Part shown: piece by piece, positions 1 through 32,110 of the stretch
Position numbering within the stretch: the stretch's first letter is position 1
How the letters are laid out: each line of letters begins with the position of its first letter
Source: Candidatus Aenigmatarchaeota archaeon
Lineage (GTDB): Archaea > Aenigmatarchaeota > Aenigmatarchaeia > QMZP01 > QMZT01
DNA length: 32,110 nucleotides
Direction of reading: 5' to 3'
NCBI GenBank assembly: GCA_021162425.1
Contig: JAGGYQ010000075.1
Span: forward strand, 1 to 32,110
Position numbers and translations under genes: made by a program
Notes under the pieces: generated by a model
The model's database searches: none
Told to the model about the DNA's origin: nothing
Seen by the model: the letters and a program-made list of their open reading frames with translations, nothing else

Positions 1-1
1 A

Positions 2-1009
2 AAAGACTTCAACAAAGAAATAGCCAAATTCAGACCAGAATTCCTCAGCGCAATATCTTCGCTCGAAAACTCACTCGAAAAACTTGACATCCAAAAATCA
101 CAAGAAATCAAAACCTCAACAAACCTGGTAGCCGATACGTTAAGCGAGAGGATTGAGAAGTTTATGAAAGATGTTGAAATCAGAGAAAAAGAGCGAGAAT
201 CAAGACTCAAGAGAATATCAAAAGAATTAAGCGAGATGGAAGGCAAGATTAAGGGGCAAATAGAAAAGAAGAATATGGCCAGGGAGGAGAGAATTGGCAG
301 AACATTAGAGAAGTTTGAAAGAATTTTTGATAAGAAAATAGCTGATTCGCAGAAGCTGTCGGAAAGCAGAATTGAAAGTATTGAAAGAAGTTTATCTTCC
401 ATTAAGAAGGAGAAAATTGACGAACTTGATTCGAAGGTGAATGTTCTGCAAAAGAGTTTAGAGCTGGTGAAAGGCAATTTTGACGAGATAATTGAAAAAC
501 TGAGAGAAGAATTCAGAGATATCGCCGAAAAGAATTCAGAAGAAATCAAAAAACTTTCAGAAAATATTTCGTCTGAAACGAGAAAATTCTTCACAGCAAA
601 AGGTGAAGTTGAAGACAGAGTAAGAATAATTGACGAAAAAATAGCTACCATCGACAAAACAAAGGAAGAAGTGAAGAGTGAATTGATGAAAGAAAACGCT
701 GCATGGATTGAAGGAAAACTTAACGCGGTATTGAGTAATATAATTAAAGATTTAAAGTCGAACCTAACTGAGCTCAGAAAATCCCAGAAAGAAGAAATAC
801 GTGCCACGAAAGCAGAATTATCATCGCTGAAAAAGAGCATTGAGAAAACAAATCAGAGAATTTCATCACTTAAGGCGAGCGTCACCGACCTCAAAAAACA
901 GCACGCTGAAACCCAGAGAAAGGTGGCAGCAATCGATAGAAGGATAGAGGAAATCGAAAAAGAGAAAGAGGAACAGATAGATGAATTGCTTGAGCAGGTG
1001 GAATCGTGA
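2..1009 (+). CDS. Long coiled-coil protein, 5'-truncated by window edge
   Basis: Reading frame 2 is open from the window edge (KDFNKEIAKFRPEFLSAISS...) into the 164..1009 ORF; K/E-rich heptad-like composition throughout. Confidence 0.8.
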   Translation, partial: KDFNKEIAKFRPEFLSAISSLENSLEKLDIQKSQEIKTSTNLVADTLSERIEKFMKDVEIREKERESRLKRISKELSEMEGKIKGQIEKKNMAREERIGRTLEKFERIFDKKIADSQKLSESRIESIERSLSSIKKEKIDELDSKVNVLQKSLELVKGNFDEIIEKLREEFRDIAEKNSEEIKKLSENISSETRKFFTAKGEVEDRVRIIDEKIATIDKTKEEVKSELMKENAAWIEGKLNAVLSNIIKDLKSNLTELRKSQKEEIRATKAELSSLKKSIEKTNQRISSLKASVTDLKKQHAETQRKVAAIDRRIEEIEKEKEEQIDELLEQVES

Positions 1010-1980
1010 ATGGCAAGATGCAGCTGTTAAAGTCAAAGATAGAGGAAATAAAAAAGGAGAGGGACGAAATTAAAAAAGCCTATGAAACTCTTTCAGGCGA
1101 AATAGAGAAATCAGTTAATTCAAATACTCAGGATTTGTCCAAAATAAAAGGAGATATAAACAGTTTCAAGGAAAAGTTTGACGATTTTGTCGCTTCTTTC
1201 AAATTGTTCAAAAAAGACCTAGAAAAAAACAAAAAGAAAATCCGTGAGCACGGCGACAAATTTTCATCTCTGGACAAAGCCATAGAATCATTAGGGACGA
1301 GCATTAAAAAATTGAGAAATGATTTCTCGCTACTTGAAAAAAAATTGATGGAGAGTCTTGCAGTTTACGAAGAGAAGATAAACACATCTCTGGTCAGACT
1401 TGACAATCTCAGAACGACGGTTGATGAAAAGCTAAAATCATTTAATATTTACATGAACGAGAAAGATGCAGAGTTTAAGAAAATAGAAGCTGATGCATCT
1501 AAGAGAATAGACACCCTCAACATTGAGAAGGAGAGTTTAAAAAAGGACATAGAGGATATAACTTCAGACATACGCGACCTAAGAGACCAGATTGACTCGA
1601 TGGAGGAGAGAGAATCCTCATTGGACGACGGAATCAAAGAAACCAAAATCGAAATAGAAAACCTGAAGGGTTTGTTGAGGACATCTTTTGCTGAATTGGA
1701 GAGCAAACAGAGAATATTCGAAGAGGCGGTTGTCTCAAAACTAAACGATGCGAACAATAAAATTGTGGATAAACTTGCAGAAAACGAGTCTAAAGTCAAT
1801 GATTTAATTTCGCAACAGAAACAGGAGTTAAGTTCATTTAAAGAACATATGACACAATTCATAAATGAATTTGTCGAGAATTATGAAAAGAGGTTCAATG
1901 TATTGAAAGAGAGCATAGATGAGCTGGTTGATAAGATAGAAAGCAAAACAAAACAGCAGCGTGCAATGATTTTCGAATGA
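1006..1980 (+). CDS. Coiled-coil protein, second of a tandem pair
   Basis: 324-aa K/E-rich ORF; GTG start overlaps the previous stop (GTGA), implying coupled translation. Confidence 0.8.
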   Translation: MNGKMQLLKSKIEEIKKERDEIKKAYETLSGEIEKSVNSNTQDLSKIKGDINSFKEKFDDFVASFKLFKKDLEKNKKKIREHGDKFSSLDKAIESLGTSIKKLRNDFSLLEKKLMESLAVYEEKINTSLVRLDNLRTTVDEKLKSFNIYMNEKDAEFKKIEADASKRIDTLNIEKESLKKDIEDITSDIRDLRDQIDSMEERESSLDDGIKETKIEIENLKGLLRTSFAELESKQRIFEEAVVSKLNDANNKIVDKLAENESKVNDLISQQKQELSSFKEHMTQFINEFVENYEKRFNVLKESIDELVDKIESKTKQQRAMIFE

Positions 1981-2013
1981 CACGATTTATAAATAAATTG
2001 GTTAAAACATATT

Positions 2014-2322
2014 ATGAAGGTTTTCCTTTTTGTTTCATCCAAATGTCCGCATTGTCCCAAGGCAGAGAGAATTATGGATATGGTTTTGCCTGAATATAGA
2101 GAATACGATATTTTGTTCAGGAAAGTCAGGATGAAGACAGAGTTTGGCAAAGGACTCTCAACCAGATACAATGTGATGGGGACGCCGACTATATTGTTCG
2201 CAGATGATAACGGAGACGAAATAGATAGAATTGTGGGTGTTCCGAGCAAGGATACATTAAGGAAGAGGCTGGAAAAAAGTCTGGGCTTGAAAAAGTCATT
2301 CCTTGACAGAATATTTGGGTGA
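2014..2322 (+). CDS. Thioredoxin/glutaredoxin-like protein with CPHC active site
   Basis: MKVFLFVSSKCPHCPKAE and a cis-Pro motif MGTPTILF; TATA-like tttataaataaat about 25 nt upstream. Confidence 0.85.
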   Translation: MKVFLFVSSKCPHCPKAERIMDMVLPEYREYDILFRKVRMKTEFGKGLSTRYNVMGTPTILFADDNGDEIDRIVGVPSKDTLRKRLEKSLGLKKSFLDRIFG

Positions 2323-2672
2323 TTAATACGCCGATATTTGCATGCAAGAAAATAGATAAAGAGAACTTGCTTAGATGTTCACTCGGGTTGAATAAGACGG
2401 AATATAAGGTTTTTGTATTTTTGTTTGCAAATGACAGATGGTTTAAAGTTTCCAGTATAGCCAGGCATATGAACCTCGATAGGACAAGCATACAGAAAGC
2501 TGTTAAAAAGCTTGTTGCCAAAAATTTGGTGGTAAGGATTCAGAAAAACATTGTCAAAGGCGGTTATGTTTATTTCTACAGAGCCAACCAAAAAGATATG
2601 ATTAAAAGCAACATATTGCGTATAATTCATGAATGGTGTGAGAGTATTGTAAAGGAAATTGAGATGATGTGA
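2319..2672 (+). CDS. Winged-helix (MarR/TrmB-like) transcriptional regulator
   Basis: HTH-like LNKTEYKVFVFLFANDRWFKVSSIARHMNLDRTSIQKAVKKLVAKNLV; GTGA overlap with upstream gene. Confidence 0.7.
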   Translation: MINTPIFACKKIDKENLLRCSLGLNKTEYKVFVFLFANDRWFKVSSIARHMNLDRTSIQKAVKKLVAKNLVVRIQKNIVKGGYVYFYRANQKDMIKSNILRIIHEWCESIVKEIEMM

Positions 2673-2962
2673 ACATGAGCAAAAACTGCGTTTACAGTTT
2701 GCTAAAAAAAGTTCCGAAAGGAAAAGTTACGACATACAAAGAGCTTGCGAAAGCGTGTGGTTTGCATCCGAGAGTTGTGGGCATGTTCATGCGGATAAAC
2801 CAAGACCCTGAAAACATACCATGCTACAAAGTTATACATTCGGATGGAAGAGTCGGTGGTTATTCCAAAGGTGTCGAGAAAAAGATAGAGCTTTTGAAAA
2901 AAGACGGGATAGAGATTAAAAACAGCAGGATAAATCTCAAAAAATACCTTTTCAAGTTTTAA
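2669..2962 (+). CDS. Minimal methylated-DNA-protein-cysteine methyltransferase (C-terminal domain only)
   Basis: KVPKGKVTTYKELAKACG...RINQDPENIPCYKVIHSDGRVGGYSKG; PCYKV corresponds to canonical PCHRV with the acceptor Cys kept. Confidence 0.85.
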   Translation: MNMSKNCVYSLLKKVPKGKVTTYKELAKACGLHPRVVGMFMRINQDPENIPCYKVIHSDGRVGGYSKGVEKKIELLKKDGIEIKNSRINLKKYLFKF

Positions 2963-2986
2963 AAATCGTGCCTTCAATTTCTAAAC

Positions 2987-3376
2987 ATGAAAAAGGGTTT
3001 GAAAATACCCAAGAAGGATGTTGTGATATTCGTTATAAGAGAGGTTATGAAGAGGCACAACGAAGTCAATTCTTTGAGTGAGTTGAAAGGATTTGTGGAT
3101 ACACGGCTGAAGAGGGTTGATCAGAATCTCTCGATATCAGGAAAACGGTTAAGAAGGATATTTTCCGAAATTTCAGATATGAAGATGATAATTGAAACAA
3201 AAAGAAGCAAAAAAGCATTTGATAGGTGCCCATCATGTTCGCATGTGCTCAAGATGATTTACACCAAAAACCTGAAAGGTAAGAAAATACTCTATAAACT
3301 TGTGTGCGAAAAGTGTGGATATTCTGCTGCAAATGGCAAATGGATGCCCAGAAGATACAGGTTTATTAAATTATAG
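2987..3376 (+). CDS. Zinc-ribbon protein of unknown function
   Basis: CPSCSHVLKM...LVCEKCGYSA four-Cys ribbon; 6-nt convergent overlap with the idi-2 stop. Confidence 0.65.
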   Translation: MKKGLKIPKKDVVIFVIREVMKRHNEVNSLSELKGFVDTRLKRVDQNLSISGKRLRRIFSEISDMKMIIETKRSKKAFDRCPSCSHVLKMIYTKNLKGKKILYKLVCEKCGYSAANGKWMPRRYRFIKL

Positions 3377-4381
3377 TTGATTATTATATTCGATTCTTAT
3401 CCTTCTCAATTCTTTCAAATCTTTGCATCCCAGAAGAACCATTATGTCCTTCATCTGCTCAATTATCTTTTCAAGATATTCTTTGACTTTTTTCCATGAT
3501 TGTGTAGCTGGTTTTAACAAGGGATATGCCATGCCCACGAGGTCAGCTCCTAATGACAATGCTTTTACAATATCTTCAGCAGTTCTCATACCACCGGAAG
3601 CTATTACAGGAATGTTTACAGTCTCCAACACATCCAGTAACGCTTCGGCCGTTGGTATCCCCCATTCCTCAATATGTGAGACATCTTTTTTACCTCTATA
3701 CTTTTCAACTTTAACCCATGAAGTTCCACCAGCACCTGCTATATCTATGGCTTTAACGCCAGCTTTAACAAGTTTGTAAGCAACATAACCTGATATACCA
3801 TGTCCAACCTCTTTTGCCACCACAGGAAACTTTGCAGATTTTGTAAGTATTTTTATATGTTTCAACACGTTCTTCCAGTTCGCGTCACCTTCTGGCTGCG
3901 CCAATTCTTGTGCAGGGTTTAAATGAATTGCCAAACCATCTGCATCTATTTCATACACGAGATTTTTTATATCATCAATTTTGTATTGAGGAAGCTGGAC
4001 GGCTCCTATGTTTCCGAGAAGAAATATGTTTGGTGCGACATCCCTTACATAATATGTTTTTTTGAGGGCATGATTTTCAAGCATTGCTCTTTGGGAACCA
4101 ACTCCCATTCCTATGCCTAATAACTCAGCGGCTTTTGCAAGATTTTTGTTTATCCTTTCACCTAATTTTGTTCCACCAGTCATTGCTTCTATGAAAAGTG
4201 GATAATCGAATTTTTTGCCTAAAAATTTTGTTGAAAGGTCTATTTCATCTCTGTCAATCTCTGGTAAAGCTATATGTTCGAATTCTATACATTCGAACCC
4301 GTTCGATTTCGAAAACTGAACATCTTTCGTTAAGCATATCCTTATGTGTTCGCCCTTCCTGGACTTCGTGAGAGAAGACAT
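3371..4381 (-). CDS. fni: Type 2 isopentenyl-diphosphate delta-isomerase (FMN-dependent)
   Basis: EAMTGGT, GVGSQRAML, LGNIGAVQL, AIHLNPAQE, KEVGHGIS, DIAGAGGTSW, ASGGMR motifs. Confidence 0.95.
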   Translation of the reverse strand: MSSLTKSRKGEHIRICLTKDVQFSKSNGFECIEFEHIALPEIDRDEIDLSTKFLGKKFDYPLFIEAMTGGTKLGERINKNLAKAAELLGIGMGVGSQRAMLENHALKKTYYVRDVAPNIFLLGNIGAVQLPQYKIDDIKNLVYEIDADGLAIHLNPAQELAQPEGDANWKNVLKHIKILTKSAKFPVVAKEVGHGISGYVAYKLVKAGVKAIDIAGAGGTSWVKVEKYRGKKDVSHIEEWGIPTAEALLDVLETVNIPVIASGGMRTAEDIVKALSLGADLVGMAYPLLKPATQSWKKVKEYLEKIIEQMKDIMVLLGCKDLKELRRIRIEYNNQL

Positions 4382-4422
4382 AATTATGAATTGTGATTGG
4401 ATTTAAAAATAGTTTTCATCCC

Positions 4423-5526
4423 TCAAAGCTTGCCTTTAAATCCCTCGACTAATTTGTCAAGCATATCCACGCTGTCGATTTTTTCGCCCCTTTCCCACTG
4501 CTCTTCAAAAATCTCCCTCTGTCTTCTTGCTTCTTCAGGATTTATCACCGTCAGATTGTGGGCAATCTTACTTTTCTGTTCCTTGTCTCTTACAGAATAC
4601 ACAACTCCCACATCCCCTATCAGCGTGGCAAGCCTCATTCTTAGGTTCTGCTCTCCTATCCTTATCTCAAATCTCTCCCCAAGCTGAAGGTATCCCGAAA
4701 GTATTTTCTTCGCCTCGTTCAGCATGCTGATGTATTTTATGAGATTCTTCGCTGTCCCTTCCCTGTTTGCTGAATATTTCCTCACCCTGTCCTTTCCTAA
4801 ATCCACCGACAACCTCAGCATCTCGAAATACGTCGGTCTCAACAGATTCTTTTTCAATATCAATACGCTGTCCTTGTATCTCAGCGGGTCGGCCTCTGTT
4901 GGAATTATAACACCAGGAGAAGTAGCTGTTATATCAACTTCTTTGTTCGACGGGAAGAGGTGGAATATGCCGAAATTCTCATAGGCTTCTGTGGAACTCT
5001 GACCGGGGTAAACAGTTTCTATGTTTGCGATGGACTCCCCGACTTTCCCGAGGAGTTCAAACCTTTTCGTTAGTTCATTTTTGTTTTTTAGCTTCTCAGT
5101 CGCATTCGCAAAATACTTTTCATGAATTCTTTTCAATTCTTCACTTTCCTTTTGTAGCAGGGGAGGGTCTGTGTAAATTTTCTTTTCCTCCCCGTTCGGA
5201 TAATTTTCTATATAACCTTCCAGCATTCTCGCTATTGTGAACATCCTTGTCAGAATGTGATTTAACGGACCTTTGACCGTTCTGCTCTTTCCATCGTATA
5301 TGCCCATTAACTCGAAGAACTCATCCGGTTCCCATGAGATTTCGATAACAGGATCGAACATCTCCCTCGCTTCCGTAACCTCGTGGAGACTCGAGGGGAC
5401 AGGTTTGTACCTTGGATTCTTCTGTAATTTCGAAAGATAGTCACCAACGATTTTTCCCGTCTCATCAATAATCTTGACTTGATAGAGTCCGTTTAAAAGT
5501 TCGGTCACTTTCTCCGTGTATATCAT
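4423..5526 (-). CDS. Conserved-looking protein of unknown function within isoprenoid cluster
   Basis: Uninterrupted 367-aa ORF between IPK and idi-2, same strand, about 30-40 nt spacers; no family recognised. Confidence 0.75.
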   Translation of the reverse strand: MIYTEKVTELLNGLYQVKIIDETGKIVGDYLSKLQKNPRYKPVPSSLHEVTEAREMFDPVIEISWEPDEFFELMGIYDGKSRTVKGPLNHILTRMFTIARMLEGYIENYPNGEEKKIYTDPPLLQKESEELKRIHEKYFANATEKLKNKNELTKRFELLGKVGESIANIETVYPGQSSTEAYENFGIFHLFPSNKEVDITATSPGVIIPTEADPLRYKDSVLILKKNLLRPTYFEMLRLSVDLGKDRVRKYSANREGTAKNLIKYISMLNEAKKILSGYLQLGERFEIRIGEQNLRMRLATLIGDVGVVYSVRDKEQKSKIAHNLTVINPEEARRQREIFEEQWERGEKIDSVDMLDKLVEGFKGKL

Positions 5527-5556
5527 TTCATTTAGTTTTCACAAACCTTTAAATAT

Positions 5557-6333
5557 CTAACCCCTCACAATCGTCCCCAGCCCCCTTTCTCCGAGGAGTG
5601 ATTTTTTCAGAATTCCCGGCTTCAGACCATTTATTATCTCGGTCTCCACACCCATCCCGAGCGATTTCTTGACTTTTGTCACCATCCCGCCCGTCACATC
5701 CGCGATTCCGTCAGAGGACGAGAGCAGGTTTTCAATATCCCTGAAATTCACCCGGGTTATTTCCTTTATTACCCTCCCTTCCGGGTCAAGAACTCCGTCC
5801 GTCTTGCCCGCCATTATTATCCTTTCCGGTTTCAGCTTCTCTGCCAGAAACCTGAATATTTCTTCCGTTGAAATAATACAGCATCCCTTTCCCAAATCGA
5901 AACACACATCTCCGTACGGAACGGGGATGAGACCACTGGACAGCGAAAGTTCAATGGGTTTCGTGTACCATTCGATAATTTTATCGTTCCTGGCTATGCA
6001 GGAAGCGGACGGCTGAACCGAAAAGGCCTTTTCCCCCGCTTCTATCAGAGAAGAAACAATTATCCTGTTTAACCTTGCAGCATCATCCGCAACCTTTGAA
6101 AACCCTTCCCAGCTTTTCTCGTTTATAATCCCTTTGTGGGTTTCATATCTGCTCGCGGAAACATGCGGGAAACTCCCTCCCCCGTGCCCGACAAGCAGCA
6201 GGAAATCCCGTTCGCTCTTCGCTTCATGTATTTCCCTGCACACCCGTTTCAGAACGGATTCCCTCACGGTGTACGGTCTGGACTTATCGGTTATGAGCGA
6301 ACCGCCAAGTTTCAGGAACACAAGGTTTTTCAT
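5557..6333 (-). CDS. ipk: Isopentenyl phosphate kinase (amino acid kinase superfamily)
   Basis: From internal ATG at 6333: MKNLVFLKLGGSLITDKS...LLVGHGGGSFPHVSA...DVTGGMVTKV; the GHGGGSFGH-like His motif is typical of IPK. ORF-track start at 6474 looks over-extended. Confidence 0.9.
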   Translation of the reverse strand: MKNLVFLKLGGSLITDKSRPYTVRESVLKRVCREIHEAKSERDFLLLVGHGGGSFPHVSASRYETHKGIINEKSWEGFSKVADDAARLNRIIVSSLIEAGEKAFSVQPSASCIARNDKIIEWYTKPIELSLSSGLIPVPYGDVCFDLGKGCCIISTEEIFRFLAEKLKPERIIMAGKTDGVLDPEGRVIKEITRVNFRDIENLLSSSDGIADVTGGMVTKVKKSLGMGVETEIINGLKPGILKKSLLGERGLGTIVRG

Positions 6334-6379
6334 AATTAAAGAAGGTAATAAAATATTTTTAAAGTTTTTGTCCATTAAA

Positions 6380-7273
6380 ATGATTATGCCGTACATCATC
6401 ACGAACCCGAAGAGGTACAGAGGAGCAATAATACTCGACCACGACGGTGTGATAGTGAAGAATAGGTCTACCACACTCCTCGCTGAAAATTATGATGCGG
6501 ACCCGAACGTGTTTTTGGAGAGGATGATCGAGGAATACAGGGGACTTGATATCAAAGGCTACCTTTCCTCGTTTCTCGAGAAGAGGAATTTGAAAAAACT
6601 GGAAAACCTTGGGCAGCTCGGAGCGTTCATAACTGATCTGAGACATGTTTACGTAAAGGACGAGGAAAAATTCGGGAGGAAGGACACAGTCCGCTGGAAA
6701 AACGCGATTCTTCAGGGACTCGAGATAGGCAAATTGGTTGATATAATGAAGAATAAAGCGAAGAGGACGCCGGGTTTGAAGGAGGCGGTTGAGGAAGCGA
6801 AGGAAAATGAATATATCATCACCATATTCTCCAACAGCATCCAGCCCGTTATAGACGTAAGCGTGAAGATGAATAACATAGATTACGGAAAAGCGAACGG
6901 TGTGTGGATAGAGGAGCCCGAAGGGATGAAAAGACCGTACATTCCCCTTCTGGATCTCGAGTCTTATGAGTGTAAACTCACAGGGGAGGTCATAAAGATA
7001 AAGAACAACAAACTCATAAAGGAATTCCTGGAGAAGAACAACATAGGGCTGAATAATGTGATAGTTGTTGATGACACCACAAAAGATGAGATTGGTCTGG
7101 AGATTATGAAGGAGGGAGGCATATACCTCGGCTTCTGCCCGCCCGGAGGTCTATACAGTCAGGAGTACGCGGAGGAATTCAGAAGGAAAAACATACCCGT
7201 AATAACAGAGGACAACCTGGGGATAGTGGGCGAGGTGACGAAAAACAGGCAGATTATCGAACATCTGCGTTAG
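6380..7273 (+). CDS. HAD-superfamily hydrolase
   Basis: From ATG at 6380: AIILDHDGVIV (motif I), TIFSNS (motif II), VIVVDDTTKDEIG (motif IV). The ORF-track extension to 6134 is antisense to IPK. Confidence 0.8.
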   Translation: MIMPYIITNPKRYRGAIILDHDGVIVKNRSTTLLAENYDADPNVFLERMIEEYRGLDIKGYLSSFLEKRNLKKLENLGQLGAFITDLRHVYVKDEEKFGRKDTVRWKNAILQGLEIGKLVDIMKNKAKRTPGLKEAVEEAKENEYIITIFSNSIQPVIDVSVKMNNIDYGKANGVWIEEPEGMKRPYIPLLDLESYECKLTGEVIKIKNNKLIKEFLEKNNIGLNNVIVVDDTTKDEIGLEIMKEGGIYLGFCPPGGLYSQEYAEEFRRKNIPVITEDNLGIVGEVTKNRQIIEHLR

Positions 7274-7303
7274 ACCTTTTTAAACAGGAATCAAATAATT
7301 TTT

Positions 7304-8119
7304 ATGAACAAAAAAATTCTTGCCGTATCTTTCGAAGGAGTTATCAATCACGGGGTCTACGAGTGCTGTGTGGTTTCACTGAATGCATACCACAGGATTT
7401 CAAAGGAGAGTTTTTTCAGGAGACACATGAAACCGAAGGAAATTGAACTGATGAAGAACACACTCGTCGTGAGGGGATTCGTTCTGTTCAGACCTCTGGT
7501 TTCAAGGGCTGAGGATTACTTCCTTGTCCTGAAAATGATAGAGGGTGATGTGGACGGGATTTACGAACTCCTGGTTTCGGAATCGAGAGACAAGTTCGAA
7601 ACGTTTCTCAGAAGATTCGAGATACTGAAGAGGGAAACCCCGGAGAATATCCTGAGAAATTTTCATGAGAACTTTTACCGTGAGAGGAGGAGGCTGAGAG
7701 AACGGAATCCAGAAGCATGGCTCACCCTCCAGAAGCCGATCGAAGAGAATATAAACGAATTGAGGAAGTTATCGAAAAAATTTGTGATATACGTAACGAC
7801 AAACAAGGACAAGGAAACATGCCTGCTCCTTCTCAGGAGATATGGAGTGGATTTCGTTAAGGAGACGAACGTGCTCCCGAAAGAGGACGGAGATGTAAAA
7901 GACAAGATTGGTCTCATCCTGAAAAGGGAGAATGTGACTCCTGAGAAAATTTTCCTGATAGACGATATCTTTCACAGAGACCTTGCAGAGATCAAAAACA
8001 GAGGGGTTAACGTCTTCCTTATAAGAGGAGGTTATTCCTTTCCCTGGGACGTGGAAAGGGCGGAAGCGAACGGGATCGGAATTCTGGAGAGAGGAAATTT
8101 TGTTAACGGACTGATCTGA
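7304..8119 (+). CDS. HAD-fold protein with degenerate catalytic motif I
   Basis: ILAVSFEGVINHG at motif I (no Asp nucleophile), IYVTTNKD, IFLIDDIFHRDLAEIKNRGVNVFLIRGGY. Confidence 0.75.
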   Translation: MNKKILAVSFEGVINHGVYECCVVSLNAYHRISKESFFRRHMKPKEIELMKNTLVVRGFVLFRPLVSRAEDYFLVLKMIEGDVDGIYELLVSESRDKFETFLRRFEILKRETPENILRNFHENFYRERRRLRERNPEAWLTLQKPIEENINELRKLSKKFVIYVTTNKDKETCLLLLRRYGVDFVKETNVLPKEDGDVKDKIGLILKRENVTPEKIFLIDDIFHRDLAEIKNRGVNVFLIRGGYSFPWDVERAEANGIGILERGNFVNGLI

Positions 8120-8852
8120 AGTATCCTGCGATTTCGGACACATCCCTGAATATATAGTCAGGATTTTCCTTTTCGAGAAATCTTTTAGTTCCCATCCCGC
8201 ACAAGACAGCGATTGATACGCATCCTGCCTTCTTGGCAGACCTTATATCTATTTCCGTGTCCCCCACAAACGCCGATTCTTTTGGCGGGATATTTATGTG
8301 TTTGCACGCCTTTACTATACCGCCCGCCTTGTCTGCATACGCCTCTCCTATCACGACCTCGAAAAAATCACCTACATTTTCCTCCAGCCATTTCCTTGTG
8401 AATTCCGCTTTCGTCACCGTTACAGCCCCTATCTTATAACCTTTCCTGTGAAGAACCTTTGCGCCCCTCACAGATGGTTCTATCGTCTTCATGAGATGTT
8501 TTGATCGGTAAAAGATGGATTTTACATGTCCGGAAAGTTTGTCTAGGAATTCTTGGTCGCACGTGTATTTCTTCTTCAGGGAATTAACAAAACTTACAGG
8601 ATTGTTTCTATCCAAAATCTCCTCCACACTCCTGTTATCTCTGATTATATAGAACAACGCCTCTGCGAGCTGGGGGAAATCGTTGAACTCCTTGAAGGCC
8701 ATGAGATGCCATGTTTCACTCGGGGAAAACGGGAATGAAAGTCCGTATTTTTCGAATGCCTCCCTCAGGGCGAAATTTATGGCTCTGGACGAATCCCTAA
8801 ACACACCACCAACATCGAAAATAAACGCCTTTATCTTACTCAATCTCCACAC
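8103..8852 (-). CDS. HAD-superfamily phosphatase (phosphoglycolate phosphatase-like)
   Basis: KAFIFDVGGVFRDSS, GAVTVT, FVGDTEIDIRSAKKAGC; 17-nt convergent overlap with the upstream + HAD gene. Confidence 0.85.
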   Translation of the reverse strand: MWRLSKIKAFIFDVGGVFRDSSRAINFALREAFEKYGLSFPFSPSETWHLMAFKEFNDFPQLAEALFYIIRDNRSVEEILDRNNPVSFVNSLKKKYTCDQEFLDKLSGHVKSIFYRSKHLMKTIEPSVRGAKVLHRKGYKIGAVTVTKAEFTRKWLEENVGDFFEVVIGEAYADKAGGIVKACKHINIPPKESAFVGDTEIDIRSAKKAGCVSIAVLCGMGTKRFLEKENPDYIFRDVSEIAGYFRSVR

Positions 8853-10023
8853 CCCTCTGTTTAAGCAAACTTATCACATCTGGTGTTATGATTTCCTCTC
8901 TTTCGGAAAGGTCAAGTTTTCTCGGCTCTCCCATGGGCTCGGCGATGTACACAGGGTAATCCTTTCCCGAATTCCTGATAAATTTCTCCACCTCTTCCTT
9001 CACGCTTTCTGCATCCTTCCCGTTGGTCAGTATCGCGACCGAAGGACCGGTGTCCATCGTGAAGTATGCTGTCAGTCCGAGTTCCCTTCTCAGGAGAACG
9101 ACCTTCCTCGCTATGTCAAGTGAGAATGGCTCCCAGTTGAAGAAGCCATCTCCTGTTACAAGCAGGTGGAACAGATTCAGGGCATCATTTTCCGCATGCC
9201 TCCCTATACCCTCAATATCATTCTTTCGTATACACTCCATGAGGTCCATCACATTCCCCGCCTTCGAAAGCGCCCAGTACTTGTACAGGGGGGATTTGAC
9301 CGCAGCCTTGTGAGCGGATTCTGTTTTGAACATCGCTGGTATGGGAACCACCACGAGTTTTATATCCACGTCCTTATCGATCCTTACCGCGTAGCTGTCC
9401 TCCGATCGTATTCCGGGATGGGAGAACCAAACTGAAAACCCTCCGGCAGCCGATGATGTTCCTGACCCCGAGAGAAATCTGGCAAGAACGCTCAGGAACC
9501 TGTTATTCCCGGAGACTTCAGGGAGGACGGATTCGACGAGCGCCTTCGCAACCGCCCCGCTCGCTGAGGCCGATAGGCCCAAGCCCTTCCCCTTGGCAGG
9601 GACCTTTGGTATGTGTCTCGACACGACCACACATTTCGTTCTTATCCCTGTCATCTCGCGGAAAACGTTCAAAATATTGTTGAATCTTTTGAGTTCCTTC
9701 CCTTCCGCGGGCCTGTCCCCGAATATCACCACGTCATCTTTCAAAGACTTATCGAATCTTATGTACGTCTTCGTTCTGAACGAATCGTTCGTGAGTTTCA
9801 GGGAAGGGAAGTACGCTATTCTTTTCGCGCTATCCACCATTCCGAGGTATTTCTCTATCCCGAGAATGGGGTTCGCCTCGACGAGTGCTTCGCCCTCCAC
9901 ATCATCCTTTCTCGGAATCTTGGGCCATTCTTCCTCCTTGAAAACATGGGAAAGAACCCATTCTTTAACTTCATTATCTCCTTTCTCAAGTTTCTTCATT
10001 TCGTCCTGGCTGAATTCCACCAT
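8836..10023 (-). CDS. GHMP-superfamily mevalonate-(di/bis)phosphate decarboxylase-like protein
   Basis: EANPILGIEKYLG, GKGLGLSASASGAVAKAL, SGSGTSSAAGGFSVW, AYFTMDTGPSVAIL (MDD-like D-x-GP motif). Confidence 0.85.
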   Translation of the reverse strand: MVEFSQDEMKKLEKGDNEVKEWVLSHVFKEEEWPKIPRKDDVEGEALVEANPILGIEKYLGMVDSAKRIAYFPSLKLTNDSFRTKTYIRFDKSLKDDVVIFGDRPAEGKELKRFNNILNVFREMTGIRTKCVVVSRHIPKVPAKGKGLGLSASASGAVAKALVESVLPEVSGNNRFLSVLARFLSGSGTSSAAGGFSVWFSHPGIRSEDSYAVRIDKDVDIKLVVVPIPAMFKTESAHKAAVKSPLYKYWALSKAGNVMDLMECIRKNDIEGIGRHAENDALNLFHLLVTGDGFFNWEPFSLDIARKVVLLRRELGLTAYFTMDTGPSVAILTNGKDAESVKEEVEKFIRNSGKDYPVYIAEPMGEPRKLDLSEREEIITPDVISLLKQRGVEIE

Positions 10024-10039
10024 AATATCACCTCTATGT

Positions 10040-10942
10040 TCACTTCTTATCAGGATTCAGGGACCTCTCCTCCATGACCCTTTTTATCTTCTCTATGTTC
10101 TCTGCTGACATGTCTTTGGTCTCTATTATCCTTTCGATCTTTTCGAATATGATGTTCATTATCTTCTCATACGCTTCTTTCATGTTATCACTCGGTATTA
10201 CAGGGACCCCGACCTTTTTCGCATCCTCGCACTGGACATCCTGCATCATCCTGTATTTCTCCAGAGCCGGTATCAAACGCTGCGAATTTCCCTTGAGATG
10301 AGAAATGCGGTCCCTTATTTCAATTCTTCTCCTCCACTCCTCCATGGAATCCACTCTTAATACGATGGGTATGACGCTGGGGTGATTCAGGATGTTTGAA
10401 TCGTATTGCGAGGGGAGGAAGTGAAGGTATTCTATGACCATGGATTCACCATCCCTTATTCCCCTGTCCGCAACTATCCTCTCCATCAGATTGTTCATTA
10501 TTTTCGCCTGCAGGTAGAAACCCTTCACTATGTTTTCTTCCGTTTCCTTCCCGTCCCCTACGAACTGCCATGCCCCGTAAACCGAGGTGAAGAATTCGGG
10601 ATGTTCTTCCTTACTTATGAGTTCCCTGTAGGATGCTCGTATCGCATCACCACCCATCACATCCCCTATACCGAACGCCGTCGCCACCTCCCTCGCGAGG
10701 CTGGTCTTCCCTGCACCGGGCATCCCTGAAATAATGGGAATGAGAGGAAGTTTTATTTCGCCTGCAAAAACCCCATCCTTGTACGTTTTGAAGAGATTGT
10801 ATCTTTTCAGATATTTTTCTCCAAAATCCCTTAATTTGGTTTCAACTTCCTCCGTGCTTTTACAGGAGGATAGTATTTCTCCTACCCCTTTCAACCCGAG
10901 ACCTGTTGAGAGTAATAAGGAGTTTTTATCCGAGTGTATCAT
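10040..10942 (-). CDS. P-loop kinase related to 2-phosphoglycerate kinase; candidate mevalonate-3-phosphate 5-kinase
   Basis: IIPxISGMPGAGKTSLA P-loop region (PIISGMPGAGKTSLA), GGDAIRASYRELIS, TSVYGAWQFVGDG, GFYLQAKIMNNLMERIV, VIEYLHFLPSQY. Placement between two GHMP genes supports the role. Confidence 0.7.
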   Translation of the reverse strand: MIHSDKNSLLLSTGLGLKGVGEILSSCKSTEEVETKLRDFGEKYLKRYNLFKTYKDGVFAGEIKLPLIPIISGMPGAGKTSLAREVATAFGIGDVMGGDAIRASYRELISKEEHPEFFTSVYGAWQFVGDGKETEENIVKGFYLQAKIMNNLMERIVADRGIRDGESMVIEYLHFLPSQYDSNILNHPSVIPIVLRVDSMEEWRRRIEIRDRISHLKGNSQRLIPALEKYRMMQDVQCEDAKKVGVPVIPSDNMKEAYEKIMNIIFEKIERIIETKDMSAENIEKIKRVMEERSLNPDKK

Positions 10943-10954
10943 TTTATCCCCTCC

Positions 10955-11920
10955 TTATTTAACGATCTTCGCCCCGCTCGCCACTTTGTACTCCACCGGT
11001 TTGTAGCCCCTCTTTATCAGTTCTTTCTTGACCTTGGGGGCGTCCTTCCCCCAAGAGAAAACATTTATAACCTTCCCGCCACCAGCAGTCCAATAACATG
11101 ACAGTCCCTTCGCCCGTATCTCCTCCACGTCTATACACGCTGCCATCATTTCCTTCTTCCGGCACCTCAAACCGAATCCGGACGATTCTATCAGGTAGTG
11201 GGCATTTGCGCAGTTTTCCTCTGCCACGGAGAATACGATGTCCCAGTCTTTGTGAAGTAAACCCTCTTTTATCTTTGCTATCCAAACAGGTATCATCTTC
11301 AGCCTGTATTCATAGAACGGATTGCTTCTCGTTGCATGGAATATCTCCTCTGCGGTAACTCTTGTGGGATAATCAAAGGTCAGAGCGAAAATTTTCAGGT
11401 TCTTCAGATCGTTCTCATCTGCTATAAGCTTCCCGTAGATCTTTGGATAGCCGTCAACGTTCAGTTCGTTCAACCCCCCGTATAACGCTCTCACGGAAGA
11501 TTCGGACAGCATCATTGAAATTTCAGCCAGCCTGTCCCTGCTCATATGGGTTTCGAAGAGGTCGTCAAGTGCGACCACCAGGGCAGCGGCACCTGCATCA
11601 CTCGCTCCGGAATATATCTTGTAGTTTCTCGAGTCTATTTTCAGACCGACGTTCTTCACTCCAGCCTCCCTCTTGAATATATCAACAATTCTGTAAACAT
11701 CCCTCAGTTTCTCCTTTTCGATGGGTTTACCATCAACGTAAAATGTTATATCGTTCGAATCCCCCACAACCTCGACCCTAGTTTCCGTTCTCGTCTCTTC
11801 TTTCAGATCCGTTACAGCCAAGCCCATGGTGTTATGTAGAGGGATCCTATCTGGATGGACAGAAGAAACGAAAACTATGGGTATGGTTGGATATGCGACA
11901 GCAACACTTTCCCTCTTCAT
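10955..11920 (-). CDS. Mevalonate-3-kinase-like GHMP/MDD-fold protein
   Basis: AYPTIPIVFVSSV..RIPLHNTMGLAVTD, YSGASDAGAAALV, SESSVRALYGGLNE, FALTFDYPTRVTAEEIFHATRSNPFYEYRLK; resembles remembered Thermoplasma Ta1305 blocks. The catalytic Asp of decarboxylases is absent (SCYWTAGGGKVINV). Confidence 0.75.
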   Translation of the reverse strand: MKRESVAVAYPTIPIVFVSSVHPDRIPLHNTMGLAVTDLKEETRTETRVEVVGDSNDITFYVDGKPIEKEKLRDVYRIVDIFKREAGVKNVGLKIDSRNYKIYSGASDAGAAALVVALDDLFETHMSRDRLAEISMMLSESSVRALYGGLNELNVDGYPKIYGKLIADENDLKNLKIFALTFDYPTRVTAEEIFHATRSNPFYEYRLKMIPVWIAKIKEGLLHKDWDIVFSVAEENCANAHYLIESSGFGLRCRKKEMMAACIDVEEIRAKGLSCYWTAGGGKVINVFSWGKDAPKVKKELIKRGYKPVEYKVASGAKIVK

Positions 11921-11931
11921 TCAAATCGCCT

Positions 11932-12435
11932 TTATGACATATCTTTCAATCTCTTATTTAAATACATTTCCAACGCTCCAACGTGATACGGATGGAACTC
12001 ACCATTCGCAATTAGTTCCCTGAGTTCTTCCAGACTGATCCACCTCGCACCCCTCGCCTCTTCTGTCTCCTTCGGTTCGCCCCTCGCCTTCACTATGAAG
12101 ACGAATCCCACGTACGGATAAGGACCTTTCAACATCTGCTCACAACAGAAGGGAATGAAGGCGAAGGATTTATCTCCTTCATGTTCGAATATGCCCGTGT
12201 GGGTTATTTCGAGTGATTCGAGGTCCAGACCTGTTTCTTCCTTTAACTCCCTCTGCGCGGTTTTTCTGATATCCTCGAATTCCCTGATCTTCCCCGCGGG
12301 AAGTTCGTAGAACCCCGTGTACTTCGGATCGCTCTCGGGCTTGAACCTCTTCTGTACGAGCACTTCGGTCTTGCCCGTTCTCGGATTTTTCCTCTCTACT
12401 ATGAAGGCCACTGTGGGAATCGAGAATTTCTCCAT
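11932..12435 (-). CDS. NUDIX hydrolase
   Basis: Exact Nudix box GKIREFEDIRKTAQRELKEETGL (GX5EX7REUXEEXGU). Confidence 0.95.
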   Translation of the reverse strand: MEKFSIPTVAFIVERKNPRTGKTEVLVQKRFKPESDPKYTGFYELPAGKIREFEDIRKTAQRELKEETGLDLESLEITHTGIFEHEGDKSFAFIPFCCEQMLKGPYPYVGFVFIVKARGEPKETEEARGARWISLEELRELIANGEFHPYHVGALEMYLNKRLKDMS

Positions 12436-12440
12436 AACCT

Positions 12441-12455
12441 AACTTTGACAAAGTT
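12441..12455. promoter_or_regulatory. Perfect 15-bp palindrome AACTTTGACAAAGTT in NUDIX promoter/leader
   Basis: AACTTTG-A-CAAAGTT between a TATA-like ttatttaaat and the NUDIX ATG (12435). Confidence 0.5.
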
Positions 12456-12498
12456 ATTTAAATGTGAAAAGGGATAGTTATCATTAAAAGGCGATCTC

Positions 12499-12684
12499 AT
12501 GGTAGTGAAGATTGACAAGAATAAGTGCCTGCGTTGCGGTGGATGCGTGGGAACGTGCCCGAAGCTTGCCCTGAATTTAACAGAGCATGGACTGGTCTGT
12601 GACCCTGAAAAATGCGTAGATTGCGGGATATGCGTACAATTTTGTCCTGTTGGCGCTTTGAGTTTACAAAAGAAAAAGAAATAA
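12499..12684 (+). CDS. 2x[4Fe-4S] ferredoxin-like protein
   Basis: CLRCGGCVGTCPKLAL and CVDCGICVQFCPVGAL. Confidence 0.93.
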   Translation: MVVKIDKNKCLRCGGCVGTCPKLALNLTEHGLVCDPEKCVDCGICVQFCPVGALSLQKKKK

Positions 12685-12735
12685 TAACTACTATAGAATA
12701 GTAAAGTTTATAAATATATTTGAGCATTAATACCT

Positions 12736-13818
12736 ATGGCAATTGTTATACCATATCACGATGAAAATGTGATGCCGCTTACTTTGGGTCATCCTCTCAG
12801 AACACCCTCCGAAGATTGGGAAAAATGGGGGATAAAGTGTGACATGCCTAAAGAACTTAAGAGACTCATTGAGTTGGGAAGAAAAAAATATCAAGAAGAG
12901 TGGACGCATGGGGACAAAGGACAGCACGAGATAGTTGCAGAGGCATCAAGGAAGGCGTTTGGTGGGGAAAACAACAACCAATTGCTGAGGGATGTTGTCG
13001 GGAGAGTTGCCGCCACACATCTCGAAATCAAATCATTGGAGAAGCGCGAATTGTTCTACGTGCTCGACATAGGAGCAGGGGCAGGTGATTCTTTCATAAC
13101 ATTTCTGGAAAACCTCCCGGATGACTTCCGTGGTGGAGTACATGCTGTTCTCCTTGATCCTTCGGAGAAATCCCTGAGAACCGCGGAGGAAAAGATAAAG
13201 AAATACGGGATTGACGGATACACAATCATTCTCGGGACTATGGATGAGATACCGAAGTATATGCAAGAGAAACTTAACGGCAGGAAAATGGATGTGATGC
13301 TTAATGTAGCCTCGATACATCACGACCCGGACCTCCCCAACCTCTGGAAAATCTTTTATTTGTGGACAGAGGAAGGTGGTATTTTCGCCTCTGGTGACTG
13401 GCATCCCCAGACCTGGCAGGACCCGGCGTATGTATTGAAGATGCTCGAGACAAACTGGCCAGAGCATGAAAAGGCCATAAAAAACTTCAAAGAAACCTAT
13501 CATGTGAAGACATCGAAACTACCGGAAGACCAAAAGGATAGAAAAGCGTGTCTCGATATCTTCAAATTCTGGGAGGCGTATCATGAGGGCCTTGTGGAAA
13601 GAAGAGGGGATGACGGCTCGAACTCCATATGGCCGTTGGAATCGCATCAGGATTACAGGAGGTATTTAAGGGATATGAAGAAAGCAGGTTACATCATAGA
13701 GAAAGAGGGATATCTGGGGGAGCTTCTCAATGAAGCCGGTGTCAATAATCCCCACCAGTTCTATCCGGACAGCACGATTATAATGGGCACATTCGGTTAT
13801 AAACCAGTGAAAATTTAA
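12736..13818 (+). CDS. Class I SAM-dependent methyltransferase-like protein
   Basis: FYVLDIGAGAGDSFITFL motif I, VMLNVASIHHDP, GGIFASGDW; TATA box gtttataaatata about 28 nt upstream of ATG. Confidence 0.7.
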   Translation: MAIVIPYHDENVMPLTLGHPLRTPSEDWEKWGIKCDMPKELKRLIELGRKKYQEEWTHGDKGQHEIVAEASRKAFGGENNNQLLRDVVGRVAATHLEIKSLEKRELFYVLDIGAGAGDSFITFLENLPDDFRGGVHAVLLDPSEKSLRTAEEKIKKYGIDGYTIILGTMDEIPKYMQEKLNGRKMDVMLNVASIHHDPDLPNLWKIFYLWTEEGGIFASGDWHPQTWQDPAYVLKMLETNWPEHEKAIKNFKETYHVKTSKLPEDQKDRKACLDIFKFWEAYHEGLVERRGDDGSNSIWPLESHQDYRRYLRDMKKAGYIIEKEGYLGELLNEAGVNNPHQFYPDSTIIMGTFGYKPVKI

Positions 13819-13831
13819 ATCAGAATTTTTA

Positions 13832-14302
13832 ATGAAAATCATGCTTAAAAAAGTCCTCACTGGCGGGGTCTTCAACATAGTTCACCCCGGGCACGAATTT
13901 TTCCTTAAAAAAGCGAAAGAATTTGGTGATTATTTGATAGTTGTGGTTGCAAGCAACAGGACGGCATACACAACAAAAAAATATCCAGTTTTTGATGCAA
14001 AGGTGAGAAAGGAAAATCTTGAAAAATTGGATTTTGTTGATAAAGTTGTGATAGGAGATGATTATGATTTCATGAAAATCGTTCAGAAGGAAAAGCCAGA
14101 TTTTATTGTGCTTGGCTGTGACCAGAAAATAAACGAAAACAAGCTCAAAAAAATGATTTTAAAAGCTGGTCTCAAATGCAAAATCATAAGAATAAAAGAA
14201 AAACTTAAAGGATACAGCACAAGCAAAATAATGGAAACATATATCAAAAATAATCGCCATCCTCCCGGTTGCGGACCGATCCGGCCAAAAAATTCACATT
14301 AA
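13832..14302 (+). CDS. ribL: Cytidylyltransferase-family nucleotidyltransferase, probable archaeal FAD synthase
   Basis: GGVFNIVHPGHEFFLKKAK (HxGH), YSTSKIM C-terminal motif. Confidence 0.8.
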   Translation: MKIMLKKVLTGGVFNIVHPGHEFFLKKAKEFGDYLIVVVASNRTAYTTKKYPVFDAKVRKENLEKLDFVDKVVIGDDYDFMKIVQKEKPDFIVLGCDQKINENKLKKMILKAGLKCKIIRIKEKLKGYSTSKIMETYIKNNRHPPGCGPIRPKNSH

Positions 14303-14380
14303 CTATCTTTTCTTCTTTTTCTTCTTTGCTTTTTTCTTTGTTGTCTTTTTCTTTGCCGCTTTCCTCTTCTTCGCAGCCAT
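14303..14380 (-). CDS. 25-aa lysine-rich basic peptide
   Basis: Translation MAAKKRKAAKKKTTKKKAKKKKKKR*; Shine-Dalgarno AGGAGGG (14388-14394) 7 nt upstream of ATG and AT-rich TATA-like DNA further upstream. Below the ORF-track length cutoff. Confidence 0.6.
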   Translation of the reverse strand: MAAKKRKAAKKKTTKKKAKKKKKKR

Positions 14381-14464
14381 ATTAACACCCTCCTGTGAAC
14401 CTAATTTATATACAATTAATTATTAACAGAAACTAGTATTTAAATTTTCAGAATTTCGCCAAAA

Positions 14465-14650
14465 TTAAAAATTACAGCCTGTGTCAGGGTTGTGCCAGAA
14501 ATGCTCCAGATGCTTTGTTTTGAACGGTTTGATATCTATTTTGTTTTTGCAGGAGCTGCATATGAACTGCTTTTCATCTAAATCAATCACTTCTTCATTG
14601 TCACATACAGGACAAAGTACGATTTTCTGCTTGCTTAAATCTATCTTCAT
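14465..14650 (-). CDS. Small zinc-ribbon protein
   Basis: VLCPVCDNEEVIDLDEKQFICSSCKNKID. Confidence 0.75.
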   Translation of the reverse strand: MKIDLSKQKIVLCPVCDNEEVIDLDEKQFICSSCKNKIDIKPFKTKHLEHFWHNPDTGCNF

Positions 14651-14685
14651 GCTTAATATTTCTAGCGAAAAGTTTAAAAATGAAT

Positions 14686-15489
14686 CTATGCCCTGTGAAG
14701 CAGCACGTATTTTATTATATTGGCAGCAGCAACTGAACTTCTTGAATAAAAATTATCAGGGGCACCCTCGACAATATCCATGCCTATGATTCTATCTTTC
14801 GGAATCCTGCCAATGATTTTCACAAGCTCCTCGAACTTCATACCGCTTGGTTCAGGCGTCCCAACATCGCTTATGTCAAGGACATCAAGGTCAAACGTTA
14901 AATAAATAGGATTTTTTATACCTCTAAGCGTGCTTTTTATTCGGCATTTCTTGAGGATTCTCTCCTCTTCACCAGACCATGCGCGAGTGCCTATCTGGAC
15001 AAGCTCAAAACTTTTATCTTTTGCCACATGATATGCCCATGTTAAATGGGAGAATTTTCCCCCAAGGAAATTGGGGTAAAGGTCTCTGTGGGCATCAAAG
15101 TCAATGACTGTTATCTTTTCATAAAAAAGTTTGAGCGAACGGAGAATGCCAAGCGTTATTAAGTGGTCTCCCCCAAGGAATACAGGAAAAATATTCGGAT
15201 TTGATTGGAAGATTTGCTTTATCGTATCTTTTATCCTTGAATATGTGAGACTCCAGTTCCCAGGCACGACCTCGACATCCCCCAAATCACAGAATTTATA
15301 TATCTTAAAAATATTCTTTTTTGTTTTTGGGTCGTAACCAAACAGATTCTTTATGGCCTCTCGGATGAATACGGGCGCGAATCTCGTTGGTTTACCTGTC
15401 TCTGAAAAATCCCATGGTATGCCGAGAAGGGCAACATCAGACTCTTCAACTGGAAATTCAAAATCAAATGTTCGCTTCACATATAGCAT
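14686..15489 (-). CDS. speB: Ureohydrolase (agmatinase/arginase family)
   Basis: LGGDHLITLG, DFDAHRDLY, LTFDLDVLDISDVGTPEPSGM metal-binding motifs. Confidence 0.9.
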   Translation of the reverse strand: MLYVKRTFDFEFPVEESDVALLGIPWDFSETGKPTRFAPVFIREAIKNLFGYDPKTKKNIFKIYKFCDLGDVEVVPGNWSLTYSRIKDTIKQIFQSNPNIFPVFLGGDHLITLGILRSLKLFYEKITVIDFDAHRDLYPNFLGGKFSHLTWAYHVAKDKSFELVQIGTRAWSGEEERILKKCRIKSTLRGIKNPIYLTFDLDVLDISDVGTPEPSGMKFEELVKIIGRIPKDRIIGMDIVEGAPDNFYSRSSVAAANIIKYVLLHRA

Positions 15490-15533
15490 AAAAATATGAT
15501 AATATGAGATTTTAAATTATTTGCAAAAAGTTA

Positions 15534-16351
15534 GCGTGTCTAAAATCCCTCTCATACCTCTTCATTTCAAATCTTGAATTCCATATTATGAATTACCGTG
15601 CTGCCCCAATTTCAGGATTAAGGGATTGATATGAAAGTCAGGGACAACGCACCTATCACTATTATTGGTATTGTCAGCGCTATGATGATGGCTAGGGCAG
15701 TCCTGCCAACTGTTATACTCTGGTATTTCATTATTCCCATTCCATGGAGAACCAATGCCCATATGGCTACGAATACGTTCACCAACGGTATCCAACCTAA
15801 AAGGTAGGGCGGTGTCTGCCCATACACAACAGCCTTTAGCGTCTGTTCCAGACCGTTCCTCGCCCCGACTACATATGCCCATAAGTGAAGCCAGAGTCCC
15901 CAGATGATCGAACCTATTGTCAGACCAAGATATCCCAGAACCAAACTAATCACGAACATCATTGGTGCTGCGAGACCCTCTGCATAGGTTGGTATCATTC
16001 CTGTCAGAAAGCCCATTGACATAGTCGTTACCAACGATCCGAGGATTGTCGTTACCAACGCGAGAACCAGCATGTACTTGAATGCCTCTGTGAGCTTCGT
16101 CTCCTTCTCGTTCTCAAAACTCACCCCAGGTGATCTCAAAAACGAAATCCCTTTTTTCAGATATTTCATGAACTTCACCCTATAAAAAATTGGATTGTTG
16201 ATTTAAATTGTTTGGATGGACCCATGTTTGACCTGACTAATGCATTTGAAGGCAGAAACACGACATATTGAAGGTTATCACTTATCATGTCAAGGCAAGA
16301 CACAATTGTGTGTTCTTGTGATGTCATTTGTGTGAATAATTAGACACGCTC
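15534..16351. mobile_element. Transposase-less TIR element (B) carrying a Yip1-family gene
   Basis: Left end GCGTGTCTAA (15534-15543), right end TTAGACACGC (16340-16349) plus TC; flanked by CAAAAAGTTA (15524-15533) and CAAACAGTTA (16352-16361), 9/10 identical direct repeats. Confidence 0.6.
15618..16178 (-). CDS. Yip1-family multi-pass membrane protein
   Basis: Multiple hydrophobic segments; PGVSFENEKETKLTEAFKYMLVLALVTTILG and VVYGQTPPYLLGWIPLVNVFVAIWALVLHGMGI are Yip1-like. Confidence 0.8.
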   Translation of the reverse strand: MKFMKYLKKGISFLRSPGVSFENEKETKLTEAFKYMLVLALVTTILGSLVTTMSMGFLTGMIPTYAEGLAAPMMFVISLVLGYLGLTIGSIIWGLWLHLWAYVVGARNGLEQTLKAVVYGQTPPYLLGWIPLVNVFVAIWALVLHGMGIMKYQSITVGRTALAIIIALTIPIIVIGALSLTFISIP

Positions 16352-16358
16352 CAAACAG

Positions 16359-16751
16359 TTACGACCTTACATTTTTTATAAGTATCCTCTCGCCGATCTT
16401 CCAGTATTCTACTTCTTTCCCCGGCTCTATTTTAGACTTGAGGTCTTCTGGTATGTTGCACTCAAACATGGAGTAGTCTTCGAGGTCCATGAGCTGTGCG
16501 CTGTCACCACTTACAGATATTACTTGTGCCCACTTCTTAAGGATTATGGGAACAGTGCAACTTGCTGACGCGGGTTTCAGAAGCGTTCGCTTTTTCCCGT
16601 CAAATATCCCAACAGCCTCCACCCTTGCTTTAGCAGCGCCGTGCTTTCCGGGTTTAGATTTTGATATTTTTGTGACTTTGCATGGCTCGCCATCTATCAT
16701 GACATAAGAACCAGGCTTAAGGTCCTTAATTTCAGCAACCTTTTCGCTCAT
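16359..16751 (-). CDS. eif5A: Translation initiation factor aIF5A (hypusine-containing)
   Basis: GEPCKVTKISKSKPGKHGAAKARVEAVGIFDGKKRTLLKPA; hypusine-site Lys in PGKHG. Confidence 0.97.
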   Translation of the reverse strand: MSEKVAEIKDLKPGSYVMIDGEPCKVTKISKSKPGKHGAAKARVEAVGIFDGKKRTLLKPASASCTVPIILKKWAQVISVSGDSAQLMDLEDYSMFECNIPEDLKSKIEPGKEVEYWKIGERILIKNVRS

Positions 16752-16841
16752 AATTCATCACGTTTGGTCTTATCTCTATAATTATCAATTTTGATATAAA
16801 AAGTTTCTTCTCATATGACATATCTTTTAACTACTTATAAA

Positions 16842-16858
16842 AAGTAAATTATTTACTT
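16842..16858. promoter_or_regulatory. 17-bp perfect palindrome upstream of TFB
   Basis: AAGTAAAT-T-ATTTACTT in the divergent eIF5A/TFB spacer, about 14 bp upstream of the ctttataaag TATA box. Confidence 0.5.
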
Positions 16859-16935
16859 AACTATAGAAATCTTTATAAAGGAGTAATATATACATAATAA
16901 TGTTGTGATATGTATAATCACTTTGAAGGGGTAAA

Positions 16936-17877
16936 ATGACAAAAGAAAAAAAGAAGCTTAAATGTCCAGAATGCGGTTCTACGAATATAAGGTCTGATTC
17001 ATCCAGAGGGGAACTTGTTTGTATGAAATGCGGACTTGTTTTGGATCAATCGATGATAGACACCACTCAGGAATGGCGGGCGTTCGACGATAGCCAGAGG
17101 TCGAGGCGCGTCCGAACTGGCGCTCCCTTAACGGTGACAAAGCACGATCAGGGCATAACGACGGAAATAGGAAAGGGAAGAGGCGAACTGTTCAAGGTTG
17201 CAGCGAAAAAACGGGCGCAATACTACAGGTTATCGAAGTGGCACAAACGTCTGATAAAGTCAAAGGACCGAAATCTCTCATTCGCTTTTTCCGAATTGCA
17301 GAGGTTGATTTCGTATCTGAACCTCTCCCAGGCGATACACGAGAAGGTGGCAAAATTATACGAGAAAGCGGTTGAGAAAGGTCTGGTCCGAGGGAGGTCG
17401 ACAGAATCGATAATCGCCGCTTTGCTCTATACTACGTGTCGCGAGGAGGGCGCACCGAGAACGCTGGACGAGATTTCAAAGGCGTCGGGAATTTCGAAGA
17501 GGGACATCGGCAAAACGTATAGATACATAGCAAGAAAACTCGATATCCGCATACTCCCTGCAAAACCGCAGGACTACGTTCCCAGATTCGGTTCATTGCT
17601 TGGTTTAGACGAAAGGGTTCAGGTCAAAGCGGTTAAAATATTGGACGAAGCAACAAAATATGATGTGACAAGCGGGAAGGGACCGATAGGAGTCGCTGCT
17701 GCGGCATTGTATATAGCCGCTGTTCTCGAGGGAAAGAAAAAGACGCAGAGAGAGGTTGCTGATATCATTGGTGTAACAGAAGTCACAATAAGAAACAGAT
17801 ACAAAGAGATAGTGGAAAAACTGGGCATTAAGGACGAGGTTGAAGAAAAGGTCAGGGAAGAAGAGGAAGTGGAATAA
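16936..17877 (+). CDS. tfb: Transcription initiation factor TFB
   Basis: Zn ribbon KCPECGSTNIRSDSSRGELVCMKCGLVLDQ, EWRAFD B-finger, two cyclin folds. Confidence 0.97.
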   Translation: MTKEKKKLKCPECGSTNIRSDSSRGELVCMKCGLVLDQSMIDTTQEWRAFDDSQRSRRVRTGAPLTVTKHDQGITTEIGKGRGELFKVAAKKRAQYYRLSKWHKRLIKSKDRNLSFAFSELQRLISYLNLSQAIHEKVAKLYEKAVEKGLVRGRSTESIIAALLYTTCREEGAPRTLDEISKASGISKRDIGKTYRYIARKLDIRILPAKPQDYVPRFGSLLGLDERVQVKAVKILDEATKYDVTSGKGPIGVAAAALYIAAVLEGKKKTQREVADIIGVTEVTIRNRYKEIVEKLGIKDEVEEKVREEEEVE

Positions 17878-17905
17878 ATAGACCCTCTTGTTCTTCGGTG
17901 ACACC

Positions 17906-18025
17906 ATGACCAGATATGCATTCAGAGGAAATTATAGGGAAGGCAATCTCACAGGTGGCGCAATACCTTTGGGCAAGCGTCTGAGCTCAATTCTGGAGAA
18001 ACACGGGATTTCAAAGCTTTACTAG
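17906..18025 (+). CDS. 39-aa small protein
   Basis: MTRYAFRGNYREGNLTGGAIPLGKRLSSILEKHGISKLY*; GGTGA-like SD upstream; stop shares one base with the next GTG start (TAGTG). Confidence 0.5.
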   Translation: MTRYAFRGNYREGNLTGGAIPLGKRLSSILEKHGISKLY

Positions 18026-18348
18026 TGAAAGCGATGGCAGAGGATAAATTCCCATACATTCAGGCATTTCCCAAGCGGCCAGAAGATAAGGAATCCTTTC
18101 CGGTCGAGGTTAAAAAAGGCAAAATAAAAATACCCAAGGATTTAATAAAACATGCAGGACTTGATAGTGGCAGATACTGCATAACAGGCTTTCCTGATCC
18201 ACCTTCCCTTAAAATCTGGAACATTGAGATAATAGAAAAATATCTGTTTTCAAATAAAGAAGACCTGATAGACCCCTCATTTTATTTGAATATTTTCAAT
18301 ATGTCCCTAATTTCAGCGTTTGTCTTCACACCTGTTGCGCATAGATGA
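18025..18348 (+). CDS. Small protein with possible AbrB/SpoVT-like segment, overlapping trm1 3' end
   Basis: VEVKKGKIKIPKDLIKHAGLDSGRYCITG; GTG start; 67-nt antisense overlap with trm1. Confidence 0.5.
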   Translation: MKAMAEDKFPYIQAFPKRPEDKESFPVEVKKGKIKIPKDLIKHAGLDSGRYCITGFPDPPSLKIWNIEIIEKYLFSNKEDLIDPSFYLNIFNMSLISAFVFTPVAHR

Positions 18349-19340
18349 GTTCTTGAAGCTGCAAAGCCATGTTTTCGCAGAGTTTCTATGACATTTTCGA
18401 TTTTCGGTGAGCTGATTTTAAGAAATTTTGAAAGGTGATGAAGGTCGTAATAGAATGGATGATCTACTTCCTGCGAGCAAATTTCAATTTCTTTTTTACG
18501 AGCAAATTTCAAAAGCATTTTTTGAACGAAGGCTCTGTCTTGGATTTTTCCTGTCCACAGCGGTCCGAGGATTTTCATACGGCTTTCGCAGTTATCACAT
18601 GTTTTTTCAATGCCAATTTTCTTGTTGTGGCAGTTCGAGCAATACGAAACCATCTGAATTTTCGAAAGATTTTTGTCAGGTCCATATTCAATCTGGCCTA
18701 CTACTCGGAAATAATGGTTTGCATGTGAATACAGGGGTTTGAAAGTCATATTATGTATGGCAAGATTTTGCAAAATTGATGTTATGAGGACACGAACGCC
18801 GAGCTCTTTTGCAAAGTCCGTTCGTTCTACAAACACACCATATCTCCTGAAACACGCCTTAGCGAACTTTCCTGAGAGCGCACCGGAATCAGTTGCTGTC
18901 ACCCCGATTATCGAGTCTTTATGCAGGGTGAACCCAACATTTCGGAGATAGCGGGCAGGCGAGCCGAACGGGTCAATGTCCACGAAATCGTATTTCCTCT
19001 TTTCAAGAAAGAGGAGATTTGCATCTTTGTTACAGATTTCGTATCTGGATTTTTTAATACAGTTCACTTCAAGATTTTTTTCTATCAGTTTTACAGCGTT
19101 TGGATTGGCGTCGTTGAATACAACCTTCTGAATAGTTGGAACCTCGAGCAGAATCCTTATCCCACGAACGCCTGTTGCAGCGAGCGGGTCGAGTGCTTCC
19201 TTAGGTTTCGTGAGTTGAAGGATAGCGATAGTCACATCTCTCTGGTATTCCATTCCAGGGTTGTAGAACGCCTCGCTTCTCTTTGTCAGGGATTCAGAAG
19301 GAACGCAGACTTTTGCTTCACCTTCAGTCACAATTTTCAT
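18282..19340 (-). CDS. trm1: tRNA (guanine26-N2)-dimethyltransferase Trm1
   Basis: EGEAKVCVP..FYNPGMEYQRDVTIAIL, DPLAATGVRGIR, DIDPFGSPARYL, GVTATDSGALSG, zinc-binding CSNCHNKKIGIEKTCDNC. Confidence 0.96.
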   Translation of the reverse strand: MKIVTEGEAKVCVPSESLTKRSEAFYNPGMEYQRDVTIAILQLTKPKEALDPLAATGVRGIRILLEVPTIQKVVFNDANPNAVKLIEKNLEVNCIKKSRYEICNKDANLLFLEKRKYDFVDIDPFGSPARYLRNVGFTLHKDSIIGVTATDSGALSGKFAKACFRRYGVFVERTDFAKELGVRVLITSILQNLAIHNMTFKPLYSHANHYFRVVGQIEYGPDKNLSKIQMVSYCSNCHNKKIGIEKTCDNCESRMKILGPLWTGKIQDRAFVQKMLLKFARKKEIEICSQEVDHPFYYDLHHLSKFLKISSPKIENVIETLRKHGFAASRTHLCATGVKTNAEIRDILKIFK

Positions 19341-19374
19341 GAAAATGGATTTCGATGGAGAAAATAAAAAGATA

Positions 19375-19508
19375 TGGGACGGGTGGGATTTCCAACATAA
19401 GGGAGCCTTCCCCTCCCTTATCCTTTCCGAGCCAGCGATGTTTCAAATTTTGAACCCACGACACCCAGGTCTTCAGCCTGGCGCTCTCCCGGGCTGAGCT
19501 ACCGTCCC
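19375..19508 (-). tRNA. tRNA-Phe(GAA) with 60-nt intron in the T-loop
   Basis: GGGACGG TA GCTC-AGCCCGGGA-GAGC G CCAGG-CTGAAGA-CCTGG GTGTC GTGGG-TTCAAA[60 nt]T-CCCAC CCGTCCC A; all arms pair once the insert is removed. Confidence 0.9.
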
Positions 19509-19543
19509 GTATAACCAATATTACTTTTGGTATGATTTAAAAA

Positions 19544-19816
19544 TTAATACGTTACAAAGCCTATATCAAAAGTTTTTATTCTCAACATCTTTCCATTTTC
19601 GATTTTATTGATGACATCTTTGAGATTTTTGCGTATCTCTTCGTAGTGGGTGGAGCAAAGGTATACAGATATTAAATCTTTCTTTGTCCTCGTGCTGAAG
19701 TCTATCTGGAATATAAGCATCTCTTTCCCGGGTTTTTTCTCACAGCCCTTAAAATTGCAGCATGTCTTTAGCAATCTTATGTCACAATACCTATTTATCA
19801 CTTCGAGAAGCTCCAT
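19544..19816 (-). CDS. 90-aa hypothetical protein, possible Zn-binding
   Basis: ORF with TCCNFKGCEKKP...LCSTHYEEI between two tRNA genes. Confidence 0.5.
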   Translation of the reverse strand: MELLEVINRYCDIRLLKTCCNFKGCEKKPGKEMLIFQIDFSTRTKKDLISVYLCSTHYEEIRKNLKDVINKIENGKMLRIKTFDIGFVTY

Positions 19817-19860
19817 GCTAATGTATTGGAAGAAAGATTCATAAACTTTTAGAATATAGA

Positions 19861-19880
19861 CATGGGGTTAGCTCCCCATG
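19861..19880. other. Hairpin downstream of tRNA-Asn
   Basis: CATGGGG-TTAGCT-CCCCATG, 7-bp perfect stem, 14 nt beyond the tRNA 3' end. Confidence 0.5.
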
Positions 19881-19894
19881 CCATATCTTGTTCA

Positions 19895-20046
19895 CGTCCC
19901 GGGCCGGAGTGATGCACGAAGCCCCATCCGGAGCAAACAGCCAATTGAAATTCAAGCCATGCTTCGAACCGGCGACCTTTCGGTTTCCGCGATTCTTAAC
20001 AGCCGAACGCTCTATAGCGACTGAAGCACCGCTGAGCTACCGGGAC
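19895..20046 (-). tRNA. tRNA-Asn(GTT) with insertions in D-loop, anticodon loop and T-loop
   Basis: GTCCCGG TA GCTC-AGCGGT[14]A-GAGC G TTCGG-CTGTTA[12]A-CCGAA AGGTC GCCGG-TTCGAA[54]T-CCGGC CCGGGAC G; removing the inserts gives a canonical 72-nt tRNA-Asn. Confidence 0.88.
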
Positions 20047-20094
20047 ATGTAATAGTTATAAACATTTTATAAATAAAAATTTTAACCTATGGCA

Positions 20095-20237
20095 GAGCGT
20101 GTCTAAAAATAACTCTGTTTCCTTCCCTCTTCGTCAAAATCGGTATGCTGGAAAAATAAAGTCCATACGAAATCCCCCTCGCCGAGACATTTTCCCAAAT
20201 GAAAATCAACAAACTGCGGGAATTGTTAGACACGCCC
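20095..20237. mobile_element. MITE-like element (A), 143 bp
   Basis: Ends GAGCGTGTCTAAAAAT / ATTGTTAGACACGCCC (near-perfect TIRs); perfect 10-bp direct repeat ACCTATGGCA at 20085-20094 and 20238-20247. Confidence 0.75.
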
Positions 20238-20239
20238 AC

Positions 20240-21331
20240 CTATGGCAAGAAGTCACCATTCTTTATCTTCTCTGGGAGATATTTTTCTGATATGAACTTT
20301 ATACCTTTCGAGGACAAGGCTTCAAGTTCGAGTTTATACCCAACTTTTAGCATATGCCTCAACTCTTTCTCCCACTCTTTCGGTTTAAACCATATATAAT
20401 TTAACAATTCTTTTATCCTTTTCTCATCTCCCTTGTTCAGTTTGATGGTTACGTTCTTAGGTATGTTAAACTTCTCGACGTCCATCGTTGTTAGACCAAC
20501 AAACTTTGCATCAGGTGTCCCCAGACGGTCAGAAAGGAAAGAAAGATTGATTGAACCCTGTTTTATGACCGAATATATGTAATATCCCCATGGATCGCTG
20601 TCAGTTAGGACGTATATAGGAAGACCAAGCTCTGTGTGTAACCTGTTTATGAGTCTTCTAGCTCCTCTTGCAGGTTGACCTTTCCCAGTCACTATCAAAC
20701 AGTTCTGCTTTTTCCAGAACTTGTCCTCGTTCAATCGCTGCCATACAGCATCTTTCTCTATTACAAGGACGTAATCGGCCCTTACATTCTCGAATTTTAT
20801 AATCTCTTCCTCTACATTGCTTGGTATTGCCCACCCAGATGAACCCATTTTCGCGCAATTTATTCTATCTCCTGCATCATTTATTATAATGTTCCCAGCA
20901 AGATAGCCTTTTCTATCAGCTATCAGATGAAGCTTTTCTCGGAGCGTATCCAAGGCTGCTTCAAGGTCTTCCACCACAGGGTCTGACTCACTTTGGTCCT
21001 CAAACGTGTTCTCATGTGTTCCAGGAATCGTTCGTTTCAATGCGTAGTAGAGATCTCTTATCGAGGTCGTGACACCTTGCTCTATTATCTTCTTGCATTC
21101 AGCTGCAACGAGCAGAGTTTGCATGAATTTTTTTGTGTGTGCAATGTTCAGGTAATACCTCTGGCTGGTTTTAGTTCCCAGTCTGATGAGTTTTCTCTTC
21201 TCGTCGAAGTATATGTTCGAGAGTGACCTGATGGGAATCTCTATCTTCGGATTCTCTTTTTTCTTTATCTGCTCCAGCACATTCAGACCCAGCTTCCTCA
21301 GCTTCTCCACTTCTTTTGACTTCATTTTCAT
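20240..21331 (-). CDS. top6A: DNA topoisomerase VI subunit A
   Basis: IEIPIRSLSNIYFDEKR, SIRDLYYALKRT (catalytic Tyr), VIEKDAVWQRL, TGKGQPARGARRLINRL, DSDPWGYYIY. Confidence 0.97.
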   Translation of the reverse strand: MKMKSKEVEKLRKLGLNVLEQIKKKENPKIEIPIRSLSNIYFDEKRKLIRLGTKTSQRYYLNIAHTKKFMQTLLVAAECKKIIEQGVTTSIRDLYYALKRTIPGTHENTFEDQSESDPVVEDLEAALDTLREKLHLIADRKGYLAGNIIINDAGDRINCAKMGSSGWAIPSNVEEEIIKFENVRADYVLVIEKDAVWQRLNEDKFWKKQNCLIVTGKGQPARGARRLINRLHTELGLPIYVLTDSDPWGYYIYSVIKQGSINLSFLSDRLGTPDAKFVGLTTMDVEKFNIPKNVTIKLNKGDEKRIKELLNYIWFKPKEWEKELRHMLKVGYKLELEALSSKGIKFISEKYLPEKIKNGDFLP

Positions 21332-22850
21332 CTACCTCTTTTACATGGCGTTTGGTGTTTATCAATTCTATCAGCATGTTCTTGACCTTCTCTCTACGTT
21401 CGCCTGATAGCTCGGAAAGGGCTTGGACAGTAAGGTTGGCATATTTTTCGAATGTTTTCATTCTCTGCTGATGATATGCCTGTCTCCTTTTACCAGAGAG
21501 ATATGTCTTGAGCTTTCTGGCAACTTCCTGTGTCGCGAGCTTTATCTCCTTGATTATCACAGGATAGGAAGCAATTGCCTCTTTCGATTCGGAGGTGAAC
21601 GGAACCCATACCGAGACAACATGAACAAATATAACAACAGGATTTTCGAACACATCACCTCCGAGACCGTATCGCCTCCAATCAATCCCTGTAATTGCTT
21701 TTGTTATTGCACAGTCACCCTGCTGATAAAGCAGGGGAACGCGGTTTGCGAATCTCATAAGCTTGCCTTGGGTTACAGAGCCGCCATATGCTATTCCCAC
21801 CTCGACCTGAAACGGCCAACCCCTGTAAACTTCAGGTGGTCTTGTTATAGCCTCAACCAGCTCCGGATTCAATTCCTTTTTCAACCCTTCTGTTATTACA
21901 TCGCTCCCAAGAGGTGATAAGCAGTTTGTGGGAGGCTTCTGCAATTTCACAGATTTTGCAGCTTCCATAATCCTTTTGATTTCCTCATCTGTTAGTTTTT
22001 TCGGCTTTGCATTCTCGTTCACTTCTGCTGTTTTGCATATCTCTTTCGCAGTTTTCCTTCCAAGTTTCGTGAATTCTGTTGTCAAAAAACTTATCAATGT
22101 TTTTGCTTTTGTGTTCATGAGCATTCTTGACATGATGCCAAGTTCAACGCCGAGGATATGCGGCTTTATCTCTTTTGCCTCTTTCGGAAGTTTGTCAACA
22201 GTTCTTGTAAATTTTATTACACCTTTTGGAGAATCAAATGTTATATTTGCGTATGGATTCGCAATTGCGGTTTGCTTGAGGTATTCGTGTATTGATTGTT
22301 TATAATCTCTGTAGACACCTTCTGTTATAAATCTTAATTCCACACCATGCCATATATCCCCTCTTTCCTCCCGACTTTCCAGAATTATAGGTTCATTTTT
22401 TCTGATATCTATTTTTATTTTGTATATGTGGGTCACGCCGTCCCCAACAGAGCTTTTTATTTCAAGGGGTTTCCCTGTCGTGAGCTGCGTATACAGCGTG
22501 GCAGCGGATATCCCTATCCCCTGCTGCCCCCTGTTTTGTTTCAGGCGATGAAACTTCGAGCCGTAAAGCAATTTTCCGAAAATCTTTGGTATATGGCTTT
22601 TAACAATTCCCGGTCCGTTATCCTTTATAACAATTTCGTAAATCTCTGGCTTTATTTCCTTTACCTTTACATAAATATCAGGTAATATTCTCGCTTCTTC
22701 TGTTGCGTCTAAAGCGTTATCTACACCTTCTTTTACTATCATAAGGAGTGCCTTGACTTTATTGTCATAGCCAAGCAAATGTCTGTTCTTTTCAAAGAAT
22801 TCCGATATGCTTATCTCTCTGTGTTTTTGTGCCATTTCTTTGGCTTTCAT
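21171..22850 (-). CDS. top6B: DNA topoisomerase VI subunit B
   Basis: GHKL motifs EGVDNALDA, VIKDNGPGI, GQQGIGISAATLY; C-terminal 53 codons overlap top6A out of frame. Confidence 0.96.
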   Translation of the reverse strand: MKAKEMAQKHREISISEFFEKNRHLLGYDNKVKALLMIVKEGVDNALDATEEARILPDIYVKVKEIKPEIYEIVIKDNGPGIVKSHIPKIFGKLLYGSKFHRLKQNRGQQGIGISAATLYTQLTTGKPLEIKSSVGDGVTHIYKIKIDIRKNEPIILESREERGDIWHGVELRFITEGVYRDYKQSIHEYLKQTAIANPYANITFDSPKGVIKFTRTVDKLPKEAKEIKPHILGVELGIMSRMLMNTKAKTLISFLTTEFTKLGRKTAKEICKTAEVNENAKPKKLTDEEIKRIMEAAKSVKLQKPPTNCLSPLGSDVITEGLKKELNPELVEAITRPPEVYRGWPFQVEVGIAYGGSVTQGKLMRFANRVPLLYQQGDCAITKAITGIDWRRYGLGGDVFENPVVIFVHVVSVWVPFTSESKEAIASYPVIIKEIKLATQEVARKLKTYLSGKRRQAYHQQRMKTFEKYANLTVQALSELSGERREKVKNMLIELINTKRHVKEVDENEVKRSGEAEEAGSECAGADKEKRESEDRDSHQVTLEHILRREEKTHQTGN

Positions 22851-23341
22851 GCAGTCTCACCTTTCAAACCTTCAAGGTATTTGAATACGTATGAATGTGG
22901 TTTGCCTCCTATAAGCATATCAATAGCCTTTGCCGCTTTTTCAACATCTTCCCATTTGCCTATGATAGAGATTGTTTTTCCGTAGATTGATATATCAGTA
23001 TTTGTGAACATTTCTATTTTATTTTTTGACATGCCTTTTGAACCGATGATTCTTGAAAGAATTCTTCTTTTCCTTTTCTTTGTGGGTTTTTCAAGGCTTA
23101 TGATGAAAAGCTGATACTCGTCATTCAGCAGTTTGAATGCTTTTTCAGGAGAGAATCCTCTTCCTATAGCCTTTATTATCTCTCTCGCCTTCATTACATC
23201 AAGTGCCTCTCCCTCTATCTCGACGCTGTCGTTGATTCTTATTTTTGTATTCGTGTTTTCCTCCAACGCTTTCTTTACAGAACCACCCCTACCTATTAGC
23301 ACACCTTTTCTTCGTTCAGGAATTTTAACAGTTTCCAGCAT
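22847..23341 (-). CDS. KH-domain RNA-binding protein, archaeal Pno1/Dim2-like
   Basis: ERRKGVLIGRGGSVKKALEENTNTKIRI and RIIGSKGMSKNKIEMFTNTDISIYGKTISIIG; 4-nt overlap with top6B start. Confidence 0.9.
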   Translation of the reverse strand: MLETVKIPERRKGVLIGRGGSVKKALEENTNTKIRINDSVEIEGEALDVMKAREIIKAIGRGFSPEKAFKLLNDEYQLFIISLEKPTKKRKRRILSRIIGSKGMSKNKIEMFTNTDISIYGKTISIIGKWEDVEKAAKAIDMLIGGKPHSYVFKYLEGLKGETA

Positions 23342-23371
23342 AGTTCCAGCTTGGTTGAAGAATATAATGAG

Positions 23372-23677
23372 TTAGAAGTTCAATAACCCTTTTTTTCTAA
23401 GCCATTCTGTCTCTGCCCTTTTGTATTTCCATATGACATCACCTTTCTCATCACCTTGAACCTCCCATGGTTTCACAAGAACGGTGTCACCTGACCTTAT
23501 CCATTGTTTCCTTTTAAACTTACCTGACACCCTGCATACCCTTTTCTTGCCATCAGAACATGCTATCCTGAATCTGCCCGCCCCGAGCATTTCCTCAACT
23601 ATACCAAAAACCTCTTCGTTTCTGGGCATTCTAACTCTTATTATCTCTTCTCCTGTTGCATCTTTGAATTTTTCCAT
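23372..23677 (-). CDS. eif1A: Translation initiation factor aIF1A
   Basis: IRVRMPRNEEVFGIVEEMLGAGRFRIACSDGKKRVCRVSGKFKRKQWIRSGDTVLVKPWE. Confidence 0.96.
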   Translation of the reverse strand: MEKFKDATGEEIIRVRMPRNEEVFGIVEEMLGAGRFRIACSDGKKRVCRVSGKFKRKQWIRSGDTVLVKPWEVQGDEKGDVIWKYKRAETEWLRKKGLLNF

Positions 23678-23707
23678 ATCTATTATTTGCAGTTATGTGA
23701 TTTAAAT

Positions 23708-25222
23708 TTAATATAAGTATCCGAGCTCGAGTATTACCTTTACTGGCTGAAGCATGTCCTTGTTAGAAACGGTGTAAATAAAAGAAGAAACAGGTTTTTT
23801 TATGTCAGAAGTTATGACCTTGTACTCGTCTCCTGCTGCCCATGCGAGTATTGACTTTAGGATAATTTTCTGCTCTTCTACCGAAAGGTCACCTGCAGAT
23901 AGCCAAGCGGTTCTCCCCTTACCTTCAACATTATAATTTATTATGCATGCTGGAACACCGCTTCCTATTTGTCTTAAAAGTATTTTGTAGGTTTCGTTGT
24001 TCGCTTGTGTTGTGTTTTCGTTTGAGGTTAGAAAATTTGACATCCTGTGTCCGTAGTGGAATGTTACTTTAATGTTGTCCACTTTCGAATTCCCGTGTAT
24101 CTGGAGCAAAGTTATGTTACTTTTGATAATACTGCCTTCCCCTGTTGCTGAGGCGACAAGTTTACCGTCACTGTAAAGTCTAAATAAATTCCCTTCAGCC
24201 GCTATCCTAATTCTGTGCCATGCACCGGGTTCTGTTATATGTGAGGTGTTTGTTCCTATTGAATGCAATGACGAGTCACTCCTGTAAAAACTATCGAAGC
24301 CAAAAGAACTGTTCGAGCTGAAAGATGCAAAATATTGATTGTTGTTCGAATCGAACCTGAACCCGACCAAAAGCAAAGCGTTTTTGTCGAGCATGATATC
24401 CATATCTATTTCACCCGTGTCAAATCCCTTATAAAACCTTGTGTATACACGCGTATCATTCCCCAAAAAAAGAGATGGTGAAGGATTTCCATCAGGGGCG
24501 AGCATAAGCAACCCTGTTAGGTTGGCCCACTCATACGTTGAATTAAACGTATCGTAGAACCTTGGAATATTATAAAAATATCTGTAGATTTTATTTATTT
24601 CATTTGAGGCATCTTTGCTCTCATCTGTGAAGACTATGTATTTTTCTGTCGCTTTTTCCTCTCCTGTATCAAGCCCAAAGACTTCGCGTTGAACATAATC
24701 GATTTTTGGCAGGTCAAACACCTCAACCACACCTTTACCTTTGCTCAAAAAATTTCTAATCTGTGCCAAATGCTGTGTGAGGTCTGTATATTTGGGAATC
24801 AGCACAACATCAAAATCAAAAGAAAAAAGCTCATCTATGCTGTTCACACCTATAACTTCGAATGTCACATCCTGACCATTTATATCAAAACCGGGTTTCA
24901 AGGCATTTTCAATTGCATTCTTCTCATCTTCGTCGCACAGACACCCTGTTTTTATTTTTGGTTTTATGACATTTTTCAAAACGACTGAATACATGATATT
25001 GCTTGGTAGGAGTTTTTCCAGTTCGCGCTCTATGCTTGTCCTGTTAAACCAGTCAACGCCCTTCAAATTCAACACCTTCAACACATCATCCCCGAGAATT
25101 CCTAATTTTATTCTTGACCATTCAATTTGATTTGTGGGTATAGATGAGAACTGCGTGAAAACAAAAAATAGAAGCAGAACGATAAGTATGATTTCCACCA
25201 CGTGCATGAAACCCTTTTTCAT
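23708..25222 (-). CDS. Surface/pilin-like anchored protein with LamG-like segment
   Basis: N-term MKKGFMHVVEIILIVLLLFFVF (type IV pilin-like hydrophobic segment with Glu); middle region DMDIMLDK...AWHRIRIAAEGNLFRLYSDGKLVASATGEG...VDNIKVTF resembles a concanavalin/LamG beta-sandwich. Confidence 0.65.
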   Translation of the reverse strand: MKKGFMHVVEIILIVLLLFFVFTQFSSIPTNQIEWSRIKLGILGDDVLKVLNLKGVDWFNRTSIERELEKLLPSNIMYSVVLKNVIKPKIKTGCLCDEDEKNAIENALKPGFDINGQDVTFEVIGVNSIDELFSFDFDVVLIPKYTDLTQHLAQIRNFLSKGKGVVEVFDLPKIDYVQREVFGLDTGEEKATEKYIVFTDESKDASNEINKIYRYFYNIPRFYDTFNSTYEWANLTGLLMLAPDGNPSPSLFLGNDTRVYTRFYKGFDTGEIDMDIMLDKNALLLVGFRFDSNNNQYFASFSSNSSFGFDSFYRSDSSLHSIGTNTSHITEPGAWHRIRIAAEGNLFRLYSDGKLVASATGEGSIIKSNITLLQIHGNSKVDNIKVTFHYGHRMSNFLTSNENTTQANNETYKILLRQIGSGVPACIINYNVEGKGRTAWLSAGDLSVEEQKIILKSILAWAAGDEYKVITSDIKKPVSSFIYTVSNKDMLQPVKVILELGYLY

Positions 25223-25253
25223 GATTTATAATTGAAATATCATATTATAAATT

Positions 25254-26645
25254 ATGAATTTCAAAGCGGTTCTGCATTATCTCGGATTAGTTCTTACTAT
25301 AATATCTGTGTTAATGCTTTTGCCTGTTGTTGTCAGCTATATTTTCAACGAAGATGTCTATGTGCCTTTCATATTCGGCTTTGTAGTAACGATGAGCTTC
25401 GGAATTGCATTGAGGAAGAAGTTTCCACGCGGAAATCTTACCTTAGGCTCTGCAATGGTTTTGGCTAGTCTTACATTCGTTCTGATGTCCGCATTCGGTT
25501 CTCTTGTATACCTTGACCATCTGGACCTACTTGATGCATTTTTTGAATCTGTCTCTGGTTTCACAACAACAGGGCTAACAGTTATTGAACCAGAGACTTT
25601 TCCATACTCTCTGCTCTTCTGGCGCGCGATGACACAATGGATAGGTGGAATAGGGATTTTGGTCATATTCCTCCTTATGCTTTCGTCTCCCGGTATGTCC
25701 TCATATTATATATACAGGGCAGAAGGTCATCCGGAAAGAATAGAGGCGAGTGTTTATCATACGGTTAAGAGAATATTCTTAATATACATAACTTACACCA
25801 TAGCAGGTATTTTTTTGCTATGCTTTTTTGGTATGCCTGTGTTTGATGCTGTTGTGCATGCTTTTACGTCAGTTTCTACGGGCGGTTTTTCTATAAAAAA
25901 CGGGTCAGTGGGAAGTTACAATACACCTGCGATTTACGCGGTCATGGTTGTTTTGATGACATTGGGAGGGACATCGTTTTTCATACACAACAGTATGTTC
26001 AAAAGGAACTTTAAAGAGTATTTCAAAAATGGTGAAACGCAGCTCTTTTGGGCTATAATATTAACGTTTTCTGTTCTTCTTTCAGTAGCTTTTGTTTCAG
26101 CATCGAGGCCTTTTGCCGACGGAATTTTTTACACATTCTCAGCTTTAACTACAACAGGATTTTCGATAGCAGGCATACATTCCGAGTTTTCGAAATTCTT
26201 AATAATCATACTTATGATAGTTGGAGGATTTGCAGGCTCAACAGCAGGTGGACTCAAACTGGTTCGCATTGGTATACTTGGCAAGGCAGTTGTGTGGGTC
26301 AGTAAAAAAATATCTTATCCGTTATCCGCTGTTGTGCCTTTCAAATTTTACGGCAAGCTTATAAGAGATGACGAATTGACAATAATATCGCTCTTTTCGT
26401 TTATTTATCTGGCAATACTTGTTATTTCCACAACAATAATAAGCCTTTTGGGGTATTCGCCAATTGACTCATTTTTTGTTTCCGCATCCGCTGAAGGGAC
26501 AGTTGGTCTATCAACAGTTGACATATCCTCGATGAACCCAGCGGGTAAAATAGTTCTTATAATTGATATGTTGCTTGGAAGACTTGAGATACTCCCATTT
26601 TTTGTTTTGTTCAACTCCATCTGGGTTGCCATGAGAAAAAGATAA
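25254..26645 (+). CDS. trkH: TrkH-family potassium transporter
   Basis: Four pore-like repeats SGFTTTGLT, VSTGGFS, TTTGFSIAG, GTVGLSTVD plus GGFAGSTAGGLKLVR. Confidence 0.93.
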   Translation: MNFKAVLHYLGLVLTIISVLMLLPVVVSYIFNEDVYVPFIFGFVVTMSFGIALRKKFPRGNLTLGSAMVLASLTFVLMSAFGSLVYLDHLDLLDAFFESVSGFTTTGLTVIEPETFPYSLLFWRAMTQWIGGIGILVIFLLMLSSPGMSSYYIYRAEGHPERIEASVYHTVKRIFLIYITYTIAGIFLLCFFGMPVFDAVVHAFTSVSTGGFSIKNGSVGSYNTPAIYAVMVVLMTLGGTSFFIHNSMFKRNFKEYFKNGETQLFWAIILTFSVLLSVAFVSASRPFADGIFYTFSALTTTGFSIAGIHSEFSKFLIIILMIVGGFAGSTAGGLKLVRIGILGKAVVWVSKKISYPLSAVVPFKFYGKLIRDDELTIISLFSFIYLAILVISTTIISLLGYSPIDSFFVSASAEGTVGLSTVDISSMNPAGKIVLIIDMLLGRLEILPFFVLFNSIWVAMRKR

Positions 26646-26686
26646 AACTTTTAAATGTTCGCTGTCCATATAAATTCATTCGAAGA

Positions 26687-26709
26687 ACGGGTTAGCGAAG
26701 CTGACCCGT
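26687..26709 (+). promoter_or_regulatory. Hairpin in uS15 mRNA leader
   Basis: ACGGGTTAGC-GAA-GCTGACCCGT, 10-bp stem with one G-U pair, just upstream of gaggtga SD. Confidence 0.55.
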
Positions 26710-26732
26710 ATCGAGGTGAGAATATCGCACGG

Positions 26733-27176
26733 ATGTATTCGAGGAAAAAGGGAAAGTCAGGTTCGCATAAACCACTTGTAAAGATAGCGAAATGGGTCGA
26801 GTATAAACCAGAGGAAGTCGAAGAGCTTGTTGTTAAATACGCAAAGCAGGGCTTGTCGTCAGCGCAGATAGGTTTGATTTTGAGAGATCAATACGGAATC
26901 CCTTCTGTTAAGGTCGTTGCAAAGAAGGCAGTTACACAAATACTGAAAGAGCATGACCTTTATCCAAAAATACCAGAAGAGCTCATGAACCTTTTGAAAA
27001 AGGCAGTTCAGATAATGTCACACCTTGAGAAAAACAAGAAGGATTATCAGGCGAAAAGAGGACTTGAGCTGACCGAATCGAAGATACGCAGACTTGCAAA
27101 ATACTACATTCGAAAGGGCAAGCTTCCGAAAGATTGGAAATATGACCCAGAGCAGGCGAAGCTTCTGGTCAGATAG
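26733..27176 (+). CDS. rps15: Ribosomal protein uS15
   Basis: [17 protein letters not shown]...[19 protein letters not shown]...[41 protein letters not shown]-track start 26655 is over-extended. Confidence 0.95.
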
Positions 27177-27323
27177 GTTACCAGAAAAGGGTTGTTGGTT
27201 GCAGCTGCAGATGCCATCATATTTTGATATATGATAAAAGAGAGGAACTGCAGATGGTTTTGAGTCTGCTTTGTGGTAAATTTGTCAAATCTTCATATAA
27301 ACACATGCTGGCGTAAATAATTT

Positions 27324-28520
27324 TTATCTATACTTTCTTATGTATTCTTCTATTTTGTTGAAAGCCTCTTCAAGGATATCGAGAGGCGGAAGAAACACGA
27401 TACGGAAGTGGTCAGGCTTTGGGTAGCCGAAGCCCGTCCCGAAGACAGTCAAGACATATTTCTCTCTCAAAAGTCCGAGAACAAATTCTTTGTCATCCTT
27501 GACATCAACTTCTATTTTTGGAAACGCATAGAAAGCGCCTCTGGGCTTTACACATGATATTCCGTCTATCTCGTTCAGTCTTTTGTGAAGAAGGTCTCTC
27601 CTTGCCTGAAGTTTTTCTACAGCTTCTTTTAAATGCTCTTGCGAACCTTCAAGGGCAGGTTTTATCGCGTATTGGAACGGTCCGGGCGAAGATAAACGGG
27701 CTCTGGCGAGCTGAAAAACTGCATTTTTCAATCCGCCTATATATTTTTCGTTGCCGCTGAATATTAGCCAGCCAATACGCCATCCAGGGACAAGGTAATT
27801 TTTGGACAGTCCACCCATTGTTATGACAGGAACATCATCTGCCAAAGACGCGGTGGAGCAATGAGTGATATTGTCAAAAACCAGTTTGTCGTATATTTCG
27901 TCCGATATTATCACAAGGTTATGTTCATTGGCTATGTCCACTATTTCCTGAAGCGTTTTTCTGCTGTAAAGTGCTCCTGTCGGATTGTTTGGGTTTATCA
28001 AAACTATACCTCTTGTTTTTTCGTTTATTTTTCTTCTGATGTCATCGAGATCTGGCTGCCATTCTTCCCCTTCGTTTTTCTCGTATTGATTTAGAACAGC
28101 GCCGAGTTTGTTGATTACTGCGATATAAAGTGGGTAGCCGGGATTTGGTGTTAGGACATTTTCTTTTGGATTGATGAGTGCATTCAAAATAAGTTCAATA
28201 CCCTCGCTTAATCCAGTCGTGATTAAAATATCATCTTCCTCAACGCTTTTTATACCCTTTCTATGGGCTTCTCTTGCTATTACCTCTCTTGCTTCCGAAA
28301 CACCTATCGAATCGGCGTAACCGTTTTTGTTTTCAAGCATGGCTTTATACGTGGCTTCTATCATGTGTTTTGGTGTAAAAAAATCGAAGACATTGGGGTC
28401 ACCTATGTTAAGGTGCAGTATTTTTTTACCCTGTCTTTTCAACTTCTTGGCCTCAACTACAACATCTCTTATGGCGTAGGTCACGTTTTTCACACGTTCA
28501 GCGGGCAGAATTGTTTTCAT
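27324..28520 (-). CDS. PLP-dependent class I/II aminotransferase (alanine/aspartate aminotransferase-like)
   Basis: INPNNPTGALY, ISDEIYDKLVFD, GGLSKNYLVPGWRIGWL. Confidence 0.93.
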   Translation of the reverse strand: MKTILPAERVKNVTYAIRDVVVEAKKLKRQGKKILHLNIGDPNVFDFFTPKHMIEATYKAMLENKNGYADSIGVSEAREVIAREAHRKGIKSVEEDDILITTGLSEGIELILNALINPKENVLTPNPGYPLYIAVINKLGAVLNQYEKNEGEEWQPDLDDIRRKINEKTRGIVLINPNNPTGALYSRKTLQEIVDIANEHNLVIISDEIYDKLVFDNITHCSTASLADDVPVITMGGLSKNYLVPGWRIGWLIFSGNEKYIGGLKNAVFQLARARLSSPGPFQYAIKPALEGSQEHLKEAVEKLQARRDLLHKRLNEIDGISCVKPRGAFYAFPKIEVDVKDDKEFVLGLLREKYVLTVFGTGFGYPKPDHFRIVFLPPLDILEEAFNKIEEYIRKYR

Positions 28521-28581
28521 ATACTTTTCTTTGCCTTTATGCTTTTATATATTTGGTGATTTTATTTCGTCAAAGAGCGAA

Positions 28582-29208
28582 TTATTCCCATATGAACTCA
28601 AAATCTCTGACCTGTTTTTTTCTTTCATCCCTGACCTTCCACAAAAACATCAACGCCAGACCCGTTAAGATACCACCAACATGCCCGAAATTCGCTATTC
28701 CAGGTTGCGCGCCCATTAGTCCGTAGAACGATTCCTCTATCAGAAGCAATACAATAAGCAGGGCTGCTGGAAGGGGGAACAAACCAAAAATATAAACCCA
28801 CGATCTAGGGAATTTGAAGGCATACGCCGCCAAGACACCAAAAACCGCACCAGATGCTCCTATCAATGCGTAATCCGTGCCTGTGAACAAGATGTAAATT
28901 ATGGCTGACCCTACACCTGAGATAAAATACAGGAGAGTGAATCGCTTTTTGCCTATTACAAGTTCTAGTGGAAAACCAAAAATTGCCAAAACAAACATGT
29001 TTATGGTTATGTGGAACACTCCACCATGAAGAAACATATATGTTATGAATTGCCACCACATGCCTGAAAGCGCATAATCCGGTTTCAATTCAAAAATATA
29101 TGTGAACCATGGTATAAATAGTTGAATAATGAAAAATATTATATTGACAGCTATAAGATAAAACGTCATGGATTTCGTGAATTTATACCCTGTCCTCCTG
29201 TAATACAT
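28582..29208 (-). CDS. Rhomboid-family intramembrane serine protease
   Basis: MFLHGGVFHITINM, IGASGAVFGVLAAY (catalytic GxSG), FGHVGGILTGLAL (catalytic His). Confidence 0.93.
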   Translation of the reverse strand: MYYRRTGYKFTKSMTFYLIAVNIIFFIIQLFIPWFTYIFELKPDYALSGMWWQFITYMFLHGGVFHITINMFVLAIFGFPLELVIGKKRFTLLYFISGVGSAIIYILFTGTDYALIGASGAVFGVLAAYAFKFPRSWVYIFGLFPLPAALLIVLLLIEESFYGLMGAQPGIANFGHVGGILTGLALMFLWKVRDERKKQVRDFEFIWE

Positions 29209-29218
29209 GTTTTCGCCT

Positions 29219-29875
29219 TTAACCCATTCGTTTGCTGCGATGAAAATCGCATATATCGTTTAACGGACAAATACCACATTTTGGATTATGTGTCCTGCAT
29301 ATTTCCTTACCAAAATTTACAAACCCTACATTAACCAGAAACCTTTCCTTTTCAGATACAAGGGATTCCAGAGTTTTTCTTATTTCTTCGTATTTCGCGT
29401 TTTGGTCGACGAGACCTAGTCTTTTTGAACACACTTCGACATGCACATCGACAGGTATATTAGGGACACCGAAGCCATAGGAAAGAACGACATCAGCTGT
29501 TTTTGGCCCTACACCGGGAAGACTCATCAGTTCTTTTCTCGTTCTGGGGGACTTGCCATTATATTTTTCAACCACGATTTTTGATATTTGTTTTATGCGT
29601 TTCGCCTTTTCTCTATACGTTCCAGAAGGCTTTATGAGGTTTTCAAGCGTTTTATCTTCCATCCTGATTATCTCCTCTGGGCATGTCACAACAGAAAAAA
29701 GTCTTTCGCTCGCCATTGCGGTGTTTTCATCTTTTGTTCTTTGTGAGAGGACAGTTGTTATGAGCAGCTCGAATGGGTCTATGTTTCGCTCAAGAAATTC
29801 GTTTATGCGTTTTCCGTATCTGCTCCTGATAAACTTAATTATTATTTTCATCTTTTCTTTTTTTGATAATCCCAT
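29219..29875 (-). CDS. nth: Endonuclease III-like HhH-GPD glycosylase with Fe-S cluster
   Basis: LPGVGPKTADVVLSYGFGVPNIPVDVHVEVCSKRLGL and C-x6-C-x2-C-x5-C CRTHNPKCGICPLNDIC. Confidence 0.93.
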   Translation of the reverse strand: MGLSKKEKMKIIIKFIRSRYGKRINEFLERNIDPFELLITTVLSQRTKDENTAMASERLFSVVTCPEEIIRMEDKTLENLIKPSGTYREKAKRIKQISKIVVEKYNGKSPRTRKELMSLPGVGPKTADVVLSYGFGVPNIPVDVHVEVCSKRLGLVDQNAKYEEIRKTLESLVSEKERFLVNVGFVNFGKEICRTHNPKCGICPLNDICDFHRSKRMG

Positions 29876-29889
29876 AACAGAATTTTCAA

Positions 29890-31101
29890 TTATAAATTAT
29901 AAAAGTCTTTGAGTTTTTTCTGTCGAAGAATTTTGCTGCGCTTTAAAAACTCGTGTATATCAATTCTTAATCGCGTCCCTATGTTATTTAACGCATCTTT
30001 CAGCGATGAGAATTTTTTCGGTGGCGATTTGAATGCGTTTCTCGCTGTTTCGCGTACAAGCCACACGCCAAGCGGTATGGTGTAACCTTCACGAACCTCA
30101 CGGAAACCTACCACAGTTGCCTGTTTTCTGATTTTGTGCAAATACTCGACAACAGCAAGTCTGCTCGCGTAGTACCCACCTGCTTGGAGATTCGCATATT
30201 TCGTCCTTCCCTGAAAGGATTCGTATTCTTCAAGTATTTCCGTTCGTTTCAGATTGAATGACCAGGTCGTCCCAGGGGACCACGCCTCGAAATTCTCGAA
30301 CTCCCATCTTCCAGGTATGAACAAAAATTCGAAGTGGTTATCAAGATATTCGCTTGAAAAGACGAGGTATTCGTTTATCTGGTTGTATGTTTTTATATTG
30401 CTGATTAACTTCTTTGCTATCATGTCATCGACAGCTGTTATTGACCAGCGCGTGGGGACAAGTTTTTTCCTTCCCTCGTAACCGAGAATACCAGAAGAAA
30501 GCACCACTGAAAGTTTATATACATCTATTCCATTTTTGTAAAGCATGAATCCTGCTTCTTCTGCTTTGAGTTCGTCTGTGAGGACTTTTTCTATTTTTCG
30601 TGGTATTTTGGGGTTCTCTGTTACCTTGAGATATTTGAGAATACCAGAAGGTCCCATGGGTTGTATGATATCAGAAAATTCAAAATTGATGGCGGGCTTT
30701 CTCCTGAATTTAATTTCGACATCCAGCGGTTTGATGGATAACGCAATCTCTTGATTTTTTTCTATGAGTTTCGAATGTGAATATATGTTCTCCCTGCTTT
30801 TTGCCCTCATGACAAAAGACCGCATTTCTATTATTTCTCCGTATGGTTTGCCAAACCATTTGACCGGGTGGTCGATTATGCCTAACTTTTCTTCGTTAAG
30901 TGTGGTGAGAGGACCGACATAGACGTTCGGATAGAAGTTATGACCGATGAATATGGATGTGCTTGGGCCGAAAAAATCTTCTTTAAGTCTGGTTTTTATC
31001 GCAGGGATTGACTTCTCCCTGTAGTAAAGTGGGCATATCTTCCATCCACAAAGATGCCGTGAGCCTTTGCACACAAGACACAATCTGGCAGGACTGACCA
31101 T
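29890..31101 (-). CDS. Archaeal Nre-family DNA repair protein
   Basis: LCLVCKGSRHLCGWKICPLYYR zinc motif, FFGPSTSIFIGHNFYPNVYVGPL, C-terminal PIP-like QKKLKDFY. Confidence 0.88.
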   Translation of the reverse strand: MVSPARLCLVCKGSRHLCGWKICPLYYREKSIPAIKTRLKEDFFGPSTSIFIGHNFYPNVYVGPLTTLNEEKLGIIDHPVKWFGKPYGEIIEMRSFVMRAKSRENIYSHSKLIEKNQEIALSIKPLDVEIKFRRKPAINFEFSDIIQPMGPSGILKYLKVTENPKIPRKIEKVLTDELKAEEAGFMLYKNGIDVYKLSVVLSSGILGYEGRKKLVPTRWSITAVDDMIAKKLISNIKTYNQINEYLVFSSEYLDNHFEFLFIPGRWEFENFEAWSPGTTWSFNLKRTEILEEYESFQGRTKYANLQAGGYYASRLAVVEYLHKIRKQATVVGFREVREGYTIPLGVWLVRETARNAFKSPPKKFSSLKDALNNIGTRLRIDIHEFLKRSKILRQKKLKDFYNL

Positions 31102-31144
31102 GATGAAGAATTATTTTTTATAGATATAAGATTAAAATTATCCT

Positions 31145-31594
31145 ATGAAGACGCGAAGGCAGAGCTTGTTCATTTCCATATTCATAGCGATTACAATGGT
31201 TGGCTCTATGATAGGATTCGCAACAATGAGGGCTATGCCTGAAGGCGGGAAGCGGATAGAGTTGCCTGTGGTTGTGAATAAGATTTTAACTCCGCAAGAG
31301 AAGATAGCTGCTCTTAAATCAGGGAAGGTTATCATAGAGTTTATATATCCTGAAAATTGCACAACCTGTGCAGGAAAGCTTGATATGTATGAAAAGTTTG
31401 TAAATTCCAAAGAATTCAAGGGCTATGTCATACTATCTTACTCAACATCTGAAAATGAAACAGCAGACTGGATGCTCAATCTCAACGGAGACCAAATAAA
31501 TTTGAGCAGTATAAATGATACGCAGAGCCTGAAAAAAATGTTCTGCAAAAAAGCAATAATAAAACCTGATGTATGTATACTGGAAGAAGTGTGA
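31145..31594 (+). CDS. Membrane-anchored thioredoxin-like protein (CTTC)
   Basis: N-terminal TM FISIFIAITMVGSMIGFA; VIIEFIYPENCTTCAGKLDMYEKF. Confidence 0.6.
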   Translation: MKTRRQSLFISIFIAITMVGSMIGFATMRAMPEGGKRIELPVVVNKILTPQEKIAALKSGKVIIEFIYPENCTTCAGKLDMYEKFVNSKEFKGYVILSYSTSENETADWMLNLNGDQINLSSINDTQSLKKMFCKKAIIKPDVCILEEV

Positions 31595-31606
31595 AAATCA
31601 CTAAAA

Positions 31607-31896
31607 CTAGATTATAAATGCCAGTGTCAATCCGATTATGAAACTGCCAACAATACCGCTGATTATATCAACAACAAGCAGTTTACTGGAGAATGTTGTC
31701 ATCATCCATCTTATTGAAAGTTCTGGTATGAGTAAACAAAAGCGTACAACAAACAATGAACCAGAATCAACAAATACATCAAAACAAGGAAAAGTTTTTC
31801 GTTTTCCCACTTTTTCATCCCCAGCGATTTTTCAAATTTTTTATGGAGTTTGGCGACATAAGGATTCACATAGAAAATTCCACGATAATAAATCAC
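31607..31896 (-). pseudogene. Possible frameshifted small membrane protein gene
   Basis: Overlapping minus ORFs 31711..31896 (KLFLVLMYLLILVHCLLYAF) and 31607..31810 (SSKLLVVDIISGIVGSFIIGLTLAFII) look like two halves of one multi-TM protein. Confidence 0.35.
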
Positions 31897-32042
31897 ACAA
31901 TTGATGCTGCCAAACCTCCAAAGATTGTTTGTAAAAAATTCAATGCTGTGATTGTATGTAAATTTAATTATTTAAAAATCTTGTTCGCGAAAAATTTGCG
32001 ACTTACGACGCTGTTAAGATAAGCCCCTAAACCAATTATAAA

Positions 32043-32110
32043 TCACCGCAAAGCTTGTATCCATTCTTCCAGTCCTTTTATTCCCGAATCAAAACTCTTC
32101 ACATTAATAT
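32043..32110 (-). CDS. C-terminal fragment of a CDS running off the right edge
   Basis: Minus frame reads ..NVKSFDSGIKGLEEWIQALR* with stop at 32043-32045; short, low certainty. Confidence 0.3.
   Translation of the reverse strand, partial: INVKSFDSGIKGLEEWIQALR

Follow-up and report, generated by a model that had tools for sequence, protein, structure and literature searches.

The question raised by this locus is which form of the lower mevalonate pathway it encodes, and whether the archaeon that carries it possesses any other route to isoprenoids. The window (the whole stretch of 32,110 nt that was analysed) comes from an Aenigmatarchaeota (DPANN) genome of 954 kb in 75 contigs, with a completeness of 92.6% and a contamination of 0.18%. 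A first-pass annotation had proposed a near-complete, physically clustered version of the Thermoplasma-type (type III) route, the enzymes of which have been established in the Thermoplasmatales as Ta1305, Ta0762 and Ta0893/PtoMBD (PMC5177888, PMC9254496). This proposal is supported by the protein families, by the phylogenetic tree and by kinase absences across the genome. It is considered likely, with a probability of roughly 0.85, that the operon encodes the type III lower mevalonate pathway and that this aenigmatarchaeon has no other route to isoprenoids.

All genes of the block lie on the minus strand, and in the order of transcription they encode a NUDIX hydrolase (11932–12435; Pfam NUDIX, 3.7e-17), a mevalonate-3-kinase (M3K)-like protein (10955–11920), a P-loop kinase (10040–10942), a decarboxylase (8836–10023) and a HAD-family phosphatase (8103–8852; Pfam HAD_2, 1.8e-16). 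The first four open reading frames of this run were found exactly where the first-pass annotation had placed them. The spacers between these four genes are 11, 12 and 16 nt, and the last 17 nt of the decarboxylase gene are shared with the HAD gene. The IPK and idi-2 genes that had been noted nearby are indeed present downstream on the same strand, both scoring above curated cut-offs: IPK (5557–6333, minus strand; NF040647, 198 bits with a cut-off of 120) and the type 2 isopentenyl-diphosphate isomerase idi-2 (3371–4381, minus strand; TIGR02151, 408 bits with a cut-off of 281). The IPK reading frame is open to 6474, and its start was set at 6333, where a Met precedes the LGG motif; this is probably the true start. 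A TATA-like TTTAAATA box is located at approximately 12455–12463, roughly 25 nt 5' of the ATG of the NUDIX gene, and the placement of TTTAAATA would fit a single leaderless transcript. The NUDIX gene, the first of the operon, is kept at the same place in a relative (G141, 72%); it does not directly adjoin M3K in G143 or in five further genomes (G122, G091, G093, G094 and G078, here group B). HAD genes also occur near the corresponding place in G141, G143 and the Diapherotrites.

The M3K homologue has the mevalonate-3-kinase model NF040848 as its best NCBIfam match (133 bits, 9.7e-39). This score is below the equivalog cut-off of 440 bits, yet no other model scores better, and the cut-off was probably set on close Thermoplasmatales sequences; none of the window proteins scores high enough to pass the curated equivalog thresholds of the Thermoplasma enzymes. 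Its best PDB match is Ta1305 itself (4rkp, 3e-20), at an identity of only 28%. In a tree of 69 rows, where Ta1305 occupies a long branch, a split supported at 100/100 separates all 24 M3K rows, Ta1305 among them, from the rest (Ta1305 and PtoMBD entered the comparisons only as PDB fragments). The motif blocks on which the first-pass annotation had relied (AYPTI, RIPLHN, SGASDAGAA, SESSVRALYGGL and FDY) are all present, and the alignment confirms its claim that the catalytic Asp of the decarboxylases is missing, with the window protein reading YWTAGGG at that point; this Asp occurs in 46 of the 47 decarboxylases and in no M3K. Conversely, Glu140 of the SES motif is found in every M3K (24/24) and in none of the decarboxylases (0/47). 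The loop Arg, Arg187 in the window protein, is likewise present in 24/24 M3K rows; in Ta1305 the loop Arg185 is needed for activity, which is lost in an Ala variant (PMC9254496).

The P-loop kinase had been described as resembling 2-phosphoglycerate kinase (2-PGK). This holds in so far as 2-PGK is the best NCBIfam model over the whole protein (129 bits), but the mevalonate-3-phosphate 5-kinase (M3P5K) model, through which alone Ta0762 was represented, scores about equally (119 bits), and with the core of 200 aa alone the order is reversed (M3P5K 120.5 bits, 2-PGK 115.3 bits). The whole-protein advantage of 2-PGK stems from the N-terminal extension, a portion of which can be aligned with that model, whereas the short M3P5K model has no such region; the N-terminal 65 residues gave no model match when scanned alone. 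Fold searching returned generic P-loop kinases only (E ~3e-4), and a search of plasmids for homologues to serve as an outgroup returned none. Judged by these scores, the long kinase would be about equally distant from the Thermoplasma M3P5K and from 2-PGK.

It is the genomic context of this kinase, and not its sequence, that points to a partnership with M3K. Across 160 genomes of the phylum, the long kinase occurs in the same nine that have a strong M3K match, and the two genes are adjacent; in G078 a complete M3K stands at the edge of one contig, and the contig carrying the kinase begins with an M3K fragment. If the genomes were independent, agreement this complete would arise by chance with a probability of ~1 in 10^14, although they are related and its true weight is less. 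In Micrarchaeota the same place beside M3K is held by a short kinase of ~205 aa, which scores 202–237 bits with the M3P5K model. The published Ta0762 primers begin the gene directly before the P-loop region, from which it follows that the Thermoplasma enzyme would also be of the short form. The window protein could instead be a 2-PGK or another small-molecule kinase that merely adjoins M3K, with the 5-kinase being some other, unrecognised protein; the whole-protein score would agree with this, as would the identity of only 25–29% between the long form and the Thermoplasma-like short kinase of Micrarchaeota. However, given the co-occurrence and adjacency with M3K in nine of the 160 genomes, the marginally better fit of the core to M3P5K, the occupation of the same site by a short M3P5K in Micrarchaeota and the fact that no other GHMP-type 5-kinase candidate was found in the genome, this explanation is regarded as unlikely. 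A mevalonate-3-phosphate 5-kinase activity is thus proposed for the long P-loop kinase.

The best NCBIfam model of the decarboxylase is that of bisphosphomevalonate decarboxylase (MBD), NF040847 (178 bits, 2.7e-52, as against 148.5 bits for PMD), and its best PDB match is the MBD of P. torridus (7t71), both by sequence (1.6e-31) and by fold (1.3e-29, using a structure model with a pLDDT of 93). In the 69-row tree it belongs to a 13-row clade (100/99) and is joined with the MBDs of Picrophilus and Micrarchaeota (97/77); neither this protein nor M3K, which groups with Ta1305, clusters with MVK, PMK or ordinary MDD. The first Ser of the P-loop is replaced by Leu in three Aenigmatarchaeota decarboxylases, by Thr in Diapherotrites and by Glu in Picrophilus, and an earlier report describes a P-loop altered at two residues as a feature of MBDs (PMC5177888). 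An ATP-dependent PMD, with M3K in a side role, was considered as an alternative, this being how related decarboxylases on a branch outside the MBD clade (G066, G067 and G012, here group C) are best read; in G066 and G067 these adjoin genes for mevalonate kinase and IPK. The decarboxylase of G143 also scores marginally better with the PMD model than with that of MBD (149.8 and 147.2 bits). For the window protein, however, the model scores favour MBD, the tree joins its clade to the Picrophilus MBD and not to group C, the P-loop Ser is lost, and no recognisable enzyme making mevalonate 5-phosphate was found in the genome, so that a PMD is given a low probability here. The best reading is that the window decarboxylase would work like an MBD.

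One of the unusual features of this decarboxylase is its catalytic triad. Lys58 and Asp324 are retained, and this Lys and Asp are kept throughout group A (the window, G141, G143 and the Diapherotrites genome DeMMO3), but the triad Arg is replaced by Ser190 (codon 9454–9456, minus strand) in all four members. This Arg has been called invariant (PMC5177888), and in our alignment every M3K and 42 of the 43 remaining decarboxylases have it. Position 76 of the window protein (codon 9796–9798, minus strand) is a Lys in the four group A rows and in no other row of the alignment, being Ser in 38/43 of the other decarboxylases and Arg in one distant, gappy row. Both local alignments to PtoMBD are free of gaps (LSGSGTSSAAGG vs VSGSGTRSAAGN, and FPSLKLTND vs FPSISFTTN). 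We infer that the Ser190/Lys76 pair may represent a positive charge relocated within the active site, with Lys76 substituting for the absent Arg. The protein is referred to as an MBD-clade decarboxylase, and not as an MBD in the strict sense, because the defining triad Arg is missing. On a bolder view, the lower mevalonate pathway would exist here in a fifth, distinct form: its 5-kinase would stem from an independent recruitment out of the 2-PGK family, and in its R190S/S76K decarboxylase the catalytic cation would have shifted from the triad Arg to a Lys located on a different strand, so that the mechanism or the substrate is altered; this we hold to be rather doubtful. The loss of the triad Arg throughout a clade provides a natural enzyme in which the contribution of this residue to catalysis can be tested directly.

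A search of the whole genome for the GHMP kinase family returned only the two window proteins, with no MVK and no PMK, and AcnX (phosphomevalonate dehydratase) was absent. Neither MVK nor AcnX was thus found in the 92.6%-complete assembly, and the classical, haloarchaeal and archaea-type routes, for which no MVK, PMK or AcnX is encoded, were ruled out. HMGR and an archaeal HMGS are encoded elsewhere in the genome, a prenyltransferase is also present, and when IPK and idi-2 are counted the route is complete on paper from HMG-CoA synthesis to DMAPP. As these enzymes are present with no other GHMP kinase and no AcnX, the mevalonate-3-phosphate route appears to be the only isoprenoid route of this genome. 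The assembly is a MAG, and an MVK gene could sit in its missing part.

Related genomes were also examined. In G141, which represents another genus of the same family, the block is syntenic over ~10 kb and the M3K is 87% identical. No GHMP kinase match beyond M3K was found in G141, G143 or G137, and the four genomes with M3K and without an ordinary DMD (G000, G141, G143 and G137) all have no other GHMP kinase (4/4). Besides M3K and the long kinase, group B has an MVK-type GHMP kinase and an ordinary DMD, which scores above the cut-off in those genomes that were scanned for it; the M3K/kinase pair is therefore not strictly tied to the absence of MVK. Outside the phylum, the Diapherotrites genome DeMMO3 has the run M3K–kinase–HAD-like–MBD–IPK–idi2 on a contig that also bears HMGR, and in the Diapherotrites isolate Zod HMGR–HMGS–thiolase lie upstream of HAD–M3K–kinase; neither of these two genomes has a further GHMP kinase. 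The idea that the cluster is unique to the source genome was rejected, as the block is common to DPANN genomes carrying M3K.

The distribution within the family is patchy, with six of the nine family genomes searched having neither M3K nor any decarboxylase, one of them sharing its genus with a carrier. Such a pattern might be expected if the block were foreign DNA or a binning error, the contig belonging to a relative of Thermoplasmatales or Micrarchaeota. Against this, the synteny extends to a different genus, the M3K is only distantly related to Ta1305, and assembly contamination is low, which makes this origin highly improbable; contamination from Thermoplasmatales in particular was ruled out by the G141 synteny together with the 28% M3K identity.

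In the proposed pathway, mevalonate would be made by HMGS and HMGR, M3K would phosphorylate its 3-OH to give mevalonate 3-phosphate, and the long P-loop kinase would phosphorylate the 5-OH. The MBD-clade enzyme would then strip the 3-phosphate and CO2 from mevalonate 3,5-bisphosphate without ATP to yield isopentenyl phosphate, from which IPK and idi-2 would produce IPP and DMAPP, with the prenyltransferase extending the chain.

Homologues of the type III enzymes have already been reported in Micrarchaeota, Aenigmatarchaeota, Altiarchaeota and Heimdallarchaeia. Among the main texts of freely available papers, we found none that describes a type III route in Aenigmatarchaeota as sole and operonic, and none that mentions the long kinase or the Arg-to-Ser/Ser-to-Lys pair. 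The features that look new are therefore the sole operonic route, the long 2-PGK-like kinase and the decarboxylase without the 'invariant' Arg. A survey of Aenigmarchaeota (PMC8407114) concluded that they are unable to construct membranes de novo, since genes of the mevalonate pathway were missing, and pipelines that seek MVK, PMK and DMD score genomes such as this one as incapable of isoprenoid synthesis. The source archaeon is probably symbiotic; as its route is complete on paper, the dependence of this family on a host for lipids deserves re-examination. The occurrence of type III as the sole route in a lineage with no shown link to acid also bears on the question of whether the pathway originated in acid adaptation.

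Each of the known systems most similar to the window differs from it in some respects. In Aenigmatarchaeota MAGs of the same phylum, type III homologues were reported together with PMK and DMD (PMC11052028); group B fits this description, whereas the group of the window is without PMK, DMD and MVK. With respect to 2-PGK, which gives the best whole-protein model of the window kinase, the long form differs in that it occurs only in genomes carrying M3K. The type III genes of Micrarchaeota (Ca. Micrarchaeum, PMC8975820) include M3Ks that are mostly 50–57% identical, and the genes are adjacent in several genomes, but the kinase there is short and Ta0762-like and the MBD keeps its Arg. A search for HMGR in Micrarchaeum A_DKE, conducted as a check of the method, found none, so that its pathway is incomplete; this matches Ca. 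Micrarchaeum harzensis, published as lacking HMGR (PMC8975820). The Thermoplasmatales share with the window the same three enzyme classes plus IPK, the absence of MVK, an M3K with Glu in SES, the loop Arg and no Asp, and a decarboxylase that falls in the same clade, retains the Asp and the Lys and has a modified P-loop. The window differs from them in that its genes are adjacent in an operon, its kinase is extended by ~65 residues at the N-terminus and resembles 2-PGK to an equal degree, and its decarboxylase has Ser in place of the triad Arg together with the unique Lys76.

Clusters of group B, the genomes carrying M3K and the long 2-PGK-like kinase together with an ordinary DMD and an MVK-type kinase, were found at L036:13761-18349, L037:6190-9900, L038, L039 and L041. 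Their gene order is M3K and the long kinase, followed by the DMD and mevalonate kinase; each such locus appears to encode a second lower mevalonate pathway next to the first. The long kinase of member G091 (L037:7151-7982) is split across two frames, which may represent a frameshift, a pseudogene or an assembly error. In group C (L055:7373-10543; L056:8078-11208), an MBD-like protein with a long N-terminus is flanked by mevalonate kinase and IPK; it is a candidate for an ATP-dependent PMD near the ancestor of MBD in Aenigmatarchaeota.

A 367-aa protein encoded between IPK and idi-2 of the window (4423-5526) has no Pfam match and is absent from the corresponding place in G141. Genomes G142 and G144-G148 of family f1 gave no matches to M3K or the decarboxylase, and G144 shares its genus with the carrier G143. 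Isoprenoid synthesis was probably lost or gained patchily in this family.

HAD-family or HAD-like genes occur repeatedly within or next to M3K-pathway clusters of different phyla (window 8103-8852; L033:10180-11602; L063:11864-12715; L074:9041-9925), with a phosphatase role in the mevalonate pathway being possible.

The M3K of Micrarchaeota loci L065, L066, L070, L072 and L080 is positioned inside the DPANN M3K (53-56% identity to that of the window, with Ta1305 of Thermoplasma only 28%), but their MBD groups with that of Picrophilus, and the kinase they carry resembles the Thermoplasma form. On this pattern the three enzymes appear to be of mixed origin, in contrast to the inference in PMC8975820 that Thermoplasmatales were the source of all three.

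Follow-up and report, generated by a model that had tools for sequence, protein, structure and literature searches.

We analysed a 32,110-nucleotide stretch of DNA from Candidatus Aenigmatarchaeota archaeon (contig JAGGYQ010000075.1, assembly GCA_021162425.1; hereafter the window), in which three minus-strand genes lie side by side. These encode an arginase/agmatinase family protein (speB-like; 14686-15489; Pfam Arginase, E = 1.2e-49), a 186 amino acid membrane protein with a Yip1 domain (15618-16178; Pfam PF04893, E = 2.7e-11) and the translation factor aIF5A (16359-16751; Pfam IF5A-like_N, E = 1.5e-17), referred to below as eIF5A. The Yip1-family identity of the middle gene, proposed earlier in a sequence-only reading of this DNA, is borne out by the domain score (44.1 bits; Pfam gathering score 28.6). 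Its nearest orthologue, in relative G006, is 61% identical. Six Yip1 orthologues share 33 invariant alignment columns; the C-terminal tail of the host protein is shorter than those of the other five, and a second frame seems to hold a frame-shifted continuation of it. Viewed by eye, an A+T-rich stretch upstream of the Yip1 start, reaching to the right end described below, could hold a promoter.

Ends and target duplication of the Yip1 unit

The Yip1 gene lies within a unit (15534-16351) bounded by terminal inverted repeats (TIRs). The left TIR (15534-15543, plus strand) is an exact copy of the 10-mer GCGTGTCTAA, and the right TIR (16340-16351, minus strand) reads GAGCGTGTCTAA, with the complement of GCGTGTCTAA at 16340-16349, so that the 10-mers bracket 15534-16349. 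As the sequence-only reading had noted, these 10 bp are identical to the ends (20097 and 20226) of a 143-bp element elsewhere in the window. The full end of the element family is 12 bp (GRGCGTGTCTAA); the right end of the unit has all 12, and the left end has 10 of them and is 2 bp short, reading TAGCGTGTCTAA as a 12-mer with one mismatch. Immediately outside the unit lie the two copies of the target site duplication (TSD), CAAAAAGTTA at 15524-15533 and CAAACAGTTA at 16352-16361, the last three bases of the latter being the stop codon of eIF5A. These copies match at 9 of 10 positions, a likeness that had been noticed earlier and that held when nine neighbouring registers were tried, the others giving at most 4/10; what the earlier description had missed is that the right repeat begins 2 bp outside the 10-bp TIR. 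This offset reflects a true end of 12 bp, from which the first two bases have been lost in the left copy: the 9/10 match requires a left end of 10 bp, and with 12 bp it falls to 2/10.

We searched the host genome (954,499 bases in 75 contigs) for the repeat, with the reversed pattern as control. The exact 10-mer occurs at 17 places (control, 0) and the 12-bp end, allowing at most one mismatch, at 23 (control, 2). At the same tolerance the window holds four matches, all of them exact, where 0.91 (sd 0.93) were expected and only 1 of 100 shuffles reached four. Chance occurrence of the TIRs, which had been named as the outcome that would overturn the earlier proposal, is rejected by these counts, and 10-bp TSDs are present at other copies as well. 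The 10-mer forms the terminus of a DDE-type insertion sequence (IS) resident in the genome and of its miniature derivatives (MITEs).

Likeness to this IS extends beyond the TIR at the right end of the unit (16270-16349, minus strand), which is homologous to the corresponding end of a truncated IS copy on host contig C54 (74% identity over about 60 bp). The local alignment score of this pair beyond the TIR is 53, a value that none of 500 shuffles reached (best shuffle, 33). For the left inner end we detected no homology to the left ends of the C54 IS (207/500 shuffles scored as high), of an IS in relative G011 (314/500) or of the 143-bp element of the window (117/500). The loose resemblance of the left ends of the two window elements, remarked on previously, is thus not supported; homology lies instead at the right end, and is to the resident IS. 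Inside the unit, the only frames of at least 60 amino acids are Yip1 and one that overlaps it, and there is no transposase gene. With a single copy in the host genome, the unit offers just one instance of its transposition as a whole.

The resident insertion sequence and its miniature elements

The 143-bp element (20095-20237) is a MITE flanked by a perfect 10-bp TSD (ACCTATGGCA at 20085-20094 and 20238-20247). A DNA search of the host genome found copies of 90-92% identity on contigs C2, C33, C39 (two) and C43, and matches confined to the ends on C41, C2, C49, C54 and C55, of which C41 and C2:49930 belong to a second MITE type, judging by their inner ends. We measured the TSD on eight TIR pairs and on the pair formed by C25 and C54. 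A 10-bp duplication was evident at the window MITE (10/10), C41 (10/10), C25/C54 (10/10) and C43 (9/10), and the outer repeats were weak at C33 (5/10), the first C2 pair (C2a, 5/10) and the two C39 pairs (C39a and C39b, 3/10 each). Four insertions besides the Yip1 unit (three MITEs and one deleted IS copy) therefore match at 9-10 of 10 bp, and the target duplication of this element family is 10 bp. Beside the window MITE, positions 19900-20050 resemble a tRNA gene on visual inspection, perhaps one containing an intron; neither ARAGORN nor Rfam reported anything in the window.

An IS with matching ends, the search for which had been suggested earlier, is present in the host genome as the truncated copy C54:1-742, whose 204 amino acid transposase frame stops early. 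The outer sides of C25 and C54 carry a common 10-bp repeat, AAGCGAAAAA, which suggests that they are probably two sides of one insertion lying over a contig break. In addition, C55:1-182 and C56:1-182 share at their starts one end of a second IS type, which makes it probable that one or more complete IS were lost at contig ends. The complete form of the IS with the family's ends has probably likewise disappeared at the ends of C25, C49, C54, C55 and C56. The earlier statement that there is no transposase thus holds for the Yip1 unit but not for the genome, where the truncated IS shares these ends and fragments of another IS lie at contig ends.

The transposase fragment resembles those of IS5-like DDE elements in a weak match to the NCBIfam model IS5_2 (E = 0.00095), but this only available fragment is truncated, its 18.7 bits lie far below the curated cut-off of 140, and it has no Pfam transposase match and no useful PDB or PHROG match. 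Relatives of the transposase occur in three other genomes of 100 (G008, G011 and G013), and the same three were recovered among 156 genomes at class level; none was confirmed in a collection of genome contigs, in viral contigs or in plasmids, and neither the 100 relatives nor the 156 genomes yielded a complete transposase of this IS. In G011, which belongs to another family of the order, the same TIR precedes the same transposase start. G008 has a broken relative that reaches further and has a right end reading GAGCGTGTCTGG; we take its YESIFG stretch to supply the third catalytic residue of a DDE enzyme. Compared with this relative, the C54 copy seems to end before that residue. Among described elements, the ISH8 subgroup of IS4 shares the 10-bp duplication and differs in its 5'-CAT ends, which are absent here, as far as the available excerpt describes that subgroup (PMC2266710).

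The insertion site and the conserved neighbourhood of Yip1

A survey of eIF5A matched 36 of 41 genomes and returned 30 loci, one of them that of the host. None of the 29 loci from other genomes holds Yip1, so the conservation of Yip1 at this position, which would have spoken against an insertion, was not observed. Among the loci returned, speB lies directly behind eIF5A in the same order in G004, G006 and G009 only. Removal of the unit and one TSD copy predicts an eIF5A-speB gap of 41 bp, and the gaps in G006 and G009, counted by hand, come close to this at 37 and 31 bp; a look for an empty site in relatives had been suggested earlier. In G004 the gap is about 1 kb and holds two other reading frames (L122:7220-8198), which leaves two genomes as the basis for the empty site; one of these frames appears nucleotidyltransferase-like by eye.

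Matches to Yip1 itself (E <= 0.001) were found in 36 of 100 genomes, including the host, which has a single one; nine named records encoding Yip1 relatives are labelled Candidatus Aenigmatarchaeota (seven), Nanoarchaeota (one) and Euryarchaeota (one). Viral contigs and plasmids gave no confirmed relative of Yip1, and no TIR-bounded Yip1 was seen in the relatives. We fetched Yip1 with its flanks from twelve of these genomes. A gene that we take to encode NAC directly adjoins Yip1 in G001, G003, G004 and G028 and is separated from it by one gene in G017; no NAC turned up in the fetched stretches of the other seven, among which that of G006 starts inside Yip1 at a contig end. A presumed P-type ATPase gene follows Yip1 in G001, G006 and G028, with a small gene between them in G001. 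The cargo, which had been called unusual, is therefore nothing exotic: the gene belongs to the family and, in relatives, has its conserved home beside NAC.

At the corresponding locus of the host, PolB, NAC and the ATPase gene follow one another in this order without Yip1, and NAC and the ATPase gene are about 34 bp apart. The host ATPase (C65, L120:6353-9031), the only one matching in the genome, groups with that of G026, from another family (100/99), and not with those of G006 and G001; it is 66% identical to the G026 protein and 57% to that of G006. As judged from these comparisons, the ATPase gene beside NAC and PolB is probably a xenologous replacement in place, among neighbours that look native. 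This grouping indicates that the NAC locus has been altered by more than the loss of Yip1. The distance from PolB to the ATPase gene, taken alone, is 567 to 684 bp in G015, G021, G023, G033 and G036, so that an ATPase gene next to NAC with no Yip1 does not in itself amount to a scar. Simple excision at NAC is doubtful as the whole story, the ATPase there being of another family's type.

Nature of the unit and origin of its cargo

We consider it very likely that 15524-16361 is a mobile insertion cassette (MIC), in which two IS ends bracket a Yip1 gene that takes the place of the transposase gene, the transposase acting in trans. The core of the earlier proposal, a non-autonomous TIR element with a passenger membrane-protein gene, is thereby retained on the strength of the TIR counts, the TSDs and the Yip1-free eIF5A loci. 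In the sequence of events that we envisage, a resident IS with the same ends would have supplied the helper transposase, and the unit would have inserted at the stop codon of eIF5A, duplicating 10 bp and parting eIF5A from speB with neither gene broken; Yip1 would presumably be expressed from its new position. The gene may have come between the ends by capture from its home beside NAC, where the copy was later lost, or may have been brought in from a close relative.

It is very improbable that Yip1 is an ordinary resident gene flanked by TIR-like words through chance or through two separate MITE insertions. Such an origin would suit a left end that lacks 2 bp and shows no IS likeness past its 10 bp, but it is at odds with the genome-wide TIR counts, the 10-bp repeat across both outer borders, the IS homology of the right end and the empty site in G006 and G009. 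How the cassette obtained Yip1 is a closer matter, on which gene trees bear. In the PolB tree (20 genomes), G003 and G006 pair (94/90) and are joined by G001 and then by the host, and a tree of eIF5A and TFB (7 genomes) places the host outside G003, G006 and G007. The Yip1 trees, in contrast, pair the host with G006 (95/92 with 13 rows, 93/94 with 9 rows). When G003+G006 was constrained on the Yip1 alignment the likelihood fell by 13.9 lnL (p-AU 0.012), and by 18.2 lnL (p-AU 0.0056) for G003+G006+G001, both groups having been named after the trees had been viewed. Since the groups were chosen in this way and the alignment has only 209 columns, we weight the two origins that follow nearly equally.

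There is close to an even chance that the cassette arrived with its Yip1 from a G006-like relative, the native copy being lost as genes on the NAC side were replaced. This would account for the conflict between the Yip1 and PolB trees, and the grouping of the ATPase at the old home with G026 makes it probable that this locus received foreign DNA. On the other side, a short Yip1 alignment may have produced the conflict as noise, no TIR-bounded Yip1 was seen in a relative, no Yip1 homologue was confirmed in viral contigs or plasmids, and G006 is not among the three genomes with a relative of the transposase. A serious possibility, though short of even, is that the lineage's own Yip1 was captured between IS ends beside NAC and moved to the eIF5A-speB gap, with loss of the home copy. 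The neighbourhood of NAC and Yip1 in five relatives (a near one in G017), native-looking NAC and PolB in the host with Yip1 missing beside them, the single Yip1 in the genome and its position with the orthologues of the family (weakly, 76/79) all point this way; the pairing of host and G006 Yip1, with the host outside G003+G006 for PolB, and the swapped ATPase, which simple excision fails to explain, point away from it. If the lineage's own gene did move, and we hold this no more firmly than the possibility just stated, old address, new address, TSD and empty sites are all visible for a single-copy gene taken out of a conserved neighbourhood, and the locus would be a mapped example, from a relative of the Aenigmatarchaeota, of a conserved gene moved by a transposon.

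MICs, as described in the available excerpt of PMC3913671, consist of IS inverted repeats around a gene that replaces the transposase, are flanked by a TSD, and are moved or presumed to be moved in trans. Like MIC231A1 of Bacillus cereus and mic-qnrD of Proteeae, the Yip1 unit has an IS inverted repeat at either end (as in the C54 copy), holds a gene but no transposase gene, and has a TSD (9/10 bp). It differs from them, within the same excerpt, in its archaeal host, in a different IS with a 10-bp TSD, and in its cargo, which is no resistance or accessory gene but an ordinary one of the lineage, with a known home at another place in relatives; movement in trans, part of the MIC description, is presumed for the Yip1 unit. 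The MITEs of the same IS share its 12-bp ends and, where detectable, its 10-bp TSD, but they are 135-148 bp long, lack a conserved gene and occur in several copies, whereas the unit holds a conserved gene of 186 codons and is thus not a short non-coding element. In titles and abstract openings of the literature on MICs, IS passenger genes and archaeal MITEs and IS, we found no such unit.

The gene movement seen in this small, uncultivated archaeon is clear but in essence of a familiar kind, and it adds nothing new on transposition itself. Gene-order decay in small archaeal genomes has rarely been tied to an agent; here the change of address of one family gene can be tied to defined IS ends, with an empty site in relatives. 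It suggests that cassettes, known in bacteria around resistance or accessory genes in the accounts available to us, may have ordinary genes as cargo in archaeal relatives of the Aenigmatarchaeota.

Finally, five of the eight measured TIR elements (20095-20237, 15534-16351, C39b, C41 and C43) end 3-11 bp from the 3' end of an ORF, and the TSD covers the stop codon at top6A and at eIF5A. This placement near ORF 3' ends may reflect target choice or selection.

Follow-up and report, generated by a model that had tools for sequence, protein, structure and literature searches.

We identified, in a 32,110-nt stretch of an Aenigmatarchaeota genome (the window), a tRNA-Phe(GAA) gene interrupted in its T-loop by a 60-nt insert at position 59/60, which is very likely a spliced non-canonical intron of the bulge-helix-bulge (BHB) type. 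In our preferred explanation, which we consider likely, the intron would be removed by the endonuclease EndA and the exons joined by RtcB, and the intron core would be a captured hairpin element that is probably mobile between lineages. As an intron the insert belongs to a known kind, since 59/60 is a listed site of archaeal non-canonical BHB tRNA introns (PMC4090602). The new part is the shared hairpin element, which provides a concrete lead on the spread of tRNA introns, described as an open question (PMC4090602).

The gene occupies 19375-19508 on the minus strand, with a precursor of 134 nt and a mature product of 74 nt. Read from 19508 to 19375, it runs GGGACGG-TA-GCTC...GAGC-G-CCAGG-CTGAAGA-CCTGG-GTGTC-GTGGG-TTCAAA, followed by the 60-nt insert and T-CCCAC-CCGTCCC-A, and its acceptor (GGGACGG/CCGTCCC), anticodon (CCAGG/CCTGG) and T (GTGGG/CCCAC) stems are perfect. 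Exon 1 (19449-19508; tRNA positions 1-59) ends in GTGGGTTCAAA, the intron spans 19389-19448, and exon 2 (19375-19388) supplies T60, the 3' strands of the T and acceptor stems and the discriminator A. A first-pass annotation had proposed a tRNA-Phe(GAA) with a non-canonical T-loop intron, specifying a 60-nt insert between TTCAAA and T of the T-loop, a TTCA/TGGA helix with one G-U pair and bulges AAA and AAT, a hairpin ATAAGGGAG-GGGAAGG-CTCCCTTAT inside the intron, and no anticodon-loop intron; each of these can be read in the minus strand, where the anticodon is GAA and the hairpin lies at 19397-19421.

The annotation had also predicted that excision regenerates an intact T-loop. ARAGORN found no tRNA over the window and made no call on the unspliced gene, and a scan of the window with all Rfam models returned no tRNA or other RNA family at E 1 or better; once 19389-19448 was removed, ARAGORN called a 74-nt tRNA-Phe(gaa), as predicted. 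The insert is not a product of chance: its excision leaves a perfect tRNA, and the genome contains the hairpin 14 times but its reversed control not once. A second intact tRNA-Phe gene, named in the annotation as contrary evidence, was also searched for: the gene at 19375-19508 is the only tRNA-Phe-like one found in the 92.6%-complete genome, and two further matches to the tRNA-Phe search pattern are taken as chance because the reversed control gave one as well.

By sequence reading, a TATA (box A)-like motif (TTTTTAAAT; 19535-19543, minus strand) precedes tRNA base 1 by about 27 nt, and a T-rich stretch that may act as a terminator (TTTTTATTTT; 19361-19370, minus strand) lies just 3' of the gene. 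The next gene downstream is trm1, encoding a tRNA guanine dimethyltransferase (18282-19340, minus strand; PF02005, E 3e-92; TIGR00308 over cut-off), which also lies 3' of tRNA-Phe in the relatives G006 and G007. The shared strand and direct adjacency (18282-19508) raise the possibility that a tRNA and a tRNA-modifying enzyme are co-transcribed.

At the junctions, the exon strand TTCA (19451-19454, minus strand; positions 54-57) can pair with the intron strand TGGA (19391-19394, minus strand), flanked by the 5' bulge AAA (19448-19450) and the 3' bulge AAT (19388-19390). This is BHB geometry, two 3-nt bulges around a 4-bp helix, and it is not the unconstrained energy minimum of the precursor: that minimum has a different fold at -53.8 kcal/mol, compared with -49.5 kcal/mol when the cloverleaf and BHB are enforced (37 C), a difference of 4.3 kcal/mol. 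The stability of the junction fragment is likewise ordinary (z 0.13). We rejected folding energy as proof of the BHB for these reasons, and since the unconstrained fold differs, the BHB was tested by comparison across introns. Owing to runs of A, shifting the junction upstream by one or two bases would leave the mature tRNA-Phe unchanged; the BHB picks 59/60.

Among 21 T-loop introns from this genome and its relatives that keep a 4-bp helix (read by eye, with non-tRNA matches dropped), the intron base opposite tRNA base 57 tracks that base, forming A57-T in 14 and G57-C in 6, with a single mismatch. Within the window's genome, introns ending in TGGA accompany exons with TTCA, and an intron ending in CGGA accompanies an exon with TTCG (contig C31), a compensating change of the kind expected if exon-intron pairing guides splicing. 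In two other Aenigmatarchaeota, B50_G15 and S141_163, the element abuts the exon and most introns keep a relaxed 3-bp helix (three of four pairs). The tRNA-Phe genes of five members of the same family also carry introns at 59/60, of 68, 31, 39, 38 and 10 nt (G002, G004, G005, G006 and G008, respectively), all of them without the hairpin element; G007 has no intron at this site, and many other relatives lack a T-loop intron. The BHB reading of the tRNA-Phe insert is thus well supported by sequence comparison. The 10-nt intron of G008 (AATTTGAAAA) is very small for a BHB intron, and its start resembles that of the window's intron.

The genome encodes an epsilon2-type EndA and RtcB, predicted by homology, which would suit cleavage at non-canonical sites and ligation. 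The single EndA (contig C72; 400 aa) comprises two PF01974 stretches and an N-terminal PF02778 domain, aligns over its full length with the three-unit EndA of ARMAN-2 (PDB 4fz2; E 7.8e-104) and retains the Tyr-Lys of the ARMAN-specific loop. These residues, Y160-K161 in ARMAN-2, matter for the broad specificity of that enzyme (PMC12397907).

The tRNA-Phe gene is not the only interrupted one. Introns in the D-arm, anticodon arm and/or T-loop were observed in many other tRNAs, at eight further loci of this genome, and a single gene can hold up to three introns; multi-interrupted tRNA genes have been described for Thermoproteales (PMC4033280, PMC8450103). ARAGORN found only two tRNAs in 15 tRNA-bearing loci of the genome; in genomes of this type, many tRNA genes escape the standard finders.

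The hairpin of the tRNA-Phe intron is part of a 41-nt interspersed element, of which the window holds a single unit of 38 nt (19397-19434, minus strand; E 2.1e-8 with covariance model R1, built from 42 copies), lacking 3 nt between the G-rich 5' part and the hairpin. The first-pass annotation had not linked the hairpin to this wider set of copies in many other tRNA introns and, in other archaea, at intergenic sites. Allowing up to three mismatches, the pattern ATAAGGGMGGGNNNGGCKCCCTTAT matched 14 times in the 954-kb genome. These 14 copies are distributed over eight sites, each a tRNA locus. At seven of the sites the copies lie in a T-loop intron flanked by two recognisable exons, in tRNA genes for Phe, Val, Ala, His and three more; the eighth site is where contig C24 begins, and there a gene of this kind is represented by its 3' end alone. 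The larger introns are tandem arrays of at least two units in the same orientation.

Could the hairpin simply be intron sequence, carried along as an ordinary T-loop intron family spread from tRNA to tRNA within this genome only? Such spread has a precedent in Thermoproteales (PMC4033280, PMC4090602), and of the seven T-loop introns for which both exons can be seen, six have a common 3' end through TTGGAAA/TC and a single orientation. We nevertheless consider it unlikely, and already weakened by intergenic copies in other archaea. In Pyrohabitans (about 20 copies) and in Thermoplasmata, the element, with its conserved 5' part and covarying stem, is found between protein genes. It also occurs in anticodon introns of G013 and S141_163, with the hairpin end at or beside the exon, and is reversed inside the T-loop introns of B50_G15, where the hairpin end lies against TTCAAA. 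Altogether, six other Aenigmatarchaeota carry the element of about 41 nt in tRNA introns, often in the opposite orientation.

The exact pattern, searched across genomes of 84,980 species (GTDB), occurs in 27 stretches, all archaeal, from Aenigmatarchaeota, Pyrohabitans/Hydrothermarchaeota, Thermoplasmata, Altiarchaeota, Woesearchaeota and unassigned bins; the carrier genomes are metagenome bins. IMG/VR viral contigs gave no match to either hairpin type or to the 5' part, and viral carriers were rejected on this ground; matches in phage and plasmid records were partial and at chance level only. Our literature search, which included the literal sequence, found no earlier report of the element, only chance letter matches.

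Several arrangements were observed in passing. At five loci from several archaea, the element lies a few bases from the 3' end of an intact tRNA gene. At one locus of S141_163 (L190), a tRNA carries the element in both its anticodon and T-loop introns, and this T-loop intron contains a second long hairpin nested between GTTGA repeats. At four loci of Thermoplasmata AUK050, the element is found among other short hairpin repeats (AAAGCCCCTTT and GCCTCGCAGAGCGAGGC), and tRNA genes seem to be interrupted by some of these repeats as well.

The structure of the element itself is kept. Changes on both sides of the 9-bp stem were counted in 22 cells, a figure reached by none of 500 shuffles. We scored column couplings over 60 distinct full-length copies: in the 5' part, column 14 follows the pair formed by columns 20 and 38, being T where that pair is A-T (32 copies) and G where it is G-C (24 copies), which accounts for 56 of the 60, and columns 6 and 28, the latter in the loop, make Watson-Crick combinations (C-G in 27, A-T in 22; none of 2000 shuffles), although the shuffles ignore descent and subfamily structure could explain part of these couplings. 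Simple linkage is nevertheless disfavoured, as the T/A/T and G/G/C types are found side by side in five different loop backgrounds. Both couplings (14-20-38 and 6-28) fall in one antiparallel register (i+j = 34). The element further contains four near-invariant GG pairs (columns 2-3, 7-8, 26-27 and 31-32; column 2 at 83%), and all eight of these G are present in 43 of the 60 copies.

T.A-T and G.G-C are classical antiparallel triplex triples, and a GG-N3-GG ... GG-N3-GG arrangement suits a two-layer quadruplex. Because the couplings match such triples and the GG spacing suits such a quadruplex, we hypothesize that the G-rich strand of the element may adopt a triplex-quadruplex fold. It would act in DNA and not in the tRNA precursor, given that the element is found in tRNA genes in both orientations.

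A structure kept with compensating changes could also mark a selected functional site that does not move, such as a protein-binding site, a transcription stop or a regulatory hairpin, and several copies in Pyrohabitans, examined by eye, lie just upstream of promoters. The distribution speaks against this explanation, which we likewise consider unlikely. Of 156 Aenigmatarchaeota genomes scanned with the covariance model, only 7 have the element, and the eight remaining members of the window's family gave no match; in the phylum to which Pyrohabitans belongs, 5 of 23 genomes have it. Its occurrence in both orientations and inside tRNA introns is also at odds with a fixed site, as is the change in tandem unit number between close relatives: in two Pyrohabitans genomes whose shared loci are about 90-97% identical, several orthologous sites hold units of differing number and subtype, and at one such site one of the two genomes has a 43-bp unit, of another subtype, that the other lacks.

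If the element moves, a REP/PATE-like unit mobilised by a Y1 transposase of the IS200/IS605 type might be considered, as it is small, hairpin-ended, structured on one strand and multicopy, and the window's genome has Y1 genes (G000:C15:194-553 and C33:34525-34674). This is less probable still: no Y1 was detected in the other eight carriers searched, including the Pyrohabitans genome with most copies, and tandem copies are co-oriented instead of forming inverted pairs. We therefore rejected Y1/HUH transposases as the general partner, absent as they are from eight of nine carrier genomes, and no transposase travelling with the element copies was found. No duplicated tRNA 3' end, the sign of an integrase site, was noted by eye beside the tRNA-Phe gene. 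Finally, a dead tRNA-Phe gene broken by insertion, which the repeat within the insert and the failure of tRNA finders at this locus might suggest, is very improbable given that every stem is intact, that no other tRNA-Phe-like gene was found, that promoter-like and terminator-like sequences lie on either side, and that 59/60 introns with a compensating BHB pair recur in the tRNA-Phe genes of relatives.

We thus favour a spliced 59/60 BHB intron with a captured hairpin element as its core. TTCA of the T-loop would pair with TGGA at the 3' end of the intron, the epsilon2-type EndA would cut each 3-nt bulge between its second and third bases, as the partners and sites suggest, and RtcB would then join the exons into an ordinary tRNA-Phe. 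A short T-loop intron, like the hairpin-free introns of 10-68 nt in relatives, may have taken up at least one element unit, which would be tolerated because the endonuclease needs only a short BHB at the intron ends; units could then have spread through the other tRNA introns of this genome and built up tandem arrays. The patchy distribution and the changes in unit number at orthologous loci suggest that the element is interspersed, captured by tRNA introns and probably mobile. Its uniform orientation within a genome, all forward in the window's genome and all reversed in B50_G15, would also fit copying from intron to intron without independent insertions.

A further-reaching reading, which we offer tentatively and regard as rather doubtful, is that these units constitute an undescribed mobile class of about 41 nt, with a triplex hairpin and a two-layer G-quadruplex cap, that crosses archaeal phyla, lands at tRNA splice sites and in intergenic regions, and is thereby the agent, so far missing, by which these archaea gain tRNA introns. 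The repeat inside the introns can now be named, counted and traced across genomes, including copies outside tRNA genes, and it thus becomes testable what binds and moves the 41-nt unit and whether insertion at BHB sites occurs.

Compared with known archaeal non-canonical BHB introns at 59/60 (Crenarchaeota, Nanoarchaeota and ARMAN), the position, the BHB geometry and the setting in a genome of multi-intron tRNA genes are found here as well, while the host lineage, Aenigmatarchaeota, is new and the intron core is a repeat that also occurs outside tRNA genes. REP/REPIN sequences with their RAYT transposases resemble the element as short structured interspersed repeats that are intergenic in some hosts (PMC3116915, PMC2817692). 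The archaeal element differs in being few-copy, in forming co-oriented tandem units without the inverted pairs of BIMEs and REPINs, in being inserted in tRNA introns, and in the absence of a Y1 (RAYT) transposase from eight of nine carriers. Rickettsia palindromic elements are bacterial palindromic repeats that invade both RNA and protein genes; they are longer, and the likeness to the archaeal element is one of description only. The epsilon2 tRNA-splicing endonuclease of ARMAN-2 (PDB 4fz2, 9w2k) has a full-length homologue here with the loop Tyr-Lys kept (PMC12397907), although ARMAN-2 belongs to another phylum and the Aenigmatarchaeota EndA is known here from its sequence. Another parallel is the intron transposition of Thermoproteales, in which near-identical introns occur across tRNA identities within one genome (PMC4033280, PMC4090602), likewise seen here at eight tRNA loci. 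The present repeat differs in that it is not confined to tRNA introns, being intergenic in Pyrohabitans and Thermoplasmata, and is a nameable 41-nt unit: it can face either way, occupies anticodon introns as well as T-loop introns, and forms tandem arrays.

What the first reader, a model, noticed from the sequence alone, without database searches (positions are those of the whole stretch)
19895..20046. tRNA-Asn(GTT) interrupted three times: D-loop, anticodon loop and T-loop
Seen: removing 14 nt (GCTTCAGTCGCTAT), 12 nt (AGAATCGCGGAA) and 54 nt gives a perfect tRNA-Asn. For the first two, 4-bp helices plus 3-nt bulges form (AGCG/CGCT with GT|G and AT|A; CTGT/GCGG with TA|A and AA|A), and cutting after bulge nt 2 yields the exact mature loops, as expected for the archaeal splicing endonuclease. 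Known: multi-intron tRNAs are mainly reported from Thermoproteales; the gene content here does not suggest that group.
Basis: partly seen in the sequence, partly recalled or inferred. Interest (0 to 1): 0.8.

Follow-up and report, generated by a model that had tools for sequence, protein, structure and literature searches.

The report
Asparagine tRNA gene with three introns
In a tiny uncultivated archaeon (Aenigmatarchaeota), the only copy found of the gene for the asparagine-carrying tRNA is cut in three places by introns, and most other tRNA genes of this genome are cut in similar ways, some by identical introns that seem to have spread from gene to gene; multi-intron tRNAs were known from a few other archaea, so this adds a new lineage and a clear case of intron spreading.

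Summary
Window 20046-19895 (minus strand) is a tRNA-Asn(GTT) gene interrupted at 20/21 (14 nt), 37/38 (12 nt) and 59/60 (54 nt). Aligning an intact tRNA-Asn from a related species, with introns allowed, scores 81, against at most 40 in 300 shuffles. The first two introns form a relaxed bulge-helix motif. The third does not form the canonical 4-bp helix; it is the weakest of 42 introns tested in this genome. No intact tRNA-Asn is in the assembly (92.6% complete).
The host belongs to Aenigmatarchaeota, not Thermoproteales. It encodes an ARMAN-2-like epsilon2-type splicing endonuclease and RtcB. At least 27 of 31 tRNA genes read here are interrupted, with 46 introns; five genes carry three. In relatives the same tRNA-Asn gene beside topoisomerase VI carries other introns or none, so introns turn over quickly.
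The 14-nt D-loop intron is identical in tRNA-Asn and tRNA-Tyr. A T-loop intron family sits in at least seven tRNA genes. Neither was found in the relatives searched (109 and 40 genomes).
Multi-intron tRNAs, epsilon2 enzymes and intron transposition are each known elsewhere: a new member of a known kind. Splicing is inferred; no RNA data.

The parts
20028..20046 (-). tRNA-Asn exon 1 (acceptor 5' strand, D stem 5' strand, first part of D loop, to position 20)
   Evidence: sequence
20014..20027 (-). intron 1, 14 nt, position 20/21 (D loop), GCTTCAGTCGCTAT; central helix AGCG/CGCT 4/4, D stem as outer helix; identical to the D-loop intron of tRNA-Tyr at G000:C20:3929-3942
19997..20013 (-). exon 2 (end of D arm, anticodon stem 5' strand, anticodon GTT, A37)
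19985..19996 (-). intron 2, 12 nt, canonical position 37/38, AGAATCGCGGAA; central helix CTGT/GCGG 4/4 with two G-U pairs
19963..19984 (-). exon 3 (anticodon stem 3' strand, variable loop, T stem 5' strand, T loop to position 59)
19909..19962 (-). intron 3, 54 nt, position 59/60 (T loop); predicted fold T stem - 3x3 internal loop - GA/UC - A.A mismatch - GCAUG/CGUGC; no canonical 4-bp central helix (1/4)
19895..19908 (-). exon 4 (T60, T stem 3' strand, acceptor 3' strand, discriminator G73)
20065..20073 (-). TTTATAAAA, TATA-like element 19-27 nt upstream of the tRNA 5' end
   Evidence: sequence, (match by eye; function inferred)
19375..19508 (-). neighbouring tRNA-Phe(GAA) gene with a 60-nt T-loop intron (19448-19389) of the T-loop intron family
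20243..21331 (-). topoisomerase VI subunit A, upstream neighbour; tRNA-Asn follows it in many relatives

Best explanation
This is the tRNA-Asn(GTT) gene of an Aenigmatarchaeota archaeon. It is transcribed as one precursor (inferred). The precursor's D, anticodon and T stems act as outer helices (shown by pairing) for three separate introns at 20/21, 37/38 and 59/60. A dimeric epsilon2-type endonuclease of the ARMAN-2 kind cuts each one (gene shown, activity inferred) and RtcB ligates the exons (gene shown, activity inferred). The introns are recent and mobile on an evolutionary scale: the D-loop intron has been copied between tRNA-Asn, tRNA-Tyr and tRNA-Ala(GGC), probably by recombination through their near-identical D-arm sequences (copying inferred from sequence identity).
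For: Exons reconstruct an exact tRNA-Asn, far above chance. Central helices are 4/4 for introns 1 and 2. The intron-bearing cloverleaf folds at -55.0 against the free minimum of -56.6 kcal/mol, and the two are nearly equal at 60 C. Over 42 introns of the genome, 29 have a full central helix, against 4.4 +/- 2.0 (maximum 9) when introns are shuffled and refined in the same way. EndA is epsilon2-type; RtcB is present. No intact tRNA-Asn in the assembly. The orthologous tRNA-Asn beside Top6A has no intron (L027, L052) or different introns in relatives. The identical 14-nt intron is in tRNA-Tyr at the same position, and 13/14 of it ends the tRNA-Ala(GGC) D-loop intron.
Against: No RNA evidence. 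Intron 3 forms no canonical BHB (1/4 central pairs). The unconstrained minimum-energy fold of the precursor is not the cloverleaf. The MAG is 92.6% complete, so an intact tRNA-Asn could lie on missing sequence.
Confidence: 0.9

Rival explanations
1. A tRNA-Asn pseudogene broken by insertions, with an intact copy on unsampled sequence.
For: The MAG is in 75 contigs and 92.6% complete; intron 3 has no canonical motif.
Against: All four exons are intact, with every stem pair kept. 27 of 31 tRNA genes read here are interrupted in the same way and cannot all be pseudogenes. Introns 1 and 2 are flanked by splicing helices. No second tRNA-Asn was found.
Confidence: 0.05
2. Two real introns (D loop, anticodon loop), while the 54-nt T-loop insert is removed in another way, at other boundaries, or is retained.
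For: Intron 3 is the only one of the 42 introns tested with as few as 1/4 central pairs.
Against: The 59/60 position is used by introns in more than ten other tRNA genes of this genome and in orthologous tRNA-Asn of three relatives. Exact removal restores TTCGAAT and a 5-bp T stem. ARMAN-2-type EndA accepts relaxed motifs (PMC6379350, PMC12397907).
Confidence: 0.05
3. Assembly or binning artefact.
For: Metagenome-assembled genome.
Against: The gene lies inside a 32-kb contig in conserved synteny with topoisomerase VI, and relatives have tRNA-Asn at the same place. Similar introns occur on many contigs.
Confidence: 0.01

Closest known systems
Multi-intron tRNA genes of Thermoproteales (Sugahara 2008; intron transposition, Fujishima 2010; cited in PMC4033280 and PMC4090602)
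   Same: Two or three BHB-type introns per tRNA at canonical and non-canonical sites; similar introns shared between different tRNA genes.
   Different: Different phylum. The literature describes alpha-beta heterotetramer EndA there; here EndA is a single epsilon-type chain.
ARMAN-1/2 (Micrarchaeota) multi-intron tRNAs and epsilon2 EndA (PMC4033280, PMC6379350, PMC12397907)
   Same: Relaxed BHB/BHL introns at several positions; epsilon2 EndA with the same ASL Y-K and recognition residues.
   Different: Here the lineage is Aenigmatarchaeota, and most genomes searched in its order hold a near-full-length epsilon-type EndA.
Asgard Atabeyarchaeia and Freyarchaeia (PMC11291895)
   Same: Over 90% of tRNA genes with introns, over half with several, often non-canonical.
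   Different: Unrelated lineage; sharing of introns between tRNA genes was not seen in the passages read.
Caldiarchaeum subterraneum tRNA genes (PMC3293823)
   Same: Multi-intron tRNAs with introns in the D, V and T arms; proposed intron gain by recombination.
   Different: The model there involves an integrase-bearing mobile element; no integrase was seen beside this tRNA.

Membership tests
Archaeal BHB-type tRNA intron | Removal restores a complete cloverleaf tRNA | tested here: met
   ARAGORN tRNA-Asn(gtt) on the spliced sequence; template score 81 vs at most 40 in shuffles
Archaeal BHB-type tRNA intron | Bulge-helix-bulge or relaxed motif at the junctions | tested here: inconclusive
   Introns 1 and 2: central helix 4/4, relaxed form; intron 3: 1/4
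Archaeal BHB-type tRNA intron | Splicing endonuclease and RtcB ligase encoded | tested here: met
   EndA, RtcB
Archaeal BHB-type tRNA intron | Excision shown in RNA | not testable with these tools
   No RNA data
epsilon2-type EndA | Single chain of about 390-400 aa with three units matching ARMAN-2 end to end | tested here: met
   phmmer residues 3-400 to 4fz2/9w2k 2-387, E = 7.8e-104
epsilon2-type EndA | ASL Y160/K161, catalytic Y236/H251/K282, R275 and W384 | tested here: met
   Conserved in all 12 aligned homologues
epsilon2-type EndA | Homodimer with broad substrate specificity | not testable with these tools
   Needs biochemistry
Thermoproteales-type intron transposition | Near-identical introns in different tRNA genes | tested here: met
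   14/14 identity Asn-Tyr; T-loop family with a 43-nt identical core
Group I or group II intron | Catalytic core recognised by Rfam models, or intron-encoded protein | tested here: not met
   No Rfam match in the window at gathering score or near the gene up to E = 10; inserts of 12-54 nt are too short

The most novel reading that the evidence does not exclude
This genome is undergoing a recent invasion of tRNA genes by small families of BHB introns. They spread from tRNA to tRNA through the near-identical D-arm and T-arm exon sequences. One T-loop family also grows by tandem duplication of a hairpin unit of about 40 nt. The spread is tolerated because an entire order of Aenigmatarchaeota carries a permissive epsilon-type EndA.
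Probability: 0.55. Interest if true: 0.68.

Novelty: new member of a known kind. Interest (0 to 1): 0.5.

Why it matters
It adds an archaeal order in which tRNA genes are heavily fragmented and which carries the broad-specificity epsilon-type EndA known so far mainly from ARMAN. It gives direct sequence traces (identical introns in different tRNA genes, an intron-free orthologue in a relative) for testing how tRNA introns move. It also warns that standard tRNA finders badly undercount tRNAs in such genomes, which distorts completeness and codon-usage claims for DPANN MAGs.

Tried and rejected
Rfam and ARAGORN on the unspliced gene: no hit. Several anchor loci (L124, L126-L128, L130-L136, L138-L142, L207) gave only background scores and were dropped. 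The Ser(GCT) locus L014 has at least two inserts whose boundaries I could not settle; it is left out of the counts. A first census run without an intron length limit gave spurious multi-kb introns and was filtered. Group I/II introns and a split (trans-spliced) tRNA were considered: no catalytic core, and all exons are co-linear within 152 nt. Sequence matches of the 54-nt intron to other introns of the genome: none at E <= 1e-3. A Top6A tree leaves the position of this species among its closest relatives unresolved, so gains and losses could not be counted. Literature searches for Aenigmarchaeota/Aenigmatarchaeota tRNA introns found no dedicated report, but the library lacks most subscription journals.

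Full report
OBSERVATION. The gene lies on the minus strand, 20046-19895. Reading 5' to 3': exon GTCCCGGTAGCTCAGCGGT, intron 1 GCTTCAGTCGCTAT, exon AGAGCGTTCGGCTGTTA, intron 2 AGAATCGCGGAA, exon ACCGAAAGGTCGCCGGTTCGAA, intron 3 (54 nt), exon TCCGGCCCGGGACG. The spliced 72-mer is called tRNA-Asn(gtt) by ARAGORN. In standard numbering the introns are at 20/21, 37/38 and 59/60. As a test against chance I aligned an intact tRNA-Asn from another species (G012), allowing introns: the locus scores 81, 300 dinucleotide shuffles average 22.2 (sd 4.2, maximum 40), and the rest of the window reaches 37, in the tile with the tRNA-Phe gene.

SPLICING MOTIFS. Introns 1 and 2 have a full 4-bp central helix next to the D stem and the anticodon stem; the 5' bulge lies in the intron loop, so these are relaxed bulge-helix-loop forms. 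Intron 3 has 1 of 4 central pairs. Its predicted fold keeps the T stem, a 3x3 internal loop that contains the 3' site, a 2-bp GA/UC helix and a 5-bp helix inside the intron. The precursor fold that keeps the cloverleaf and introns 1 and 2 in their motifs has -55.0 kcal/mol against a free minimum of -56.6, and -29.4 against -29.6 at 60 C.

HOST. Topoisomerase VI A relatives of highest identity (79-81%) are Candidatus Aenigmatarchaeota. The genome (954 kb, 92.6% complete) encodes a 400-aa EndA matching ARMAN-2 epsilon2 EndA from end to end (E = 7.8e-104), with ASL Y160-K161, the catalytic Y, H, K, and R275 and W384 conserved in 12 of 12 homologues, and RtcB. Most genomes of the same order hold a near-full-length homologue; other orders of the class show only weak matches, mostly to shorter proteins.

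THE GENOME'S OTHER tRNA GENES. An Rfam tRNA search finds few intact genes, against 41 matches in a genome of the same class. With introns allowed, and using tRNA templates taken mostly from that genome, I read 31 tRNA genes of G000 with 46 introns; 27 genes are interrupted (L014 left out, Tyr and Val(CAC) added by hand). Five carry three introns: Asn, Tyr, Thr(GGT), Lys(TTT) and Gly(TCC). A few templates (generic Asp, His, Cys, and some spliced or own-genome tRNAs) were written by hand and served only for alignment. The census is a lower bound, because only stretches around tRNA signals were fetched. Across 42 introns the central helix is complete in 29, against 4.4 +/- 2.0 (maximum 9 in 150 runs) when intron letters are shuffled and boundaries refined in the same way. 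This supports the intron reading for the genome as a whole without any RNA data.

INTRON FAMILIES. The 14-nt D-loop intron of tRNA-Asn is identical in tRNA-Tyr at the same position, inside an identical D-arm context, and 13 of its 14 nt end the longer D-loop intron of tRNA-Ala(GGC). An exact search in 109 relatives found no copy. A T-loop intron family at 59/60 occurs in Phe (this window), His, Ala(CGC), Val(CAC), Gly(CCC), Gly(TCC), Leu(CAA) and at one contig edge. The 43-nt core is identical in several of these and is tandemly repeated in some; none of 40 relatives has a match. The third intron of tRNA-Asn belongs to neither family.

THE SAME GENE IN RELATIVES. tRNA-Asn follows topoisomerase VI A in many relatives. 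It is intron-free in L027 and L052, has a T-loop intron with a canonical motif in L028 and L047, an anticodon-loop intron in L029 and L042, an anticodon-stem intron in L039, a 48/49 intron in L036, and two introns in L044 and L048. No relative examined has three. The tree does not resolve the order of events.

MECHANISM. Shown: intact exons, positions, helices, enzymes encoded, shared introns. Inferred: transcription as one precursor (a TATA-like TTTATAAAA lies 19-27 nt upstream), cutting by the epsilon-type EndA, ligation by RtcB, and spread of introns by recombination through shared tRNA arms.

COMPARISON WITH WHAT IS KNOWN. [quoted passage not shown] Intron transposition is known in Thermoproteales (Fujishima 2010, as described in PMC4033280 and PMC4090602). 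Relaxed motifs and epsilon2 enzymes are described in PMC6379350 and PMC12397907. I found no report for Aenigmatarchaeota in the library searched. I file this as a new member of a known kind; the shared-intron families are the more interesting part.

Noticed in passing
19375-19508 (minus strand): tRNA-Phe(GAA) with a 60-nt T-loop intron of a family found in at least seven tRNA genes of the genome.
   Followed up: yes
L012, L016, L212, L213, L217 (G000): T-loop introns expanded by tandem copies of a hairpin unit of about 40 nt (GGTTGATAAGGGAGGGGAAGGCTCCCTTATG and variants).
   Followed up: partly
20097-20110 and 20222-20235: 14-nt inverted repeat (93%) 111 nt apart between topoisomerase VI A and tRNA-Asn; looks like the ends of a small non-coding mobile element. 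The GCGTGTCTAA end motif also occurs once in L009 of the same genome.
   Followed up: partly
19861-19880: Palindromic hairpin CATGGGGTTAGCTCCCCATG about 15 nt downstream of the tRNA-Asn 3' end; possible terminator or processing signal.
   Followed up: no
L014 (G000:C52, about 6589-6679): A tRNA-Ser(GCT)-like gene with an insert in the variable arm made of three near-identical units of about 38 nt, and a further T-loop insert; boundaries not settled.
   Followed up: partly
L039, L044, L048 (relatives): A tRNA-Asn intron inside the 5' strand of the anticodon stem, similar in three species; an inherited non-canonical intron.
   Followed up: partly
G061 (one contig, 90% complete): Only 8 tRNA matches by the Rfam model in a single-contig genome; its tRNA genes may be even more fragmented.
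   Followed up: no
order-level relatives: Several genomes carry both a full-length epsilon-type EndA and a second protein of about 180-240 aa matching the EndA catalytic domain.
   Followed up: no
8836-11920 (minus strand): Two diphosphomevalonate-decarboxylase-like proteins close together, hinting at an unusual mevalonate pathway branch.
   Followed up: no
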